Under the pieces are notes generated by a model. That model was given only the letters and a program-made list of their open reading frames with translations, was not told where the DNA came from and did not search any database. This document shows, one piece after another, positions 1 to 64,000 of a stretch of 64,000 bases of DNA. The stretch is from Sphingomonas sp. LaA6.9 (lineage in GTDB: Bacteria > Pseudomonadota > Alphaproteobacteria > Sphingomonadales > Sphingomonadaceae): the NCBI RefSeq assembly GCF_022601895.1, contig NZ_JAKVIO010000001.1, positions 124,001 to 188,000 on the forward strand, read 5' to 3'. The translations under genes and the position numbers were made by a program. Position 1 is the stretch's first letter. Every line of letters starts with the position of its first letter.

Positions 1-494
1 ACGACTGTCCGCAAGCCGAGCCTCAGCGCGCTGTCATAGCCCGACAACCCCTGCGCGAACCAGGTGACCTTTCCATCGCTGTACCGATAGATGCGGTAAC
101 CGACATTGCTGGCAGCAACCGAGCATTCCGTGATCGCGACCGCGCCGAGCCCCTCGATCATGCCCGACGATTCGGCGCCGCATGTCAGTTGCTCGCCACG
201 CGTCGCCGCGATCCGTGCTGCCGCCTGGGCTCCGTCGCGAAAGCCGTAGAGCTGGCCTATCGCGCGCGCGGCATCGCGGCACACGATCGTCCATGCGCGA
301 TCGAACATGCCGGCAAGCGCCTTGTCGGCGCCGTTGTTCTGCGCGCGGCACAGAACGCCGCCGCCACTGCCCAGCCGGAAACTGTCCTGCAGGCTGGGCC
401 GCGCCGATTGCGCTGCACCCGTGGTCGGCGCGAGCACGAGCGCGAGCGACAGCGTGGAAGCGAAGAAAAACTCGGCGCGCAATTGACCCTCCAT
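1..494 (-). CDS. Secreted protein, 5' part only (possible CHAT-domain family protein)
   Basis: An open reading frame runs from an ATG at 494 down through the left edge with no stop, so only about the first 164 residues are seen. It begins MEGQLRAEFFFAS, followed by a hydrophobic stretch and an AAQ-type signal peptidase site, so the product is probably exported. After this comes SLQDSFRLG and a region with regularly spaced Cys residues (VLCRAQ, IVCRDA, LTCGAE, ITECSV). The coding frame keeps a strong GC third-position bias, unlike the longer competing frame on the same strand. The SLQDSFRLG / CRDAA pattern reminds me of the N-terminus of sphingomonad proteins that carry TPR and CHAT domains further on. 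That family call is from memory, and the diagnostic C-terminal part lies outside the window. Confidence 0.6.
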   Translation of the reverse strand, partial: MEGQLRAEFFFASTLSLALVLAPTTGAAQSARPSLQDSFRLGSGGGVLCRAQNNGADKALAGMFDRAWTIVCRDAARAIGQLYGFRDGAQAAARIAATRGEQLTCGAESSGMIEGLGAVAITECSVAASNVGYRIYRYSDGKVTWFAQGLSGYDSALRLGLRTV

Positions 495-730
495 CCAGCT
501 GCCCGGCAGGCGCCCCCATGCGCCTGTTTCGCCGGCAACCCTCGAACTGCGACAGCTCGATTATCGAATCGCAGGCACGATACAACAGCCATGTGCAAAG
601 TCTAAGCCGTTCCGCATCAACAGCTTGTGCGCGGGCGCACAGAAAATTGCGACGCTGATCCACCAACGCCGCTTCGCCGTCTCGTCGTCGTCAATCTGCC
701 CGGAGCCTCGCGCGTCGGCTGGCCGCCAAT

Positions 731-1279
731 TCAGTGCGGCCAGGCCGTGGCCAGCAGTTCCGCCTTGCCGTCGACCACGCGCACCTCCAGCGTCGGCTTG
801 TCGGCGCGATCCTTTGAAAACAGTTCGAAAACGATGCTGCCGTCGGTTTCGCGGCTCTCGATGACGCGCACGGGAACAAAGGGGGTCGGCGACTTCGCCG
901 CGGCCGCTTTCGCATTGGCGGGTACATCCGCCCACGCGATGTCGCGCTGGATCTCGACGACGCGGAACACGCCATTCTCCCGAAGGATATCGAGTTCGAC
1001 CTCGCTTCCGTCAGGCCGGGCACCTTCAACATCGTAATAGATGCGTCCCTCGCGTTCCTTTCGCTCTGCGCCCGATATCCGGATGCCTTCGACGGTTTTT
1101 TCGGCCAGCTCGCGTATTTCTGCGGGGATCGCTGCTGCCGACAACTCGGTGACGACATCGTCCGACGCTGTTGTGGCTGGCGTTTCCGCTTCGCGATTTT
1201 CGGGCGGCACCACATTTTCGGGCGCACAGGCCGAGAGCAGACCCAATATGGATAGCTTTGCAAGACGAAGCATCGGCAC
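731..1279 (-). CDS. Small lipoprotein of unknown function (PepSY-like region)
   Basis: The 182-residue product starts MPMLRLAKLSILGLLSAC, a lipoprotein signal with lipobox LSAC at residues 15-18, so it is likely lipidated and membrane anchored. A Glu/Pro/Thr-rich linker follows. Next is a folded region with alternating charged and hydrophobic residues (ELAEKTVEGIRISGAERKE, then RIYYDVEGARPDGSEVELDI), a pattern reminiscent of PepSY-like domains. No catalytic motif is visible. It is on the same strand as the partial gene at 1..494, with 236 bp between them. It is divergent from the autotransporter at 1479, so the 199-bp gap probably holds promoters for both. Function is unknown. Confidence 0.72.
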   Translation of the reverse strand: MPMLRLAKLSILGLLSACAPENVVPPENREAETPATTASDDVVTELSAAAIPAEIRELAEKTVEGIRISGAERKEREGRIYYDVEGARPDGSEVELDILRENGVFRVVEIQRDIAWADVPANAKAAAAKSPTPFVPVRVIESRETDGSIVFELFSKDRADKPTLEVRVVDGKAELLATAWPH

Positions 1280-1478
1280 CTCTCAAGCCCGGACCGGGCG
1301 GGTTGCGAAGAGCAAGGCTATGTCAATGTCTTCGCGACCGCAAACAGGTTGAGCGCGCGTCGCGCGTCAGTAACGCGAGAGGAGGCCTGGGACCGCGGGT
1401 CGCTGGCTGCCCTCCAGCGGAACTCATTGCGTTACAGTGCGTTGATCTCGATGGGCCGCCAGAAGAGGGGACCGCGTT

Positions 1479-2945
1479 ATGGCGGCGTCGTTCGTTGGTG
1501 CAGCGGGCAGCAATCATGGCGCGGGGTATGGGCGTCCAGTCCCTGCAGAACTGAGCGCAATCGGAGTACGAGCCTTTCGTCGAGCGCTTCTCGGCGCCGC
1601 CGCGACCACGACATTCCTGTATCTTGTCCTCGCCGACGCGCAGGCACAATGCGTCCCCGACAATCCGCCAGCCGGCGCGACCGTGACCTGCACCGGCTTC
1701 GATAATGACGGCTATTCCGCCAGCAATGCACCGATCACCGTCGAGATCCTCCAGGGCGCGACCATTGCGGGCACCGGCCTGAGCATCGCGGGGTCGGGCG
1801 ACGTCAATATCGACAATTCGGGCGCGATCCAGGGCAGTTCGGGCACCGCCGTCCGGATCGACGGCGTCGCCGGCTTCACCAAGGTTTTCGAGAACCACAC
1901 CGGCGGCAGTCTGAACGGCAATTTCCTGGGCAGCGGCGATGGCCGGATCGTCATACAGCAAAATGGCAATTTCAATGCAGGCGTCACCATCACCGGCAAC
2001 GGCGTCAACGATCTCTACCTGTTCGCCAGTCGCGGCATATCCGGACCCGTCAACATCACGGGCAGCGACAATGCGATCGACAATGCGGGCTTCTTCAACA
2101 ATGGCCTGACGTTAGTTGCTACCGCGAACAATCTGATCGTGAATCGTGCCGGAGCGCAGCTCAGCGGCACATTTCGTGTCACCGGCGATGGCCAGAATTC
2201 GATCTTCAACGATGGAACGATCAACAACGGCATCGCAATCGTGAGCAATGGCGAGGTGTTCGTCGCCAATACGGGAACGATCAGCGGCAATATCGAGGAC
2301 ACGGGAAGCGCCCAGGATTTCATCGACAACACCGGGACGATCAACAATTCCATACTGCTCCATGGCGGGGACGATTTCGTCGTCAACCGCTCGGGCGTCG
2401 TGAACCTGCTGGCGCCGTTGTCAGGCCCCGGCATCCAGGGCGCTATCGAAACCGGAGAGGGCATGGATGTCCTGCGGATGCTGGATGGAGTCATCAACGG
2501 TCAGGTGCTGATGGGCAGCGACGCCGATTTCGCCACGGTGTCGGGCGGCCTCATTTCACAGGCCGTCCAGATGCAATCGGGCGCCGACCTGTTCTTCTGG
2601 AACGGGGGACAGATTGGCGCGCTCGACATGGGGATCGACGACGATGTCGCACTCTTCTCGCAGCTCGCACCATCCAACATGGCCAATTTCATGCCGATCA
2701 ATGGCGGTCTCGGCGACGATCGGCTCTACTTTGGCGCGACACGCGGCGAGGATGTCTCGCGCTTCACCAACTGGGAGCTGTTCGAACTCGACAATGGCTC
2801 GACACTGACATTCTCCAATTTCTCGACGCTGACCCTGGGGGATTCGGGGACGGGCACCGGCGAACTCTATATCGACGAGACGAGCACGGTGTTCGCGGGC
2901 AATGGCACGCACACCGTTGCGCCCTTACCGCCGGCCAGCTGGTAA
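1479..2945 (+). CDS. Autotransporter, passenger-domain part (5' half of a frameshifted gene)
   Basis: This encodes 488 residues. A hydrophobic signal region around residues 30-56 ends in ADAQAQC. It is followed by a passenger built of irregular repeats with NTGTI/NDGTI, IDNSG and LxGDGxN-like turns, typical of a right-handed beta-helix. The frame ends at TAA 2943-2945 just after GTHTVAP. In the +2 frame the expected continuation ([16 protein letters not shown]..., then [12 protein letters not shown]) starts at once from 2927. One base therefore appears to be missing near 2926, and the gene is split from its beta-barrel half. The ATG at 1479 has a purine-rich GAGGGGA upstream. This is either a real pseudogene or a sequence error. 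Confidence 0.75.
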
Positions 2946-3058
2946 CCGTCTCCAATCTCGGCCTGATCGATCTCACCAACAGCCAGGCGACCGCCTTCGA
3001 CCGGTTCGTCGTACGCGGCAATTATTACGGCACCAACGGACGGCTGGCGCTGCAGACC

Positions 3059-4915
3059 GTGCTCGGCAGCGACAATTCGCCGTCAGACCAGTTGGTGATC
3101 AGCGGTGGCGGCGCGCAAGGCTATGGCAACACTGCCATCAGCATCATCAATCTCGGCGGCCTTGGCGCCTTGACCACGCTTGACGGCATCCGCGTTGTCG
3201 ATGCCGCCAATGGCGCGCTAACCACCGCCGACGCATTCTCGCTGGCCGGAACCGTCGCCGCGGGGATGTTCGAATATCTTCTGTACCGTGGCGGTGTCAG
3301 CGCAGGAACCGAACAAAGCTGGTTCCTGCGATCGCATGAAATCGTCCCGACCCCCACGCCGACGCCAACACCAACACCCACGCCGACGCCAACGCCAACG
3401 CCAACGCCGACACCCACGCCGACACCGACACCGACACCCACGCCGACACCGACGCCGACACCCACGCCGACACCGACGCCGACACCCACGCCGACACCCA
3501 CGCCGACGCCAACGCCGACGCCAACGCCGACACCCACGCCGACGCCAACACCCACGCCGACGCCAACGCCGACACCCACGCCGACGCCAACACCCACGCC
3601 GACACCCACGCCGACGCCAACACCCACGCCGACGCCAACGCCAACACCAACACCGACGCCGACGCCGACGCCCACCCCCACTCCGACACCACCGCCGGTG
3701 CCTACTCCCACGCCCACTCCGACACCTCCACCAGTGCCGACGCCCACGCCGACGCCACCCCCGGTGCCGACACCCACGCCCACGCCGACACCCACGCCCA
3801 CGCCGACACCCACGCCAACGCCGACACCACCCCCTACGCCGACACCTACACCTACACCGCCGACGCCCACGCCAACGCCGGCACCTACGCCTCCGACTCC
3901 CACGCCGACGCCGAGTTGCCTCGACCCCGACTGCGAAATACCGATCATCCGCCCGGAGGTGCCGAGCTATTCGCTCGTCCCCACCATTGCGCAGGAAATG
4001 GGGCTGTCGGCGCTCGGCACCTTTCATGAGCGTCAGGGTGATCAGTCGCTGCTCGCCGGTGACGGCGCCTTCGCAGCCGCATGGGCGCGGACGTTCGGCG
4101 ACAAGCGCGAGCAGCGTGGGGACCAGATCGTGGCCGGCACAGACTTCCAGCTGGCGCCCAGGTTCGACGGCGATATCTGGGGTATCCAGGCCGGCGTCGA
4201 TCTCTATGCGCGCGAATATGGCGACGGCCGACAGAACCGCTTCGGCCTGTTCTACACGCATAGCGAGGCATCGGGTGCGACGCGCGGCAACGTGCTCGCG
4301 AGGATCAACGACGCGGCGGGTCTGACCAGATTGAATGCGGACAGCGGGGGTGTCTACGCCACCTATATCGGGGCCGGGCGCTGGTATGCCGATCTTGTGG
4401 CGATGTACTCATGGCTGTCGGGCCGCGGCTCATCGTACCGCGGCATCAGCGCGGATTTCGAGGGTGAGTCCTTCCTCTTCTCGGCAGAGGGCGGCTATCC
4501 GATCGCGATCGCGGATAGCTGGACGGTCGAGCCTCAAGCGCAGTTCGTCATCCAGAATGTCTCGATCGACCCGAGCAGCGATCTTTTTAGCGAGATACGC
4601 TTCGACGATGTGACGACCTATACCGGTCGGATCGGCGCGCGGATCGAGGGGCAGGCCGAAATCGAGTCAACGATCTTTCAGCCCTTCGTAAACGTCGACA
4701 TCTGGCACACCTTTGCGGGCACGACCGAAATTTTCTTCAACGATGCAGCACTCAAAACCAATAGCGGCGCAACCACGCTGAAGGTCGGCGGAGGCTATAC
4801 CGCAATCCTCAGCCCGGGGATCAGTCTTCATGCCGGGGTCGACTGGGGCACCAATCTCAACGGCAGCAGCTATGACACGATCGGCGCCAATGTCGGCCTA
4901 CGCATCACGTGGTGA
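3059..4915 (+). CDS. Autotransporter, Pro-Thr linker and beta-barrel part (3' half of a frameshifted gene)
   Basis: The frame is open from about 2927 and the first usable start (GTG) is at 3059. It continues the passenger's C-terminal cap, with [13 protein letters not shown] and [19 protein letters not shown], the classic junction found in sphingomonad and pertactin-like autotransporters. A Pro-Thr tract of about 189 residues follows (3347-3913). Then comes an outer-membrane autotransporter beta-domain of about 315 residues, from [16 protein letters not shown], with alternating amphipathic strands and a terminal aromatic residue (VGLRITW). Translated alone it would lack a signal peptide, so it is probably only functional if fused to the upstream half by correcting one base near 2926. 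Confidence 0.75.
3347..3913 (+). repeat. Pro-Thr coding tandem repeat (6-bp unit), about 567 bp
   Basis: About 189 codons alternate almost perfectly between Pro (CCx) and Thr (ACx). The 6-bp unit varies between CCGACG, CCGACA, CCAACG, CCAACA and CCCACG, and longer 12-24 bp higher-order repeats are visible (for example ACGCCGACACCC recurring). The last third has PPP and PPV interruptions. In the protein this is an extended, probably rigid spacer between passenger and beta-barrel. Such tracts can change length by slippage and are also hard to assemble. Confidence 0.9.
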
Positions 4916-4999
4916 CCGTCGGATCACACGCCCCCTTCCGTTCACGCCGGCTGACGCTACGATAATGCCGGTGAACGCGCCTGGAGGATGCCGCGCACG

Positions 5000-6652
5000 A
5001 TGAAGCTGACATGCTATGTCTATTCGGGCTGGCAGCCGCGCATCCGCGCCGCGCCGCAAGGTCGCGAATGGATGGATGCCACGCCCGAGCGCTTCGCCTA
5101 TCGCTGCCTGCCACTCGATATCGCCAATGCGCATGGCTGGGAGCTGCTGAGCCCCGTCGGGTTCGAGGCCGAATGGAATGGCGGCAGTGCGCCCGGCGAT
5201 GTCGTCATCCGCCCCGATCCCGGATCGCCCGACCACCAGTTGCCCGTGGCGCTTTTCGGCCAGGGCGTGCTCACCTTTCATGTCGAAGGGCTGTTCCGTA
5301 CCGAGCCAGGCGTCAATCTGTGGGTCGGCGGATCGCCCAACAGCGCCAAGGACGGGATTGCCGCGCTCTCGGGCATCATCGAAACCGACTGGTCACCCTA
5401 TAGCTTCACGATGAACTGGCGCTTCACGCGGCCCAACCAAGTGATCCGCTTCGAGGAGAATGAGCCCTTCTGCTTCCTGTTTCCCGTCGCGCGTGGGAGC
5501 GTCGAGCAGGTCGAGCCGGAGATCCGGCCGATCGACGAAAACCCTGAGTTCCGGCTGCAATTCGAGGACTGGAGCAAGTCGCGCGACGCCTTCCACGCCG
5601 AAATGGCGAACAGCCCGGCTGCCGCGCCGTCGGCGAAATGGCAGAAGTTCTATTTTCGCGGCACCGATGCATCGGGCGTGCCCGGGCCAGCCGATCATCA
5701 GTCGAAGCTCAGGCTCGCCGAGTTCAAGGGCGCCGATGCCTATCACCGCGAGGCGCCGCCGCGAGCGCAGTGCCCCCATGCCCCCACGCACCCTGCAGCC
5801 AAGGCGCCGCCGGCGGCGCCTGCTGCAAAGCTCGACTGGATCATGCAGTCGCTGCAACGCCTCGATGCGCTGTCCGCCCGCCGCCAGATACCCCGCTATT
5901 CAGCCATCGACGAGGACAGTTTCCTCGACAACCACTATGCCGCCAACTGGCCCGCGCTGCTGTGCGGCGAGATGCGGGGCTGGCCCGCGCTCGAACGCTG
6001 GACGCCCGAATATCTGAAGCGGCTGGTGGGCTCCGCGATGGTCGAGGTCCAGGCCGATCGCGTGGCCGATGCCGATTTCGAGCGGCATATGGCCGCACAC
6101 AGCACGGTCATGGCCTTCGACGCCTTCATCGACCGGATCAGTGCCCCCGGCGCAGGCAACGCAACCTATCTGACCGCCTATAATTCGGCGGCAAACAGCC
6201 GCGCACTCGCGCCGCTGCATGCCGATCTGGGCTTTGTCGACAAGCTGCTTTCGCGCGAATGTGACCAGCCGCATGGTATGATGTGGATCGGGCCGCTCGG
6301 CACATTTACCCCGCTTCACCACGATCTGACCAACAATCTGCTGCTCCAGCTGGTCGGAAGCAAGCGCGTGCTGCTTGCCAGCCCGCTTGCGACGCCCCGC
6401 ATCTACAATGACCATCATGTCTATAGCGAGATCCGTGATCTTGCCGAACCCGAGCTTCTCGCGCGCTTTCCGCTCCTCGAAGGGGTGAAGGTGCATCAGG
6501 TCGACCTCATGCCCGGCGATGCGCTGTTCGTCCCGCTGGGCTGGTGGCACCAGGTGACCTCGCTCGACTTCAGCGTGACGATCACCCACACCAATTTCCG
6601 CTGGGCCAACGACTTTCACGGAAACTATCCGTCCGATCCCGCGCCCCGGTGA
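5000..6652 (+). CDS. DUF6065 - cupin-like (JmjC-type) dioxygenase fusion protein
   Basis: The product is about 550 residues. Residues 1 to about 230 (MKLTCYVYSGWQPRI..., ..GWELLSPVGFEAEWNGG) look like a DUF6065 protein. A Pro/Ala-rich linker follows. From about residue 280 there is a cupin_8/JmjC-like domain, with SFLDNHYAANWPALLCGEM, then HHD at residues 440-442 (HxD metal ligands) and the distal ligand in GWWHQV (H517). Enzymes of that fold are usually Fe(II)/2-oxoglutarate hydroxylases. An ATG at 4988 is also in frame, but GGAGG at 4983-4987 abuts it. The ATG at 5000 has a 12-nt spacing and matches where the DUF6065 domain starts. The gene stands alone, and its substrate is unknown. Confidence 0.82.
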   Translation: MKLTCYVYSGWQPRIRAAPQGREWMDATPERFAYRCLPLDIANAHGWELLSPVGFEAEWNGGSAPGDVVIRPDPGSPDHQLPVALFGQGVLTFHVEGLFRTEPGVNLWVGGSPNSAKDGIAALSGIIETDWSPYSFTMNWRFTRPNQVIRFEENEPFCFLFPVARGSVEQVEPEIRPIDENPEFRLQFEDWSKSRDAFHAEMANSPAAAPSAKWQKFYFRGTDASGVPGPADHQSKLRLAEFKGADAYHREAPPRAQCPHAPTHPAAKAPPAAPAAKLDWIMQSLQRLDALSARRQIPRYSAIDEDSFLDNHYAANWPALLCGEMRGWPALERWTPEYLKRLVGSAMVEVQADRVADADFERHMAAHSTVMAFDAFIDRISAPGAGNATYLTAYNSAANSRALAPLHADLGFVDKLLSRECDQPHGMMWIGPLGTFTPLHHDLTNNLLLQLVGSKRVLLASPLATPRIYNDHHVYSEIRDLAEPELLARFPLLEGVKVHQVDLMPGDALFVPLGWWHQVTSLDFSVTITHTNFRWANDFHGNYPSDPAPR

Positions 6653-6783
6653 CGAAATCGGCTCGAAAACGCAAAGGGCGAGCCAATCGGCAATTTAGCG
6701 CTATTCCGGGCCTCGATAGCGACCGGATTGCTGAAGACATTTCAAATATGCAAGTTTGCTCAAGGGGCTGTGTGAGTGACAAT

Positions 6784-7674
6784 TCACGCTGCGTCGAGCG
6801 CCTTCATGCGCGCCGCCTTGGTGTCCTTGACGGGCGGCAGTCCGAACATCCGACCATATTCACGCGTGAATTGCGACACGCTTTCATAGCCGACCTCGAA
6901 GGCTGCGCCGCTGGCGCTTTTCCCTTCCGACAACATCAGCCGTCGTGCCTCTATCAGCCGCAGATGCTTCTGAAACTGCAGAGGCGATAATGACGTGACC
7001 GCGCGGAAGTGCTGGTGGAAGGAGGACGGACTCATTCCCGCCACCGTCGCGAGCCGCTCGACCGGAAGCGGCTGCGCGAATTCGGTTCGCAACAGGGCAA
7101 CTGCCCGCGCCACTCGCCGCACATGGCCTTCCAGCCAGCCCAGATGACGTATCGCCGTGCCCAACCGTCCCGCCAGCAGCCAGTAATGCATCTCGCGCAC
7201 GAGTTGCGACTGCAGCACCGGGATCGACGCAGGGCGATCGAGCAGCCGCATCAGGCGCAGCGCGGCATCGGCGACCTCGACATCGGTTGGATCGACGCGG
7301 ACCGGCGCGTGGTCAGCCACCAGCCCGGCCTCCATTTCCGCCGCAAGCTCCGCGAGCACGGCGAGGTCGAGTTCGAGTACCAGCGAATAATATGGGGCTG
7401 CCACGCTCGCGCGCGTTATCTGGCTCACGATAGGCACATCGGCCGCGATCAGCAGCGTATCGCCAGCGGAAAAGGCGAAATCCTGCGTTCCCATTGTCAC
7501 ATGCTTGCCGCCTTGCGCCACGATACAGACCATGGGACGGGAAACGTCGTGGAGAAGCCCGCTGGGCGCCGTCGCGCGCACGGCCGAAAGGCCCGGAATC
7601 GGCGTCCGCGCAATGCCGTTCGCATCGGCATGGGCGTCGGCGTAGCGGCTGACGGCGGTGAGCAGGCTGGTCAT
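6784..7674 (-). CDS. AraC-family transcriptional regulator
   Basis: The product is 296 residues starting MTSLLTAVSRYADAHAD. The N-terminal half matches the AraC_N type effector domain (TPIPGLSAVRA..., RPMVCIVAQGGKHVTMG, AGDTLLIAADVPIVSQITRAS). The C-terminal 100 residues hold two helix-turn-helix motifs, including LATVAGMSPSSFHQHFRAVT and AAFEVGYESVSQFTREYGRMFG with the usual PxxF..R-type ending. The frame stays open upstream to 7818, but the ATG at 7674 fits the family N-terminus. It is divergent from the short-chain dehydrogenase at 7812 and separated from it by 137 bp, a standard arrangement for a regulator and its target. The regulated link is inferred. Confidence 0.9.
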   Translation of the reverse strand: MTSLLTAVSRYADAHADANGIARTPIPGLSAVRATAPSGLLHDVSRPMVCIVAQGGKHVTMGTQDFAFSAGDTLLIAADVPIVSQITRASVAAPYYSLVLELDLAVLAELAAEMEAGLVADHAPVRVDPTDVEVADAALRLMRLLDRPASIPVLQSQLVREMHYWLLAGRLGTAIRHLGWLEGHVRRVARAVALLRTEFAQPLPVERLATVAGMSPSSFHQHFRAVTSLSPLQFQKHLRLIEARRLMLSEGKSASGAAFEVGYESVSQFTREYGRMFGLPPVKDTKAARMKALDAA

Positions 7675-7811
7675 TGCATGGATGCTACTCCCATTATCGC
7701 GTCGCGCCGAGTCATTCGGAGGATCGGGCAAAAAACCGAGAGGACCCGGCAACAACCGACGAGCCCCGCGCGGCATATATCGGCAGCCACACAAGCAGCA
7801 GGAGTCCCCCC

Positions 7812-8567
7812 ATGACAAAGATTGCTCTCGTTACAGGTGCCAGCCGCGGCCTCGGCCGTAACACCGCGCTCAGCATCGCGCGCCGCGGCGGCGACGTCGT
7901 CATCACCTATCACAGCCGTTCCGACGAGGCCGATGCGGTCGTCGCGGAGATTCAGGCAATGGGCCGCAGGGCCGTCGCGCTCCAGCTCGACACCGGCGAT
8001 GTCGCAGGTTTCGGCGCCTTCGCCGATCGGTTGCGCGGGGCGCTGGCCGAGACCTGGCAACGCGACAGCTTCGACCACCTCGTCAACAATGCCGGACATG
8101 GCGACTATGCGCTGATCGCCGAGACAAGCGAGGCGCAGTTCGACCGGCTGGTCGATGTCCACTTCAAGGGCGTGTTCTTTCTGACCCAGGCGTTGTTGCC
8201 GCTGATCGCGGATGGCGGCCGGATCGTTAACCTGTCCACCGGACTTACCCGGATCACCTATCCCGGCTACGCCGCCTATGCGGCGGTGAAGGGCGCGGTC
8301 GAGGTACTGACCCGCTACATGGCGAAGGAACTCGGCGCGCGCGGCATCGCGGTGAATGCGGTGGCGCCGGGCGCGATCGAGACGGATTTCGGCGGGGGCG
8401 TTGTGCGTGACAATCCCGAGCTCAACGAGCAGTTTGCCGAGCTCACCGCGCTCGGTCGGGTCGGCCTTCCCGACGATATCGGACCCATGATCGCCAGCCT
8501 CGTCACCGAAGACAATCGCTGGGTCAATGCGCAGCGTATCGAAGTGTCCGGCGGTCAAGGCATCTAG
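7812..8567 (+). CDS. Short-chain dehydrogenase/reductase (SDR family)
   Basis: This 251-residue classical SDR oxidoreductase has an N-terminal NAD(P)-binding TGASRGLG motif (residues 8-15), a structural NNAG motif near residue 95, and the catalytic set S142, Y156 and K160 (YAAVK). PGAIETDF follows at the usual distance. The start ATG at 7812 is preceded by AGGAG at 7799-7803. The long upstream open frame is not used, because it would overlap the divergent AraC gene. The substrate cannot be predicted. The divergent AraC regulator probably controls it, as is common for SDRs induced by electrophiles or alcohols. Confidence 0.92.
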   Translation: MTKIALVTGASRGLGRNTALSIARRGGDVVITYHSRSDEADAVVAEIQAMGRRAVALQLDTGDVAGFGAFADRLRGALAETWQRDSFDHLVNNAGHGDYALIAETSEAQFDRLVDVHFKGVFFLTQALLPLIADGGRIVNLSTGLTRITYPGYAAYAAVKGAVEVLTRYMAKELGARGIAVNAVAPGAIETDFGGGVVRDNPELNEQFAELTALGRVGLPDDIGPMIASLVTEDNRWVNAQRIEVSGGQGI

Positions 8568-8588
8568 ACCGGGCCGTTGACGAGAACA

Positions 8589-8619
8589 GGGGCTGGCGGA
8601 CATCGGTTCCGCCAGCCCC
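8589..8619. terminator. GC-rich hairpin between convergent genes
   Basis: The arms GGGGCTGGCGGA and TCCGCCAGCCCC form a perfect 12-bp stem with a 7-nt loop, placed 22 nt after the SDR stop and 62 nt after the end of the ROK gene. It probably ends transcription from both sides. There is no clear U-tract on either strand, so termination is inferred from position and stability. Confidence 0.55.
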
Positions 8620-8680
8620 CACAGCCGACAGCCTTTCATGCCTGTCCCCGCGAATCCGAATCCGCGGTCTCGCGAGATCG

Positions 8681-9793
8681 TCAGCCTTCGGCTGAGACCG
8701 CATGGATAGGCAGCAGGGCAGCGCCGAGCGTTACCGGGGAGCCACCCAGGCTCGACACCTGCACAGGGGGACGGCGATCGCAGATCGTCGTGACCAGATC
8801 GGCACGGAGAATCCGGTCTGACAGGCGCTGCAGGATCTCGACAGGCAGCGTGCCCGCAATCACGATCGCGCCCGGATCCAGCCAGGCGAAGGCAGTATTG
8901 CAGACAACTTCCAGTTGCTGCGCGGCACGCTCGATCCATAGTTCGATTGACGCGCGCTGATTGTCGGCGGCAGTATCGATCTCCGCGACTGAGGAGATAC
9001 TGCAGCCGTTCGCGCGAAGCGTGGACAGGAGATCGAGCGGACTGGGCCGCGGACGGTCCCCGGGAAACAGGCAGCCGATTTCTCCGGCTACGCCAAACTG
9101 CCCGCGCACGACACGGCCGTCGACGATGACGCCGGCGCCGATACCATAGCCCAGCAGCAGGACGACCACGGTCGAGAATTTCTGCACGAGGCCGCCGAGA
9201 TAGAATTCGGCGATAGCCGCGGAATTGGCATCATTCTCGATCCAAAGCGGCCATCCCAGCTCGGCCGTCATGATCTCTCGCAGCGGCGTTCCACGCCAGT
9301 TGGGCATGCCCTCGACCACGCTCCACCGATCACCCTCGGGCGAAAGGGAGGGGCCGGGCACCGCCACGCCGATGCCGAGCATGCGTTGCCCCAGCAGGTG
9401 GTGGAGATCCACCAGGCTATGCGTGATCTGGCGCACCATTTGCGCGAACTCGTCGGGTTTGATCGGCTCGATCGTCTCGCGATGCGTCGCGATCACCGAT
9501 CCCGCAAAATCGACCAGCGCGATGTCCAGCATGCCCTTGTGAACCGTGGCGCCCACTGCGTACCCGCCCCTGGAGGCGATCCGCAACGGAATTGCCGGAC
9601 GGCCCCGGCCATGTACCTCGCTCTCCGGAACTTCCTCGACAATGCCCAGCGCCAGCAGGTCGCGCGACAATTTGGTAAGCGCAGCGCCGCTGACCTCGAG
9701 TCGCGCCGCAAGCGAGGAACGAGAGCACGGACCCGCCTTGCGCAGCTCCTGAATGAGGCGCCGCTGGTCCTTGTCGAGCATCGGAACGTGCAC
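8681..9793 (-). CDS. ROK-family (NagC/XylR-type) transcriptional regulator
   Basis: The product is about 370 residues. It has an N-terminal winged helix-turn-helix (RRLIQELRKAGPCSRSSLAARLEVSGAAL) followed by a ROK sugar-kinase fold with ENDANSAAIAE and LLLGYGIGAGVIV. The family's GEIGH-type motif reads GEIGC here, and the CxCGxxGC zinc motif is absent, so it is probably a sensor rather than a kinase. A GTG at 9793 with GGAGA about 7 nt upstream is the preferred start. An in-frame GTG further upstream (to 9832) and an ATG at 9781 are alternatives. It is divergent from the TonB-dependent receptor, with a strong palindrome between them, and likely represses that operon in response to a sugar. 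Confidence 0.88.
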   Translation of the reverse strand: MHVPMLDKDQRRLIQELRKAGPCSRSSLAARLEVSGAALTKLSRDLLALGIVEEVPESEVHGRGRPAIPLRIASRGGYAVGATVHKGMLDIALVDFAGSVIATHRETIEPIKPDEFAQMVRQITHSLVDLHHLLGQRMLGIGVAVPGPSLSPEGDRWSVVEGMPNWRGTPLREIMTAELGWPLWIENDANSAAIAEFYLGGLVQKFSTVVVLLLGYGIGAGVIVDGRVVRGQFGVAGEIGCLFPGDRPRPSPLDLLSTLRANGCSISSVAEIDTAADNQRASIELWIERAAQQLEVVCNTAFAWLDPGAIVIAGTLPVEILQRLSDRILRADLVTTICDRRPPVQVSSLGGSPVTLGAALLPIHAVSAEG

Positions 9794-9846
9794 AGCGAGT
9801 TCTCCGATTCCGTGTCGGCGATCCGACAGCACACCGGGACATAGCG

Positions 9847-9880
9847 AAATTTAATTATTTTAGGAAAAATAATTAAATTT
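9847..9880. promoter_or_regulatory. Perfect AT-rich inverted repeat, probable ROK regulator operator
   Basis: AAATTTAATTATTTT and its exact complement AAAATAATTAAATTT are separated by 4 nt (AGGA). This perfect 15-bp dyad is nearly free of G and C within a genome of roughly 65% GC. It lies between the ROK regulator start (9793) and the TonB receptor start (9948). The core TTATTTT-N4-AAAATAA resembles operators of NagC/Mlc/XylR-type proteins. Binding by the adjacent regulator is inferred. Confidence 0.75.
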
Positions 9881-9947
9881 GTCACATTGCGAGGCCAGGG
9901 GCGGCGCGTCGCCTTCCTGGCGGCCCTGTAATTTTGTGAGGGGCCTC

Positions 9948-12452
9948 ATGCTCAAAACCGTTCTCGCCACCGGCACCGCGTGTGCCGCCATCTGCTCCGT
10001 GTTCGTCGTCGCGCCCGCCCATGCGCAGGCGGCGGACGCTACGACTCCCGCTGAGGCCACGGAAGCCGCCGAGGCGGATGCGCCCGCCGGCGAAATCATC
10101 GTCACGGGCTCGACGCGCGCCGAGCGCCGCTTTGACGTGTCCTACGCGATCAACACGATCACCCCGACCGATGTAGAGAAGATCGCGCCCGTCAACTTCG
10201 CGGACCTGATCGGCCAGCTTCCCGGCTTCCAGACCGAGATCACGGGCGGCGAGGTGCAGAACATCTACCGCATCCGTGGCCTGCCCAATGACGGCGGCTT
10301 CGTCAGCTTCCAGCAGAACGGCCTGCCGCTGTTCCATGAGAATGACGGCGTTTTCTTCCGCGGCGACGCCATCCTCAAGCAGGACCTGATGACCGAGCGC
10401 GTCGAGGTCGTGCGTGGTGGCCCTGCGCCGGTCTATGCCAGCTATTCGGGCGCGATCATCAACGCGATCACCGTGACGGGCGACGAAACGCCGCGCGGCA
10501 AGGCGCAGCTGACGCTCGGCGATACGGGCCTGTACCGTCTAGACGCCATGCAGGCGGGCCCGCTCGGCAAGGACACCTATTATGCCGTGGGCGGCTTCCT
10601 GCGTTATCATGACGGCTATCGCGACAATGGCTTTCCCAACGACAAGGGCGGCCAGATCCGCGCCAACATCAAGCACGACTTCGACAATGGCTCGATCCGG
10701 CTGAATCTCAACTACGTCAACGATCACAACGTCTTCTATCTGCCGATCCCGATCTCCGACCCGACCGACCCCAGCGTCTCGCTCGATCCCTATATCGATT
10801 ATTTCACGGGCACGATGAACTCGCCCGCGCTGCGCAACGTCAACCTCAAGTGGCGCGACGGGGCCGGCCAGATCCAGAGCCGCACCAGCGACCTGTCCGA
10901 CGGCCGCCACATGCAGATGGTCAATTTCGGCGCGCAATATGACGGCGACTTCGACGGCTGGCTGGTGACTGCAAGGGCGGGCTACACGCAGGGCAAGCTC
11001 GATTTCACGGCGTTCTATTCGACGACCAATCCCGCCGATGCCACGACCTTCGCCAATGGCTATCTTGCGCGTTCGACCGCGGCCTTCGGCAATGTGGCGT
11101 CCTTCGGCTATGTGCTGTCGGGGACCAACACCGCCTATGACCCCTATGCCGCCTCGGGCCTCGTCATGCAGGGCCAGTACCGCGACATCCATTCGAAATT
11201 CTATTCGGCGCAGGGCGATCTGTCGGTCGCCAGGCGCTTCGACACCGCCATCGGCAGCCATGATATCAAGCTGGGCCTCTATGCCAGCGCCTATGGCGAG
11301 GACAGCAACACCATCTACCAGAACTATCTGATCGAGGTGGCGGGCAAACCGCGGACGCTCGACCTGGTCGCCTATGGGGCCGGCGGCATTGAGCTGGGTC
11401 GCGTGACCGACAATGGCGTGCTCAACTATGCGGCGACGCTCAACAAGGGCGATTCGGACGCGACGATGTTCGCGCTCTACGCCAACGACACCTGGGAAGT
11501 GGTGCCGGGCCTGCGCATCGACGCGGGCGTCCGCCACGAACGCTACAGCTACAAGGGCTGGGCGGCGCTGACCGAGCAGGTGAATCTCGGCGACGGCACC
11601 ACGCTTGCCGACGACACCACGCGCGGCTTCACCGGTGTCATCGTCAACCGCGAGCTTTCGCCCAGCATCACCAACTGGACGGTGGGCGCCAACTACGATT
11701 TCAGCAGCAGTATCGGAATCTACGGCCGCGCCTCGCACCTCGAGACGCCGCCCAACGTCCAGACCTCGATGACCGTCAACCCGACGATCCTGACGACCAA
11801 GGCCGACCAGTTCGAGGCAGGCCTGAAGTTCGCATCGGGTCGTTCCTACCTCTACGTCACAGGCTTCTATACCAATTTCGACCCGCTCAACGCGTCGTTC
11901 CTGGCGTATAACCCGCTCACCGGGCGCAACGACGTGCCCGTCCCCTTTATCGGGGAAGCGCAGGTCAAGGGCATCGAGTTCGACGGCGCGTGGCAGGTGA
12001 CGCCCTGGTTCAGCCTGAACGGTGCGCTGACCGTCAGCGATCCCAAGTACAAGAACTTCAAGAGCTCGACGGGCGCCGACCCCGAACAGGTTGAGGGCAA
12101 CCAGATCGTGCGCCAGCCCAAGGTGTATGGAAACATCCGCCCGAGCTTCGACTTCACGACCGCGGGGACCGATGTCTCGATCTATGGGCGCTACACCTAT
12201 ATGGGCAAGCGCTACGTCGATCTCTACAACAACACCGCGCTACCCTCCTATGGCACGGTCGGTGCGGGCATCTCGCTGCGTCGTGACAGTTGGGCGTTGC
12301 AGGTCGTCGGCGACAACCTGTTCAACGCGCACGGCCTGACCGAAGGCAATACGCGTACCGACATACTCGACGGTCAGGGCAGCAGCACCGCAATCTATGG
12401 CCGCCCGATCTTCGGCCGGAACTTCCGCCTCGTCATCAGCAAGTCCTGGTGA
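9948..12452 (+). CDS. TonB-dependent outer-membrane receptor
   Basis: The product is 834 residues. A signal peptide (MLKTVLATGTACAAICSVFVVAPAHAQ) precedes a TonB box region and plug domain (GEIIVTGSTR, ..VNFADLIGQLPGFQTE.., YRIRGLPNDGG, ERVEVVRGGPAPVYASYSGAIIN). A 22-stranded type barrel follows, ending in RNFRLVISKSW with a terminal aromatic residue. The ATG at 9948 follows GAGGGG. It takes up a bulky substrate across the outer membrane using TonB energy. The divergent ROK regulator and the nearby GPH-type transporter suggest a sugar or glycoside, but the ligand is not visible in the sequence. Its stop overlaps the next start (ATGA), so it is translationally coupled to the YdcF-like gene. 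Confidence 0.92.
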   Translation: MLKTVLATGTACAAICSVFVVAPAHAQAADATTPAEATEAAEADAPAGEIIVTGSTRAERRFDVSYAINTITPTDVEKIAPVNFADLIGQLPGFQTEITGGEVQNIYRIRGLPNDGGFVSFQQNGLPLFHENDGVFFRGDAILKQDLMTERVEVVRGGPAPVYASYSGAIINAITVTGDETPRGKAQLTLGDTGLYRLDAMQAGPLGKDTYYAVGGFLRYHDGYRDNGFPNDKGGQIRANIKHDFDNGSIRLNLNYVNDHNVFYLPIPISDPTDPSVSLDPYIDYFTGTMNSPALRNVNLKWRDGAGQIQSRTSDLSDGRHMQMVNFGAQYDGDFDGWLVTARAGYTQGKLDFTAFYSTTNPADATTFANGYLARSTAAFGNVASFGYVLSGTNTAYDPYAASGLVMQGQYRDIHSKFYSAQGDLSVARRFDTAIGSHDIKLGLYASAYGEDSNTIYQNYLIEVAGKPRTLDLVAYGAGGIELGRVTDNGVLNYAATLNKGDSDATMFALYANDTWEVVPGLRIDAGVRHERYSYKGWAALTEQVNLGDGTTLADDTTRGFTGVIVNRELSPSITNWTVGANYDFSSSIGIYGRASHLETPPNVQTSMTVNPTILTTKADQFEAGLKFASGRSYLYVTGFYTNFDPLNASFLAYNPLTGRNDVPVPFIGEAQVKGIEFDGAWQVTPWFSLNGALTVSDPKYKNFKSSTGADPEQVEGNQIVRQPKVYGNIRPSFDFTTAGTDVSIYGRYTYMGKRYVDLYNNTALPSYGTVGAGISLRRDSWALQVVGDNLFNAHGLTEGNTRTDILDGQGSSTAIYGRPIFGRNFRLVISKSW

Positions 12453-13630
12453 TGATGATCCGGATGGAGCGGATTGCCACGCCGCTTGCCGTGGCAATCG
12501 CCCTGTCGCTTTCCACCGCCCCGGCTTTTGCCGGGGCGGCTCGGGACACGGCGGCAGAGGCGCTTTCGCAGCGGCTGTTCCCGCTGCTGGACAGGCTGAG
12601 CGGCGACACTTCCGAGCTCAATACCCTGAAAACGCAGCCCGATGCGGCACGCGTGCTCGGTGATAGACAGGCACGCCGGGCCGCTTGCGGGCAGGACCTT
12701 GGCTGCACCGCCATGGCGATGATGTGGTCCGACGCCGAAGCCGCCACGCTCGCCGCCGCAATCGAGCCGCTCGCGCGTGGCGCGGCGCCCGATGATGGTG
12801 CGGTTGCGGGGTTCACGCGGGAAGTGCAGGGTATCAATGCGATCGTCAGCAGCTATGCGCTGGGCGCGGTGCCCCGTTACGCGCAGATCGATGGCGCGGG
12901 CATGCTCGATCCGCAGGAAGCAAAGGCGCGCCTTCAGGGTGCGCTCGCGCTCGCGCAGACGCCGCGCGCCGGTTCTGCGCAGGCGCTCGATCCCAGCATC
13001 GAGTTCGCGCTGGCGCTGCTCGACACGCACGACCGGACCGACGCGACGGGCTTCGAACCGCTGACGGGCGGACGGAACGCGCCCGCATTTGAAAGGGCCA
13101 GGCGAATCGACTGGAAACGCTGGCGCTACACCGCGATGATCGTCACGGGCGTCGGCCCCGAAACCCCCGACATGCCGCTCAGCCCGATGGGCAAATATCA
13201 TCTCCGGCTTGCCGCCAATCGCTTTGCGGCGGGCGACATTCCCTTCATCATCGTCACCGGCGGCCGCGCGCATCCGCGTGCTACGCGCTTTGCAGAGGCA
13301 GAGGAAATGCGCCGCGCGCTGATCGAGCGCTACGGGGTGCCCGCCCACGCCATCGTGATCGAACCCTATGCCCGGCACACCACGACCAACCTGCGCAACG
13401 CCTCGCGCCTGCTCATGATGATGGGTGCTCCGCTCGACCGCGACGCGCTGATCGTCTGCAACCCGACGCAGAGCGCCTATATCGAGAGCACCGTCTTCAC
13501 GCAGCGCAACGAGGCCGAGCTTGGCTACCAGCCCGGGCAGGCAGGTGCGCGTCTTTCGCCAACCGAGCTGGTGTTTCGGCCTTCTGCCCGGTCGGCGCGT
13601 GTCGACCCCCGCGATCCACTCGACCCCTGA
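12452..13630 (+). CDS. YdcF-like (DUF218) exported protein
   Basis: The product is about 392 residues with an N-terminal signal peptide (LAVAIALSLSTAPAFAGA). The C-terminal half is a DUF218/YdcF domain: AMIVTGVGPETP, PFIIVTGGRAHP, RFAEAEEMRRALIERYGVP, IVIEPYARHTTTNLRNASRL. These contain the conserved acidic and Gly residues and the ARHTTxN element. The N-terminal half has no family I recognise. Starts at 12452, 12455 and 12464 are all possible; the first overlaps the receptor stop by 4 nt. It is the second gene of the receptor operon. DUF218 proteins act on cell-envelope or nucleotide-like ligands, but the biochemical role here is unknown. Confidence 0.85.
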   Translation: MMIRMERIATPLAVAIALSLSTAPAFAGAARDTAAEALSQRLFPLLDRLSGDTSELNTLKTQPDAARVLGDRQARRAACGQDLGCTAMAMMWSDAEAATLAAAIEPLARGAAPDDGAVAGFTREVQGINAIVSSYALGAVPRYAQIDGAGMLDPQEAKARLQGALALAQTPRAGSAQALDPSIEFALALLDTHDRTDATGFEPLTGGRNAPAFERARRIDWKRWRYTAMIVTGVGPETPDMPLSPMGKYHLRLAANRFAAGDIPFIIVTGGRAHPRATRFAEAEEMRRALIERYGVPAHAIVIEPYARHTTTNLRNASRLLMMMGAPLDRDALIVCNPTQSAYIESTVFTQRNEAELGYQPGQAGARLSPTELVFRPSARSARVDPRDPLDP

Positions 13631-13643
13631 TCTGGAGTTTCCG

Positions 13644-14630
13644 ATGCGTCCTTTCCTGCTTGCCGCGCTCGCCACAATTTCCGCGCTCGCTCCTGCCACC
13701 GCGCACGCCTGGGGCGGGACTGCCCATGCGGTGATAGACCGCGCCGCGATCGAGGCGATTCCCGATGACGGCCCGGTCTTCCTGCGCAAATATGCCGACT
13801 ATGTCGCGGCCTCGGCCTCCTTGCCCGACAGCTGGCGCGGAGCGTCGGAGAATTTCTCCAAGATTGATGAGGATCCCAACCATGGCTGGTTCAGGGAGCA
13901 GTTCACGTTCGTGACGCCGATCCCGCGCTCGCGCTATGAATTCGTGCTCGCACTCTACAAGCATTACGAGAAGATCAGGGACAGCGACCCCGAGACCGCT
14001 CAGCGCACCAATGTCCGCTGGACCGGCACGCTCCCCTATGCCGCGATCGAGGCCTATGACCGGCTGGTCGTGTGCATGCGCTATGTGCGCAAGGCACAGG
14101 CCGAGGGTCGCGACGCCTCGGTCCCCGAACAGCATTGCGCGTTCCAGACGATCCGGCTCGGCCACTATATCGGCGACGGCTCGCAGCCACTTCACGATTC
14201 GATCCACAGTGACGGATGGCGCGGCGACAATCCGAAGGGCTACACGCGCGACCGGAGCATCCATGGCCGCTTCGAGAGCGGTTTCGTCGACGCGATCGGC
14301 CTGACGGTGAAGGACATCGCACCGCGCATCGGCGCGCCGGCGCACCTGAGCGGCGACATGTTCGATGCGGTTCTCGGCTTTCTCGACGATGCGGGGGACA
14401 GGATGGAGACCGTCTATGAGCTCGAGAAGCGCGACGGCTTCGCGAACCATGCCGACAAGGATGTACGCGAGATGGTCTATGCGCAGACCGCGAAGGGCGC
14501 GGCGATGCTGCGCGACATGATCTGCCGCGCCTGGGCGGAAAGCGCGAGCCCGCCCGCCACGGTCGATCCGTCTCCGCTCGATCCCGCCAACCCGGCCTAT
14601 AATCCGGAGACCGGTTCAGCCCCCGACTGA
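13644..14630 (+). CDS. S1/P1-nuclease / zinc phospholipase C-like secreted protein
   Basis: The product is 328 residues. Signal cleavage after TAHA would leave an N-terminal Trp (WGGTAHAVIDRAA), which is the first zinc ligand in S1/P1 nucleases and bacterial zinc phospholipases C. Other family elements are visible: ASLPDSWRG (Asp ligand), a His in DPNHGWF, and GHYIGDGSQPLHDSIHSDGW (H..D..H ligands). It is therefore probably a periplasmic or secreted tri-zinc phosphodiesterase acting on nucleic acid or phospholipid. The start ATG is preceded by CTGGAG. It is the third gene of the receptor operon, 13 nt after the YdcF-like gene, and its 3' end overlaps the convergent MFS gene by 34 nt. Confidence 0.83.
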   Translation: MRPFLLAALATISALAPATAHAWGGTAHAVIDRAAIEAIPDDGPVFLRKYADYVAASASLPDSWRGASENFSKIDEDPNHGWFREQFTFVTPIPRSRYEFVLALYKHYEKIRDSDPETAQRTNVRWTGTLPYAAIEAYDRLVVCMRYVRKAQAEGRDASVPEQHCAFQTIRLGHYIGDGSQPLHDSIHSDGWRGDNPKGYTRDRSIHGRFESGFVDAIGLTVKDIAPRIGAPAHLSGDMFDAVLGFLDDAGDRMETVYELEKRDGFANHADKDVREMVYAQTAKGAAMLRDMICRAWAESASPPATVDPSPLDPANPAYNPETGSAPD

Positions 14631-16024
14631 GTCGGTCCTTTGGGTGGGCAGGCGCGGCTCCTGCGGGCAAGCGCGGCAAGCACCCCCGCGTGACGGGCGT
14701 GCCCGATGTCGAAGAAGCGCAGGAGCACAATTGCGGAAAGACAGCCGGCGATCGGCAGGCCAAGGCCGAGACCCAGCATCCCGGCGCGAACCGGCATCGC
14801 CTGGATCTCGCCGGGGACATAGCCGAGCCATCCCAGAGACCAGCCGATCAGTGCGGTCGAGGCAGCGCCGCTCGCCTTGACGACGACGAGGTAGAAGGCG
14901 AACAGCCCGGTTTCGAACCGCCGGTGATGCCGCCACGCGACGAAATCCACGGCGTCCGCCAGAAGGCCCCAGGGCAGCATGTACACGCTGGCAAGGCCCA
15001 TTCCGATCAGGACCGCACAGCCGGGCAGGATATCGGGCCTGCGCAGGCACAGCGCGAAGAGGATCAGGCCCGCCGCCCCGACGCCGTGGCCGAGGGCGAG
15101 GAGCCGGCTCTTGTTGAAGCGCCCGGTCAGCGAGGTCCACCCAAGGACGCCGATGAACTGGCCAAGCGTCAGCGCGAGAAGAAGCGAACCGACCAGATCG
15201 GGACGGTCAACCACATAAGTGCCGATATAAAGGAGCATCCGGCCGAAGGTTGGGACGGCGAGCCCGGTGATCACCGCGATCGCGGCCATCCCCAGCACCA
15301 GGCGATTGCCCAGCGGTACGGCGACACCGTCGCCCGTCGAGCCCTGCGCCGGCCGCAAATATGCACCGCCGCCAGACGTCAGCGCGCACACGCTCATGGT
15401 GAACGCGAACACGGCGCCCGCAATGATCCCCGTCATTGTCAGCGTGTCGAACGCCCGGTCCAGCGCGGCCTGCTGCACCAGTGGCGTGAGCGCCAGGGCG
15501 ACGACGAGCGCGCTCCCGGTGCTGAAGAGCAACCGGTAACCGGAAACCCGGCCGCGCGTGCGGCTGTCGCTGGTGATCTGGGCCATCAATGCGTTGTGCG
15601 GCACATCGATGACGGCATAGGCTCCGCGAAACACCAGCAGCGCGCAGGCCAGCATCCAGCCCTGATGCGCTCCGAGCGCGGGCATGGCGTAGAGGAGCGC
15701 GAAGGCCGCGCCGCACGGAATGGCGCCGGCGACGACCATCCAGCGATACCCTCTTCCCGAACGACGAAGGCGAATGACGAGCACCGCCGCCAGAAGGTCG
15801 AAGACCAGATCTCCGGCAAGTGCCATCAGCATCAGCGTGCCCGCAGCCGTAGCGGACAGCTTCAACAGATCGGTCAGCAGGAACATGATCGTGAGATCGG
15901 CGCCCGCGAAGACGAGCCCCTTGCCGAAATTTCCCGATGAATAAGCGAAAAGGCGACTCTCTCTCGCCACCGCGGCAATGCGGCCACCCCGGAAAAGGGA
16001 CCCGCGATCTTCACTCGGCTGCAT
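14597..16024 (-). CDS. MFS transporter, GPH (MelB-like) sugar:cation symporter family
   Basis: The product is 475 residues with about 12 hydrophobic segments. The family signature includes GNFGKGLVFAGADLTIMFLLTDLL at the N-terminus, VIDVPHNALMAQITSDSRTRGRVSGYR after helix 4, and GLLADAVDFVAWRHHRRFETGLFAF in the second half, all typical of GPH carriers. It probably imports a glycoside or organic solute with a cation. The ATG at 16024 is chosen because the family N-terminus begins shortly after it. The gene converges on the TonB-receptor operon and may supply the inner-membrane step for the same substrate, an inference from position only. Confidence 0.87.
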   Translation of the reverse strand: MQPSEDRGSLFRGGRIAAVARESRLFAYSSGNFGKGLVFAGADLTIMFLLTDLLKLSATAAGTLMLMALAGDLVFDLLAAVLVIRLRRSGRGYRWMVVAGAIPCGAAFALLYAMPALGAHQGWMLACALLVFRGAYAVIDVPHNALMAQITSDSRTRGRVSGYRLLFSTGSALVVALALTPLVQQAALDRAFDTLTMTGIIAGAVFAFTMSVCALTSGGGAYLRPAQGSTGDGVAVPLGNRLVLGMAAIAVITGLAVPTFGRMLLYIGTYVVDRPDLVGSLLLALTLGQFIGVLGWTSLTGRFNKSRLLALGHGVGAAGLILFALCLRRPDILPGCAVLIGMGLASVYMLPWGLLADAVDFVAWRHHRRFETGLFAFYLVVVKASGAASTALIGWSLGWLGYVPGEIQAMPVRAGMLGLGLGLPIAGCLSAIVLLRFFDIGHARHAGVLAALARRSRACPPKGPTQSGAEPVSGL

Positions 16025-16173
16025 CTGCCAGCGCCTAGCCGGCCATTCTTGCACTTTTGCGACGAGGACGTGCCAAATGGGTGCTCGCCCTGATGCGAAA
16101 GCAGTGTCCGACGGAGGCGGCAATCAAGGATTTGGCGCGCTGGGAAATGGCTAAAATCGGCGCAGAGTCAGCC

Positions 16174-16199
16174 TTTTCCGAGGCCGAAGCCTCGGAAAA
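16174..16199. terminator. Perfect hairpin with tetraloop downstream of tRNA-Cys
   Basis: The arms TTTTCCGAGGC and GCCTCGGAAAA form a perfect 11-bp stem. On the minus strand the loop is TTCG, a very stable tetraloop. It lies 21 nt beyond the tRNA-Cys 3' end and probably terminates or processes the tRNA transcript. No downstream U-run is present. Confidence 0.5.
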
Positions 16200-16220
16200 T
16201 ATTGCGTAATTTCGAATAGG

Positions 16221-16294
16221 TGGAGGCCCGAGCCGGAATCGAACCGGCGTGCAAGGATTTGCAGTCCTCTGCGTAACCACTCCGCCATCGGGCC
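16221..16294 (-). tRNA. tRNA-Cys (GCA anticodon)
   Basis: Read on the minus strand, the 74-nt sequence folds as a cloverleaf. The acceptor stem pairs GGCCCGA with TCGGGCC. There is a D arm, an anticodon arm with loop CTGCAAA (anticodon GCA, cysteine), and a T arm containing GGTTCGATTCC. The discriminator is U, as in other tRNA-Cys, and CCA is encoded at 16221-16223. It stands alone between the MFS gene and pcm. Confidence 0.97.
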
Positions 16295-16456
16295 GAGGCG
16301 CGCTGCTCTGCGCGGAGCCGGCGACGCTGTCAACCGGGGCTGCTACATTTTGTTACCGAACGGCGCTTGGCGAGGCGCGCGCCAGCGGATAGAAGCGCCT
16401 GTCACCCCATTTAGTGTATTGCATGACTAAAACAGTTGTGCGATCTGGAAACCGTT

Positions 16457-17110
16457 ATGACCGAACCGAATTTTGAATCGCTGCGCCGCGCCATGGTCTC
16501 CAATCAGCTCCGCACCTGGGCTGTGAATGATCCGCAGGTCATATCCGCGATGGGCGCGGTCGCGCGCGAGACCTTCGTGCCCGCCGATCGTGCGGCGCTG
16601 GCCTATGTCGACGCGCTGATGCCGATCGCCGAGGGACGGAGCCTCAACACATCCGCTGCGACGGGGCGCCTGCTTGCGGCGCTTGGCGTGCGCGCGGGCG
16701 AGAAGGTGCTGCTGGTCGGCGCCGCCACGGGTTATGCCGCCGCGCTGCTTGGCGAGCTGGGCGCCCGGGTGGTCGCGCTCGAGGAGAACAGGGCGCTCGC
16801 CGATGCGGCCGCCAGCGCGCTGGCGGGGCATGCACAGGTCTCGATCGTAAACGGCCCGCTCGCCGAGGGTTGGGCCAAGGACGCGCCTTATGACGCGATC
16901 CTGATCGACGGCGCGGTCGAGCACGTCCCCGATGCGATCAGCGCGCAGCTCAAGGATGGCGGCCGGATCGCCACGGGCATCGTCGAGCGCGGCGTGACGC
17001 GGCTGGCTTCGGGGCGCAAGGCGGGCGAAGTCCTGGCGCTGGCCGATTTCGTGGATGCGGAAACCGCGATCCTGCCGGGCTTCGCCATCCCCAAGAGCTT
17101 TGTATTCTAG
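16457..17110 (+). CDS. pcm: Protein-L-isoaspartate O-methyltransferase family protein
   Basis: The 217-residue product has the PCMT layout: an N-terminal helix (FESLRRAMVSNQLRTWAVNDPQVI), RETFVPADRAALAYVD, a central SAM-binding segment VLLVGAATGYAAALLGELGARVVALEEN (GxxTGY in place of the usual GxGSGY), YDAILIDGAVEHVPD and a C-terminal GFAIPKSFVF. The family repairs isoaspartyl residues using S-adenosylmethionine. In alphaproteobacteria this divergent subgroup sits directly upstream of tolC, as here, and its true substrate is less certain. The ATG at 16457 has GGAA 7 nt upstream; 18 nt separate it from the tolC-like start. Confidence 0.88.
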   Translation: MTEPNFESLRRAMVSNQLRTWAVNDPQVISAMGAVARETFVPADRAALAYVDALMPIAEGRSLNTSAATGRLLAALGVRAGEKVLLVGAATGYAAALLGELGARVVALEENRALADAAASALAGHAQVSIVNGPLAEGWAKDAPYDAILIDGAVEHVPDAISAQLKDGGRIATGIVERGVTRLASGRKAGEVLALADFVDAETAILPGFAIPKSFVF

Positions 17111-17128
17111 TTCGAGAAGGTGACGAGA

Positions 17129-18586
17129 TTGCGTAGCATCAAATCCCGAATGCTTGCCGGTGCGACGATCGCGCTGGCCCTGCTGTCAGGCCCGGCTTCG
17201 GCGGAGACGCTGCGCGAGGCTCTTGCAAAAGCCTATCGCACCAACCCGACGATGACCGGCGCGCGCGCCGGGCAGCGCGCCGAGGACGAGAATGTCCCGC
17301 TGGCGCGCGCGCCGGGTCTGCCGAGCCTGGGTGCCACCGCCAATTACACCGAAGTGCTGGTGAAGCCCGCCAACAGCTTCAACGCGCCCGATCGCAGCGT
17401 CGATACGCGCGCACAGCTTGAAGTTCCGCTCTATCGTGGCGGCGGTGTGAAGAATGCGATCCGCGCCGCCGACAGGCGCGTCGAGGCGGGGCAGGCGAAC
17501 CTGCGCGGCACCGAATCGACCATCTTCAGCAATGTCGTCGCCGCCTATATGGACGTGCTGGCCGATTCGGCGATCGTCTCGCTCAACCGCGCCAATGTCG
17601 GCGTGCTCGAGGTCAACCTGCAGGCGACCAAGGACCGTTTCGAGGTCGGCGACCTGACGCGCACCGATATCGCGCAGTCCGATGCGCGGCTTGCGATCGC
17701 GCGCAGCGATCTGCAGACTGCCGAGGCGCAGCTTGTGGCAAGCAAGGAGCGCTATATCCGCTTTGTCGGGGCGCCGCCCGAAAATCTGGAGCTGCCGCCG
17801 CCGCTGCCCAATCTCCCCGAGAGCCCGGATGCAGCGGTGGACATTGCGCTCGTCAACAATCCCGATCTGCTCGCCGCCGCCAAGCAGCGTGAGGCGGCCG
17901 CTTTCGACGTCCGCGTCGCTGGCGCATCGCGCATGCCCAGCGTCTCAGCCGTGTCGAACGGCAGCTATACCAACTATCTGGGGACACTCGGCAGCGACAT
18001 TCCGGGCAGCGTGATCTCGCAGACCAGCAAGCAGGCGAGCGTCGGCGTCAGCGCGTCGATCCCGCTCTATCAGGGTGGCGCGCCCTCGGCGCAGGTCCGC
18101 CAGGCGCAGGCGCGCGAAAGCCAGACGATCGAGCAGCAGATCGAGGTCGAACGCGGCATCATCGCGCAGACGCGTGCGGCCTATGCCGCATGGCGTGCGG
18201 CCAATGACGTGATCAACAGCTCGCAACAGGCGGTGGCCGCCAACACGCTTTCGCTCGAGGGCGTGCGCGCGGAAAACAGCGTCGGAACGCGCACCATCCT
18301 CGATATCCTCAATGCCGAGCAGGAGCTGCTCAATTCGCAGGTGCTGCTCGTGACCGCGCGGCGCACCGCCTATGTCGCGGGCTTCACGCTGCTCGCGGCG
18401 ATGGGGCAGGCCGAGGCACGCGACCTCGGGCTCGATGGCGGCCCGCTTTACGATCCGATGGTCAACTATAAGCGCGTGCGCAACCATATCGGCGACTGGG
18501 ACAAGGATCCCGATCCGCAGCCCGTCGCAACACGCACCGTTGACACGCCCGCGCAGAGTCCGTCAGTTATAGCTGTACCGAACTGA
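17129..18586 (+). CDS. tolC: TolC-family outer-membrane efflux channel
   Basis: The product is about 485 residues. After a signal peptide (ALALLSGPASAETLREAL) there are two internally similar halves of long alpha-helical and beta segments: LREALAKAYRTNPTMTGARAGQRA, VPLYRGGGVKNAIRAADRRVEAG, VGVSASIPLYQGGAPSAQVRQA and EGVRAENSVGTRTILDILNAEQELLNSQ. The last is the classic TolC C-terminal motif. It forms the trimeric exit duct for type I secretion and RND/MFS efflux. A TTG at 17129 is preferred because GAGAAGG at 17114-17120 is 8 nt upstream; a GTG at 17120 would overlap that site. It lies between pcm and popZ. Confidence 0.93.
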   Translation: MRSIKSRMLAGATIALALLSGPASAETLREALAKAYRTNPTMTGARAGQRAEDENVPLARAPGLPSLGATANYTEVLVKPANSFNAPDRSVDTRAQLEVPLYRGGGVKNAIRAADRRVEAGQANLRGTESTIFSNVVAAYMDVLADSAIVSLNRANVGVLEVNLQATKDRFEVGDLTRTDIAQSDARLAIARSDLQTAEAQLVASKERYIRFVGAPPENLELPPPLPNLPESPDAAVDIALVNNPDLLAAAKQREAAAFDVRVAGASRMPSVSAVSNGSYTNYLGTLGSDIPGSVISQTSKQASVGVSASIPLYQGGAPSAQVRQAQARESQTIEQQIEVERGIIAQTRAAYAAWRAANDVINSSQQAVAANTLSLEGVRAENSVGTRTILDILNAEQELLNSQVLLVTARRTAYVAGFTLLAAMGQAEARDLGLDGGPLYDPMVNYKRVRNHIGDWDKDPDPQPVATRTVDTPAQSPSVIAVPN

Positions 18587-18600
18587 GCAGGACTGCGCAT

Positions 18601-19059
18601 ATGGGCGATATCGCCAACGAACCGTCGATGGAGGAGATCCTGTCCTCGATCAAACGGATCATCGCCGAGGAAGGTGAGGGCGCGGTCACCGCGCGCACCC
18701 GCACCGCTGCGCGCAAGACGAAGGCGCTGCCCGATCCCGAGCCCGAGGAGGAAGTGCTCGAGCTGACAGAGACGGTCATCGAGCCCGACCCCGTTGCCAA
18801 AGCTCCCGAAATCCCGGCCGAAACGCCCGTCAGGGCATCGGCGCTCGTCTCCGAGAATGCCGCTCTCGCCAGCCGCGAGAAGCTCGCTTCGCTCTCCGCA
18901 CTGATCGTGAAGCCCGAGGCGGGAGACAATACGCTCGAAGGGCTGGTGCGCGAGATGCTCCGGCCGATGCTCAAGGAATGGCTCGACTCCAATCTCCCCG
19001 AGCTGGTCGAGCGAGTCGTTGCCAAGGAAGTCGCGCGAATCATTGATCGCGGGCTTTGA
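18601..19059 (+). CDS. popZ: PopZ (DUF2497) polar organizing protein homologue
   Basis: The product is 152 residues with the PopZ pattern. The N-terminal helix is MEEILSSIKRIIAEE (partner-binding region). A long acidic Pro/Glu-rich disordered middle (PDPEPEEEVLELTE..) follows. The C-terminal oligomerisation helices are EGLVREMLRPMLKEWLDSNLPELVERVVAKEVARI. In Caulobacter PopZ forms a polar matrix that anchors ParB-parS and cell-cycle proteins. It is 14 nt downstream of tolC. In many alphaproteobacteria valS comes next, but here an S9 peptidase and a palindromic repeat lie between. Confidence 0.92.
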   Translation: MGDIANEPSMEEILSSIKRIIAEEGEGAVTARTRTAARKTKALPDPEPEEEVLELTETVIEPDPVAKAPEIPAETPVRASALVSENAALASREKLASLSALIVKPEAGDNTLEGLVREMLRPMLKEWLDSNLPELVERVVAKEVARIIDRGL

Positions 19060-19127
19060 TTGCTCGCTAGAATATTGCGCCAATAGCTTCTTTTCGTGCG
19101 TCCATCGGCGTGCTAGCCGTGCGTTCC

Positions 19128-21179
19128 ATGAAAAAGCTTCTGCTCGCGAGCCTGGGTGCGCTCGCCATCGCCCAGACACCCGCCGCCGTCCTTGCCCGTC
19201 CCATGACCGCCGAAGATCTGGCGACGATGCGCCGGATCGCCGCGCCGACCGTGTCGCCCGACGGCAAATGGGTCGCTTATCAGCTTCGCGAGACCGATCT
19301 GGCCGCGAACAAGGGGCGGATGGACCTCTGGCTGCTCGATCTGACGAAGAAGGGGGCGACGCCGGTCAAGATCGCCTCGGCCCCCGACAAGAACGAGCAT
19401 GACCCCAAATTCTCCGCCGACGGCAGGCATCTCTATTATCTCAGCAACGCCTCGGGCAGCGACCAGATCTGGCGCGTCGCGCTCCCCTCGGGCACGCCCG
19501 AGCAGGTAACGACGCTCGGGCCCGACATCGCGGGGTTCTCGCTCTCCCCCGACGATAGCCGCGTCGCGATCTGGGCCGATCGCAACCTTGGCTGCCAGGA
19601 TTTCGAATGTTCCAACGTCCGCATCGCCAAGGCACAGGGCAGCGGCCGCGTCTATGACGAGATGTTCGTCCGTCACTGGGACGAATGGGAAGTGCCGACC
19701 GAACGCTCGCGCATCTTTGTCCTGCCGCTCGAAAACGGCAAGGCGACGGGCAGCGGCGCTTCGGTGATGGGTTCGCTGGTGGGCGACGCACCCACCAAGC
19801 CCTTTGGCGGCGCCGAGGAGATCGCGTGGAGCGCTGACGGCCGCCAGCTCTTCTTCACACTGCGCAAGGGCGACAAGGGCGAGCCGCGCTCGACCAATCT
19901 CGACATCTACCGCGCCTCCGCGGACGGAAGCGGCGAGCCCGAGAACCTGACCGCTGCAAACGAGGCGATGGACACCACCCCCGCGGTCTCGCCCGACGGC
20001 AAGTGGCTCGCCTATACCGCGATGAAGAGGCCCACCTATGAGGCCGACAAGCTCTCGGTGATGCTCCGCAACCTCGAAACCGGCGAGACGCGCGACCTTT
20101 CGGCCAATTGGGATCGCTCGGCGGGCTCGGTCGCCTGGGCGCAGGACGGCAAGAGCGTGATCGTCACCGCAGGCGACCTGCTCGACAATCCCGTCTTCCG
20201 CATCGACGTCGCGACCGCAAAGGTCACGCGCCTGACGGGGCCGGGCAATGCCGGCAACGCGATCCCGCTCGCCGATGGCGGCATGCTCTACACGCTCAAT
20301 TCGATCCAGCAGCCCGACGACCTCTATCGTCTGAAGGGTGGCAAGCCGCAGAAGCTGACCGACGTCAACGGCGACAAGCTCGCCCAGATCGACCCGGTCA
20401 GCGTCGAGCGCTTCAGCTATCCCGGCGCCAATGGCGACACCGTCTGGGGCCAGATCGTGAAGCCGCAGGGCGCCAAGGGCAAGCTGCCCGTCGTCCTGCT
20501 GGTCCATGGCGGGCCGCAAAGCTCGTTCGGCGATAGCTGGTCGTATCGCTGGAACCCCAAGACCTTCGCGGCGCCCGGCTATGCCGCGGTCACGATCGAT
20601 TTCCACGGGTCCATGGGCTATGGTCAGGCCTTCACCGACAGCATCAACAAGGATTGGGGCGGCAAGCCGTTCCAGGATCTGAAGCTCGGCCTCGCCGCAG
20701 CAGGCGCGAAGGATGCCGGGATCGACACCGCCAATGCCTGCGCGGCGGGCGGCTCCTATGGCGGTTACATGATGAACTGGATCGCGGGCCAGTGGAATGA
20801 CGGCTTCAAGTGCCTCATCACCCATGCCAGCGTCTTCGACATGCGCGCCATGGCGTTCGAGACCGAGGAAATCTGGTTCGACGAATGGGATCATGGCGGC
20901 CCGTGGTGGAAGCGCACCGACGCCGAAAAGTGGAACCCGGTGAACCACGTCACCAAATGGAAGACGCCGACGCTCGTCATCCACGGCGAAAAGGATTTCC
21001 GCATCCCCTACAGCCAGTCGCTGGGCGTCTTCACCGCGCTCCAGCTTCAGGATATCCCGTCGCGTCTCGTCGTCTTCCCCGACGAGAATCACTGGATCCT
21101 GAAGCCCCAGAACTCGATCCAGTGGTACCGCGAGGTCCATGGCTGGCTCGACAAATGGACCAAGGGGCATGGTAACTAA
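19128..21179 (+). CDS. S9-family prolyl oligopeptidase (dipeptidyl peptidase-like)
   Basis: The product is about 683 residues with a signal peptide (MKKLLLASLGALAIAQTPAAVLA). A seven-bladed beta-propeller region has repeated PDGKWVAYQL and SADGRQLFFT type WD/TolB-like blades. The C-terminal alpha/beta-hydrolase has PVVLLVHGGPQSSFG, the nucleophile motif GGSYGGYM (S543), D623 in HGEKDFRI and H655 in DENHWI. It is probably a periplasmic peptidase that trims oligopeptides. The frame is open to a GTG at 19110, but the ATG at 19128 gives a clean signal peptide. No strong ribosome-binding site is visible. It lies between popZ and valS. Confidence 0.93.
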   Translation: MKKLLLASLGALAIAQTPAAVLARPMTAEDLATMRRIAAPTVSPDGKWVAYQLRETDLAANKGRMDLWLLDLTKKGATPVKIASAPDKNEHDPKFSADGRHLYYLSNASGSDQIWRVALPSGTPEQVTTLGPDIAGFSLSPDDSRVAIWADRNLGCQDFECSNVRIAKAQGSGRVYDEMFVRHWDEWEVPTERSRIFVLPLENGKATGSGASVMGSLVGDAPTKPFGGAEEIAWSADGRQLFFTLRKGDKGEPRSTNLDIYRASADGSGEPENLTAANEAMDTTPAVSPDGKWLAYTAMKRPTYEADKLSVMLRNLETGETRDLSANWDRSAGSVAWAQDGKSVIVTAGDLLDNPVFRIDVATAKVTRLTGPGNAGNAIPLADGGMLYTLNSIQQPDDLYRLKGGKPQKLTDVNGDKLAQIDPVSVERFSYPGANGDTVWGQIVKPQGAKGKLPVVLLVHGGPQSSFGDSWSYRWNPKTFAAPGYAAVTIDFHGSMGYGQAFTDSINKDWGGKPFQDLKLGLAAAGAKDAGIDTANACAAGGSYGGYMMNWIAGQWNDGFKCLITHASVFDMRAMAFETEEIWFDEWDHGGPWWKRTDAEKWNPVNHVTKWKTPTLVIHGEKDFRIPYSQSLGVFTALQLQDIPSRLVVFPDENHWILKPQNSIQWYREVHGWLDKWTKGHGN

Positions 21180-21186
21180 CCCTCTT

Positions 21187-21282
21187 CGTCATTCCAGCAA
21201 AAGCTGGAATCCATGAACACGGAAATCGGCCATTAACCCGGGCGTCGGTGTTCCTGGATTCCAGCTTTCGCGGGAATGACGC
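21187..21282. repeat. Dispersed palindromic repeat, family A (copy 1)
   Basis: The 96-bp imperfect palindrome runs from CGTCATTCCAGC...GCTGGAATCCATGAACACGG on the left to CGGTGTTCCTGGATTCCAGC...GGGAATGACG on the right. It sits 7 nt after the S9 peptidase stop and 57 nt before valS. It may also act as a transcription terminator. The inner part (TCCATGAACACGGA / CGGTGTTC-TGGAT) is shared with the copy inside glyS at 36639. Confidence 0.82.
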
Positions 21283-21339
21283 GACTAAGAATCAAGCCTG
21301 TTCCCAAGCCCGGCAAAACTCGGCTACAGGCCGGGCACC

Positions 21340-23976
21340 ATGACCGAACTCGCAAAGACCTTCGACCCCGCAGCCATCGAGGCGCGCTGGTATGCCCATT
21401 GGGAAGACAAGGGCCTGTTCCGCCCCGAACGCGGTGAAGCAGAGCCCTTCACGATCGTGATCCCGCCGCCCAATGTGACGGGCAGCCTGCATATCGGCCA
21501 TGCGCTCGACAACACGCTGCAGGATATCCTGATCCGCCACGCGCGGCTTCAGGGCAAGGACGCGCTCTGGGTCGTCGGCACCGACCATGCGGGCATCGCG
21601 ACGCAGATGGTGGTCGAGCGCCAGATGAATGCGCGTGGCGAGAAGCGCACCGATTACACGCGCGAACAGTTCGTGGAGAAGGTCTGGGACTGGAAGGCCG
21701 AGAGCGGCGGCACCATCACCGGCCAGCTCCGCCGCCTCGGCGCGTCGTGCGACTGGGCCAATGAGCGCTTCACGATGGACGAGGGCTTTTCGAAGGCCGT
21801 GCTCAAGGTGTTCGTCGATCTCTACAACCAGAAGCTGCTCTACCGCGACAAGCGGCTGGTGAACTGGGATCCGGGCCTCAAGACCGCGATCTCCGACCTC
21901 GAGGTCGAGACCAAGGAAATCAACGGAAAATTCTGGCACCTCAGCTACCCGCTCGAGGACGGTTCGGGCACGATCTCGGTCGCGACGACGCGCCCCGAGA
22001 CGATGCTCGCCGACATGGCTGTCGCGGTGAATCCCGAGGATGAGCGCTACAAGGCGCTGATCGGGAAGAACGTCAAACTCCCGATCACCGGCCGCCTCGT
22101 GCCCATCGTCGCCGATGAGCATGCCGACCCCGAGCTCGGTTCGGGCGCGGTCAAGATCACGCCGGGCCATGACTTCAACGATTTCGAGGTCGGCAAGCGC
22201 GCGGGGCTAAAGCCCGCCGACATGCTCAACATGCTCGATGCCGAGGCCAATGTCGTCCAGACCGCCGATGGGCTCATCCCCGCCGAGCTGCTCGGTCTCG
22301 AACGCTTCGAGGCGCGCAAGCGCGTCGTCGCGATGCTTGAAGAGCAGGGCGTGCTCGAAAAGGTCGAGGACCGCGTCATCCAGACGCCCTATGGTGATCG
22401 TTCGGGCGCGGTGATCGAACCCTGGCTCACCGACCAATGGTATGTCGATGCCGAGACGCTCGCCAAGCCCGCGCTTGAGGCGGTCCGCTCGGGCGCGATC
22501 AAGGTCGTGCCCGAGACGTGGAAAAAGACCTATTACAACTGGCTCGAGAACATCCAGCCCTGGTGCGTTTCGCGTCAGCTCTGGTGGGGACACCAGATCC
22601 CCGCCTGGTATGATGAGGATGGCAATTGCTATGTCGCCGAAGACGAAGGCGCTGCGCAGGCGCTCGCCGGCAACAAGAAGCTGACGCGCGACAGCGACGT
22701 GCTCGACACCTGGTTCTCCTCCGCGCTCTGGCCTTTTGGCACGCTCGGCTGGCCCGAGAGCACCACCAACCTGCAGCGCCATTATCCCAATGACGTGCTG
22801 ATCTCGGGCTTCGACATCCTGTTCTTCTGGGATGCGCGGATGATCATGCAGGGCTTGCACTTCATGGAAGAAGTGCCGTTCAAGACCCTGTATCTCCACG
22901 GTCTTGTCCGTGCCGCGGACGGCTCGAAAATGTCCAAGTCCAAGGGCAACACCGTCGATCCGCTGGGTCTGATCGACAAGTACGGCGCCGACGCGCTGCG
23001 CTTCACGCTGTCCGCGATGGAGAGCCAGGGCCGCGACATCAAGATGGATGAGAAGCGCGTCGAGGGCTATCGCAACTTCGCGACCAAGCTGTGGAACGCC
23101 TCGCGCTTCTGTCAGGCCAACGGCATCGGCGCGTCGAAGACGCTGCGCGCGCCCGACACCACGCTCGCGGTCAATCGCTGGATCGTCGCCGAGACGATCG
23201 AGACCGTGCAGAAGCTTGACCTCGCCTTTGCCGACCTGCGTTACGACGAGGCCGCGAACACGATCTACCAGTTCACCTGGAGCCGTTTCTGCGACTGGTA
23301 TCTGGAGCTCATCAAGGGCCAGATCGACGAGGAAACCAAAGCCGTCGCGGGTTGGGTGCTCGACCAGATTCTCGTCATGCTCCATCCCTTCATGCCCTTC
23401 ATCACCGAAGAGCTGTGGCATGCGCTTGCCGATCCCGCCCACCCGCGCGAACACGACATCATCGTCGCGCAATGGCCGCATGCCGACACGCACGTCCTCG
23501 ACACCGGCGCCGCGGCGGAGATCGACTGGCTGATCCGCCTCGTTTCCGAAATCCGCGCCGCGCGCGCCGAACTCAACGTGCCGCCGGGCGCCAAGCTCGC
23601 GCTTCACGTCCGAGATGCATCGTCGCTCACCGCCGAACGCCTCGAGCGTCAGGCGACTGCGCTCGGCCGTCTCGCGCGTGTCGAAGGCATCAGCCTTGAT
23701 GCCGCACCCGAGGGCGGCGCGGCGCAGGTCGTTGTCGACGAAGCCACCTATGTGCTCCCGCTCGAAGGCGTGATCGATCTCGCCGCCGAGCGCGCGCGTC
23801 TGACCAAGGGGATCGAAGCGGCCGCGAAGGAGCGCGATTCGCTCGCCGGGCGGCTGGGCAATCCGAGCTTCGTCGAACGCGCCAAGCCCGAGGCGGTGGA
23901 AAAGGCGCGCGCCGACCATGCCGAGAAATCGGCCGAGGCGGAGCGGCTTCAGGCGGCGCTGGCGCGGCTCGGCTAA
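21340..23976 (+). CDS. valS: Valyl-tRNA synthetase
   Basis: The 878-residue class I aminoacyl-tRNA synthetase charges tRNA-Val with valine. Visible signatures are [16 protein letters not shown] with the HIGH motif at residues 51-54, [10 protein letters not shown], an editing (CP1) domain with [10 protein letters not shown], a WWGHQIPAW segment, KMSKS at residues 530-534, and a C-terminal coiled-coil tRNA-binding arm ([35 protein letters not shown]). Length and domain order are normal. The start ATG at 21340 agrees with the family N-terminus. It is the last gene of the popZ-peptidase-valS stretch. Confidence 0.98.
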
Positions 23977-23999
23977 CTTGCTTTGGGTGAGCCAGAACC

Positions 24000-24108
24000 G
24001 CTCATCCTGAGGAGCCGTTGAGCCTGCCGAAACGGCATCTCGAAGGACACGCAGGCAGTCCTTCGAGACGGGACTTCGCCAGGCTCAGTCCCTCCTCAGG
24101 ATGAACGG
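24000..24108. repeat. Dispersed palindromic repeat, family B (copy 1)
   Basis: The 109-bp palindrome begins GCTCATCCTGAGGAG and ends CTCCTCAGGATGAAC. Nested arms inside are TCTCGAAGGAC/GTCCTTCGAGA and GAGCCTGCCGAA/TTCGCCAGGCTC. It lies just after valS. A nearly identical copy is at 27489. It could end valS transcription. Confidence 0.88.
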
Positions 24109-24156
24109 GGTTGGTGATGTCGATCGATGTTTTGATGGCGAGGGGTTGAGATCACG

Positions 24157-25617
24157 ATGGCTGACGCATCGACCCGGACTGCCGGCACTCAAGACCTGCT
24201 GACGGGTTCGATCAGCAGGGCGCTGCTGCTTTTTGCGCTGCCGACGCTCGGGTCGAACGTCATCCAGTCGCTCAACGGCTCGGTCAACGCGATCTGGATT
24301 GGCCATTTCCTCGGCGAAAACGCGATCGCGGCGACCGCCAACGCCAACATCATCATGTTCCTGATGTTCGCGGCGGTCTTCGGCTTCGGCATGGCCGCGA
24401 CGATCCTCGTCGGGCAGAATTTCGGCCGGCGCGACATTGACGGCGCGCGACGCGTGTTCGGCAGCGCGCTCGGCCTGTTCCTGCTGCTCTCGATCGTCGT
24501 CGCGGTAGTCGGGTGGAGCCTGTCCGAGCAGATATTGCGGCTGCTCGCGACCCCGCGCGAGGCCTTTACGCTGGCCGAGGACTATCTGCGCATCATCTTC
24601 ATCGCCATGCCGTCGTCCTTCATGACGGTGCTGCTGATGATGGGCCTGAGGGGCGCGGGCGATTCGATGACGCCGATGTGGTTCATGGCGCTGAGCGTCG
24701 CGCTCGATATCGCGCTCAATCCGGTTTTCATCCTCGGCCTGGGGCCGGCACCCGCACTGGGTATCGCCGGGTCGGCGGTTGCGACCGCGATTGCGGGCTA
24801 TGTCAGCCTCGCCGCGATGATCGCCTATATCTATGCGCGCGATCTGCCGCTGAGACTGCGGGGCCACGAACTCGCCTATCTGAAGCCCGATCCGGCCTTG
24901 CTCCGCCCGATCGTGACCAAGGGCTTCCCGATGGGCCTCCAGATGGTCGTGATTTCCACGGCCGCACTCGCGATGGTCGGGCTCGTCAACCGCGAAGGCA
25001 TTCTGACCGCCGCCGCTTACGGGGTCACCCAGCAGCTCTGGACCTATGTGCAGATGCCCGCGATGGCGATCGGCGCGGCCGTCAGCGCGATGGCGGCGCA
25101 GAATATCGGCGCCGGGCGCTGGGATCGGGTGTCGCAGATCACGATCACGGGCTTGTGGTACAATGTCGCGATGACGGGGGCGCTCGTCGCGCTGCTGACG
25201 ATCGTCGATCGTCCCGCACTTGCGCTCTTCATCGGCGCTGACAGCCCTGCGATCCCGCTGGCCGCGCGCATACATCTGCTCGGCGGGTGGAGCTTCATCT
25301 TCTTCGGCGCCACCTTTGTGCTGTTCGGGACGATGCGCGCCAACGGTGCGGTCGTGGCACCGCTCGTGATCCTGTTTGTCGCAATGTACCCGGTGCGGCT
25401 CGGTTTCGTGCACTTCGCCTATCCCGCGCTCGGCAGCGATGCGCTCTGGCTCAGCTTCCCGCTGGGCTCGATGGTGGCGCTCGCGATGGCAAGCTGGGCT
25501 TACCGAAACGGCGACTGGCGCAAGGCAAGGATGATCGCGCCGCCCGATACCGAGGAATGCCGCGAATCGATCAACGCCGAAAGCGAGCCGGCCGGGCGCT
25601 TCACGCCAACGGGATAA
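24157..25617 (+). CDS. MATE-family efflux transporter
   Basis: The product is 486 residues with 12 predicted membrane helices in two repeated halves, typical of MATE/NorM-like cation-coupled exporters. Visible features include the first helix region LLLFALPTLGSNVIQSLNGSVNAIWIGHFLGENAIAA, then ATILVGQNFGRRD and LRGAGDSMTPMWFMALSVALDIALNPVFIL, and in the second half KGFPMGLQMVVISTAALAM and AAQNIGAGRWDRV. It probably exports drugs or toxic organic cations. It follows a palindromic repeat after valS and precedes a convergent MaoC-like gene. The substrate cannot be read from sequence. Confidence 0.93.
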   Translation: MADASTRTAGTQDLLTGSISRALLLFALPTLGSNVIQSLNGSVNAIWIGHFLGENAIAATANANIIMFLMFAAVFGFGMAATILVGQNFGRRDIDGARRVFGSALGLFLLLSIVVAVVGWSLSEQILRLLATPREAFTLAEDYLRIIFIAMPSSFMTVLLMMGLRGAGDSMTPMWFMALSVALDIALNPVFILGLGPAPALGIAGSAVATAIAGYVSLAAMIAYIYARDLPLRLRGHELAYLKPDPALLRPIVTKGFPMGLQMVVISTAALAMVGLVNREGILTAAAYGVTQQLWTYVQMPAMAIGAAVSAMAAQNIGAGRWDRVSQITITGLWYNVAMTGALVALLTIVDRPALALFIGADSPAIPLAARIHLLGGWSFIFFGATFVLFGTMRANGAVVAPLVILFVAMYPVRLGFVHFAYPALGSDALWLSFPLGSMVALAMASWAYRNGDWRKARMIAPPDTEECRESINAESEPAGRFTPTG

Positions 25618-25673
25618 AATGGCTTAGCGCTGGCGCCGGCCGTCCTCCGTTGGGCAGCCGCCAAATTCGTTCT

Positions 25674-26132
25674 CTATTCGCTTCCCTCGGGATCGCGCGT
25701 GGCGATCAGCGCGGTGTTGACGTAGCTCATCACGGGCTCGCCCTTCTGGTTGAACGCGGTCAGGCGCGACTTGAACGAGCCCATATGTGGTTTGCTGCGT
25801 GAGCGCTTCTTTTCAAGCAACTCGGTCTCGACGCTCAGCACATCGCCCGGATAGACGGGCTTCAGCCAGCGCAACTCGTCGATTCCGATGCCGCCGAGCC
25901 CGGCCTGCTTGTGCTTCGCCAGATTCTCGACGATCATCGACATGACCATGGAGCAAGTGTGCCAGCCGCTTGCGGCGATCCGTCCGAAATGCGTCTTTGC
26001 AGCGGCTTCGTCGGAGAGGTGGAAGGGCTGGGGATCGAACTTCTGCGCAAATGCGATCACGTCGTCACGCGTGACCTCGTAACGCCCGAAACGGGTCTTC
26101 GCGCCGACTTCCAGATCCTCGAAATACTGCAT
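25674..26132 (-). CDS. MaoC-like dehydratase (hot-dog fold)
   Basis: This 152-residue single-domain hot-dog protein begins MQYFEDLEVGAKTRFGRYEVTRDDVIAFAQKFDPQPFHLSDEAA. It has the hydratase-2 motif (FDPQPFH..., with the conserved Asp and His) and the second element ASGWHTCSMVMSMI. Family members hydrate trans-2-enoyl-CoA or handle related acyl thioesters. The ATG at 26132 has GGAGA 5 nt upstream; a GTG at 26135 is also in frame. It is on the same strand as the phosphodiesterase gene, with 53 nt between them, so they may be co-transcribed, though no functional link is apparent. Confidence 0.9.
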   Translation of the reverse strand: MQYFEDLEVGAKTRFGRYEVTRDDVIAFAQKFDPQPFHLSDEAAAKTHFGRIAASGWHTCSMVMSMIVENLAKHKQAGLGGIGIDELRWLKPVYPGDVLSVETELLEKKRSRSKPHMGSFKSRLTAFNQKGEPVMSYVNTALIATRDPEGSE

Positions 26133-26185
26133 CACATTCTCCGGGCATTGATTCCCGGTGACTCAACATGACGATTACGGAAACG

Positions 26186-27463
26186 TCAATTACGTGCTGG
26201 CACCATCACCGGCTCGAACACCGTCATCGATCCGTCCCCCGCGCTGGCTGTCACGCCGATCAGGCGCGCCAGCAGCGGCTGGATGTCGACATTGTCGAAC
26301 GCAGGCACCGTGGCGCCCGTGCGAAATGCGGGGCCGTTGGCAACGAACAGCGCCGCCATGTCCGGCGCTTCATGGTCATAGCCATGGTTGCCGCCCACAA
26401 AGTCGCCCGATACCGCGCGTTCGACGATCTGCCAGCCCGTCTCTGCAAGGCAGAGATAGGCGGGGACGCGCGCGTTACGGCCATAATGGAAGCGTGCGGG
26501 GATTTCCGCCTTGCGCCAGCATTGCATGTGCGGATGACGTGCAAGCAGCTTCGCCTCGAGCGCGGCCTCGCGGCCGGGCATGGCGGCCAGCGCGGCATAG
26601 GGGCCGGTCTCGACGATGCGATAATCGCCCGTGGTCAGCAGCGCGTCGAGCGCGATCGAGCGCGCCGAAGAGGTTTCGGCCATGCCGTGGTCGGAGACGA
26701 AGACGAGATTGGCGGGCTGGCCAAGCGCGGCCAGCCCGGCGACGAGCGCGCCGACGTGCCGGTCAACCTCGGCCACCGCCTCCAGCGTCCTCGGATCATT
26801 CGGGCCATATGTGTGGCCTGCGGTATCCACGGTGTCGAAATAGAGCGTCGCGAGGCGCGGGCGGATGGCGGCGGGACGGCGCATCCAGTCGATCACCGCG
26901 TTGACGCGCTGGGTGTTGCTGATTTCCTGATTGAACTGCTGCCAGTCGGACGGGCGTGTGCCGCCGCTGATCGTGTGCGGCCATTTTTGCGCACGCTCGC
27001 CGCCGATCGCGACGTTGGAGCCCGGCCAGAACATCGTCGCGGTCCGCACGCCCGCCTTTTCGGCATCGACCCAGATCGGCGTCGCCTCGTTCCACCAGAA
27101 GGGATCGTCGCTCGCCATGGTGAAGACCTCGCCTGGGCGGCGCGGATCCTCCATCTTGTTGGCGACGATGCCGTTGGTGTCGGGGCGCTTGCCTGTGACC
27201 AGCGTATAGTGGTTGGGAAAGGTCTTGGACGGGAAGGAGGGGCGCATCGCGCCGCGTACGCCCTCGGCCGCCAGCTTCGACAGCGCCGGCGTCCCCCCGC
27301 GATCGAGATAGTCGGGGCGGAAGCCGTCGATCGAGATCAGGATGGTGACGGGCGCGCGCACTTCCTGTTGCGCGCTGGCAGCAGGGGCGGGTCGGGGGAT
27401 CTGCGCACAGGCGGTCAGCGCGGTGAGTGCGAGGGCTGCAGTAAGTGCGCGAATCTGTGTCAT
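26186..27463 (-). CDS. Ectonucleotide pyrophosphatase/phosphodiesterase (alkaline phosphatase superfamily) lipoprotein
   Basis: The product is 425 residues. Signal plus lipobox LTAC (residues 16-19) indicates a lipoprotein. The NPP-type catalytic core is evident: ILISIDGFRPDYLDRG (first metal Asp), PSFPSKTFPNHYTLVTGKRPDTNGI (Thr nucleophile in KTFPNH), DTVDTAGHTYGP, VFVSDHGMAE (DH pair) and GNHGYDHEAPDM (His ligand). It should cleave phosphodiester or pyrophosphate bonds in nucleotides or phospholipid headgroups outside the cytoplasm. The ATG at 27463 follows GGGGG; the frame is open to 27481. Confidence 0.92.
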   Translation of the reverse strand: MTQIRALTAALALTALTACAQIPRPAPAASAQQEVRAPVTILISIDGFRPDYLDRGGTPALSKLAAEGVRGAMRPSFPSKTFPNHYTLVTGKRPDTNGIVANKMEDPRRPGEVFTMASDDPFWWNEATPIWVDAEKAGVRTATMFWPGSNVAIGGERAQKWPHTISGGTRPSDWQQFNQEISNTQRVNAVIDWMRRPAAIRPRLATLYFDTVDTAGHTYGPNDPRTLEAVAEVDRHVGALVAGLAALGQPANLVFVSDHGMAETSSARSIALDALLTTGDYRIVETGPYAALAAMPGREAALEAKLLARHPHMQCWRKAEIPARFHYGRNARVPAYLCLAETGWQIVERAVSGDFVGGNHGYDHEAPDMAALFVANGPAFRTGATVPAFDNVDIQPLLARLIGVTASAGDGSMTVFEPVMVPARN

Positions 27464-27488
27464 TGAACCCCCGAATGCCAAAACTGTC

Positions 27489-27601
27489 CGCTCATCCTGA
27501 GGAGCCGTTGAGCCTGACGAAACGGCGTCTCGAAGGATTTTCGAAATCGGTCCTTCGAGACGGGTCTTCGCCTTCGCTCAACCCCTCCTCAGGATGAGCG
27601 G
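27489..27601. repeat. Dispersed palindromic repeat, family B (copy 2)
   Basis: The 113-bp palindrome starts CGCTCATCCTGAGGAGCCG and ends CTCCTCAGGATGAGCGG. It is nearly the same as the copy at 24000, and the internal TCTCGAAGGA arm is also conserved. It lies between ychF (3' end) and the phosphodiesterase gene start, 25 nt upstream of that ATG. Confidence 0.88.
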
Positions 27602-27637
27602 ATTCTTTGGCGCGAATAGGCTACAATTCGGTGACGT

Positions 27638-28738
27638 TCACACGTTGAAGCGGAACAGCATCACGTCGCCGTCGACGACGACATATTCCTTGCCTTCCTG
27701 ACGCAGCTTGCCCGCGTCGCGCGCGCCGGCTTCGCCCTTGCAGGTGATATAGTCGTCGAACGCGATCGTCTCGGCACGGATGAAGCCGCGCTCGAAGTCG
27801 CTGTGGATCTCGCCCGCGGCCTGCGGTGCCTTCGAACCCTTCTCCACGGTCCAGGCGCGTGCCTCCTTGGGCCCCACGGTGAAGAAGGTGATGAGGTGGA
27901 GCAGCTCGTAGCCCGCGCGGATCACGCGTGCGAGGCCCGTTTCGACGAGCCCCAGGTCCGACAGGAACTCGGCGCGGTCGGCGGGTTCCATCGTCGCGAT
28001 CTCGGCCTCGATCGCGGCCGAGACCACCACGGCCTGCGCGCCTTCGGCAGCGGCCTTTTCGAACACCTTGGCAGAGAACGCATTGCCATTGGCCGCGCTT
28101 TCTTCCTCGACATTGCAGACATAAAGGATGGGCTTCGAGGTGAGGAGCTGCGCCTGATCGAAGACGCGGCGCTCTTCCTCGTCCTTGGGCACAGTCAGCC
28201 GTGCGGGCTTGCCCTCGCGCAGCAGCTCGAGCGCCTGGCCGAGCACGCTCGCGGCGATCTTCGATTCCTTGTCGCCCTGCTGGCCCTTTTTCACATAATT
28301 GGGGACGCGCTTTTCGAGGCTTTCGAGGTCGGCGAGCATCAGCTCGGTCTCGACGGTCTCGGCGTCGGCGATCGGGTCGACCTTGTTGTCGACATGCTGG
28401 ATGTCGTCATTCTCGAAGCAGCGCAGCACATGGACGATCGCGTCCACCTCGCGGATATTGCCGAGGAACTGGTTGCCCAGACCTTCGCCCTTGCTCGCGC
28501 CGCGCACTAGCCCTGCGATATCGACGAAGCCGAGCTGCGTCTCGATGATCTTGGCCGAGCCCGCGATCGCCGCCAGCTGCTGGAGCCGGTCGTCGGGCAC
28601 CGCGACGTTCCCGACATTGGGTTCGATCGTGCAGAAGGGGTAATTCGCCGCCTGCGCCGCCGCGGTTTGGGTCAGCGCGTTGAAAAGCGTCGACTTGCCG
28701 ACATTGGGAAGACCGACGATGCCGCAACGAAAACCCAT
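27638..28738 (-). CDS. ychF: YchF/OLA1-family translation-associated ATPase
   Basis: The 366-residue product has the Obg-like P-loop GIVGLPNVGKSTLFNALT (residues 5-22), the G3 motif DIAGLVRGASKGEGLGNQFL, the unusual NVEE in place of NKxD (YVCNVEEES, which switches specificity to ATP), a coiled-coil insertion and the C-terminal TGS domain (LITFFTVGPKEARAWTVEKGSKAPQAAGEIHSDFERGFIRAE). YchF binds ribosomes and influences stress translation. The ATG at 28738 follows GAGGG. Its usual partners rplY-pth lie upstream on the same strand but are separated by a gene on the other strand. Confidence 0.97.
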   Translation of the reverse strand: MGFRCGIVGLPNVGKSTLFNALTQTAAAQAANYPFCTIEPNVGNVAVPDDRLQQLAAIAGSAKIIETQLGFVDIAGLVRGASKGEGLGNQFLGNIREVDAIVHVLRCFENDDIQHVDNKVDPIADAETVETELMLADLESLEKRVPNYVKKGQQGDKESKIAASVLGQALELLREGKPARLTVPKDEEERRVFDQAQLLTSKPILYVCNVEEESAANGNAFSAKVFEKAAAEGAQAVVVSAAIEAEIATMEPADRAEFLSDLGLVETGLARVIRAGYELLHLITFFTVGPKEARAWTVEKGSKAPQAAGEIHSDFERGFIRAETIAFDDYITCKGEAGARDAGKLRQEGKEYVVVDGDVMLFRFNV

Positions 28739-28799
28739 TGAAATACCCTCGTAATTTCCATTGCATCGCACTAGGCTCCCGGCCCGGAAGGGGGGCGCT

Positions 28800-29954
28800 A
28801 TGCGGTGCTGTCATTTAATGGCGATGATCGGGATGCTCATGACGGGCACGCCGGTTCTTGGCAAGCCGATTCCGAACAAGGCCGCGGTCGCCGCGGAGGC
28901 AGAGCGTGCGCTGGAACAGACGGGCGCGAAGGGGCTCGCGATCGCGCTGATCGACAAGGGCAGGGTCGCATCGGTTCAGGCCTTCGGTGTCCGTAACGCG
29001 AAAGGCGATCCGCTTACCACCGACACCGTCATGTATGGCGCATCGATCACCAAGACCGTTTTCGCGCATCTCGTGATGCAACTGGTGGATGACGGGCTCG
29101 TCGATCTCGACAAGCCCATTGCCACGATGCTGCCGCGTCCGCTGCCCGATTACGGCAATCTCGACGCATACGGTAACTGGGCGGATCTTGCGGGCGACGA
29201 GCGCTGGCGGCGCATCACGCCGCGCAATGTCCTCACCCACAGCACGGGTTTCGCCAATTTCGCGTTCGACGAGCCCGACGGAAAGCTGCGCATCCATTTC
29301 GATCCGGGCAGCCGCTACAGCTATTCGGGCGAAGGGATCATCCTGCTCCAGTTCGCGATCGAGAAGGGGCTGGGGCTCGATCTGGGGCAGGAACTGCACG
29401 GTCGCCTGTTCGATCCACTGGGTATGAAGACGACAAGCCTCAAATGGCGCGCCGATTTCGCGAGCAACCTCGCCGATGGCTGGACGATCGACGGCAAAGT
29501 CGAGCCGCATGACGAGCGCAGCCGCGTGCGCGCCGCAGGCTCGATGGACACGACCATCGCCGATCTCGCCAGGTTTGCAGCGGCGCTGGTGCGCGGCGAT
29601 CTGTTGACGAAGGCATCGCGCAGTGAACTGGCACGCCCGATCCTGCCGATCACCACCGCCGCGCAGTTCCCGACGCTTGCCCCCGAACTGCCGCCCGCCG
29701 AACGGCTGCCCGGTCTGGCGGCGGGACTGGGTGTCGTCGCCTTTCAGGGCGCGCAGGGCCCCGGCTTCTTCAAGGGCGGGCACAACGACAATACGGGCAA
29801 CACGCTGGTCTGCGTCGAGAAGCGGCAGCGATGCGTGCTGATCCTCTCCAACGACGTGCGGGCGGAGGCGGCCTTCCCGGCGCTGGTGCGTGCGCTGCTG
29901 GGTGAAACGGGGGTGCCCTATCGCTGGGAATATCCCCGGCTCAAAAGCTGGTGA
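28800..29954 (+). CDS. Serine hydrolase (class C beta-lactamase/esterase-like)
   Basis: The product is 384 residues with an N-terminal hydrophobic signal. It has the penicillin-binding-protein/beta-lactamase fold motifs: SITK (S82-x-x-K85), RYSYSGEG for the second motif (YSY in place of YxN), and a KGGHND stretch near the C-terminus in place of KTG/HxG. Family members act as esterases, D-aminopeptidases or carboxypeptidases more often than true beta-lactamases. The start ATG follows GGAAGGGGGG. It is divergent from ychF with a 61-nt gap and runs against the small membrane protein and pth genes, interrupting the usual rplY-pth-ychF order. Confidence 0.9.
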   Translation: MRCCHLMAMIGMLMTGTPVLGKPIPNKAAVAAEAERALEQTGAKGLAIALIDKGRVASVQAFGVRNAKGDPLTTDTVMYGASITKTVFAHLVMQLVDDGLVDLDKPIATMLPRPLPDYGNLDAYGNWADLAGDERWRRITPRNVLTHSTGFANFAFDEPDGKLRIHFDPGSRYSYSGEGIILLQFAIEKGLGLDLGQELHGRLFDPLGMKTTSLKWRADFASNLADGWTIDGKVEPHDERSRVRAAGSMDTTIADLARFAAALVRGDLLTKASRSELARPILPITTAAQFPTLAPELPPAERLPGLAAGLGVVAFQGAQGPGFFKGGHNDNTGNTLVCVEKRQRCVLILSNDVRAEAAFPALVRALLGETGVPYRWEYPRLKSW

Positions 29955-30009
29955 AGAAGGCTAAACGAGCAAAATGAGCCGGCGATCTCGGCGATGGGCT
30001 TCTGGGGGA

Positions 30010-30255
30010 TTAACGATCTTTGGTCAGATGCATGACCCAAGCCATGATCGCTATGAAGAGCCATAGCATCGCAATGTAGAATGCTGGTGCCGCCAACTCG
30101 AATGGATGCCACGGATCGGGCCATGCGGTGCCGACTGCTATCCCATAGGCTTTCCAGAGAAAGCTGCTGCTCCACCAAAACGAAAGGCATAGCGGCGCAA
30201 TCCAGCCGGCAGATGCCAGTGCTATCGCAAGTCGTTTGAATCGAAAGCGTTTCAC
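30010..30255 (-). CDS. Small membrane protein of unknown function
   Basis: The 81-residue frame starts at GTG 30255 and predicts two membrane segments, about residues 9-45 (LAIALASAGWIAPLCLSF and the following WWSSSFLW region) and 57-76 (AFYIAMLWLFIAIMAWVMHL), with a short charged tail. No family is recognised. Its base composition is clearly lower in GC than its neighbours, suggesting a recent arrival or weakly constrained gene. The start codon and the GAGG before it lie inside an imperfect hairpin (30253-30286). It follows pth on the same strand. The coding assignment is plausible but unproven. Confidence 0.5.
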   Translation of the reverse strand: MKRFRFKRLAIALASAGWIAPLCLSFWWSSSFLWKAYGIAVGTAWPDPWHPFELAAPAFYIAMLWLFIAIMAWVMHLTKDR

Positions 30256-30286
30256 ACCTCAAGCATAAGAAACTTTGAGGCGTGTG
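30253..30286. other. Imperfect hairpin between pth and the small membrane gene
   Basis: On the minus strand CACACGCCTCAA pairs with TTGAGGTGTG with a 2-nt bulge and an 11-13 nt loop. The 3' arm contains GAGG and the GTG start of the small membrane protein. It may terminate the pth transcript or hide the ribosome-binding site. Confidence 0.45.
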
Positions 30287-30335
30287 CAACGTCAGCAATT
30301 GGGCAAAGCGGCCAAAACCGGCCGAGAGTTTAGCT

Positions 30336-30905
30336 CTAATCCTGCAACCTCAGCGCGACGTCGTTCATGAAGCGCACGTCGTCGCCCCTGGCGAGCCAGT
30401 CGGCCTCGGCTGCGAGCGCGCCGAGCATGTCGCTCAGGGGCTCGATCTCGCTCTTGGCATAATTGCCGAGCACATGGCCGGTCACGCGGTCCTTGTGGCC
30501 GGGATGACCGATGCCGAGCCGGACGCGGCGGAAATTGTTGCCGATATGCGCTTCGGTCGAGCGAAGGCCGTTATGCCCCGCGGTGCCGCCGCCGGTCTTC
30601 ACCTTGACCTTGAAGGGGGCCAGGTCGAGCTCGTCGTGGAACGTCGTGACGTCCTCGGGCGCGAGCTTGTAGAAGCGCATCGCCTCGCCGACCGCGCGGC
30701 CGCTTTCGTTCATGAAGGTGGCGGGCTTCAGCAGCAGGATCTTTTCGCCGCCGATGCGGCCTTCCTGCGTCCAGCCCTGGAACGCCTTTTTTACAGGCGA
30801 AAAGCCATGCACCTCGGCGATGGCGTCGACCGCCATGAAGCCGACATTGTGCCGGTGCATCGCATAAAGCGCGCCCGGATTGCCGAGGCCGACCCAGATC
30901 TGCAT
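30336..30905 (-). CDS. pth: Peptidyl-tRNA hydrolase
   Basis: This 189-residue enzyme releases tRNA from prematurely dropped peptidyl-tRNA. It shows WVGLGNPGALYAMHRHNVGF (catalytic His19), LLKPATFMNESGRAV (conserved Asn), HDELDLAPFKVKVKTGGGTAGHNGLRS (conserved Asp and the GGxxGHNGL motif) and RVRLGIGHPG. Length is normal. It lies 54 nt downstream of rplY on the same strand, the usual rplY-pth pairing. Confidence 0.97.
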   Translation of the reverse strand: MQIWVGLGNPGALYAMHRHNVGFMAVDAIAEVHGFSPVKKAFQGWTQEGRIGGEKILLLKPATFMNESGRAVGEAMRFYKLAPEDVTTFHDELDLAPFKVKVKTGGGTAGHNGLRSTEAHIGNNFRRVRLGIGHPGHKDRVTGHVLGNYAKSEIEPLSDMLGALAAEADWLARGDDVRFMNDVALRLQD

Positions 30906-30959
30906 GGAATGGGGAGGGGCGTGCCGGCGATGGCGCGTGCCACCGCCGGCGAATACGCC

Positions 30960-31601
30960 TTATTCCGCGTCGCTCTTCTGCGCGGAGGGGACCTCGTCAG
31001 CCGCAGCGGCTTCCTCGGCCTCTTCCGACTTCAGTGCCGACGGCGCAACGATGGTCGCGATCGTCAGGTCGCTGTCCGCGCCCGCGGCCTTGCTGCCCTT
31101 GGGCAGCTTGATGTCGCCGAGGTGGATCGAGCTGCCCACGTCGAGGCCCGCAAGCGAGATCTCGATCTGGTCGGGGATCTCTGCGGCGTCGCAGACGAGG
31201 CTGAGGTCGTGCGCAACGACGTTGAGCACACCACCGCGCTTGATGCCGGGGGCCTGGTCTTCATCGACGAACACCACGGGCACCTGGACGGTGACTTCGG
31301 CGTGCTCGCTGATGCGCAGGAAATCGACGTGCAGCGGGCGATCGCTGACGGGATGGAACTGGACGTCCTTGGGGAGCGTGCGGACTTTCTTGCCGCCGAG
31401 CTCGATCATGACGACCGAATTCATGAAGTGGCCGGTGTGGAGCTGCTTCATCAGCCCCTTTTCCTCGATATGGATCGAGGTCGGTTCTTCGTTGTTCCCA
31501 TAGATGACGGCAGGTACGCGGCCCTCGCGGCGGTGGGCACGGGAGGCTCCCTTGCCAGCCCGATCGCGCGCCTCGGCCGACAGCGTAAGCTGATCGCTCA
31601 T
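30960..31601 (-). CDS. rplY: Ribosomal protein bL25 (general stress protein CTC form)
   Basis: The product is 213 residues. The N-terminal L25 domain ([29 protein letters not shown], ..[18 protein letters not shown]) binds 5S rRNA. The C-terminal TL5/CTC beta-domain ([54 protein letters not shown]) and an acidic Ala/Glu-rich tail follow. The ATG at 31601 has GGAG with 8-nt spacing; an ATG two codons earlier is too close to that site. It is the first gene of the rplY-pth pair. Confidence 0.96.
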
Positions 31602-31712
31602 GTGCATGTCTCCAAATTGCTAGGTTTCGTCTTTCCGCCACGCCTCCAGGGATGACCATGACGGAAGCGTGCGCCTATAGGGGCAGGGGCGCGGAAAGGC
31701 AAGCGCCGGGCG

Positions 31713-32591
31713 TTACTGGACGCGCGTGACCTTCACACCCTGTTTCGAGAGCATCGCCTGCACCGAATCCTTGCCCGCCAGATGCCCTGCGCCGACCGCG
31801 ACGAACACGGTGCCGGGCTGATCCAGTCGCTTCTTCACCCAGTCGGTCCAGTTGGCGTTGCGCTGCCTCAGCAGCACGTCGCCAAGCTCGGGGATGAGCT
31901 TCAGTTCCTCATCAAAGGTCGTCGCGATCCTGTTGGTGTCGCCGCTCGACCATGCGGTCATCATCTTCCTGAATTCGGCATCGGCGTCGCTGTTGCTCTC
32001 GATCACGCTGACGAGGAACTGGCGCTGCACCGTTTCGGGCAATGTGTCGAAATAGCCGAGCTGCTGTTCGGTCGTCTCGAGCCCTCCGATCGGCTTGCCC
32101 GCGCCTTCGAAGCTCGCGGATAGCTGGCGCTCGACGCCCTCGGCGGCGGTGATATTGGCCTTGCGCAGCGCCAGCGTGGCGAGCGTGGTCGCCGCCGACC
32201 AGGTCTCCATGCCGTCAAGCTTGTCCATGGGGATCTTGGAGGTCTCGATCAGCCGGGCGAGCGCTTCGCGCTTGTCGGCAGGGACTCGCTCGAGCAGCGG
32301 CGGCAACCCCGGGGACCGCCCAAGCCGGGTCACGATCTCCGCGGTCTTTTTGGGATCCTTGTCGAGCACGACCTCGAGCACGAGCTGGTCGGCCTTGCCC
32401 AGCGCCTTGTCGAACGCCTTGGTCCGCCAGTCATAATCGGGCGGCAGCATGTGGATCGTGCCGAACAGATAGATGGTGGTGTCTTCGTCCGCGACCTTCC
32501 ACAGCCCCGGCTTGATCGGGGCGTTCGCCTCGCCGGACGAGGCGCAGGCAGCGAGCAGGGCGGAGATGAGCAGGGAGATGGGGCGCAACAT
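31713..32591 (-). CDS. TraB/GumN-family lipoprotein (paralogue 1)
   Basis: The 292-residue product begins with a lipoprotein signal (lipobox LAAC, cysteine near residue 16). It has the TraB/GumN pattern: LWKVADEDTTIYLFGTIHMLPP near the N-terminus, a helical middle, GLETTEQQLGYFDTLPE, and VFVAVGAGHLAGKDSVQAMLSKQGVKVTRV at the C-terminus. The two GxxH elements (GTIH and GAGH) are the conserved metal-binding-like residues of this Tiki/TraB superfamily, some of whose members are metalloproteases. Its role here is unknown. It lies 45 nt downstream of a second family member and was probably made by tandem duplication. Confidence 0.88.
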   Translation of the reverse strand: MLRPISLLISALLAACASSGEANAPIKPGLWKVADEDTTIYLFGTIHMLPPDYDWRTKAFDKALGKADQLVLEVVLDKDPKKTAEIVTRLGRSPGLPPLLERVPADKREALARLIETSKIPMDKLDGMETWSAATTLATLALRKANITAAEGVERQLSASFEGAGKPIGGLETTEQQLGYFDTLPETVQRQFLVSVIESNSDADAEFRKMMTAWSSGDTNRIATTFDEELKLIPELGDVLLRQRNANWTDWVKKRLDQPGTVFVAVGAGHLAGKDSVQAMLSKQGVKVTRVQ

Positions 32592-32635
32592 GGCGCCCCT
32601 TATTCCCGCTCCAACATGAACCGGCAACAACCGGA

Positions 32636-33517
32636 TCAATAATTGACGCGCACGCTGTCGACCTTCAGCGCCTTCAGCTTTTCCTGGACGCTCGCCTCGC
32701 CCGCGAGATGGCCCGCGCCCACGGCGAGAAAGACCGTGCCCGGCGCGTCCAGCCGCGCCTTGATCCAGTCCGCCCATCGCGCATTGCGCTGTTCGAGCAG
32801 GATCGCGGCGAGTTCGGGGGTCTTTTCCATGCCCTCGTTCATCTCTTTCGCCAGCGCATCGGGGTCGCCCTTGGCCCAGCTCGCGATCGTCGCTTCGAGT
32901 TTCGGCTGATATTCGGGAAGATCGTCGATGACGGCCTCCAGATAGCGAAGCTGCAGCGGCTCGGGCAATGCGTCGAAATAGCCGAGCTGCTGTTCGGCGG
33001 TCTCAAGCCCCTCGATCTTCTTGCCCGCCTGTCTGGCGGCCGCCGCCAGCACCTTTTCGACGCCGCTTGCGGAGTCATAGCCGAGCTTGCTCAGCGGCAG
33101 GACCGACAATGTCACCGTCGCGAACCAGGGCTCGAACGGATCAAGTGCCTGCGCGGGCAGTCCGGCATCGGCCAGCGCGCTGGCGTAGCGCGCGCGCAAG
33201 CCCTCATCGAGCTTCGCACTCAGCGTCTTGCCCGACTGGTCGATCGCCTTGCTCATCACGAGCTGCTGCATCGCCGCGGGCTCGGGCTCGATCATCTCGA
33301 TGACCAGCTCGCTCGACGCGTCGAACGCCGATTTCACGCCCTCGTCGAACCAGCCGAGGCCGGGCTTCAGCACATGGATGGTGCCGAACAGATAGATCGT
33401 CGTATCCGCGTCCTTCACGACCCAGAGCGCCGGGTCCACGTCGGTTGCGGGCGTCTGCGCGTGGAGCGGCACAGTACCGAGCAACAGGCAGGAAATTGCA
33501 GCGGCGATCTTCTTCAT
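32636..33517 (-). CDS. TraB/GumN-family periplasmic protein (paralogue 2)
   Basis: The product is 293 residues with a cleavable signal peptide (MKKIAAAISCLLLGTVPLHA) rather than a lipobox. The rest parallels its neighbour: LWVVKDADTTIYLFGTIHVLKPG, GLETAEQQLGYFDALPE, QRNARWADWIKARLDAPGTVFLAVGAGHLAGEASVQEKL. The GTIH and GAGH motifs are both present. It is on the same strand and immediately upstream of paralogue 1, so the pair is probably co-transcribed. One copy stays soluble and the other is membrane anchored. Substrate and process are unknown. Confidence 0.89.
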   Translation of the reverse strand: MKKIAAAISCLLLGTVPLHAQTPATDVDPALWVVKDADTTIYLFGTIHVLKPGLGWFDEGVKSAFDASSELVIEMIEPEPAAMQQLVMSKAIDQSGKTLSAKLDEGLRARYASALADAGLPAQALDPFEPWFATVTLSVLPLSKLGYDSASGVEKVLAAAARQAGKKIEGLETAEQQLGYFDALPEPLQLRYLEAVIDDLPEYQPKLEATIASWAKGDPDALAKEMNEGMEKTPELAAILLEQRNARWADWIKARLDAPGTVFLAVGAGHLAGEASVQEKLKALKVDSVRVNY

Positions 33518-33667
33518 GCGGTCTCGCTTTCAAACAATTGGATTCCCGTCCCTGCATCGCGACTCGCGTGGCAAAGGTCAAAGGGAGAATGGCGCGTCGC
33601 TTGACCCTTTCGCGCGCATCCGCCAAAGGGCGCGCGGGTAATTTTTTGCATCTGCGAAGGCTCCAAA

Positions 33668-34555
33668 TTGACCGATTCGAAGCCCGCCAAGGCCCGTGGA
33701 ATGAGCTTCCAGCGGCTGATCCTGACGCTCCATGACTATTGGAGCGATCAGGGCTGCGTGATCCTGCAACCCTATGACATGGAAATGGGCGCGGGGACCT
33801 TTCACCCCGCGACGACGCTGCGCGCGCTCGGCCCCGATCCGTGGAACGCGGCCTTCGTCCAGCCCAGCCGCCGTCCGACCGACGGCCGCTACGGCGAAAA
33901 CCCCAACCGCCTGCAGCATTACTATCAGTATCAGGTGGTGCTGAAGCCGAGCCCGCCCAATCTGCAGGAACTCTATCTGGGCTCGCTCGCGGCGATCGGC
34001 ATCGATTTCACCAAGCACGACATCCGCTTCGTCGAGGATGACTGGGAAAGCCCGACTTTGGGCGCCTGGGGGCTTGGCTGGGAAGTCTGGTGCGACGGCA
34101 TGGAGGTGACGCAGTTCACCTATTTTCAGCAGATGGGCGGTTTCGACTGCAAGCCCGTCGCAGGCGAACTCACCTATGGGCTCGAACGCCTCGCCATGTA
34201 CATTCAGGGCGTCGACAGCGTCTACGATCTCGCCTTCAACGATCGCGGCGTGACGTACGGCGACATCTACCACGAGAACGAGGTGCAGATGAGCACCTGG
34301 AACTTCGAGGTCGCCGATACCGAACGGCTGTTCGACGCGTTCCGCAAGGCGACCGCCGAGTGCGAACTCTGCCTCGAAAACAAGCTGCCGATCCCCGCCT
34401 ATGAACAGGCGATCAAGGCGAGCCATGTCTTCAACCTGCTTCAGGCGCGTGGCGTCATCTCGGTCGCCGAGCGTCAGGCCTATATCGGCCGCGTCCGCGA
34501 CCTGGCGAAGGGCAGTTGTGCGGCGTGGATGGAAAAGAACGGGTGGACGGCGTGA
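33668..34555 (+). CDS. glyQ: Glycyl-tRNA synthetase alpha subunit
   Basis: This 295-residue class II catalytic subunit of the alpha2beta2 enzyme contains [70 protein letters not shown] and [16 protein letters not shown], all family-specific. The preferred start is a TTG at 33668 with GAAGG 8 nt upstream; an ATG at 33701 (MSFQRLIL) is the alternative. It is followed by a palindromic repeat and then glyS. It makes glycyl-tRNA together with the beta subunit. Confidence 0.97.
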
Positions 34556-34590
34556 TGATGACGAGCATGCGCAATATCGCCACCCCCACC

Positions 34591-34677
34591 GTTCGCCCTG
34601 AGCCTGTCGAAGGGCTTTCCTTCTTCTCTTGTGCAAGCGCCAAGGAAGGGCAGGGCTTCGACAAGCTCAGCCCGAAC
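34591..34677. repeat. Dispersed palindromic repeat, family C
   Basis: The palindromic arms GTTCGCCCTGAGCCTGTCGA and the inverted TCGACAAGCTCAGCCCGAAC enclose a 40-nt middle with its own arms (CTTTCCTT / AAGGAAGGG). It fills most of the 148-nt gap between glyQ and glyS and ends 27 nt before the glyS ATG. TTCGACAAGCTCAG-type repeats are common in many proteobacteria. Confidence 0.85.
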
Positions 34678-34703
34678 CGCATTTGGTGCGGGGGAAAAGG
34701 CCA

Positions 34704-37019
34704 ATGACCGACTTCCTCCTTGAACTCCGTTCCGAAGAAATCCCCGCGCGGATGCAGGAAAAGGCGTCCGCCGATCTCGCGCGCCTTTTCGCCGAAGAGA
34801 TCGCCAAATCGGGCCTCAAGGCCGAGAGCATCGAAACCTTCGCCACCCCGCGCCGCCTCGCGCTGATCGCACGCGGTCTGCCGCTCCAGACCGAGGCGGT
34901 GAGCGAGGAACGCAAGGGCCCGCGCGCCAACGCGCCCGAACAGGCGCTCGCCGGCTTTCTCCGCTCGACGGGCCTCACGCGCGAACAGCTTGTCGAGCGC
35001 GACGGCGTGCTGTTCGCGGTGATCGCAAAGCCGGGCCGTGCGACCGCTGAAGTGATTGGCGAAGCCATCCCCGCGGTCATCCGCGCCTTTCCCTGGCCCA
35101 AGTCGATGCGCTGGGGCGCGTCCTCGCTGTCGACCGAAAGCCTGCGCTGGGTTCGCCCGCTTCAGGGGATCGTCGCGCTGCTGGGCGATGACGTCGTGCC
35201 CTGTTCGATCGACGGCATCGCGAGCGGCGCCGAAACCGTCGGCCACCGCTTCCATCATCCGGGCTGCATCACCATTGGCAATGCGGGTGACTATGCCGCG
35301 AAGCTGCGCGCCTGCCATGTGATCGTCGATCCTGCCGAGCGCCGGAAGATGATCGAGGAGGGTGCGCATTCCGCCGCGGCTGCCGCCGGGCTGACGCTGG
35401 TTGAGGATCCCGGCCTCGTCGCGGAGAATGCGGGCCTCACCGAATGGCCCGTTCCGCTGCTGGGCACCTTCGATCGTGCGTTCCTGGAAGTGCCGCGCGA
35501 GGTGATCCAGCTCACCATGCGCACCAACCAGAAATATTTTGCGCTCAACGACGCGAACGGCAATCTCGCGCCCAACTTCATCTGCACCGCGAACATCACC
35601 GCGAGCGATGGCGGCGCGCAGATCGTCGACGGCAACCACAAGGTGCTGGCAGCGCGGCTTTCGGACGCCCAATTCTTCTGGGAACACGATCTCAAGGTGC
35701 CGCTCGAGGAGCAGGCGAAGAAGCTCGGCCAGATCGTCTTCCACGAAAAGCTCGGTACCGTCGCCGACAAGGTCGAGCGCGTCGCCAAGCTCGCGCGCTG
35801 GCTCGTGGAAGAGGGGATCGTCAAGGACGCCAGCCCCGACGAAGCCGAGCAGGCCGCGCGCCTCGCCAAGGCCGATCTCGTCACCGGCATGGTCGGTGAG
35901 TTCCCCGAATTGCAGGGCGTGATGGGCGGTTATTATGCCCGGGCGCAGGGTCATTCCGATGCCGTGGCCGATGCGGTCCGCGACCACTACAAGCCGGTCG
36001 GGCAGGGCGATGAGGTTCCCACTGCGCCGGTGACGGTGGCAGTGTCGCTGGCGGACAAGCTAGATACCTTGGTTTCGCTGTTTTATGCTGGAGAGCAGCC
36101 TACCGGTTCCAAAGATCCGTACGCGTTAAGGCGAGCCGCGCTCGGCTCGATCCGCCTCATTACCGAGAACGGGCTGAGGCTGCCTCTGCTCAAAGGTCTT
36201 CACTATGATGCTGCGTACGTTGCTGCCGATGTTATCGTCAGCAAGCTTGAAGGTTTGAGATCTGAGATCAAAGAGGTTGCTGACAGGATACTTGGCGATA
36301 AGTCGATTGAGAAATTCCTCGTGGAAAAAATTGCTGGCGGCCGCTCTTTCAATCGAGAGAGCATTGCCGACCAACTAATGCCCATCCACGGTGCAACGGT
36401 AGGTTTGGTGGCATTCTTCGCCGACCGCCTCAAGGTCCAGCAGCGCGAGGCGGGTGTCCGTCACGATCTGATCGACGCGGTGTTCGCGCTCGGGGGCGAG
36501 GACGATCTGGTCCGCCTGCTCGCACGGGTGAAGGCGCTGCAGTCCTTCGTCCAGACCGACGATGGCGCCAATCTTCTCGTCGGCTATCGCCGCGCCGCGA
36601 ACATTCTGAAGAAGGAAGGCTATACCGAAACCTCCACCCGTCATGCTGAACTTGATTCAGCATCCATGAACACGGACGGTGCAAGCACGTCCGCGACGGT
36701 GTTCATGGATCCTGACTTTCGTCAGGATGACGCAGCATCGGACAATTTCGGGCTGTCCTACACGCCCGAAAAGGAAGAGGCTGACCTGCTCGCGGCGCTC
36801 GACGCGGCCGAGCCCAAGGCCGAAGCCGCGATTGCCGCGGAGGACTTCGAGGGGGCGATGGCCGCGCTCGCGTCGCTGCGCGCGCCGATCGACGCGTTCT
36901 TTGACAAGGTGACCGTGAATGACAGTGATCCGGCAAAGCGCTCGGCTCGCCTCGCCACGCTGGCGCGCGTGCGCGACGCTGTGCATCGGGTCGCCGACTT
37001 CGCGCGGATCGAGGGCTGA
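34704..37019 (+). CDS. glyS: Glycyl-tRNA synthetase beta subunit (with inserted segments)
   Basis: The product is 771 residues, longer than the roughly 690 of E. coli. The N-terminus (LLELRSEEIPARM), ETFATPRRLALIARGL, EVIQLTMRTNQKYFALND, KLGTVADKVERV, DPYALRRAALG and FFADRLKVQQREAGVRHDLIDAVFA are normal beta-subunit signatures for tRNA binding. Two oddities are present. Residues about 450-572 are coded by DNA with clearly lower GC and include extra sequence between RLPLLKG and FFADRLKV. Residues about 646-677 are the translation of a palindromic repeat (RHAELDSASM ... FMDPDFRQDD). Both keep the frame, so the protein is probably still functional. The ATG at 34704 has a purine-rich GGGGGAAAAGG upstream. 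Confidence 0.95.
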   Translation: MTDFLLELRSEEIPARMQEKASADLARLFAEEIAKSGLKAESIETFATPRRLALIARGLPLQTEAVSEERKGPRANAPEQALAGFLRSTGLTREQLVERDGVLFAVIAKPGRATAEVIGEAIPAVIRAFPWPKSMRWGASSLSTESLRWVRPLQGIVALLGDDVVPCSIDGIASGAETVGHRFHHPGCITIGNAGDYAAKLRACHVIVDPAERRKMIEEGAHSAAAAAGLTLVEDPGLVAENAGLTEWPVPLLGTFDRAFLEVPREVIQLTMRTNQKYFALNDANGNLAPNFICTANITASDGGAQIVDGNHKVLAARLSDAQFFWEHDLKVPLEEQAKKLGQIVFHEKLGTVADKVERVAKLARWLVEEGIVKDASPDEAEQAARLAKADLVTGMVGEFPELQGVMGGYYARAQGHSDAVADAVRDHYKPVGQGDEVPTAPVTVAVSLADKLDTLVSLFYAGEQPTGSKDPYALRRAALGSIRLITENGLRLPLLKGLHYDAAYVAADVIVSKLEGLRSEIKEVADRILGDKSIEKFLVEKIAGGRSFNRESIADQLMPIHGATVGLVAFFADRLKVQQREAGVRHDLIDAVFALGGEDDLVRLLARVKALQSFVQTDDGANLLVGYRRAANILKKEGYTETSTRHAELDSASMNTDGASTSATVFMDPDFRQDDAASDNFGLSYTPEKEEADLLAALDAAEPKAEAAIAAEDFEGAMAALASLRAPIDAFFDKVTVNDSDPAKRSARLATLARVRDAVHRVADFARIEG
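36639..36732. repeat. Palindromic repeat of family A inserted in frame in glyS
   Basis: The 94-bp imperfect palindrome runs from CGTCATGCTGAACTTGATTC and CATCCATGAACACGGA to CGGTGTTCATGGATCCTGAC and GTCAGGATGACG. The internal TCCATGAACACGGA / CGGTGTTC arms match the intergenic copy at 21187. Here it is read through as about 31 codons near residues 646-677 of GlyS, with no stop in the frame used. Confidence 0.85.
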
Positions 37020-37104
37020 GCGCCCGAATCAAACATGCGTTTTGTGAGAAAACTGCGAAGTTAAGTGAAGCTAAGCCCTTGGGCGAAACAGGGACGGACG
37101 ATTG

Positions 37105-39768
37105 ATGACGAAATATGTGTATCGTTTCGGTGGTGGTGTTTCGGACGGCGGCAAGGGCGACAAGAACCTGCTCGGCGGCAAGGGCGCGAACCTCGACGGC
37201 ATGGCATCGATCGGCCTGCCGGTGCCTCCGGGCTTCACGATCACGACCGAGATGTGCACGCGCTATTATGACGATGGCGAGGTCTTCCCCGACAGCGTTC
37301 GCGCCGAAGTCGCGGGCGGCATCGCGCATATCGAGGGCGTGACGGGCAAGAAGTTCGGTGACGCGTCCGATCCGCTGCTCGTCTCGGTCCGTTCGGGCGC
37401 GCGCGTCTCAATGCCGGGCATGATGGACACCGTCCTCAACCTCGGCCTCAATGACGAGACCGTGAAGGGCCTCGCCGAGACCTCGGGCGATCCGCGCTTC
37501 GCGTGGGACAGCTATCGCCGCTTCATCCAGATGTATTCGGACGTCGTCCTCGAACTCGATCACGGATCGTTCGAGGAGGCGCTCGAAATCGCCAAGGAAG
37601 ACAAGGGGTTCAATCTCGATACCGAGATGGGTGCTGAAGACTGGCAGGCGCTTGTCGCGACCTACAAGAAGCTCGTCGAGGAACAGTGGGGCAAGCCCTT
37701 CCCGCAGGATGTGAACGACCAGCTATGGGGTGCGGTCGGCGCGGTGTTCGGATCGTGGCAGTCTGAGCGCGCCAAGGTCTATCGCCGCCTCAATCACATT
37801 CCCGGCGACTGGGGCACTGCGGTCAACGTCCAGGCGATGGTGTTCGGCAATATGGGCGACACTTCGGCGACGGGCGTGGCGTTCACCCGCGATCCGGCGA
37901 CGGGCGAGCGCGCTTATTATGGCGAGTTCCTGATCAACGCGCAGGGTGAAGACGTCGTCGCGGGCATCCGCACGCCGCAATATCTGACACTTCAGGCGCG
38001 CGAGCGCGCCGGGGCCAAGCCGCTTTCGATGGAAGAGGCGATGCCCGAGACCTATGGCGAGCTCGCGCGTGTCTTCGATCTGCTCGAAACGCATTACCGC
38101 GACATGCAGGACATCGAGTTTACCGTCGAACGCGGCAAGCTCTGGATGCTCCAGACGCGTTCGGGCAAGCGCACCGCCAAGGCCGCGCTCAAGATCGCGG
38201 TCGATATGGCCAATGAAAGTCTGATCACCGAAGAGGAAGCGATCGCGCGTGTCGATCCGTCGGCGCTCGACCAGCTCCTTCACCCCACACTCGATCCCAA
38301 GGCGCCGCGCGACGTGCTGGCGAAGGGGCTTCCCGCCTCGCCGGGCGCGGCCTCGGGCAAGGCGGTGTTCGACAGCGATACCGCCGAGAAATGGGCCGAG
38401 CTGGGCGAGGACGTGATCCTGATCCGCACCGAGACGTCCCCTGAGGACATTCACGGTATGCACGCGGCCAAGGGCATTCTCACCGCGCGCGGTGGCATGA
38501 CCAGCCACGCGGCGGTGGTCGCGCGCGGCATGGGTCGTCCCTGCGTCTCGGGCGTCGGCACGCTCTCGATCGACGCCAAGGCCAGGCTGATGCGCGTCGG
38601 CAGCCGCGAGGTGAAGGAAGGCGATATCGTCACGATCGACGGCGCCTCGGGCGAGGTCATGTTCGGCGCGGTCGCGACCGTCCAGCCCGAGCTCGCGGGC
38701 GATTTCGGCACGCTGATGGTCTGGGCGGACAAGGTGCGTCGCCTCAAGGTCCGCACCAATGCCGAGACCCCGCTCGATTGCCGCGTCGCGCGCGATTTCG
38801 GCGCCGAGGGTATCGGGCTGTGTCGCACCGAGCACATGTTCTTCGACGCTGCGCGGATCACCGCGGTCCGCCAGATGATCCTCGCGGACACCGAGAAGGG
38901 TCGCCGCGCCGCGCTCGAAAAGCTGCTTCCCGAGCAGCGCGCCGACTTCACCGAGATCTTCGAGGTGATGGCGGGGCTGCCCGTGACGATCCGACTGCTC
39001 GATCCGCCGCTCCACGAGTTCCTGCCGCATGAGGAGGCCGAGTTCGCTGAAGTCGCTGCGGCGGCCGATGTCAGCGTCGACACGCTCAAGCGCCGCGCCT
39101 CCGAACTCCACGAATTCAACCCGATGCTCGGCCATCGCGGTTGCCGTCTCGGCGTGACCTATCCCGAGATCTACGAGATGCAGGCGCGCGCGATCTTCGA
39201 GGCGGCGTGCGACGTCGCCGCGAAGTCGGGCGAGGCGCCGATCCCCGAGGTCATGGTCCCGCTCGTCGCCACGAGGCGCGAGCTCGAGCTGATGAAGGAC
39301 GTGATCGACCAGACCGCGCAAGCGGTGTTCGCCGAGAAGGGACGGACGATCGAATATCTCGTCGGCACGATGATCGAGCTGCCGCGCGCCGCGCTGATGG
39401 CGGGCGAGATCGCCGAGGTCGGCGCGTTCTTCAGCTTCGGCACCAACGACCTGACGCAGACCACGCTCGGCGTTTCGCGCGACGATGCGGGCCGCTTCCT
39501 CACCACCTATGTCGACAAGGGCATTTTCGGGCGCGATCCGTTCGTCAGCCTCGACATCGAAGGTGTCGGCCAGCTTATCCAGCTCGCGGCTGAGCGGGGC
39601 AGGGCGACGCGGCCCGAGATCAAGCTCGGCATCTGCGGCGAGCATGGCGGCGATCCCGCGTCGATCGAATTCTGTGAAGCGACGGGCCTCGATTATGTTT
39701 CGGCCTCGCCCTATCGCGTGCCGATCGCTCGCCTCGCCGCGGCACAGGCGGCGCTCAAGGCGCGCTGA
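37105..39768 (+). CDS. ppdK: Pyruvate, phosphate dikinase
   Basis: The product is 887 residues with the three PPDK domains in order. The N-terminal ATP-grasp domain has FGGGVSDGGKGDKNLLGGKGANL and SVRSGARVSMPGMMDTVLNLG. The mobile phospho-histidine domain has GMTSHAAVVARGMGRPCVSG with H468. The C-terminal PEP/pyruvate TIM barrel has GTNDLTQTTLG and GICGEHGGDPASIEF with C844. It interconverts pyruvate + ATP + Pi with PEP + AMP + PPi and can feed gluconeogenesis or support glycolysis. The ATG at 37105 is preferred over the TTG directly before it. It follows glyS by 85 nt, and a strong terminator follows. Confidence 0.98.
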   Translation: MTKYVYRFGGGVSDGGKGDKNLLGGKGANLDGMASIGLPVPPGFTITTEMCTRYYDDGEVFPDSVRAEVAGGIAHIEGVTGKKFGDASDPLLVSVRSGARVSMPGMMDTVLNLGLNDETVKGLAETSGDPRFAWDSYRRFIQMYSDVVLELDHGSFEEALEIAKEDKGFNLDTEMGAEDWQALVATYKKLVEEQWGKPFPQDVNDQLWGAVGAVFGSWQSERAKVYRRLNHIPGDWGTAVNVQAMVFGNMGDTSATGVAFTRDPATGERAYYGEFLINAQGEDVVAGIRTPQYLTLQARERAGAKPLSMEEAMPETYGELARVFDLLETHYRDMQDIEFTVERGKLWMLQTRSGKRTAKAALKIAVDMANESLITEEEAIARVDPSALDQLLHPTLDPKAPRDVLAKGLPASPGAASGKAVFDSDTAEKWAELGEDVILIRTETSPEDIHGMHAAKGILTARGGMTSHAAVVARGMGRPCVSGVGTLSIDAKARLMRVGSREVKEGDIVTIDGASGEVMFGAVATVQPELAGDFGTLMVWADKVRRLKVRTNAETPLDCRVARDFGAEGIGLCRTEHMFFDAARITAVRQMILADTEKGRRAALEKLLPEQRADFTEIFEVMAGLPVTIRLLDPPLHEFLPHEEAEFAEVAAAADVSVDTLKRRASELHEFNPMLGHRGCRLGVTYPEIYEMQARAIFEAACDVAAKSGEAPIPEVMVPLVATRRELELMKDVIDQTAQAVFAEKGRTIEYLVGTMIELPRAALMAGEIAEVGAFFSFGTNDLTQTTLGVSRDDAGRFLTTYVDKGIFGRDPFVSLDIEGVGQLIQLAAERGRATRPEIKLGICGEHGGDPASIEFCEATGLDYVSASPYRVPIARLAAAQAALKAR

Positions 39769-39790
39769 TTACCTGATCGCGTAAAAGAAT

Positions 39791-39823
39791 AGGGCGGCGG
39801 GATCTGATCCCGCCGCCCTTTTT
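39791..39823 (+). terminator. Rho-independent terminator after ppdK
   Basis: AGGGCGGCGGGA pairs perfectly with TCCCGCCGCCCT around a 5-nt loop (TCTGA) and is followed by TTTT on the plus strand. It lies 22 nt after the ppdK stop and 3 nt before the end of the convergent tadC, so it probably stops ppdK transcription and may also act on the pilus operon. Confidence 0.9.
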
Positions 39824-39825
39824 CG

Positions 39826-40827
39826 TCAGAGCCCGCCGTTGATGAAGCTGTCGGTGATCGAGCAGGCCGCGGGGCCAAGGATCACGATGAACAGCACGGG
39901 CAGAATGAACAGGATCAGCGGCACGGTCATGATCGCGGGCAGGCGCGCGGCCTTTTCCTCCGCGCGCATCATGCGTTCGTTGCGGAACTCGGCCGACAGC
40001 ACGCGGAGCGCCGAGGCGAGCGGCGTGCCGTATTTTTCGGTCTGGATCATGGTGGTCACGACGCCGCGCACCGCATCAAGGCTGACGCGCTGCGCCAGGT
40101 TCTCAAAGGCCATGCGGCGTTCGGTCAGGAAGCCCAGCTCGATCGCGGTCAGCGCGAACTCGTCGCCCAGCTCGGGATAGCCACGCCCAAGCTCGCGCGC
40201 GACGCGGTGGAAGGCCGCATCGACGGTGAGGCCCGCCTCGGCGCAGATGACGAGCAGATCGAGCGCGTCGGGAAGCCCCTTGCGGATGGCGTCGCTGCGC
40301 TTGGTGATCTTGTTCTGCACGAACAGGTCAGGCGCCTTGTAGCTGCCGATCAGCGAACCCGCAGCGAGCCCGAGCTGCTTGAGCGGTCCCCAGTCGGCGA
40401 ACCATCCGAGGAGATAGATACCGACAACCATCGTGCCGCCGAAGACGATCGGCAGGATCAGGCGGCTGAAGATGACGACGACGGCGACGTCCTTCGAACG
40501 GATGCCTGCCTGCGCCAGCTTGATTTGCGCCGCCTTGACCTGCCCGTCCTGAAGCACCTTCAACGATTTGAGGAAGGAGCGGATGCGGTCGGTGGTCTCG
40601 CTCTGGTGGACCAGCTTGGCGCGGCGCTTCGATGTTGACGCGACGATACCCGCCTTGAGCTGTTCGCGGCGCTCGTTGAGCGCCTTGACGCGCTTGGCCA
40701 TGGGATCGCGCACGGTCGTCGCGGCGTAGATCGCGGTCAGCGTCGCGAAGGTCGCGATCGCGGCCAGCAGCGTCGCCGCCCAGATGACGTCGATCCCCAT
40801 GATGGTCGGTGCGGCTGTTTCGGTCAT
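39826..40827 (-). CDS. tadC: Tad pilus assembly platform protein TadC
   Basis: This 333-residue type II secretion F-domain membrane protein has N-terminal helices (WAATLLAAIATFATLTAIYA), a central cytoplasmic part with KGLPDALDLLVICAEAGLTVDAAFHRVARELG (T2SSF core), GVVTTMIQTEKYGTPLASALRVLSAEFR and C-terminal helices (ILFILPVLFIVILGP). It forms the inner-membrane platform with TadB for Flp/Tad type IVc pilus assembly. It is the last gene of the minus-strand cpa/tad operon, 13 nt after tadB. Confidence 0.94.
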   Translation of the reverse strand: MTETAAPTIMGIDVIWAATLLAAIATFATLTAIYAATTVRDPMAKRVKALNERREQLKAGIVASTSKRRAKLVHQSETTDRIRSFLKSLKVLQDGQVKAAQIKLAQAGIRSKDVAVVVIFSRLILPIVFGGTMVVGIYLLGWFADWGPLKQLGLAAGSLIGSYKAPDLFVQNKITKRSDAIRKGLPDALDLLVICAEAGLTVDAAFHRVARELGRGYPELGDEFALTAIELGFLTERRMAFENLAQRVSLDAVRGVVTTMIQTEKYGTPLASALRVLSAEFRNERMMRAEEKAARLPAIMTVPLILFILPVLFIVILGPAACSITDSFINGGL

Positions 40828-40840
40828 GTCCCTGTCGCCC

Positions 40841-41818
40841 TCAGATCTCGAAGCTGACCATCTTGGCCATCATGAATGCGCCGATACTCATCCAGACAAG
40901 GCCGCCACCGCCAGCGATCATAAGGCGCTGGTCGACGAAGAATCCGGACATATATTCAGCGTTCACGAAGTAGATCAGCGTGAACACGATGAAGGGGAGC
41001 GAGCCGACGATATAGGCCGACGCCTTGGATTCGGACGACATCGCCTTGATCTTCAGCTTCATCTGCGCTCGCTTGCGCAGCACGTCGGCAAGGTTGGAGA
41101 GCGTTTCCGCGAGGTTGCCGCCGGTTTCGCGCTGGATGGCGAGCGTGATGCAGAAGAACTGGAATTCGGGCGTGCCCAGCCGGTCAGCGGCTTCCTGCAG
41201 CGCCTGATCCATGGTGCGACCGATCTTGATCTTGTCGCTCACCATACTGAATTCCTCACCCACCGCGCCGGGGAGTTCATTCGCCACCACGTTCAGTGTT
41301 TCAGAGATGGGCAGACCTGCGCGCAGGCCGCGAACGAGCAATTCGATCGCGTCGGGAAAACGCACCGTGAATTGGGCCACGCGCCGTTTGATCAGCGAGC
41401 CGACGACGACATGCGGTATGGCGAGGCCGACCGCGATGCCGACCAGGAGCGAGAGAAAGATCGGCGCGCCCATGATGAGGCCAATTGCGGCCACGGCGAT
41501 AGCGAGGCCTGCAGAAGTCGCCCCGTACTGCGCCAGCGTCCAGCTCTTGCCGGTCCGCGAGATGCGCTGCTTGAGCAGCGCCGGATTGGGTATCAGCTGC
41601 GCAGCCAGGCCGTCGACGCGCGATTGCCGGTTGGAAATGACCCGGCGCATCTGCGCCTCGATCGTCGCATTGGCCGTGGCGGCATGTCGGTCCTTGATCG
41701 AGGACAGGCGGCGCGACTGGGCCTTGGCCAGCGAGGGGCCGGAAAAGGCAGCGAACAGCAGCACCAGAACGCCAAGCAGCCCGGCCGCGACGGTTAGAAT
41801 GGGCATCATCGCAGTCAT
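40841..41818 (-). CDS. tadB: Tad pilus assembly platform protein TadB
   Basis: The product is about 325 residues. It has an N-terminal helix (VAAGLLGVLVLLFAAFSG), two mid helices (AIAVAAIGLIMGAPIFLSLLVGIAVGLAIP), a T2SSF domain with FPDAIELLVRGLRAGLPISETLNVVANELPGAVGEEF and FCITLAIQRETGGNLAETLSNLADVLRKR, and C-terminal helices. It partners TadC in the inner membrane. In most Tad clusters cpaF, coding for the assembly ATPase, precedes tadB; here only about 64 nt separate cpaE and tadB. The start may be ATG 41818 or ATG 41809; GGGGGA lies just upstream. Confidence 0.93.
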   Translation of the reverse strand: MTAMMPILTVAAGLLGVLVLLFAAFSGPSLAKAQSRRLSSIKDRHAATANATIEAQMRRVISNRQSRVDGLAAQLIPNPALLKQRISRTGKSWTLAQYGATSAGLAIAVAAIGLIMGAPIFLSLLVGIAVGLAIPHVVVGSLIKRRVAQFTVRFPDAIELLVRGLRAGLPISETLNVVANELPGAVGEEFSMVSDKIKIGRTMDQALQEAADRLGTPEFQFFCITLAIQRETGGNLAETLSNLADVLRKRAQMKLKIKAMSSESKASAYIVGSLPFIVFTLIYFVNAEYMSGFFVDQRLMIAGGGGLVWMSIGAFMMAKMVSFEI

Positions 41819-41882
41819 TCCCCCTGCCAAACCAAATCAGGGAGTGCGCGCGACCGGATCGGGCGCGCGTCACCCACCATGT

Positions 41883-43160
41883 TCAGGCCTTCGCCACCTT
41901 CTTGGGCATCAGACCCTTGAGGTCACCCAGCTTGCCAAGCAGCGACTTGCCCTTCGCGGCTTCGGCGTCATCGCCACCATCCTCGACACAGCTCAGCAGA
42001 CGGTTCGAAAGATCGAGCAGGCTGGTGCTCAGCTTCGAACCTTTGCCCGCCTCGGCAATCGGCTTACCGAGCTTGGCGGCCTGCGCCGCCACCTTCTGGT
42101 CGAGCGGGACCACCAGATCGACCTTGCGCTCGATCGAGGTCTCGAAATCCTTGCGGCTCACTTCGGGTGCGCCGCCCGCCGGAACGCGGTTGGCGATCAC
42201 CATCACACGTGCCTGCGGCGCATTGCTCTTGAGCCATGAAAGGATGCGGATCACGTCGCGTGCAGCGGCCAGCGTCAGTTCGGTCACCACCACGGCCGCG
42301 TGCGCCTCATGGAGCAGGTGCGGGTGCTGCACGAGCATCGCGCGCGGCAAATCGATCACCGTGCATTCGAACGCTGAACGCATTTCTTCCTGAAGCTGGA
42401 AGAAGGCCGAACCATCGGTCAGCATCGCCTGATTGAGCGGAGCCTCAGCCGACAGGATCGAAAGCTTCTCGTTGGCCTTCACCATCGCGCGCTCGATGAA
42501 GAGCCCGTCGATACGGCTCGGATTTTCGATGGCGTCGGTAAGCCCACGGCCAGGTTCCAGATCGAGCGCGAGCGCGCCGGTGCCGAAATGGACGTCCAGA
42601 TCGAGCATCGCGGTCGATCGCCCGGCCTTCTCCCCGAACAGCCAGGCCAGCGAGGTCGCGATGGTCGAGGCGCCGACGCCGCCGCGCGCGCCGATGACCG
42701 CGGTCATCAGGTGCGGACGTTCGGCCGACGGATCGAGATGCTTCGGAGCATTGAATACCGCCTGTGCCTGCGCAAAGGCGTCGCGAAGCTGATCCGGGCT
42801 GAAAGGCTTCAGCAGATAGTCCTGAATGCCGCTCGCGACGAGGTCGCGATACAGCCGGACGTCGTTGACCTGGCCCGCTGCAATCACGACGGTGCCCGGC
42901 TCGCAGACCTCGGCGAGCGCGTTGATGTCGTTGAGCGGATCGCCCGATTCCGACAGGTCGACGAACAATATGCTCGGGCTGGCCGAGACAGACAGCGACT
43001 GCACGGCGTTGCGAAGGCCGCCCTTGTTGACCTTTTCGGGCGACCAGCCGAGTTCGACGGCCACCGCACGGATGACCTCGACCGCTGCATCGTCACAGAC
43101 ATAGGCGTTGAACGGTTCACGCAGCGTCGCGCCGCGACCGGGAGTCCATGGTGCGTTCAT
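41883..43160 (-). CDS. cpaE: CpaE-like pilus localisation ATPase (MinD/ParA family)
   Basis: The product is 425 residues. A receiver-like N-terminal domain (VIRAVAVELGWSPEKVNKGG..., ILFVDLSESGDPLNDINALAEVCEPGTVVIAAGQ, SGIQDYLLKPFSP) is followed by a ParA/MinD-type ATPase with a deviant Walker A VIGARGGVGASTIATSLAWLFGE, Walker A' region MLDLDVHFGTGALALDL and VIDLPRAM. In Caulobacter CpaE places the pilus machinery at the pole. The C-terminal Lys-rich tail is short. It lies between cpaD and tadB in the operon. Confidence 0.93.
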   Translation of the reverse strand: MNAPWTPGRGATLREPFNAYVCDDAAVEVIRAVAVELGWSPEKVNKGGLRNAVQSLSVSASPSILFVDLSESGDPLNDINALAEVCEPGTVVIAAGQVNDVRLYRDLVASGIQDYLLKPFSPDQLRDAFAQAQAVFNAPKHLDPSAERPHLMTAVIGARGGVGASTIATSLAWLFGEKAGRSTAMLDLDVHFGTGALALDLEPGRGLTDAIENPSRIDGLFIERAMVKANEKLSILSAEAPLNQAMLTDGSAFFQLQEEMRSAFECTVIDLPRAMLVQHPHLLHEAHAAVVVTELTLAAARDVIRILSWLKSNAPQARVMVIANRVPAGGAPEVSRKDFETSIERKVDLVVPLDQKVAAQAAKLGKPIAEAGKGSKLSTSLLDLSNRLLSCVEDGGDDAEAAKGKSLLGKLGDLKGLMPKKVAKA

Positions 43161-43161
43161 G

Positions 43162-43815
43162 TTACTGTGCCCCCTTCGACGATTCCTGCTTCACGTCGCT
43201 AACACCGGTGAGAATGCGATCGCGGAAAGCCTTGACGGCCTTGGTCGCGGTATGACTATCGGAGCCGCCCTGGCCGTTGCGTCCGTGGATGAGATCCTCG
43301 GGATTGGCGATCATGGCTGCGAGGTTCTTGGCCGACGCGCAGCCATAGTTCGACATGGTCGACGCTTCGTATTCGGGCTGCGACGGACGGCTCCAGTCCG
43401 GGCATTCCGGCACCGAGGCCGTCGTCCTGCTGACCACTACCCGGACAGCGCCCGGGGCAATCTGGCCGGTGGTGACAGGGGCGCCTTGCTCGAGAAGCAG
43501 GCCGTAGCGTGCGGCGGCCGCAGCGACGGCGCTTCGCGCACCTTCATTGCCATAGCCCGATGGATCGTCGATCGAAACGCGGTCGCCATAGCCGAGTTCG
43601 AGCGACTCGAACCACGTGGCGAGCCGCCGAGCTTCGTCGGCTGCAATGCCACCGCCTGCCGCCTGAAGATCGAGCGTATAGTCGCTGCGCTGGACGACCG
43701 GCTGGTGCACCGATTCCATTCCGGGATTTACGGTTCCACCAGTGCAGCCTCCGAGCATCAGCAGCAATGCTGTTGCCGCGGTGCCCGACAGGTTTTTCAT
43801 GGTCTTGCTGTTCAT
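43162..43815 (-). CDS. cpaD: CpaD-family pilus assembly lipoprotein
   Basis: The product is 217 residues with lipobox LGGC (cysteine near residue 24). The CpaD family region is clear: YTLDLQAAGGGIAADEARRLATWFESLELGYGDRVSIDDP, and the cysteine-bearing CPDWSRPSQPEYEASTMSNYGCASAKNLAAMIANPEDLIHGR. CpaD is an outer-membrane-associated factor needed for Tad pilus biogenesis, working with the secretin. The ATG follows GGGAG. It lies between cpaC and cpaE; 1 nt separates its stop from the cpaE start. Confidence 0.93.
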   Translation of the reverse strand: MNSKTMKNLSGTAATALLLMLGGCTGGTVNPGMESVHQPVVQRSDYTLDLQAAGGGIAADEARRLATWFESLELGYGDRVSIDDPSGYGNEGARSAVAAAAARYGLLLEQGAPVTTGQIAPGAVRVVVSRTTASVPECPDWSRPSQPEYEASTMSNYGCASAKNLAAMIANPEDLIHGRNGQGGSDSHTATKAVKAFRDRILTGVSDVKQESSKGAQ

Positions 43816-43829
43816 CGGTATGCTCCCGA

Positions 43830-45386
43830 TCAGTCGAAGCTGAAGCCCGGCGCCGCGGCGGCGCCATCGGATTTGCCCTGTGCTGGGGCGACGGCGACGC
43901 GTTCCGGCGCGGGCGCCAGTGGTGCCGGGCCACGATTGCCCGGTGCGGGAAGCGCGGCGCTCGGATCGTGTGGCGTCATGCCCGGCTCGACCGTCCGGGG
44001 TGCTGCCGATTTGGGCGCCGGACGTTTTGCACCCGAGGTGCCTTCAAATGTCTGCCCCAGCAGGAAGGTCTCGGCATCGTTGGTGCCGCGATAGCCGTCG
44101 GTCGGCAACGCGATCTGGTTCGCCGAAACGGGCTTCACCAGATAGGGCGTGACGACGATCATGAGTTCAGATTCCGAGCGCTTGAACCGCTTGGAGCGGA
44201 ACAACGCGCCGAGGACCGGCAGATCGCCCAGAAAGGGCGTCTTGTCGACCGAGTTGTTGTGGTTGCTGCTCAGCAATCCGCCGATCATGAAGCTCTGACC
44301 CGAACCCAGTTCGACCGTCGTTTCGGCACGACGCGTGGTGATGCCCGGTATCGTGAAGCCTTCCAGCCTGACCGAGCCCGCATCCGACAATTGCGATACT
44401 TCGGGGCGCACGCGCATCGAGATACGCCCATCGGCAAGCACGATTGGCGTGAAAGCAAGGCTGACGCCATATTGCTTGTACTCGATCGAAATCGATCCCA
44501 GGCCCTCGCTGATCGGGATCGGGATTTCGCCACCGGCAAGGAAGCTTGCGGTTTCGCCCGAAAGCGCGGTCAGATTGGGGTTGGCCAGCGTACTGACGAG
44601 GCCATCGGTTTCGGCGAGGTCGAGCGCGGCCTGGATATCCATTCCCAGGAAACGGTCGATAATGCCCATGGTGCTTCCGATGCCCGTTCCCTTGACCGTC
44701 ACATTGCCGGTGTTGGGATCGACGGTGATCGCATCGGCGCGACCCTGCGTGAAGAAGAAATTGCCGTCGGTCGCGAGCAGATTGACCCCCACCGACTTCA
44801 TGAAATCGCGGCTCACCTCGGCAATACGCACTTGCAGGTTGACCTGAAGCGGCGTCGCGGTGCGCAGGCGCGTGACGACCTGCGTGTTGGCGCCGACAAA
44901 AGCCTGCGCCAGCCTTTCGGCTTCGGCAACGTCATCGGGATTGGCGACGGTGCCGGTAAGCAGCACGAGGCCGTTCATCGGCGTCGCCCTGATCTCCGCA
45001 TCGGGCATGGCGAGCTGGAGCATCGAGTCGACGGTGCCGAAATTCGTGCCGACGCGGACATTCGCGGCATAGACGACCTTGCCGCCGCGCGACGTGGCAT
45101 AAAGGGTGGTCTCGCCCGGGCCCTTGGCGAAGATGTAGAGCTGGGTGGGCGAGCGCACCTGGACGTCAGCAATGTTCGAGTCCGCCACGAACAGATCCGA
45201 CATCGGCGATGCGAGGTTCACCAGCGTGCCCCGGCCCGTCGAAAGATTGACCGTGGCGGAGGGCTGCGAGGCCCCACCCGGAGCGGCACCCAGCGGAGCC
45301 GCGGTAGCGATCGCCATGCCCATGGTCAGGGCCGCTGCGAGCGCGCATTCCAGCGAACGCTTCTTGGTCTTGGTCATGAAAGCCAT
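43830..45386 (-). CDS. cpaC: Tad pilus secretin CpaC/RcpA
   Basis: The product is about 518 residues. After a signal peptide come an N-terminal pilus-secretin domain (STGRGTLVNLASPMSDLFVADSNIADVQV), a BON-like domain (TPMNGLVLLTGTVANPDDVAEAERLAQ) and the secretin core (LQVRIAEVSRDFMKSVGVNL, LANPNLTALSGETASFLAGGEIPIPI, RPEVSQL, ETTVELGSGQSFMIGGLLSSNHNNSVDKTPFLGDLPVLGALFRSKRF, ELMIVVTPYLVKP). A Pro/Ala-rich tail follows. It forms the outer-membrane pore for the Tad pilus. The ATG 45386 lies 1 nt after the cpaB stop, with GGGGGGTAAG as ribosome-binding site inside cpaB. Confidence 0.95.
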   Translation of the reverse strand: MAFMTKTKKRSLECALAAALTMGMAIATAAPLGAAPGGASQPSATVNLSTGRGTLVNLASPMSDLFVADSNIADVQVRSPTQLYIFAKGPGETTLYATSRGGKVVYAANVRVGTNFGTVDSMLQLAMPDAEIRATPMNGLVLLTGTVANPDDVAEAERLAQAFVGANTQVVTRLRTATPLQVNLQVRIAEVSRDFMKSVGVNLLATDGNFFFTQGRADAITVDPNTGNVTVKGTGIGSTMGIIDRFLGMDIQAALDLAETDGLVSTLANPNLTALSGETASFLAGGEIPIPISEGLGSISIEYKQYGVSLAFTPIVLADGRISMRVRPEVSQLSDAGSVRLEGFTIPGITTRRAETTVELGSGQSFMIGGLLSSNHNNSVDKTPFLGDLPVLGALFRSKRFKRSESELMIVVTPYLVKPVSANQIALPTDGYRGTNDAETFLLGQTFEGTSGAKRPAPKSAAPRTVEPGMTPHDPSAALPAPGNRGPAPLAPAPERVAVAPAQGKSDGAAAAPGFSFD

Positions 45387-45387
45387 G

Positions 45388-46380
45388 TCACTTACCCCCC
45401 ACCGAAACTTCGGTGACATTGTTGCCACGGGCAACGCGAACCACTGGGCCGGAGAACGTCACGCTCCCCGAGACCGCTGAAGAACCACCTGAATTCTCGC
45501 TCTTTTGCGAGGGCACCGTGCGGCGCTGGAAGCGCGACACATCGGCGCCGGTGACGAAGGTGGTGGCACCGTCATTCGGGCGTGATGCGACAGCGAGCAG
45601 CATCTGCTTGTCCGCCTTGGGATCGCCGCCCTCGGGCACCTTGACCTCGCCCGCGGCAATCGCACGCTCGAGATCGGCCTCATTGTCGGCAATCGAGCGG
45701 AGCGAGAGCGAGAGCTGGCCGATCGTCTGCGCGACCGCAATCTTCTCGGCGATGCGCGGCGTCGTCTCGAGCGTCACCGTCGAGAACGTCGTGACCTCGG
45801 TCTTGCCTTCCTCGTTGGTCGGCACGGTCCGCTGATCGGTCGCAAGCACGCGCAGGTTGCTGATGATCGTCTCCGACGCCTTGAGCTCGGGACCATCGCC
45901 GCTGACGCTCTGCGTGAGCACCAGGTCGATTCGGTCACCCGGGAAGACGAAGCCGGCGACGCCGCTCTGGGCAGACACCGAAACCGTCACTGCGCGCATG
46001 CCCGGGCCGAGCGCCGCAGCGAGGAAGCCGCGATCGCCGGGCTTGACGAGCGCGCCCTGCGTGATCGGCTGGCCAGCGGTTATGGCGTAGCGCACCACCG
46101 TTCCGGCCAGGTTCCCCATCTCGGTTTCACCCTCGATGTAATAGGCGCTCTGAACGAGATCCTTGGGCCAGGGCTGATAGCGGAAGCTGTCAGGCCCGAT
46201 GATCGTACCGACGGGCAGCGCGCGCGTCGCGACGAGCACCTTCGGTCCGGTTGGTTCGGGCGCAGCGGCTGCTACGGCCTGCGGCGCGGATGCGCCGCTG
46301 AACATGTTCTTGGCCATGATGGCGGTGACCGCTGCGATCACGAGCGCGCCAACCAGCAATGCGATCTTTTTGACATCCAT
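45388..46380 (-). CDS. cpaB: Flp pilus assembly protein CpaB
   Basis: The product is 330 residues. An N-terminal anchor helix (VKKIALLVGALVIAAVTAIMA) and an Ala/Pro linker are followed by a SAF domain (VLVATRALPVGTIIGPDSFRYQPWPKDLVQSAYYI) and the RcpC/CpaB region (FLAAALGPGMRAVTVSVSAQSGVAGFVFPGDRIDLVLTQSV). It links the inner-membrane platform to the secretin in Tad pilus systems. The ATG at 46380 has AGGAGG about 11 nt upstream. It is followed immediately by cpaC and preceded by cpaA. Confidence 0.93.
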   Translation of the reverse strand: MDVKKIALLVGALVIAAVTAIMAKNMFSGASAPQAVAAAAPEPTGPKVLVATRALPVGTIIGPDSFRYQPWPKDLVQSAYYIEGETEMGNLAGTVVRYAITAGQPITQGALVKPGDRGFLAAALGPGMRAVTVSVSAQSGVAGFVFPGDRIDLVLTQSVSGDGPELKASETIISNLRVLATDQRTVPTNEEGKTEVTTFSTVTLETTPRIAEKIAVAQTIGQLSLSLRSIADNEADLERAIAAGEVKVPEGGDPKADKQMLLAVASRPNDGATTFVTGADVSRFQRRTVPSQKSENSGGSSAVSGSVTFSGPVVRVARGNNVTEVSVGGK

Positions 46381-46430
46381 GACGACAATCGCCTCCTGAG
46401 CCGGGCCCCCCATCGGCCCGCCATATTTGA

Positions 46431-46904
46431 TCAAGCAAAATGGTTAAGATAAGGTTGGGTCATTACCCAAAACCCTCCCGCTGCAATCGCAACGCCGTAG
46501 GGAACCTCGATATTTGTCTGCAATTTGCGTAGCTTGTGGTAAATCAGCATGGTTGCGGTAAGTACGCCGCCGCCGATCGCCATGACGAACAACATGGTGA
46601 AAAGTTCGTCGAGCGGCAGCCACAGCGCGAGCGCGCCGAGCATTTTCACGTCGCCGCCGCCCATCGCTCCGATCGCAAACAGGCCGGCAAAGACGCCAAA
46701 GACCGCGAGGGCGATTCCGAACTGGATTGCCATGTCGGGCCAGAGCGCATAGCCGTTCGCCCACCAGAACAGGGGGGCGAGCAAGGCTATGGCACCATTG
46801 AGCCAGTTGTCGATCTGGCGGCGCCTGACATCGGTGAATGCCGCGAGCAGCATCAGGCCGCCCAGCGCAACCACCAGAATGTGCGAGAATAGTCCCCCTG
46901 TCAT
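46431..46904 (-). CDS. cpaA: Tad-type prepilin peptidase CpaA
   Basis: This 157-residue short prepilin peptidase (A24 family) lacks the N-methylation domain. Its catalytic aspartates lie in FTDVRRRQIDNWL and in GGGDVKMLGALAL (GxGD-type motif), within a multi-helix membrane protein. It cleaves the leader of Flp pilins. It is the first visible gene of the operon. No pilin (flp/pilA) gene is found upstream, where a divergent hydrolase begins only 47 nt away. Confidence 0.92.
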   Translation of the reverse strand: MTGGLFSHILVVALGGLMLLAAFTDVRRRQIDNWLNGAIALLAPLFWWANGYALWPDMAIQFGIALAVFGVFAGLFAIGAMGGGDVKMLGALALWLPLDELFTMLFVMAIGGGVLTATMLIYHKLRKLQTNIEVPYGVAIAAGGFWVMTQPYLNHFA

Positions 46905-46951
46905 AGGAAGGAGGCTAGACGCTATGCCTTACGAAACCGTAACCAAGTCGT

Positions 46952-47905
46952 ATGGAAACCATTATCTTTAACCGTCGCGCGATCCCGGCGGGCGCGGTCA
47001 ACCGGCGGGAGGACGCCGGCGACGGCTGGCCGCTCAGAACATTCGAGTGGCCCGTGGAGGTCGGCGTGCCCCGCGGAACGATGTTGTTCCAGGGAGGTCG
47101 CGGCGACATTTTCGAGAAATATCTCGAGGCGTTCGATCACTGGCATCGCAGGGGCTGGCATATCGCGAGTTTCGACTGGCGCGGTCAGGGCGGTTCGGGG
47201 CGTCTCGCTGCGGATCCGCATGTCGGGCATGTCGAGGATTTCGCGACGTGGGTGGACGAGCTTGCCGAGCGTTTCGCTGCGCTCAAGGCAAGAACGCCGG
47301 AGCCGCACGTCGTCGTCGCGCATTCGATGGGCGGGCATATCGTCCTGCGCGCGCTGATCGAGCGCCGTATTGCGCCCGATGCGGTCGTCCTCGTCGCGCC
47401 GATGCTCGGATTGCGCAGCACGCCGTTTTCGCAGCGCATGGCGGCGTGGATCGCACGCCTGATGACGCGGATTGGAAGGCCCGAACGTCCCGCCTGGAAG
47501 GCGAACGAACGTCCCGCGCTTCCGGGCGCGTCGCGGCAAAAATTCCTGACGCACAGTATCGAACGCTATGACGACGAGCTCTGGTGGAAGGAGCAGAGGC
47601 CCGAACTGATATTGGGGCCGCCAAGCTGGCAATGGCTCGCCGCCGCCTATCGCTCGACGCTCGACAGCTTCGCGCCGGGGCGCCTGGAAAGCGTGAACGT
47701 GCCTATCCTGCTGCTCTGCGCCGAGGATGACCAGCTGGTCAGCCCGCCGGCGACGATCGAGGCCGCGTCGCGATTGCCCGATGCGCGGCTGATCCGTTTC
47801 GGGGCGGAATCGGCACATGAAATCCTGCGCGAGGCCGATCCTGTGCGCGAGCGCGCGCTTGGCGAGATCGACCGGTTTCTGGAGGAAAGGGCTGCGGCCC
47901 GGTGA
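46952..47905 (+). CDS. Alpha/beta hydrolase (monoacylglycerol lipase-like)
   Basis: The product is 317 residues. It has a lysophospholipase/monoacylglycerol lipase-like layout with an oxyanion segment (GTMLFQGGRGDIFEKYLE), FDWRGQGGSGR, the nucleophile elbow VVAHSMGGHIVLR, an acid in LLLCAEDDQLVSP and a His in AESAHEILRE. It likely cleaves acyl esters in the cytoplasm; substrate unknown. It is divergent from cpaA, and its stop overlaps the next start by 4 nt (GTGA), so it is translationally coupled to the FAD-dependent oxidoreductase. Confidence 0.9.
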   Translation: METIIFNRRAIPAGAVNRREDAGDGWPLRTFEWPVEVGVPRGTMLFQGGRGDIFEKYLEAFDHWHRRGWHIASFDWRGQGGSGRLAADPHVGHVEDFATWVDELAERFAALKARTPEPHVVVAHSMGGHIVLRALIERRIAPDAVVLVAPMLGLRSTPFSQRMAAWIARLMTRIGRPERPAWKANERPALPGASRQKFLTHSIERYDDELWWKEQRPELILGPPSWQWLAAAYRSTLDSFAPGRLESVNVPILLLCAEDDQLVSPPATIEAASRLPDARLIRFGAESAHEILREADPVRERALGEIDRFLEERAAAR

Positions 47906-48990
47906 AGCACTGCGACATTGCCATTATCGGTGCCGGCATTGCCGGCGCCAGCCTTGCGGCCGAGATCGGGTCGCAGGCGCGCGTCATCATGCTCGAGGCC
48001 GAGGACCGGCCGGGCTTTCACGCGACCGGGCGTTCGGCGGCGTTCTGGAGCGAGACCTATGGCGGTGCCGGCGTCCAGCCGCTGACCTCGGCATCGGGGC
48101 CAGCGCTCAACGAAGGCGGCTTTCTGTCGCCGATGGGATCATTGCACATCGGCCGCGCGGCCGACCGGCCGAGGATCGACGCCTTGCTGGCGGAGTTCGA
48201 GGGCACGGGCATCGCGCTGATCGAGGTTGATCCGGCATCGCTGATACCCGGCCTTCGGGCGGAGTGGATGCTTGGCGTGCACGAGCCGAGTTGCTCCTAT
48301 ATCGATGTCGCGGGGCTGCATGCCGCGTGTCTTTCGGTTGCGCGCAGTTCCGGCGTCGAGCTTCTGTGTCGCGCCGGCTTGCGTGGCGCGAAGCGTGAAG
48401 GTGCGGGCTGGCTGCTCGATACGGCCGCTGGTCCGGTTCGCGCAGGGATCATCATCGACGCCGCGGGTGCCTGGGCCGACCATGTTGCCGAAATGGCAGG
48501 CGTGCCGCCGATTGGAATCACCGCCTTTCGTCGGACCATGGCGCAGATACGGACCGAACCGCTCGCGCCCGAGGGATTGCCGCATGTCGCGGACATTGGC
48601 GGTACATTCTATTTCAAGCCCGAGCCGGGCGGCCGGCTCTGGCTCACCCCGCACGACGAGATCCCGACCGAGCCTTGCGATACTGCCCCCGAGGAAATCG
48701 ACGTCGCGGTCGCGATCGATCGTTTCGAAGGCGTCGTCGACTGGCGCGTCGCCGCGGTCGAGCACAAATGGGCAGGGCTGCGGAGCTTTGCGCCCGACCG
48801 GCAACCTGTCTATGGCTTCGATCCGCACGAACCGGGTTTCTTCTGGTGCGCGGGGCAGGGGGGCTTCGGCATCCAGACCGCGCCCGCCGCGGCGCGGCTG
48901 GCAGCAGCGCTGTTGCTTGGCATTACGCCCGAAGCGAGCGTCCGGCACATCGACGCATCGGTCTACGCGCCCGACCGTTTCTTGCGATGA
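47902..48990 (+). CDS. FAD-dependent oxidoreductase (DAO family)
   Basis: The product is 362 residues starting at GTG 47902 inside the preceding stop. The N-terminal Rossmann motif is CDIAIIGAGIAGASLAAEIG, followed by the FAD-contacting LEAEDRPGFHATGRSAAFWSETYGG. The C-terminal FAD motif is GFFWCAGQGGFGIQTAPAAARLAAALL. This layout fits D-amino-acid oxidase/glycine oxidase-type flavoproteins. It may act on an amino acid or related amine. No signal peptide is seen. The tight coupling to the hydrolase suggests a shared but unidentified role. Confidence 0.9.
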   Translation: MKHCDIAIIGAGIAGASLAAEIGSQARVIMLEAEDRPGFHATGRSAAFWSETYGGAGVQPLTSASGPALNEGGFLSPMGSLHIGRAADRPRIDALLAEFEGTGIALIEVDPASLIPGLRAEWMLGVHEPSCSYIDVAGLHAACLSVARSSGVELLCRAGLRGAKREGAGWLLDTAAGPVRAGIIIDAAGAWADHVAEMAGVPPIGITAFRRTMAQIRTEPLAPEGLPHVADIGGTFYFKPEPGGRLWLTPHDEIPTEPCDTAPEEIDVAVAIDRFEGVVDWRVAAVEHKWAGLRSFAPDRQPVYGFDPHEPGFFWCAGQGGFGIQTAPAAARLAAALLLGITPEASVRHIDASVYAPDRFLR

Positions 48991-49135
48991 CATTGCTTTA
49001 CGATTGTGCGCTGGCGCCAGCAAACACAAGGGATTAGCCTCGGTCACGCCTGTCAACCAACGGAGAGTCCGATGGAAGAACGTGATCGAATCGATCCTGA
49101 AGAACGGGCCCGGCGCTCCCGTCGAGGAATAAGGA
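48991..49135. other. Intergenic stretch between convergent genes, no clear gene
   Basis: This 145-nt gap separates the oxidoreductase from the end of rnhA. It contains only short open frames. One frame at 48987 (MTLLYDCALAPANTRD, then stop) resembles the first residues of a glutathione S-transferase, and another ends in KNGPGAPVEE before a stop. They could be gene remnants or chance frames. No terminator-like hairpin with a U-tract was found. Confidence 0.3.
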
Positions 49136-49579
49136 TCAGCGCGCCGCGAGCGCGGCCTCACTGGCCAGCCTGTCGGCGCGCTCATTCTCGGGGTGGCCGG
49201 AATGGCCCTTCACCCATTGCCATTCCACGCGATGCGGTCGCGCGGCGGCAAGCAGCTCCTGCCAGAGGTCGGCATTCTTGACGGGCTTGCGGTCCGCGGT
49301 CTTCCAGCCATTTTTCTGCCAGCCATGGATCCACTTGGTCAGTCCGTCCATCACATAGCGGCTGTCGGTGTGGAGCTTTACCCGGCAGGGGCGCTTGAGC
49401 GCGTTGAGCCCCTCGATCGCAGCCATCAGTTCCATGCGATTGTTGGTCGTATGGGCTTCGCCACCCGACAATTCCTTCTCGCGGTCGCCCATGCGCAGCA
49501 CCACGCCCCAGCCACCGCGACCGGGATTTCCCTTGCACGCGCCGTCGGTGAAGATCTCGACGAAGGAAAGTTCGCTCAT
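49136..49579 (-). CDS. rnhA: Ribonuclease HI
   Basis: This 147-residue enzyme cuts the RNA strand of RNA-DNA hybrids. The catalytic acidic residues are visible: D12 in [13 protein letters not shown]50 in [14 protein letters not shown]72 in [12 protein letters not shown], and the Asp in [12 protein letters not shown] near the C-terminus. The basic handle ([21 protein letters not shown]) is present. Its start overlaps the thrB stop by 4 nt (ATGA), giving the alphaproteobacterial ispH-thrB-rnhA operon. Confidence 0.98.
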
Positions 49580-50544
49580 GCCAGCGATTTGAACCGGTGC
49601 CCGAGATCGGGATCATAGACCTTCACCCGACGCCAATAAGCGAGCGGATCCTTGCGCGTTACGAGAGCGTCGGCGGGGGTATTGAGCCAGTCCCATGCCC
49701 GTGAAAGGAAGAAGCGCACGCACGCGCCCGTCGCGAGCGCATTAAATTCGGCCCTTTCGTGACTGCTCAGCGGAATCGTCTGTTCATAGCCGCGAATAAG
49801 CGCATCCCCGATCGCGGGATTGAATTTGCGCCCGCTCGCATCGAACGCCCAGGCGCTGTGCATCACTGCAAGGTCGTACGCCCGGATGTCAGTGCAGGCG
49901 AAATAGAAGTCGATCAGGCCGCTTACCTCATCGCCGCGCATCAGCACATTGTCGGGGAAAAGGTCTGCGTGAATGGTGCCTTGCGGGAGCTCCTCATGAA
50001 ACCATCCGGAGAGCAGATCTTCGATGGTAAAGCCCACATCGTCGTAAAGGTCAGGCGCCATCTCGTTAAGGGCGTGGCCGCATCGCTCGAACAAGGGATA
50101 CCAGGTATTGAGTCCCATCGAATTGGCGCGGGTGAGGGGAAAGTCGGCAAGCGCCGCATGCATCCGGCCCATCGCCGCACCCGCCGCCTGCGCCTGCGTA
50201 ACCGTGGGATGCGACACCGACACGCCGGGCAGAAACTCTATCAGGCAGGCAGGGCGTCCTTCGAGAACATGAATCGCTTCGCCTGAACGGTCGCGTACGG
50301 AGCACGGAACCGGCATGTCGCGCGCGGCGAGATGATCCAGCAGTGCCATGAAATAGGGCAGGTCGTCCGCAGAGACCCGCTTCTCGTATAGCGTCAGGAT
50401 GAAGCGGCCGCTGGTCGTGTCGACCAGATAGTTCGAATTCTCCACGCCTTCTGCAATGCCCTTGGCCGAGACGAGTTCGCCGACGTCGAAGCGCGCGAGA
50501 AAGTCGCCGAGGGCTTCGGCGGAGACCTGGGTGTAGACAGCCAT
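49576..50544 (-). CDS. thrB: Homoserine kinase (APH-fold type II ThrB)
   Basis: This 322-residue choline-kinase/aminoglycoside-phosphotransferase-fold protein is used by alphaproteobacteria and pseudomonads as homoserine kinase in threonine synthesis. Typical elements are [43 protein letters not shown], the catalytic loop [14 protein letters not shown], the Mg-binding [20 protein letters not shown] and a C-terminal [10 protein letters not shown]. It overlaps the ispH stop by 1 nt and the rnhA start by 4 nt, indicating translational coupling in this operon. Confidence 0.96.
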
Positions 50545-51503
50545 CAGGCCGCTTCGAGGCCGCGGGGCAGCTTGAAGGCGATGTCCTCGACCGCGTTCGT
50601 CACCTCGCGTTCGACGACGTCATAGACCTCGCCGATCCGGTCCACGACCTCGCGGACGAGCAGTTCGGGGGCGGACGCCCCTGCGGTCAGGCCGAGCGTC
50701 GCAACGTCCTTGAGCCATTCGAAGTCGATATCGCTCGCGCGCTGGATCAGGCGTGCGCGCACCCCCTCGCGCTCGGCGACTTCGACGAGGCGGAGCGAGT
50801 TGGAGGAATTGGGCGCGCCGATCACGAGCACTGCATCGCAGGATGCGGCGATGGACTTCACCGCAGCCTGACGGTTCGAGGTGGCATAGCAGATATCCTC
50901 GCCGCGCGGCGCCTGGATCGCAGGGAACCGTTCGCCGAGCGCACGCACGATTTCAGCGGTGTCATCCACCGACAGGGTCGTTTGTGTCAGGAAGGCAAGC
51001 GCGTCGGGATCGGCCGGGTTGAGCGCCACCGCGTCCTCGACGGTCTCGACCAGGGTCATCGACCCTTCGGGCACCTGCCCGAATGTACCGATCACCTCGG
51101 GATGGCCCTTGTGCCCGATGAAGAGGATGTGGCGCCCCGTTGCGACCAGTCTTTCGGCCTGGCGGTGCACCTTCGAGACCAGCGGGCAGGTTGCGTCGAG
51201 ATAGTTGAGACCGCGTTCGGCGGCTTTAGCCGGGACGATCTTGGGCACGCCATGCGCCGAAAAGACGACGGGTACGTCGTCGGGCACCTCGTCGAGTTCC
51301 TCGACGAAGATCGCGCCCTTGGCCTTGAGGGTGTCGACGACGAATTTGTTGTGCACGATCTCGTGCCGGACATAGACCGGCGCGCCATATTTTTCGATTG
51401 CGAGCTCGACGATGCGGATTGCGCGATCGACGCCAGCGCAAAAGCCGCGGGGGGCGGCGATGAGCAGGTTCATGCGGGGACGGGATACGGCGTTTTCAGT
51501 CAT
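50544..51503 (-). CDS. ispH: 4-hydroxy-3-methylbut-2-enyl diphosphate reductase
   Basis: The product is 319 residues. This iron-sulfur enzyme makes IPP and DMAPP in the last step of the MEP isoprenoid pathway. The three cluster-binding cysteines are present: C22 in [13 protein letters not shown]106 in [12 protein letters not shown], and one near residue 205 in [12 protein letters not shown]. The active-site elements [17 protein letters not shown] and [12 protein letters not shown] match the family. It is the first gene of the ispH-thrB-rnhA operon. Confidence 0.98.
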
Positions 51504-51613
51504 CTCGCGGACGCCTCTACGCCATTGTGCTGGGCTGCGAAAGTCGCTTCCTCTTGTCCGTTGCGCTCTTGGCTGGCAAACGTGCGCTCCGTCATAGTTT
51601 TGAGGATCCGTCT

Positions 51614-52255
51614 GTGCCCAGTCTGAAGCCGCTATTTGTCTGCACTGCTCTGCTCGCGCTTTCGGCCTGCGCCGGTCAGGAAAACGAGATCAAGGAAGGC
51701 GGCATCGCGGCCGTGCGTTCGGCGTGTCCGGGCGTTGGCGTCCCCGCGCATGCTGGCGATATCACCCTCTTCAATCCGGCGACCAGCCGCGACGCGAGCG
51801 CGATCGACGTGGTGGCGGCGATCACCAATGTGCGCACGACCTGCGACGATGCGGGCGCAGAGATCGTCGCCAATGCGACCTTCGATGTGATCGCGACGCG
51901 CAGCAATGCCAGCGGCGCGCGCGAGGTGGTGCTTCCCTATTTCTCGACTGTTCTGCGCGGTGGCCGCGCGGTCGTATCGAAGCGGCTCGGTCGTATCGCG
52001 GTGCGTTTCGAAGATGGCCAGACCCGCGCGCAGACGAGCGGCGCGGCAAGCGCCTCGATCAATCGCGCGGCGGCGACGCTGCCCGAGGATATCGAGCAGC
52101 GTCTCACGCGCCGCCGTAAGGCGGGCGACGCCGATGCCGCGATCGATCCGATGTCGATTCCCGAAGTCCGCGACGCGGTGTCGCGTGCGACCTTCGAACT
52201 GCTCGTGGGCTTCCAGCTCACCAGTGAGCAGCTTCAGTATAATGCCACGCGCTGA
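51614..52255 (+). CDS. Lipoprotein of unknown function
   Basis: The product is 213 residues starting at GTG 51614, with TGAGGA 7 nt upstream. The first residues ([19 protein letters not shown]) form a lipoprotein signal with lipobox LSAC. The mature part holds an [25 protein letters not shown] segment with possible beta structure and a charged C-terminal helix region. This is a common sphingomonad hypothetical lipoprotein of unknown role. The frame is open upstream to 51527, but the lipobox fixes the start. Its 3' end overlaps the next gene by 14 nt. Confidence 0.8.
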
Positions 52256-53726
52256 CGCGCGCGCATTGGCATTGCTCTGGGCGGCGTTGGGAACCGCGCC
52301 CGCCGCGGCGACCGGCGCGCCCACCGCATTCGACGTCGCCGTCGCCGATTCGCGTGCGCCGAAGACGAGCTATGTCCTTCATCTCAAGACGCGGCTCATC
52401 GACGTGCTCGATACGGAGCGGACCGCGGAACTGATCGAGTGGCGCCAGGACGGGCGGGTGCGGGTCGAAGCGGGGGGCGGCCGTCATCTCGCGGATTGTG
52501 CGAGCCGCAAGGGCTGGTCCGCGCAGGGCAGCAAGGTCGTCGAAGATCGGGACATTTGGAAACATCTGTGCGGCATCACGCCGTCGCCCATTGAGAATTC
52601 CGAGATCGAGGTTCAGGGCGGCGTGACCCGGCTCGCCGGCGGCGCGCGGCTTGTAGTGGTGCCCGACGCGGGTTTTGAACGCTGGATCCGCCTTGATCCC
52701 GACAATGTGATCATGGCGATTTCCTACCGACCCTACGGCCCCGGCCGCGCAGCGAAGGGATGGGCGGTTGCCGACTGGATCGAACGTTGCGCCTTGCCCG
52801 AACACATTTTCGAGCCCGGCAGCCTTGTCAAATCAGCGGATTTCCGGTGCGCTGCACAGACGCGTGAAACACTTGCGGATCCCATGTTGCCCGAAGGGTT
52901 CCGCCTTTCCAGATGGCATGATGAGGATAGGTTCGCCGCCATCTTCGATGATGGCTTTGGCGACGACGACATAGGCGAGCGCCTCGATGCGGCGTTGCGC
53001 GAAGTCGAACAGGCGGCGGGGCCCGATTCAATCGCCTATACGGAAGCGCTGACATGGGCCGGGCTGGGCTGGTACGAGCGCGACGAGCAGCAACGCAGCA
53101 TTCCCTATTTCCAGAAGGCGCTCGCGCTCTACGAACGTCTGGTGCCAGAAGGGCATCCGCTGCGCACTTTGTCACTCAACACGCTAACCGATGCGATCGC
53201 GACGGCGCGGAACTGGTTCGGCGCAGCAGAAGCCGGCCGGCGGCAGCGCGCCATCTATCAGGGAAGGCTGGCCGGCAACGGACCCGACAGCGCGGTCACG
53301 ATCGTTTCGTTCATGGAACTCACTCAACAGCGCATAGAGGCTGGCGAGCTGCAGCCGCTGGCGACCGGCTGGCAAGAGACTGTGACCGAGCTGCGGCGTG
53401 GCCATGATCTGCTTGTTCGCACGCAGGTTGATGACTGGCGCGACGTCAACCCGCTGCGCGAGCTGCTTGTTGCGATGTATGCCGAGGCGGGACAATTCGA
53501 TCAGGCGCTTGCGCTGATTGATGTCGCCGAGAAATCGGGCGTGATGACCTCGGACCCGCTGGATATTCTGATCGACAAACCCGGTCTGGACGAGGCCCGG
53601 ATCGACATTCTCGAACGTGCCGGACGGACGCGGGAGGCGGCCGAGCTGCGCGCGAAACTGCCTGACAACGACAATATTCACGATCACGACATCCTCGACG
53701 ACGCGGGGCTGACGCCTACGGCGTGA
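52242..53726 (+). CDS. TPR-containing exported protein of unknown function
   Basis: The product is 494 residues with a signal-peptide-like start (ALALLWAALGTAPAAA). A beta-rich N-terminal part (KTSYVLHLKTRLIDVLDTERTAELIEWRQ) has two Cys positions, then a helical part with TPR-like segments (YTEALTWAGLGWYERDEQQRSIPYFQKALALYERL, LRELLVAMYAEAGQFDQALALIDVAEKSG). The C-terminus is acidic and Asp/His rich (DNDNIHDHDILDD). The ATG at 52242 lies inside the preceding lipoprotein gene. Both are probably envelope proteins working together, an inference from overlap only. Confidence 0.75.
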   Translation: MPRADARALALLWAALGTAPAAATGAPTAFDVAVADSRAPKTSYVLHLKTRLIDVLDTERTAELIEWRQDGRVRVEAGGGRHLADCASRKGWSAQGSKVVEDRDIWKHLCGITPSPIENSEIEVQGGVTRLAGGARLVVVPDAGFERWIRLDPDNVIMAISYRPYGPGRAAKGWAVADWIERCALPEHIFEPGSLVKSADFRCAAQTRETLADPMLPEGFRLSRWHDEDRFAAIFDDGFGDDDIGERLDAALREVEQAAGPDSIAYTEALTWAGLGWYERDEQQRSIPYFQKALALYERLVPEGHPLRTLSLNTLTDAIATARNWFGAAEAGRRQRAIYQGRLAGNGPDSAVTIVSFMELTQQRIEAGELQPLATGWQETVTELRRGHDLLVRTQVDDWRDVNPLRELLVAMYAEAGQFDQALALIDVAEKSGVMTSDPLDILIDKPGLDEARIDILERAGRTREAAELRAKLPDNDNIHDHDILDDAGLTPTA

Positions 53727-53833
53727 GGCTGCCGGTTCGTGGCCGATAATCGTGGGCTACCTCTAATCCCGTTGACTCGCGCAGGGGTGAAGGGCATGGG
53801 ATTCGCGTCATCGGCGGGTAACCGCCGGGGATC

Positions 53834-54029
53834 GCGCGGGAGAGTGTGCTGCATCCACAAAGGTGCGGAACCGCCGAAGGAGCAACCGCCCCGGAATCTC
53901 TCAGGTCAAAGGACCGCGCGGGCCCGTGACACTCTGGAAAGCGTTCTGGCGAAGGCCAGGACCACCGAAGGGGTAAGCCCGGTTCGCACAGGATCGCGCG
54001 AAAGCTCTCAGGTACCGTGACAGAGGGGG
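53834..54029 (+). promoter_or_regulatory. Tandem glycine riboswitch (two aptamers)
   Basis: Aptamer 1 contains GCGGGAGAGTG, CCGAAGGAGCAA, ATCTCTCAGGTCAAAGGACCG and CTCTGGAAAGC. Aptamer 2 contains CACCGAAGGGGTAAGC, AGCTCTCAGGTACCGTGACAGAGGGG. The two are joined by a short linker, the classic gcvT-type tandem glycine riboswitch. It lies 66 nt upstream of gcvT. Such riboswitches usually turn the operon on when glycine is high. Confidence 0.96.
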
Positions 54030-54030
54030 C

Positions 54031-54074
54031 AATGAGGAGACGGCACGAATCCGTGCATCGCCTCATTGACCCTT
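54031..54074 (+). terminator. Hairpin of the riboswitch expression platform
   Basis: AATGAGG (54031-54037) pairs with CCTCATT (54061-54067), with an inner GCACG/CGTGC stem, and GACCCTTTT follows. It lies directly after aptamer 2 and 22 nt before the gcvT ATG. It is a plausible intrinsic terminator controlled by glycine binding. Confidence 0.65.
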
Positions 54075-54095
54075 TTCGACGTGACGGAGTGCATC

Positions 54096-55238
54096 ATGAG
54101 CGAGACTTCCGAAGACACCATGAACCCATTGCCGCTCGACGGCTGGCATCGTGCGCAGGGCGCGCGGATGGTGGGCTTTGCGGGCTACGCCATGCCGATC
54201 CAGTATGAAGGCATCATGGCCGAGCATCTCTGGACGCGCGAGAATGCGGGGCTTTTCGACGTCAGCCATATGGGCCAGCTCACTTTTTCGGGCGAGGGCG
54301 TCGACAAGGCGCTCGAAACGCTGCTGCCCGGCGAGATCCAGGCGCTGGGCGCCAATCGCATGCGCTATTCGCTGCTGCTCGACGAGACCGGCGGCATCCA
54401 TGACGATCTGATGGTGTCGCGGCTGCCGGGCGCCGGCGCTTTCGATGGCGCCGACATCTACATGGTCGTGAACGGCGCGACCAAGTTCGAAGACATCGGC
54501 TATCTGCGCGAGTTTCTGCCCGACGAGATCGCCATGAACCACATGGAGGACCAGGCGCTGCTGGCGCTGCAGGGCCCCAAGGCGGTAACCGCGCTCTCGC
54601 GGATCGTGCCGGGCGTCGAGGCGCTCTATTTCATGCAGGCGGGCGCATTCGAATGGGACGACGCGCCGCTCTGGATCAGCCGCTCGGGCTATACCGGCGA
54701 GGACGGCTTCGAAATCTCGGTGCCCGCCGACAAGGTCGAGGCACTGGCGCAGGCGCTGGTCGATCAGGATGAGGTCAAGCCGATCGGGCTCGGTGCACGC
54801 GATTCGCTGCGGCTCGAAGCGGGACTGCCGCTCTATGGCCATGACCTGAGCCTCGACACCGATCCCGTCTCGGCCGACCTCACCTTCGCGATGCAGAAGC
54901 GCAGGCGCGAGGAGGGCGGCTTCATGGGCGCCGACGTGATCCTGAAAAAGCTCGCCGAGGGCGCAGCGACGAAGCGCGTGGGCCTGACGATCGAGGGACG
55001 CCTCCCCGCACGCGAAGGCGCCGAAATTTTCGCGGGCGATGTCAGGGTCGGCACCGTCACCTCTGGCGGCTTCGCGCCCAGCGTCGGCGCGCCGATCGCC
55101 ATGGGCTATGTCGATGCAGCCCACGCCGCGACGGGCACGCGTTTGCAGATCGAAGTCCGGGGCAAGCGGCTCGACGCCACCGTCGCGCCCATGCCCTTCG
55201 TTCCCCACCGTTATCATCGCAAAGGAGCTGCGAAATGA
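54096..55238 (+). CDS. gcvT: Glycine cleavage system T protein (aminomethyltransferase)
   Basis: The product is 380 residues. It transfers the methylene from lipoyl-bound aminomethyl on GcvH to tetrahydrofolate, releasing ammonia. Visible elements are [70 protein letters not shown] and the C-terminal [37 protein letters not shown]. The ATG at 54096 follows GGAG by 6 nt; the upstream open frame lies in the riboswitch region. The next start, gcvH, overlaps its stop by 4 nt. Confidence 0.97.
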
Positions 55239-55606
55239 GCCGTTATTTCACCGAGGATCACGAATGGGTCGACGTCGAGGGTGATATCGCGACCGTTGGC
55301 ATCACCGATTATGCGCAGGAGCAGCTCGGCGACATCGTATTCGTCGAGGTTCCCGAAGAGGGCAAGGAAGTCTCCAAGGGCGACGACGTCGCGGTGGTCG
55401 AATCGGTGAAAGCCGCGTCGGACGTCTATGCGCCCGTCTCGGGCACGGTGATCGAAGGCAATGCGGCGCTTGAGGGCGAGCCGGCGCTGGTCAACAGCTC
55501 GCCCGAGGAAGACGGCTGGTTCTTCAAGTTGACGCTGTCCGACGCCGCCGAGCTGGAAGAACTGATGGACGAAGCGGCCTACAAGGCGTTCGTCGCCAAG
55601 CTTTAA
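55235..55606 (+). CDS. gcvH: Glycine cleavage system H protein
   Basis: This 123-residue lipoyl carrier shuttles the aminomethyl group between P and T proteins. The lipoylation lysine is K59 in [16 protein letters not shown], and the family starts and ends are intact ([36 protein letters not shown]). Its ATG overlaps the gcvT stop (ATGA). A methyltransferase gene follows after 26 nt rather than gcvPA directly. Confidence 0.98.
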
Positions 55607-55632
55607 GCCGTACGCGCTGGAAAGGCCGGGCC

Positions 55633-56397
55633 ATGGTCAACACGACGAGCAAATGGGATGCGGCGGATTACGCCAGGAACGCGGCCTTTGTGCCGGCGCT
55701 TGGCATGCCCGCGGTCGAACTGCTCGATCCCAGGCCCGGCGAGCGCATCCTTGATCTCGGTTGCGGTGACGGCGTCCTGACCGAGGCGCTGGTGCGCGCG
55801 GGCGCCGAGGTCGTCGGCGTCGACGCCTCGCCCGACATGATTGCGGCGGCGAAAGCACGCGGGATCGACGCATATGTGAAGGACGGGCAGGCGCTCGACT
55901 TCGATGGCGCGTTCGATGCCGCTTTCAGCAACGCGGCGCTGCACTGGATGCTCGATCCTGCGGCGGTTGCTGCAGGCGTGTTCCGCGCGCTCAAGCCGGG
56001 CGCGCGCTTCGTGGGCGAGCAGGGCGGCCACGGCAACATTGCGCAGCTTCGCGCGGGCTTGCGCGCCGAACTGACCGATCGCGGCTATCCCGTCCCGGCC
56101 GAGGACCCGCAATGGTATCCAACGCCCGAGGAATTCACGCGCATCTACAGCGATGCCGGCTTCACCGATATCGAGGCGTGGCTGATCCAGCGGCCGACGC
56201 CTTTGCCCGCGGGCGCGGCGTCGTGGTTCCGTACATTTCGCGCGGGTTTCCTCGATGCCGCTGACGTTCCCGAAGAGGCGCAGGAGGAGGTCGCGATGGC
56301 GGCCGAGGCGCGCGTCGCGCCGATCCTGCGCCAGCCCGATGGCAACTGGGTTGCCGATTATGTCCGATTGCGTTTCACGATGAGAAAGCCCCTTTGA
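55633..56397 (+). CDS. Class I SAM-dependent methyltransferase inside the gcv operon
   Basis: The product is 254 residues with the Rossmann-like SAM fold: [28 protein letters not shown] (motif I, GCGDG), a conserved acidic residue in DGQALDF, and [16 protein letters not shown]. It resembles trans-aconitate methyltransferase and ubiquinone/menaquinone-type small methyltransferases, with substrate unknown. It sits between gcvH and gcvPA, with its TGA overlapping the gcvPA ATG by 1 nt (TGATG). It is therefore in the riboswitch-controlled operon and probably linked to one-carbon or SAM metabolism, which is an inference. Confidence 0.9.
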
Positions 56398-57752
56398 TGC
56401 GCTATTTGCCACTTACACCCGAGGATCGCGGCGCGATGCTCGCCAGGATCGGCGCCAGGTCGATCGACGATCTCTTCATCGATGTGCCCGCAGCGGCGCA
56501 GCTTGACGGTCCCATTGCGGGGCTGCCCGCCCACGCGAGCGAACTCGCGGTCGATCGGCACCTGTCGGCGTTGGCGGCGAAGAACACCGCGGCGAGCCAG
56601 ATCCCGTTCTTTCTCGGGTGCGGTGCGTACAAGCATCACGTGCCTGCATCGGTCGATCACCTGATCCAGCGCGGCGAGTTCCTGACCGCCTATACGCCGT
56701 ATCAGCCCGAAATTGCGCAGGGCACGCTGCAGATGCTCTTCGAGTTCCAGACGCAGGTCGCGCGCCTCTATGGCTGCGACGTGGCGAACGCGTCGATGTA
56801 CGACGGCTCGACCGCGTGCTGGGAAGCGATCGTGATGGCGCGTCGCGTCACCAAGCGTGGCAAGGCGATCCTCTCGGGCGGCCTTCACCCGCATTATGTC
56901 TCGGTCGCCAATACCATGGCGAAGTTCACCGGCGACGTGCTCGACACCGCGCTGCCTGAGTTGACCGCCGAAACCGATGCCGAGCGGCTGCTCGCTGCAA
57001 TCGACAAGGACACGTCGTGCGTCGTCGTGCAATATCCCGATATTCTCGGCCGTGTCACCGACCTCGCACCGATCGCTGCCAAGGCGCATGAGAATGGCGC
57101 GCTGCTGGTTGCAGTCGTTACCGAACCCGTGGCATTGGGCGCGCTCAGGTCGCCCGGCGAGATGGGCGCGGACATCGTCGTGGGCGAGGGCCAGTCGATC
57201 GGCGTAGGCCTCCAGTTCGGCGGCCCCTATGTCGGCCTGTTCGCCTGTCAGGAACGCTTCGTGCGCCAGATGCCGGGCCGGTTGTGTGGTGAAACCGTGG
57301 ACGCGGAGGGCAAGCGCGGCTTCGTGCTGACGCTGTCGACGCGCGAACAACATATCCGCCGCGAAAAAGCGACATCGAATATCTGCACCAATTCAGGACT
57401 TTGTGCGCTGGCGTTCTCAATTCACATGACATTGCTGGGCGAGAAGGGGCTGCGCGATCTGGCGACGCTCAACCACGCGCTCGCGGTGCAGGCTGCCGAG
57501 CGACTGGCAAAGGTGCCGGGCGTCGAAGTCGTCAACGACAGCTTCTTCAACGAGTTTACGCTCAGGCTTTCGAAGGAGGCGCGCCCCGTCGTACGCGCGC
57601 TCGACAGCAAGGTGCTTGCCGGCGTCTCGCTCGGCCGGCTCTACCCGGGGGTCAAGGCGCTCGAGAACGGCCTAGTCGTCGCAGTGACCGAAACCACCAC
57701 GGCGGAGGACGTCGAAACCCTTGCATCCGCGCTCGAGGAGGTACTGGCATGA
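56397..57752 (+). CDS. gcvPA: Glycine dehydrogenase (decarboxylating) subunit 1
   Basis: The product is 451 residues: the N-terminal half of the two-subunit P protein, which does not carry the PLP lysine. It shows [84 protein letters not shown] and [36 protein letters not shown]. The start ATG at 56397 is chosen over the TTG three bases earlier. Its TGA overlaps the gcvPB start (ATGA). Confidence 0.97.
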
Positions 57753-59314
57753 GCATGAATCGCGAAGGCCGCCCGACGCGCCCCGAAGCCACAACGCAAG
57801 CCGCCGGCAGTACCTTTACCGGCAACCGCGCGCTGATGCTGGAAGAGGCGCTGATCTTCGAGATCGGCGATACGCACACGACCGGGGTCGACCTTGAACC
57901 GGCACCCGCCGTCGCCAGCCGTCTCGGCGGCCTGGAGCGTAACCGCGCCATCGGCCTGCCGGGCCTCTCCGAGCCCGAGACCGTGCGCCATTACACGCGT
58001 CTCAGCCGCCAGAACTACGCGATCGACCTCGGCCTCTTCCCGCTGGGCTCGTGCACGATGAAGCACAATCCGCGCCTCAACGAGAAACTGGCGCGCCTGC
58101 CGGGTTTCGCCGACATCCACCCGCTCCAGCCGATCGACACAGTGCAGGGCGGGCTCCAGCTCATCCATGAGCTGGCGCACTGGCTGTGCACGCTGACGGG
58201 CATGCCCGCGGTCGCGATGAGCCCCAAGGCAGGCGCGCATGGCGAACTGTGCGGCCTGCTGGCGATCCGTTCGGCGCTCGAGGCGCGCGGTGACGCGCGT
58301 CAGGTCATTCTCGTTCCCGAAAGTGCGCACGGCACCAACCCGGCGACCGCGGCATTCTGCGGCTACAAGGTTGAGGACATCCCCGCGACCGCCGAAGGTC
58401 GTGTCGACCTCGAAGCGTTGAAGGCACGGCTTGGGCCCGACGTGGCGGCGGTGATGATCACCAATCCCAATACCTGCGGCCTGTTCGAGCGCGACATGAA
58501 GGCGATCTCGGACGCGGTGCACGCCGCGGGCGGGCTGGTCTATTGCGACGGCGCCAATTTCAACGCGATCGTCGGGCGCGTGCGGCCGGGCGATCTCGGC
58601 ATCGACGCGATGCACATCAACCTGCACAAGACCTTCTCGACGCCGCATGGCGGCGGCGGGCCGGGCGCGGGACCGGTGGTGTTTTCCGAAGCGCTCGCGC
58701 CTTTCGCGCCGCTGCCCTTTGTCGAGAAGAACGGCGAAGGCTATCGCCTGATCGAAGAGGAAACCGCCGAAGAGCACCATGCGCAGAGCTTTGGCCGGAT
58801 GACGGCGTTCAACGGCCAGATGGGCATGTTCACGCGCGCGCTGAGCTATATCCTCAGCCATGGCGCGGACGGGCTGCGCCAGGTTGCAGAGGATGCGGTG
58901 CTCAACGCCAACTATGTCCTGCGCAGCCTCGAGGACGTGCTCGACGCGCCCTTTGGTCCCAGCGGGCCGTGCATGCACGAGGCGCTGTTCTCCGACGATG
59001 GCTTTGCCGAGGGCTTCACCACGCTCGACGTTGCCAAGGGGCTGATCGACGAGGGCTATCATCCGATGACGATGTATTTCCCGCTCGTCGTCCACGGGTC
59101 GATGCTTGTCGAGCCCACCGAGACCGAGAGCAAGGCCGCGCTCGATCAGTTCATCGGCGCGCTGCGTTCGGTGGCCGAACGTGCCAGGGCGGGCGACGAA
59201 GCGCTCAAGGGCGCGCCGCACTTCGCACCGCGCCGCCGCCTCGACGAGACGCTCGCCGCGCGCAAGCCAGTGCTCGTGTGGCGGGACGCGGAGGTCGCGC
59301 AAGCAGCCGAATGA
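57749..59314 (+). CDS. gcvPB: Glycine dehydrogenase (decarboxylating) subunit 2
   Basis: This 521-residue PLP-bearing half of the P protein decarboxylates glycine and loads the aminomethyl group on GcvH. The PLP lysine is K294 in [21 protein letters not shown]. Other matches are [56 protein letters not shown] and [24 protein letters not shown]. The ATG at 57749 overlaps the gcvPA stop; a second ATG follows at 57755. It ends the gcv operon, and a hairpin follows. Confidence 0.98.
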
Positions 59315-59327
59315 GCCTGGGCCTGAT

Positions 59328-59366
59328 CGCCTTCGGTGGAAGCGCTGTGCGTTGCCACCGAAGGCG
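59328..59366 (+). terminator. Hairpin after the gcv operon
   Basis: CGCCTTCGGTGG and CCACCGAAGGCG form a perfect 12-bp stem with a 15-nt loop, 13 nt after the gcvPB stop and 22 nt from the convergent methyltransferase-like gene's stop. It probably terminates transcription in both directions, though no strong U-tract follows. Confidence 0.6.
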
Positions 59367-59388
59367 GGAATCGAGCCTTGTTCAAGGT

Positions 59389-59865
59389 CTAGAGCCAGCG
59401 ACGGACGCGAGCCTTGTAATGACGGTAGCCCTCTCCGAATTTCGCTTCGAGATAGCGTTCTTCGCGAACGATCACCTGGCTCTGGATGACGATCAGGGCT
59501 ATCGGCAGGGCGAGGAGCGCGGCCGGGCTGTCGCACATCAGCGCAATTCCCGCATGGATCATGGCCATTGCCAGGTACATCGGGTTGCGCGTGTAGCGGT
59601 ACAGGCCCGTCGCCACGATCGCGGTGGTTGGTTTCCAGGGCTCGGGGTTGGTTCCGGCCCTGCGGAAGCCGCTCACCGCCGCCACAAGAATCGCAGCGCC
59701 CAGAACAACAAGCGTTGCTCCGATGTATCTATGGAGCGGTCCGATTCCGAAGCCGGGGAGATCAAGCCATCCGCCGGCGGCAAGACCAAGCAGCAGAAGG
59801 CCCAGATATACCAGAGGCGGCGGAAGGGGAATTCCGGCCACGTCCTTTGTTTCCGGCATGCGCAT
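59389..59865 (-). CDS. Isoprenylcysteine carboxyl methyltransferase-like membrane protein
   Basis: This 158-residue membrane protein has about four to five hydrophobic helices and the ICMT/PEMT signature at the C-terminus: TGLYRYTRNPMYLAMAMIHAGIAL and REERYLEAKFGEGYRHYKARVRRWL. Bacterial members methylate unknown lipids or proteins using SAM. The ATG at 59865 may be replaced by the ATG at 59859, which has GGGGA 6 nt upstream. It stands alone, convergent with gcvPB and divergent from the DUF938 gene. Confidence 0.9.
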   Translation of the reverse strand: MRMPETKDVAGIPLPPPLVYLGLLLLGLAAGGWLDLPGFGIGPLHRYIGATLVVLGAAILVAAVSGFRRAGTNPEPWKPTTAIVATGLYRYTRNPMYLAMAMIHAGIALMCDSPAALLALPIALIVIQSQVIVREERYLEAKFGEGYRHYKARVRRWL

Positions 59866-59930
59866 TCCCCGGCCCGGTTGATCGAAGCACCCTTATATGT
59901 CGAGCGTGGCGCGGCGGACAGAGGACACAG

Positions 59931-60575
59931 ATGACGGGGGGATCCGAACCCTGGTTTGCCCGCGAAGCTGGCGGATCGGCGCGCAAACATGCGCCCGCAA
60001 CGCTGCGCAATCGCGAACCGATCGTGGACGTGCTGCGCACCCTGATGCCCGTACGAGGCACGGTGCTCGAGATCGCGAGCGGCAGCGGTGAACACATCGT
60101 CCATTTCGCGCAAGTGTTTCCCGCACTGGAATGGCAGCCAAGCGATCCCGACCCCGATGGGCGGCGTTCGATCGCGGCGTGGGGCGCGCAGAGCGGGTTG
60201 CGCAATATCCGCCCGCCGCTCGATATCGATGCCTCGGCAAGCGACTGGCCGGTGGGACCGGTCGACGCGATCCTGTGCATCAACATGGTTCATATCAGCC
60301 CTTGGGTCGCAACACAGGGTCTGATGAGCGGTGCGTCGGTGCACCTCGCGCCTGGCGCACCGCTCTATCTATATGGTCCCTATCGCCGGGACGACGTTCC
60401 GACGGCGGAGAGCAATGAAGCCTTCGATCTGTCGCTCAGGAGCCGCAATCCTGAATGGGGACTGCGGCGGGTAGAGGACATGATAACGCTCGGCGCGGCG
60501 TCGGGGCTGGAGCTTGAACGGCTGGTGGAAATGCCCGCCAACAACCTGTCGTTGGTCTTCCGCAGGCGCGGCTGA
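59931..60575 (+). CDS. DUF938 family SAM-dependent methyltransferase
   Basis: This 214-residue DUF938 protein contains RKHAPATLRNREPIVDVLRTLM, VLEIASGSGEHIVHFAQVFP (motif I), WQPSDPDPDGRRSIAAW, DAILCINMVHISPW and LYLYGPYRRDDVPTAESNEAFD. These are family hallmarks. The fold is that of class I SAM methyltransferases; the substrate is not known. The ATG at 59931 follows AGAGGA by 5 nt. Confidence 0.92.
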   Translation: MTGGSEPWFAREAGGSARKHAPATLRNREPIVDVLRTLMPVRGTVLEIASGSGEHIVHFAQVFPALEWQPSDPDPDGRRSIAAWGAQSGLRNIRPPLDIDASASDWPVGPVDAILCINMVHISPWVATQGLMSGASVHLAPGAPLYLYGPYRRDDVPTAESNEAFDLSLRSRNPEWGLRRVEDMITLGAASGLELERLVEMPANNLSLVFRRRG

Positions 60576-60587
60576 ACGCGCGCCCGC

Positions 60588-60716
60588 TCAGTTGATCGCT
60601 TCTTCGCCCGCCTGGCCGACCGATTCGATGTCGCGACCAAGCCCCTTCACGGTCGAGCACGCGCTGAGCGTGACGGCGGTCAGGGCGAGAATGGCGATGG
60701 CAACGGACTTCTTCAT
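60588..60716 (-). CDS. Entericidin-type small lipoprotein
   Basis: This 42-residue protein starts MKKSVAIAILALTAVTLSAC, a lipoprotein signal with lipobox LSAC, followed by STVKGLGRDIESVGQAGEEAI. That is the typical entericidin A/B family ending (NTxxGxGxDIxxxGxAI). Such peptides are envelope lipoproteins with suggested roles in membrane stress. It is convergent with the DUF938 gene at 59931. The 202-nt gap to the next gene holds no other open frame that I can support. Confidence 0.88.
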   Translation of the reverse strand: MKKSVAIAILALTAVTLSACSTVKGLGRDIESVGQAGEEAIN

Positions 60717-60918
60717 GCAGGGCACCTCAAAGCAGGATGTTTCGACGTCCGCATAGCGGATTCCTCCCTCTCGTCGAACATGAAATGCGTCGATTGCGGC
60801 ACGAAACATTTGTCGCCCGTTCGTGATCCTTGGTCGCAAATCGCGCGCGTTGGGAGGGGACGGATCTAGACTGGCATCACAACGCGCCGACGCGCCGCCA
60901 ATCGCGGGACCGATCAGA

Positions 60919-61824
60919 ATGAAGACCAGACTCACCGCGCTTATGTTCAGCATGGGGCTGGCGCTGCCGTACGCAATGTCGGCAGCGCATCCCGTTCAGG
61001 CTCAAGGGGCTGTCCACCGACAGGCGGACGTTGATGCGCTGTTGACCGCCGATCGCGCCTTTGCTGCTGCGGCAGAGTCACAGGCCTCCCCTGTGGCGCT
61101 TGGTGCGATGTTTGGCCCCGACGTCATCTTCACGACCGAGGAAGGCAAGCTGTTCCGGGGTAAGCAAGCAGTGGTCGCCGCGATTGCGGCTGATCCTGCC
61201 CTGTCCGGCGCAAACGTCACCTGGCAGCCGGTGCGCGGTGGAATTTCCGCCGATGGCCAGCATGGATTTTCCTTTGGCTTCATGACGGCTCGCGCTGTCG
61301 ATGGCGGGGAATTCCAGCTCAAATACCTGGCCTACTGGATCAGGCGTCCTGAAGGCTGGCGCATCGCGGGCTACAAATATGTGCGCCGACCGGACGGCGA
61401 TGTGCCGACGGGGATCATGGCGCCGCTGCTCCCGAATCATGCCATCAGCGTCGAACCTGCAAGCAGCGATCATCACGCGGAGAGCCTCGTGGCCGCCGAA
61501 AAGGGCTTTTCGGACGAGGCGCAGACGGTCGGGCTGGCGGCCGCTTTCGCCAGGCATGGCGGGCCGGATTCGATGAATATGGGACGAAAGGCCGCCTTCA
61601 CCATAGGCTCGGAGAATATCGCGCGCGAACTGTTCGGCGCGCCTCGGCCGGGCAGCCCGATCCAATGGTCATCGGATGGGGTGCTGGTGGCGTCGAGCGG
61701 CGATCTCGGCCTGAGCTGGGGCGCAATCCGATTGAAAAACGCAAATCCGCCTCAGGCCATCGCGTTCTTCACGATCTGGCGGCGCGATGGGCCGAACGAG
61801 CCCTGGCGTTACATCGCAGAGTAG
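60919..61824 (+). CDS. Exported NTF2-like (SnoaL/DUF4440) protein
   Basis: The product is 301 residues with a signal peptide (MKTRLTALMFSMGLALPYAMSAAHPVQA). Two similar regions follow: DVDALLTADRAFAAAAESQASPVALGAMFGPDVIFTTEEGKLFRGKQAV... and ESLVAAEKGFSDEAQTVGLAAAFARHGGPDSMNMGRKAAFTIGSENIARELF. Both match SnoaL/NTF2-like folds with helix plus beta-sheet (FQLKYLAYWIRRPEGWRIAGYKYVRRP; IAFFTIWRRDGPNEPWRYIAE). These domains can bind small molecules or act as weak enzymes; the role is unknown. The ATG at 60919 is chosen from the signal peptide. Confidence 0.83.
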   Translation: MKTRLTALMFSMGLALPYAMSAAHPVQAQGAVHRQADVDALLTADRAFAAAAESQASPVALGAMFGPDVIFTTEEGKLFRGKQAVVAAIAADPALSGANVTWQPVRGGISADGQHGFSFGFMTARAVDGGEFQLKYLAYWIRRPEGWRIAGYKYVRRPDGDVPTGIMAPLLPNHAISVEPASSDHHAESLVAAEKGFSDEAQTVGLAAAFARHGGPDSMNMGRKAAFTIGSENIARELFGAPRPGSPIQWSSDGVLVASSGDLGLSWGAIRLKNANPPQAIAFFTIWRRDGPNEPWRYIAE

Positions 61825-61869
61825 AACGCGAAGCTTGCATTTCCTCCCGCGGAGCCGAAAAGCGGCGCA

Positions 61870-64000
61870 ATGAAATCCGCACCCGATATCGCCGCGCTCG
61901 AGAATCTCGATACCCGTTTGCGCTGGCTCTCCGCCTGGACCATCCACAATGCCAACCATGTCCGTGAGAGCCGCGACGGGCTGAAGGTCGGCGGGCATCA
62001 GGCGAGCTGCGCCTCGATGACCGCGATCATGGCGGCGCTCTATTTCCATGCGCTCGGGCCCAATGACAAGGTTGCGGTGAAGCCGCATGCGGGGCCGGTG
62101 CTGCACGCGATCCACTATCTGCTCGGCAATCAGTCTGTCGAGCAGTTGCAGGCCTTTCGTGCACTCGGCGGCGCGCAGAGCTATCCAAGCCGGACCAAGG
62201 ACCGGATCCCGGTCGATTTCTCGACGGGCTCGGTGGGGCTGGGTGTCGCGATCACCGCCTTTGCCAGCCTCGTGCAGGATTACCTGATCGCGCATGGCGG
62301 CATGGCGGAAGCCGATGCTGGCCGCATGATCGCGCTGATGGGCGATGCCGAGCTCGACGAGGGTAATATCTATGAATGCCTGATCGAAGCGTACAAGCAT
62401 CAGGTGCGCAATTGCTGGTGGATCGTCGACTATAACCGGCAATCGCTCGACGCGACCACCGCGGACCGCATGTTCCGGCGCTTCGACGACATCTTCGAGA
62501 CCTGCGGCTGGCGCGTCATGACGCTGAAGCACGGGCGGTTGCAGCGCGCAGCGTTCGAGGAACCGGGCGGCGAGACGCTCAGGAACTGGATCGACACCAC
62601 GCCCAATGCCGAGTTCGCGGCGCTGACCTATCAGGGTGGCGCGGCATGGCGCGAACGGCTGCTCAGGGACATTCCCGAGGCGGCCGGGCTCGTCGGCAGG
62701 CGCGACGACGACGCGCTCGCCCGGCTGATGACCAATCTCGGCGGGCATTGCCTCGAATCGCTGGTGGAAGCATTCGACGCCTGCCAGGACGATGTGCCGA
62801 CGATCTTTATCGCTTATACCGTAAAGGGTTATGGCCTGCCCTTCGCAGGGCATAAGGACAATCACTCGGGCCTGATGAACCCTGCGCAGATCGAAGGCTT
62901 GCGCGACCAGCTCGGCATTGCGGCGGGCGCGGAATGGGAGCCCTGGGCCGGGCTGGGCGACAATGCCACGAGTGCGGCGCGCGCGCTGGCGGAAGCATCG
63001 CCCCTGGTGCGCGACAAGCGCGACAAGGCGGCGGTCATCGACGTGCCCGCAATCACGCCGCCCGAAGGCGCGGAGCAATCGACGCAGGCCGCGTTCGGCA
63101 AGATCCTGCTCGATCTCGCCAAGGGGCGCTCGGCCTTTGCGGAGCGGATCGTCACCACTTCGCCAGATGTTACCGTCTCGACCAATCTCGGCGCGTGGGT
63201 GAACCAGCGCGGGCTGTTTCGTCGGCAGGACATGGAGGATGTTTTCCAGAAGGCGCGCATCCCCTCCGCTCAGAAATGGGGCGGCAGCGCCGCCGGCCAG
63301 CATATCGAGCTGGGCATTGCGGAGAACAACCTGTTCCTCATGCTGGCCGCACTTGGCCTTGCGGGCGACGTATTCGGCGAGCGGCTGTTCCCCGTCGGCA
63401 CGGTCTATGATCCCTTCATCGCGCGCGGGCTCGATGCGCTCAACTATGCCTGTTATCAGGATGCGCGCTTCATGCTTGTCGCGACGCCCTCGGGCGTCAC
63501 GCTCGGGCCCGAGGGCGGCGCGCACCAGTCGATCAACCCGCCGCTGATCGCGATGGGGCAGCCCGGTCTGCGTCATTACGAACCCGCCTTTGTCGACGAA
63601 CTGGCTGTGCTGATGGGGGAGGGGTTCCGGCTGATTCAGGCGCTGGACGGTGAAAGCGTCTATCTGCGCCTCACGACGCGCAGCATCGCGCAGGTCGAAC
63701 GTGCCGATGATGACTGGAAGGCTGACGCGATTCGCGGCGGCTACTGGCTGCGCAGGCCGGGTGCGGGGGCGGAAGCCGCGATCGTCTATTGCGGCGCGAT
63801 CGCGCCCGAGGCGCTGGCGGCGTGGGAGGCGATGGCCGAGGAGATGCCGGGGCTCGGCCTGCTCGCGATCACCTCGCCCGATCTGCTCCACCGCGAGTGG
63901 TCAGCGGTCGAGGCCGCGCGCTGGAAGGGCGGCGCACGCAAAGCGTCGCATATCGAGGCGCTGTTGTCGGCACTGCCCGCCGGGGCGGGGTTGGTCACGA
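61870..64000 (+). CDS. Transketolase-type thiamine-diphosphate enzyme, 3' end missing
   Basis: The frame is open from ATG 61870 to the right edge (710 codons), so the C-terminus is missing. It has VGGHQASCASMTAIMAALYFHALGPNDKVAVKPHAGPVLHAI, the ThDP motif MGDAELDEGNIYE...DYNRQ, and a pyrimidine-binding part with HIELGIAENNLFLMLAALGLAGDVFGERLFPVGTVYDPFIARGLDALNYACYQDARFML. It fits the transketolase / homodimeric pyruvate dehydrogenase E1-like family. It could be a true transketolase or an E1-like oxoacid enzyme; the missing end would help decide. The long minus-strand frame opposite is an artefact. Confidence 0.85.
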   Translation, partial: MKSAPDIAALENLDTRLRWLSAWTIHNANHVRESRDGLKVGGHQASCASMTAIMAALYFHALGPNDKVAVKPHAGPVLHAIHYLLGNQSVEQLQAFRALGGAQSYPSRTKDRIPVDFSTGSVGLGVAITAFASLVQDYLIAHGGMAEADAGRMIALMGDAELDEGNIYECLIEAYKHQVRNCWWIVDYNRQSLDATTADRMFRRFDDIFETCGWRVMTLKHGRLQRAAFEEPGGETLRNWIDTTPNAEFAALTYQGGAAWRERLLRDIPEAAGLVGRRDDDALARLMTNLGGHCLESLVEAFDACQDDVPTIFIAYTVKGYGLPFAGHKDNHSGLMNPAQIEGLRDQLGIAAGAEWEPWAGLGDNATSAARALAEASPLVRDKRDKAAVIDVPAITPPEGAEQSTQAAFGKILLDLAKGRSAFAERIVTTSPDVTVSTNLGAWVNQRGLFRRQDMEDVFQKARIPSAQKWGGSAAGQHIELGIAENNLFLMLAALGLAGDVFGERLFPVGTVYDPFIARGLDALNYACYQDARFMLVATPSGVTLGPEGGAHQSINPPLIAMGQPGLRHYEPAFVDELAVLMGEGFRLIQALDGESVYLRLTTRSIAQVERADDDWKADAIRGGYWLRRPGAGAEAAIVYCGAIAPEALAAWEAMAEEMPGLGLLAITSPDLLHREWSAVEAARWKGGARKASHIEALLSALPAGAGLVT

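Follow-up and report, generated by a model that had tools for sequence, protein, structure and literature searches.

Several ROK-family regulators bind DNA sites with a T-rich 5′ half and an A-rich 3′ half, as far as the text available from one study describes them (PMC4856308). The operators of Escherichia coli NagC are AT-rich inverted repeats, T-rich on the left and A-rich on the right (PMC3098098), an example being the distal glmU site GTTTATTCATTGATCGAAATAAG (PMC3098098, Table 1). RokB of Streptomyces coelicolor is also associated with an inverted repeat, TTTGTTC-N11-GAACAAA at novH, and in the portion of the report available its other sites lack a perfect inverted repeat (PMC4856308). 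IolR, likewise an ROK protein, controls a catabolic operon of Thermotoga, that for inositol, through a single DNA site; in the available text it gave no response to the sugars, inositol or inositol phosphate tested (PMC3750489). The best PDB sequence match of the regulator discussed here is 7RHE, annotated 'ROK family protein' (residues 21–377, E = 1.5e-25).

The locus described here lies in a 64-kb window, by which we mean the whole stretch of DNA analysed, and it shares with the NagC operators an AT-rich inverted repeat that is T-rich on the left and A-rich on the right. It differs in that NagC sites are 23 bp long with an odd centre (PMC3098098), whereas the present site has an even centre and an 8-bp gap. 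The genes controlled by NagC are also different, and the ROK protein of the window scores 94.2 bits against a NagC model cut-off of 650. Compared with RokB, the half-site sequence, the host and the regulon are all different (PMC4856308), while IolR comes from a different phylum and an outer-membrane receptor is not mentioned in the part of its report available (PMC3750489). The zinc motif is not seen in the alignment of 7RHE, as in the ROK protein of the window. A search of the literature, largely outside subscription journals, found no description of an ROK regulon for these genes. The features of the locus are as follows.

8681–9793, minus strand: ROK-family regulator with a helix–turn–helix and an RGRP wing, without the zinc motif; ORF open to 9832 (PF00480, E = 1.3e-23)
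9847–9880, no strand: perfect inverted repeat with AT-only 15-bp arms and a 4-base spacer (sequence)
9853–9874, no strand: predicted operator core AATTATT-N8-AATAATT, consensus AWTTATT-N8-AATAAWT (conservation across loci)
9857–9862, minus strand: candidate ROK −10 element, TAAAAT, inside the dyad (promoter scan; dependent on the dyad sequence)
9880–9885, minus strand: candidate ROK −35 element, GTGACA (promoter scan; TGAC offset in relatives)
9948–12452, plus strand: TonB-dependent outer-membrane receptor, start ATG 9948 (PF00593, PF07715)
12452–13630, plus strand: DUF218/YdcF protein, start overlapping the receptor stop (ATGA) (PF02698)
13644–14630, plus strand: exported protein, probable zinc-phospholipase-C/P1-nuclease fold (invariant residues, Foldseek)
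14597–16123, minus strand: MFS_2/GPH-type symporter, convergent with the operon, a conserved neighbour (PF13347)

The inverted repeat at 9847–9880 consists of two 15-bp arms (9847–9861 and 9866–9880) that contain only A and T, are 100% complementary and are separated by four bases, exactly as an earlier note on this DNA had described it. That note also placed the dyad at the centre between the divergent start codons; it does lie between them, away from the exact midpoint. With spacers of up to 20 bases allowed, it exceeds every other perfect inverted repeat of the 64-kb window in length. The longest arms in 30 first-order Markov control windows measured 10–13 bp, and 15 bp was reached in none of the 30. 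Only two A+T runs of at least 11 bases occur in the window, and these contain the two arms. Allowing up to three mismatches, the full dyad matches once in the window (0 expected) and once in the 4.39-Mb genome (G000), and the 20-position core TTTAATTATT-N8-AATAATTAAA is likewise single-copy in that genome, so that no second operator was found elsewhere in it at up to three mismatches of this core. Three other inverted repeats of the window were recorded in passing: those at 24038–24068 and 27526–27562 have common arms, TCTCGAAGGA and TCCTTCGAGA, and perhaps belong to an REP-like family of the genome, and a 14-bp perfect GC-rich repeat with a 1-base loop at 39791–39819 is perhaps a terminator.

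A search with the ROK protein, based on short peptide patterns and not exhaustive, recovered 28 loci besides the window, 39–76% identical, in Novosphingobium, Sphingobium, Sphingomonas, a Luteibacter MAG and an alphaproteobacterial MAG. The dyad adjoins the ROK gene in all 28. The pattern AWTTATT-N8-AATAAWT is exact in 28 of 29 loci (the window and L007–L034), with one mismatch in L021; as this consensus was derived from the same 29 loci, only four further loci are independent of it. The latter came from a scan of 298 genomes of the family, in which an ROK match at E = 1e-40 or better was present in 12 genomes (14 matches in total); the seven matches at least 48% identical comprise the window, repeats of L012 and L018, and the four independent loci. 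These four (L037, L039, L040 and L041) carry the core in front of the receptor with 0, 1, 2 and 2 mismatches, respectively. Altogether, every locus with an ROK relative of at least 39% identity has the core within 250 bp of the ROK gene and upstream of a TonB receptor (33/33), 29 of the cores being exact and the remainder differing at one or two positions. The earlier note had suggested searching relatives for the same dyad beside ROK genes and had named a lack of conservation upstream of orthologous receptors as one outcome that would refute the reading; the core was recovered in all 33 loci with 0–2 mismatches, and the prediction survived.

Within the 419,896 bases of the 29 loci there is no match with two or fewer mismatches more than 250 bases from ROK, and a single 3-mismatch match lies far from it. 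Four extra 2-mismatch matches beside ROK represent the known site read in overlapping registers. The reversed pattern gives seven matches at three mismatches and none at two or fewer. In a row alignment (22 ungapped rows, including two duplicates) the fraction of the major base is 0.95 and 1.00 in the arms and 0.86 in the centre. In the near flanks it is 0.84–0.69 on the receptor side and 0.56–0.61 on the ROK side, and it falls to 0.45–0.50 in the far flanks, where the use of ungapped rows understates conservation. The conserved unit is the 22-bp AWTTATT-N8-AATAAWT rather than the 15-bp arms, which in their perfect form were seen in the window alone among the sequences compared. The dyad described in the earlier note thus stands, with its extent corrected to a conserved core of 22 bp (9853–9874). 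By the same comparative evidence, the dyad is a putative regulatory element that relatives from three or more genera have retained.

The ROK gene and the receptor are divergent, with the dyad between them, in 22 of the 29 loci. The 21 divergent relatives contain the receptor (21/21), YdcF (20/21), the gene for the phospholipase-C (PLC)-like exported protein (20/21) and the symporter (19/21); L021 is cut by a contig end and L015 has no symporter in the stretch examined. The remaining seven loci (L026–L030, L032 and L033) have ROK and the receptor in tandem, with the dyad directly downstream of ROK. A same-strand TonB receptor comes next in all seven, and the dyad is located in the gap that separates ROK from the receptor start. 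The dyad precedes the receptor in either gene order, and this suggests that it acts mainly on the receptor.

What the dyad has in common with NagC sites is the layout; the window site resembles them only to the degree expected from its composition. Scanned with a NagC matrix, the dyad is the top match in the window (19.6), yet 164 of 500 column-permuted symmetric matrices did equally well, which makes such likeness weak proof of an ROK operator. Among 14 sites treated in this way, permutations were as good in 8–28 of 500 trials for L007, L009, L010, L012, L021 and L023, in 56 of 500 for L024, and in 119–243 of 500 for the window, L017, L020, L026, L030, L032 and L033. Of the resemblance to NagC, Mlc and XylR half-sites drawn in the earlier note, the T-rich and A-rich layout is borne out and a NagC-specific sequence at the window site is not.

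The regulator matches PF00480 with 84.4 bits against a cut-off of 22.9, covering profile positions 12–157 of 294; its C-terminal half diverges from this profile but aligns with 7RHE up to residue 377. Its PDB relatives include Mlc, XylR and Lmo0178. The N-terminus aligns to the ROK regulators of the PDB, and the RG[RQ]P wing is present in 41 of 42 aligned ROK rows, which include two duplicates and seven distant paralogs. Two observations make GTG 9793 a more probable start of the gene than the first in-frame GTG (9832): it is preceded by a GGAGA ribosome-binding site, and the majority of relatives start close to the corresponding residue. The zinc motif CxCGxxGCxE and ExGH is common, although not universal, in ROK proteins, and it occurs in none of the 42 rows. 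The corresponding region reads GEIG-x-[LF][FY]P...RP[ST]..DL in the clade (approximately residues 250–272 of the ROK ORF); a loose form of this GEIG signature is found in all 42 rows, with changes in the seven distant sphingomonad paralogs. ROK regulators without zinc may thus be common in sphingomonads, as far as these alignments indicate.

A candidate promoter toward ROK, GTGACA-17-TAAAAT, agrees with the consensus at 10 of 12 positions with a 17-bp spacer (0.1 expected in shuffles), and its −10 hexamer lies inside the dyad. Of 26 divergent loci, 23 have TGAC at this offset; L013 and L022 lack it, and in L041 it is displaced by one base. One of the four tandem loci aligned lacks it as well. 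An xAAAAT hexamer follows 17 bp on in 22 of the 26 divergent loci; as it is part of the dyad, this count is not independent of the dyad. The GTCA beside the dyad may alternatively be an element of the receptor promoter; the scan and the offsets fit the candidate ROK −35 element better, but the same GTCA letters are present upstream of a receptor in genome G001, which has no ROK ortholog. Separately, the receptor leader of the window contains a short GC-rich, terminator-like hairpin at 9908–9924 (one found, 0.4 in shuffles). The receptor leader of L010 has a GC-rich hairpin as well (GGGAGCCCC and GGGGCTCCC), and a leader control element is possible.

Taken together, we consider the dyad to be the predicted operator of the adjacent ROK protein, which would block both the receptor–YdcF–PLC-like operon and the ROK gene until relieved by a ligand; we give this reading a probability of roughly 0.83. 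An ROK dimer would sit on the AT-rich half-sites AWTTATT and AATAAWT, which are separated by 8 bp. Once bound, it would block the receptor operon and cover the candidate ROK −10 element, occluding its own gene. ROK would then be freed from the site by a ligand stemming from what the receptor imports, probably a sugar or a polyol. The operator function of the dyad is strongly supported by comparison of the loci, and repression of the receptor operon by ROK is likely. Autorepression is also likely, because the candidate ROK promoter overlaps the dyad, whereas release by ligand would follow by analogy with the ROK family. The three regulatory proposals of the earlier note fare well. Assignment of the dyad to the adjacent ROK protein is supported by the 33 loci and by its absence at distant paralogs and at two ROK-less receptors; control of the receptor operon agrees with a site in front of the receptor in divergent and tandem loci alike; and control of the regulator itself, offered there as a possibility, now appears likely from the overlap with the candidate ROK promoter.

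The most serious competitor is that the operator serves the receptor operon only and the ROK gene is not autoregulated. The seven of 29 loci with tandem genes, where the dyad is downstream of ROK and before the receptor, would suit this arrangement, but in all 26 divergent loci the ROK promoter candidate and the site overlap, and 23 of these loci keep TGAC at a constant distance; we regard this reading as a minority possibility, albeit one to be taken seriously. That ROK instead activates the receptor operon from the dyad is unlikely. The receptor promoter is unplaced, and a site directly upstream of it would suit an activator; one published title credits NagC with activating as well as repressing glmUS, and another describes the ROK-type CysR as a dual regulator. 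Repression is nevertheless the commoner mode in ROK proteins. The conserved block extends past the dyad toward the receptor, suggesting overlap with the receptor promoter, and CsnR, another ROK-type regulator, is called a repressor in the available part of one study (PMC4856308). A somewhat less probable reading still makes the dyad the site of another regulator, an UP element or a nucleoid-protein site, with ROK merely incidental. AT-rich promoter DNA is commonplace in GC-rich genomes such as this one, and ROK binding is a prediction from sequence comparison. However, both the symmetry and the 8-bp spacing are kept across ROK relatives of 39–76% identity, and the dyad was not found at the receptors examined that lack an ROK ortholog.

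Two readings in which the repeat would not be a protein-binding site fit the comparison poorly. As RNA, the arms of the window fold well on both strands (z = −3.95 and −5.36), as would be expected of a hairpin, terminator or leader structure, yet for the two relatives tested, L010 and L026, folding is indistinguishable from that of shuffled sequences (z = 0.07 and 0.18). Many relatives, moreover, have unequal arms (AATTATT with AATAAAT) that break the pairing, both divergent genes start downstream of the dyad, and there is no G–C pair in the arms. We rejected an RNA hairpin or terminator on the folding of the two relatives and the unequal arms, and consider it very improbable. The chance of a fortuitous repeat in an AT-rich spacer or a mobile-element remnant is slighter still, the dyad being single-copy in its genome and conserved in 33 of 33 loci. 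Positions 9800–9960 gave no match to 72,556 plasmid records at blastn sensitivity, and on this and the single copy we rejected a mobile element or multi-copy repeat.

Loci without the ortholog follow the operator reading. Seven distant ROK paralogs (29–33% identical; stretches of approximately 4 kb) have no core at two or fewer mismatches (0/7); the stretches L045 and L047 each contain one 3-mismatch match, that of L045 approximately 90 bp upstream of ROK. In G001, a genome of the same genus, a receptor (59% identical) and YdcF (35% identical) are followed by a GH92 gene (L062, 270–5989). The ROK matches of this genome do not reach E = 1e-40; the best two are weak, one with 26% identity across 223 residues (E = 7.1e-15) and one with 34% across 91 residues, and the dyad is absent upstream of its receptor at up to three mismatches. 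The lone match at this threshold in the 11.5 kb taken has two mismatches and lies 3.2 kb from the receptor. G033, in which the E = 1e-40 threshold again yielded no ROK match, lacks the dyad upstream of its 44%-identical receptor. The 14-position pattern at one mismatch occurs in 86 of the 298 family genomes, including one place in G001, and is unspecific without context. Six extra 1-mismatch sites from genomes with and without the ortholog (L050–L052 and L056–L058) include none before a receptor start (0/6); five are inside open frames and L050, from G001, is outside the listed frames.

The receptor, YdcF and PLC-like genes very likely form one operon, judging from the overlap of the first two and the 13-bp gap between the latter two. 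None of the five proteins of the locus reached the cut-off of an NCBIfam model. The symporter scores 162.6 bits with TIGR00792, under the cut-off of 231.35, and there is no dyad at its promoter, the nearest upstream match of the scan having five mismatches. The PLC-like protein has no Pfam match, and a sequence search of the PDB gave a best E of 0.5. Its predicted model (mean pLDDT 75.5) has only zinc-phospholipase-C/P1-type nuclease structures at Foldseek ranks 1–12, with probabilities of 0.97–1.00, E values of 0.012–0.30 (none at 0.001 or below) and TM scores to the query of 0.30–0.43. A set of residues (Trp24, His29, Asp63, His81, His175, Asp179, His185, His208 and Glu212) is invariant in 21 aligned sequences, and these are presumably metal ligands. 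The model suggests that the product is probably a zinc-PLC/P1-fold protein, either a nuclease or a phospholipase. The name 'nuclease' used for it in the earlier note is accordingly too narrow as to specificity.

Four of the seven tandem loci, L026, L030, L032 and L033, were examined downstream of the receptor and in each a glycerophosphodiester phosphodiesterase gene (PF03009) follows it (receptor–phosphodiesterase spans 7221–10969, 7221–10948, 7192–10964 and 2338–7259, respectively); in L033 a PI-PLC (PF16670) follows as well. Because of these phosphodiesterases and the zinc-PLC/P1-like gene of the window, the gene content hints at phosphodiester compounds as the substrates of the regulated receptors, whereas the GH92 gene of G001 points instead to a glycan. 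We tentatively propose, as a possibility more doubtful than probable, that the sphingomonad ROK clade without the zinc motif, also found in the Luteibacter and the other alphaproteobacterial MAG, controls the uptake across the outer membrane of phosphodiester-linked compounds, such as phosphoglycans or the head groups glycerophospho- and phosphoinositol, and senses the released polyol or sugar in a ligand pocket that dispenses with the canonical zinc-held histidine. The receptors concerned would be those whose partner enzymes are a glycerophosphodiester phosphodiesterase, a PI-PLC or a protein of the zinc-PLC/P1 fold.

The pairing of the dyad with an ROK protein is ordinary in kind and well founded, and its interest may lie in the clade and in a possible phosphodiester-scavenging regulon. 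The genomes supply a predicted operator, AWTTATT-N8-AATAAWT, for an ROK clade for which no description was found and which is tied to one receptor operon. With this operator, the substrate of the TonB receptor would become directly testable through de-repression, and the phosphodiesterases of the tandem loci suggest the first candidates.
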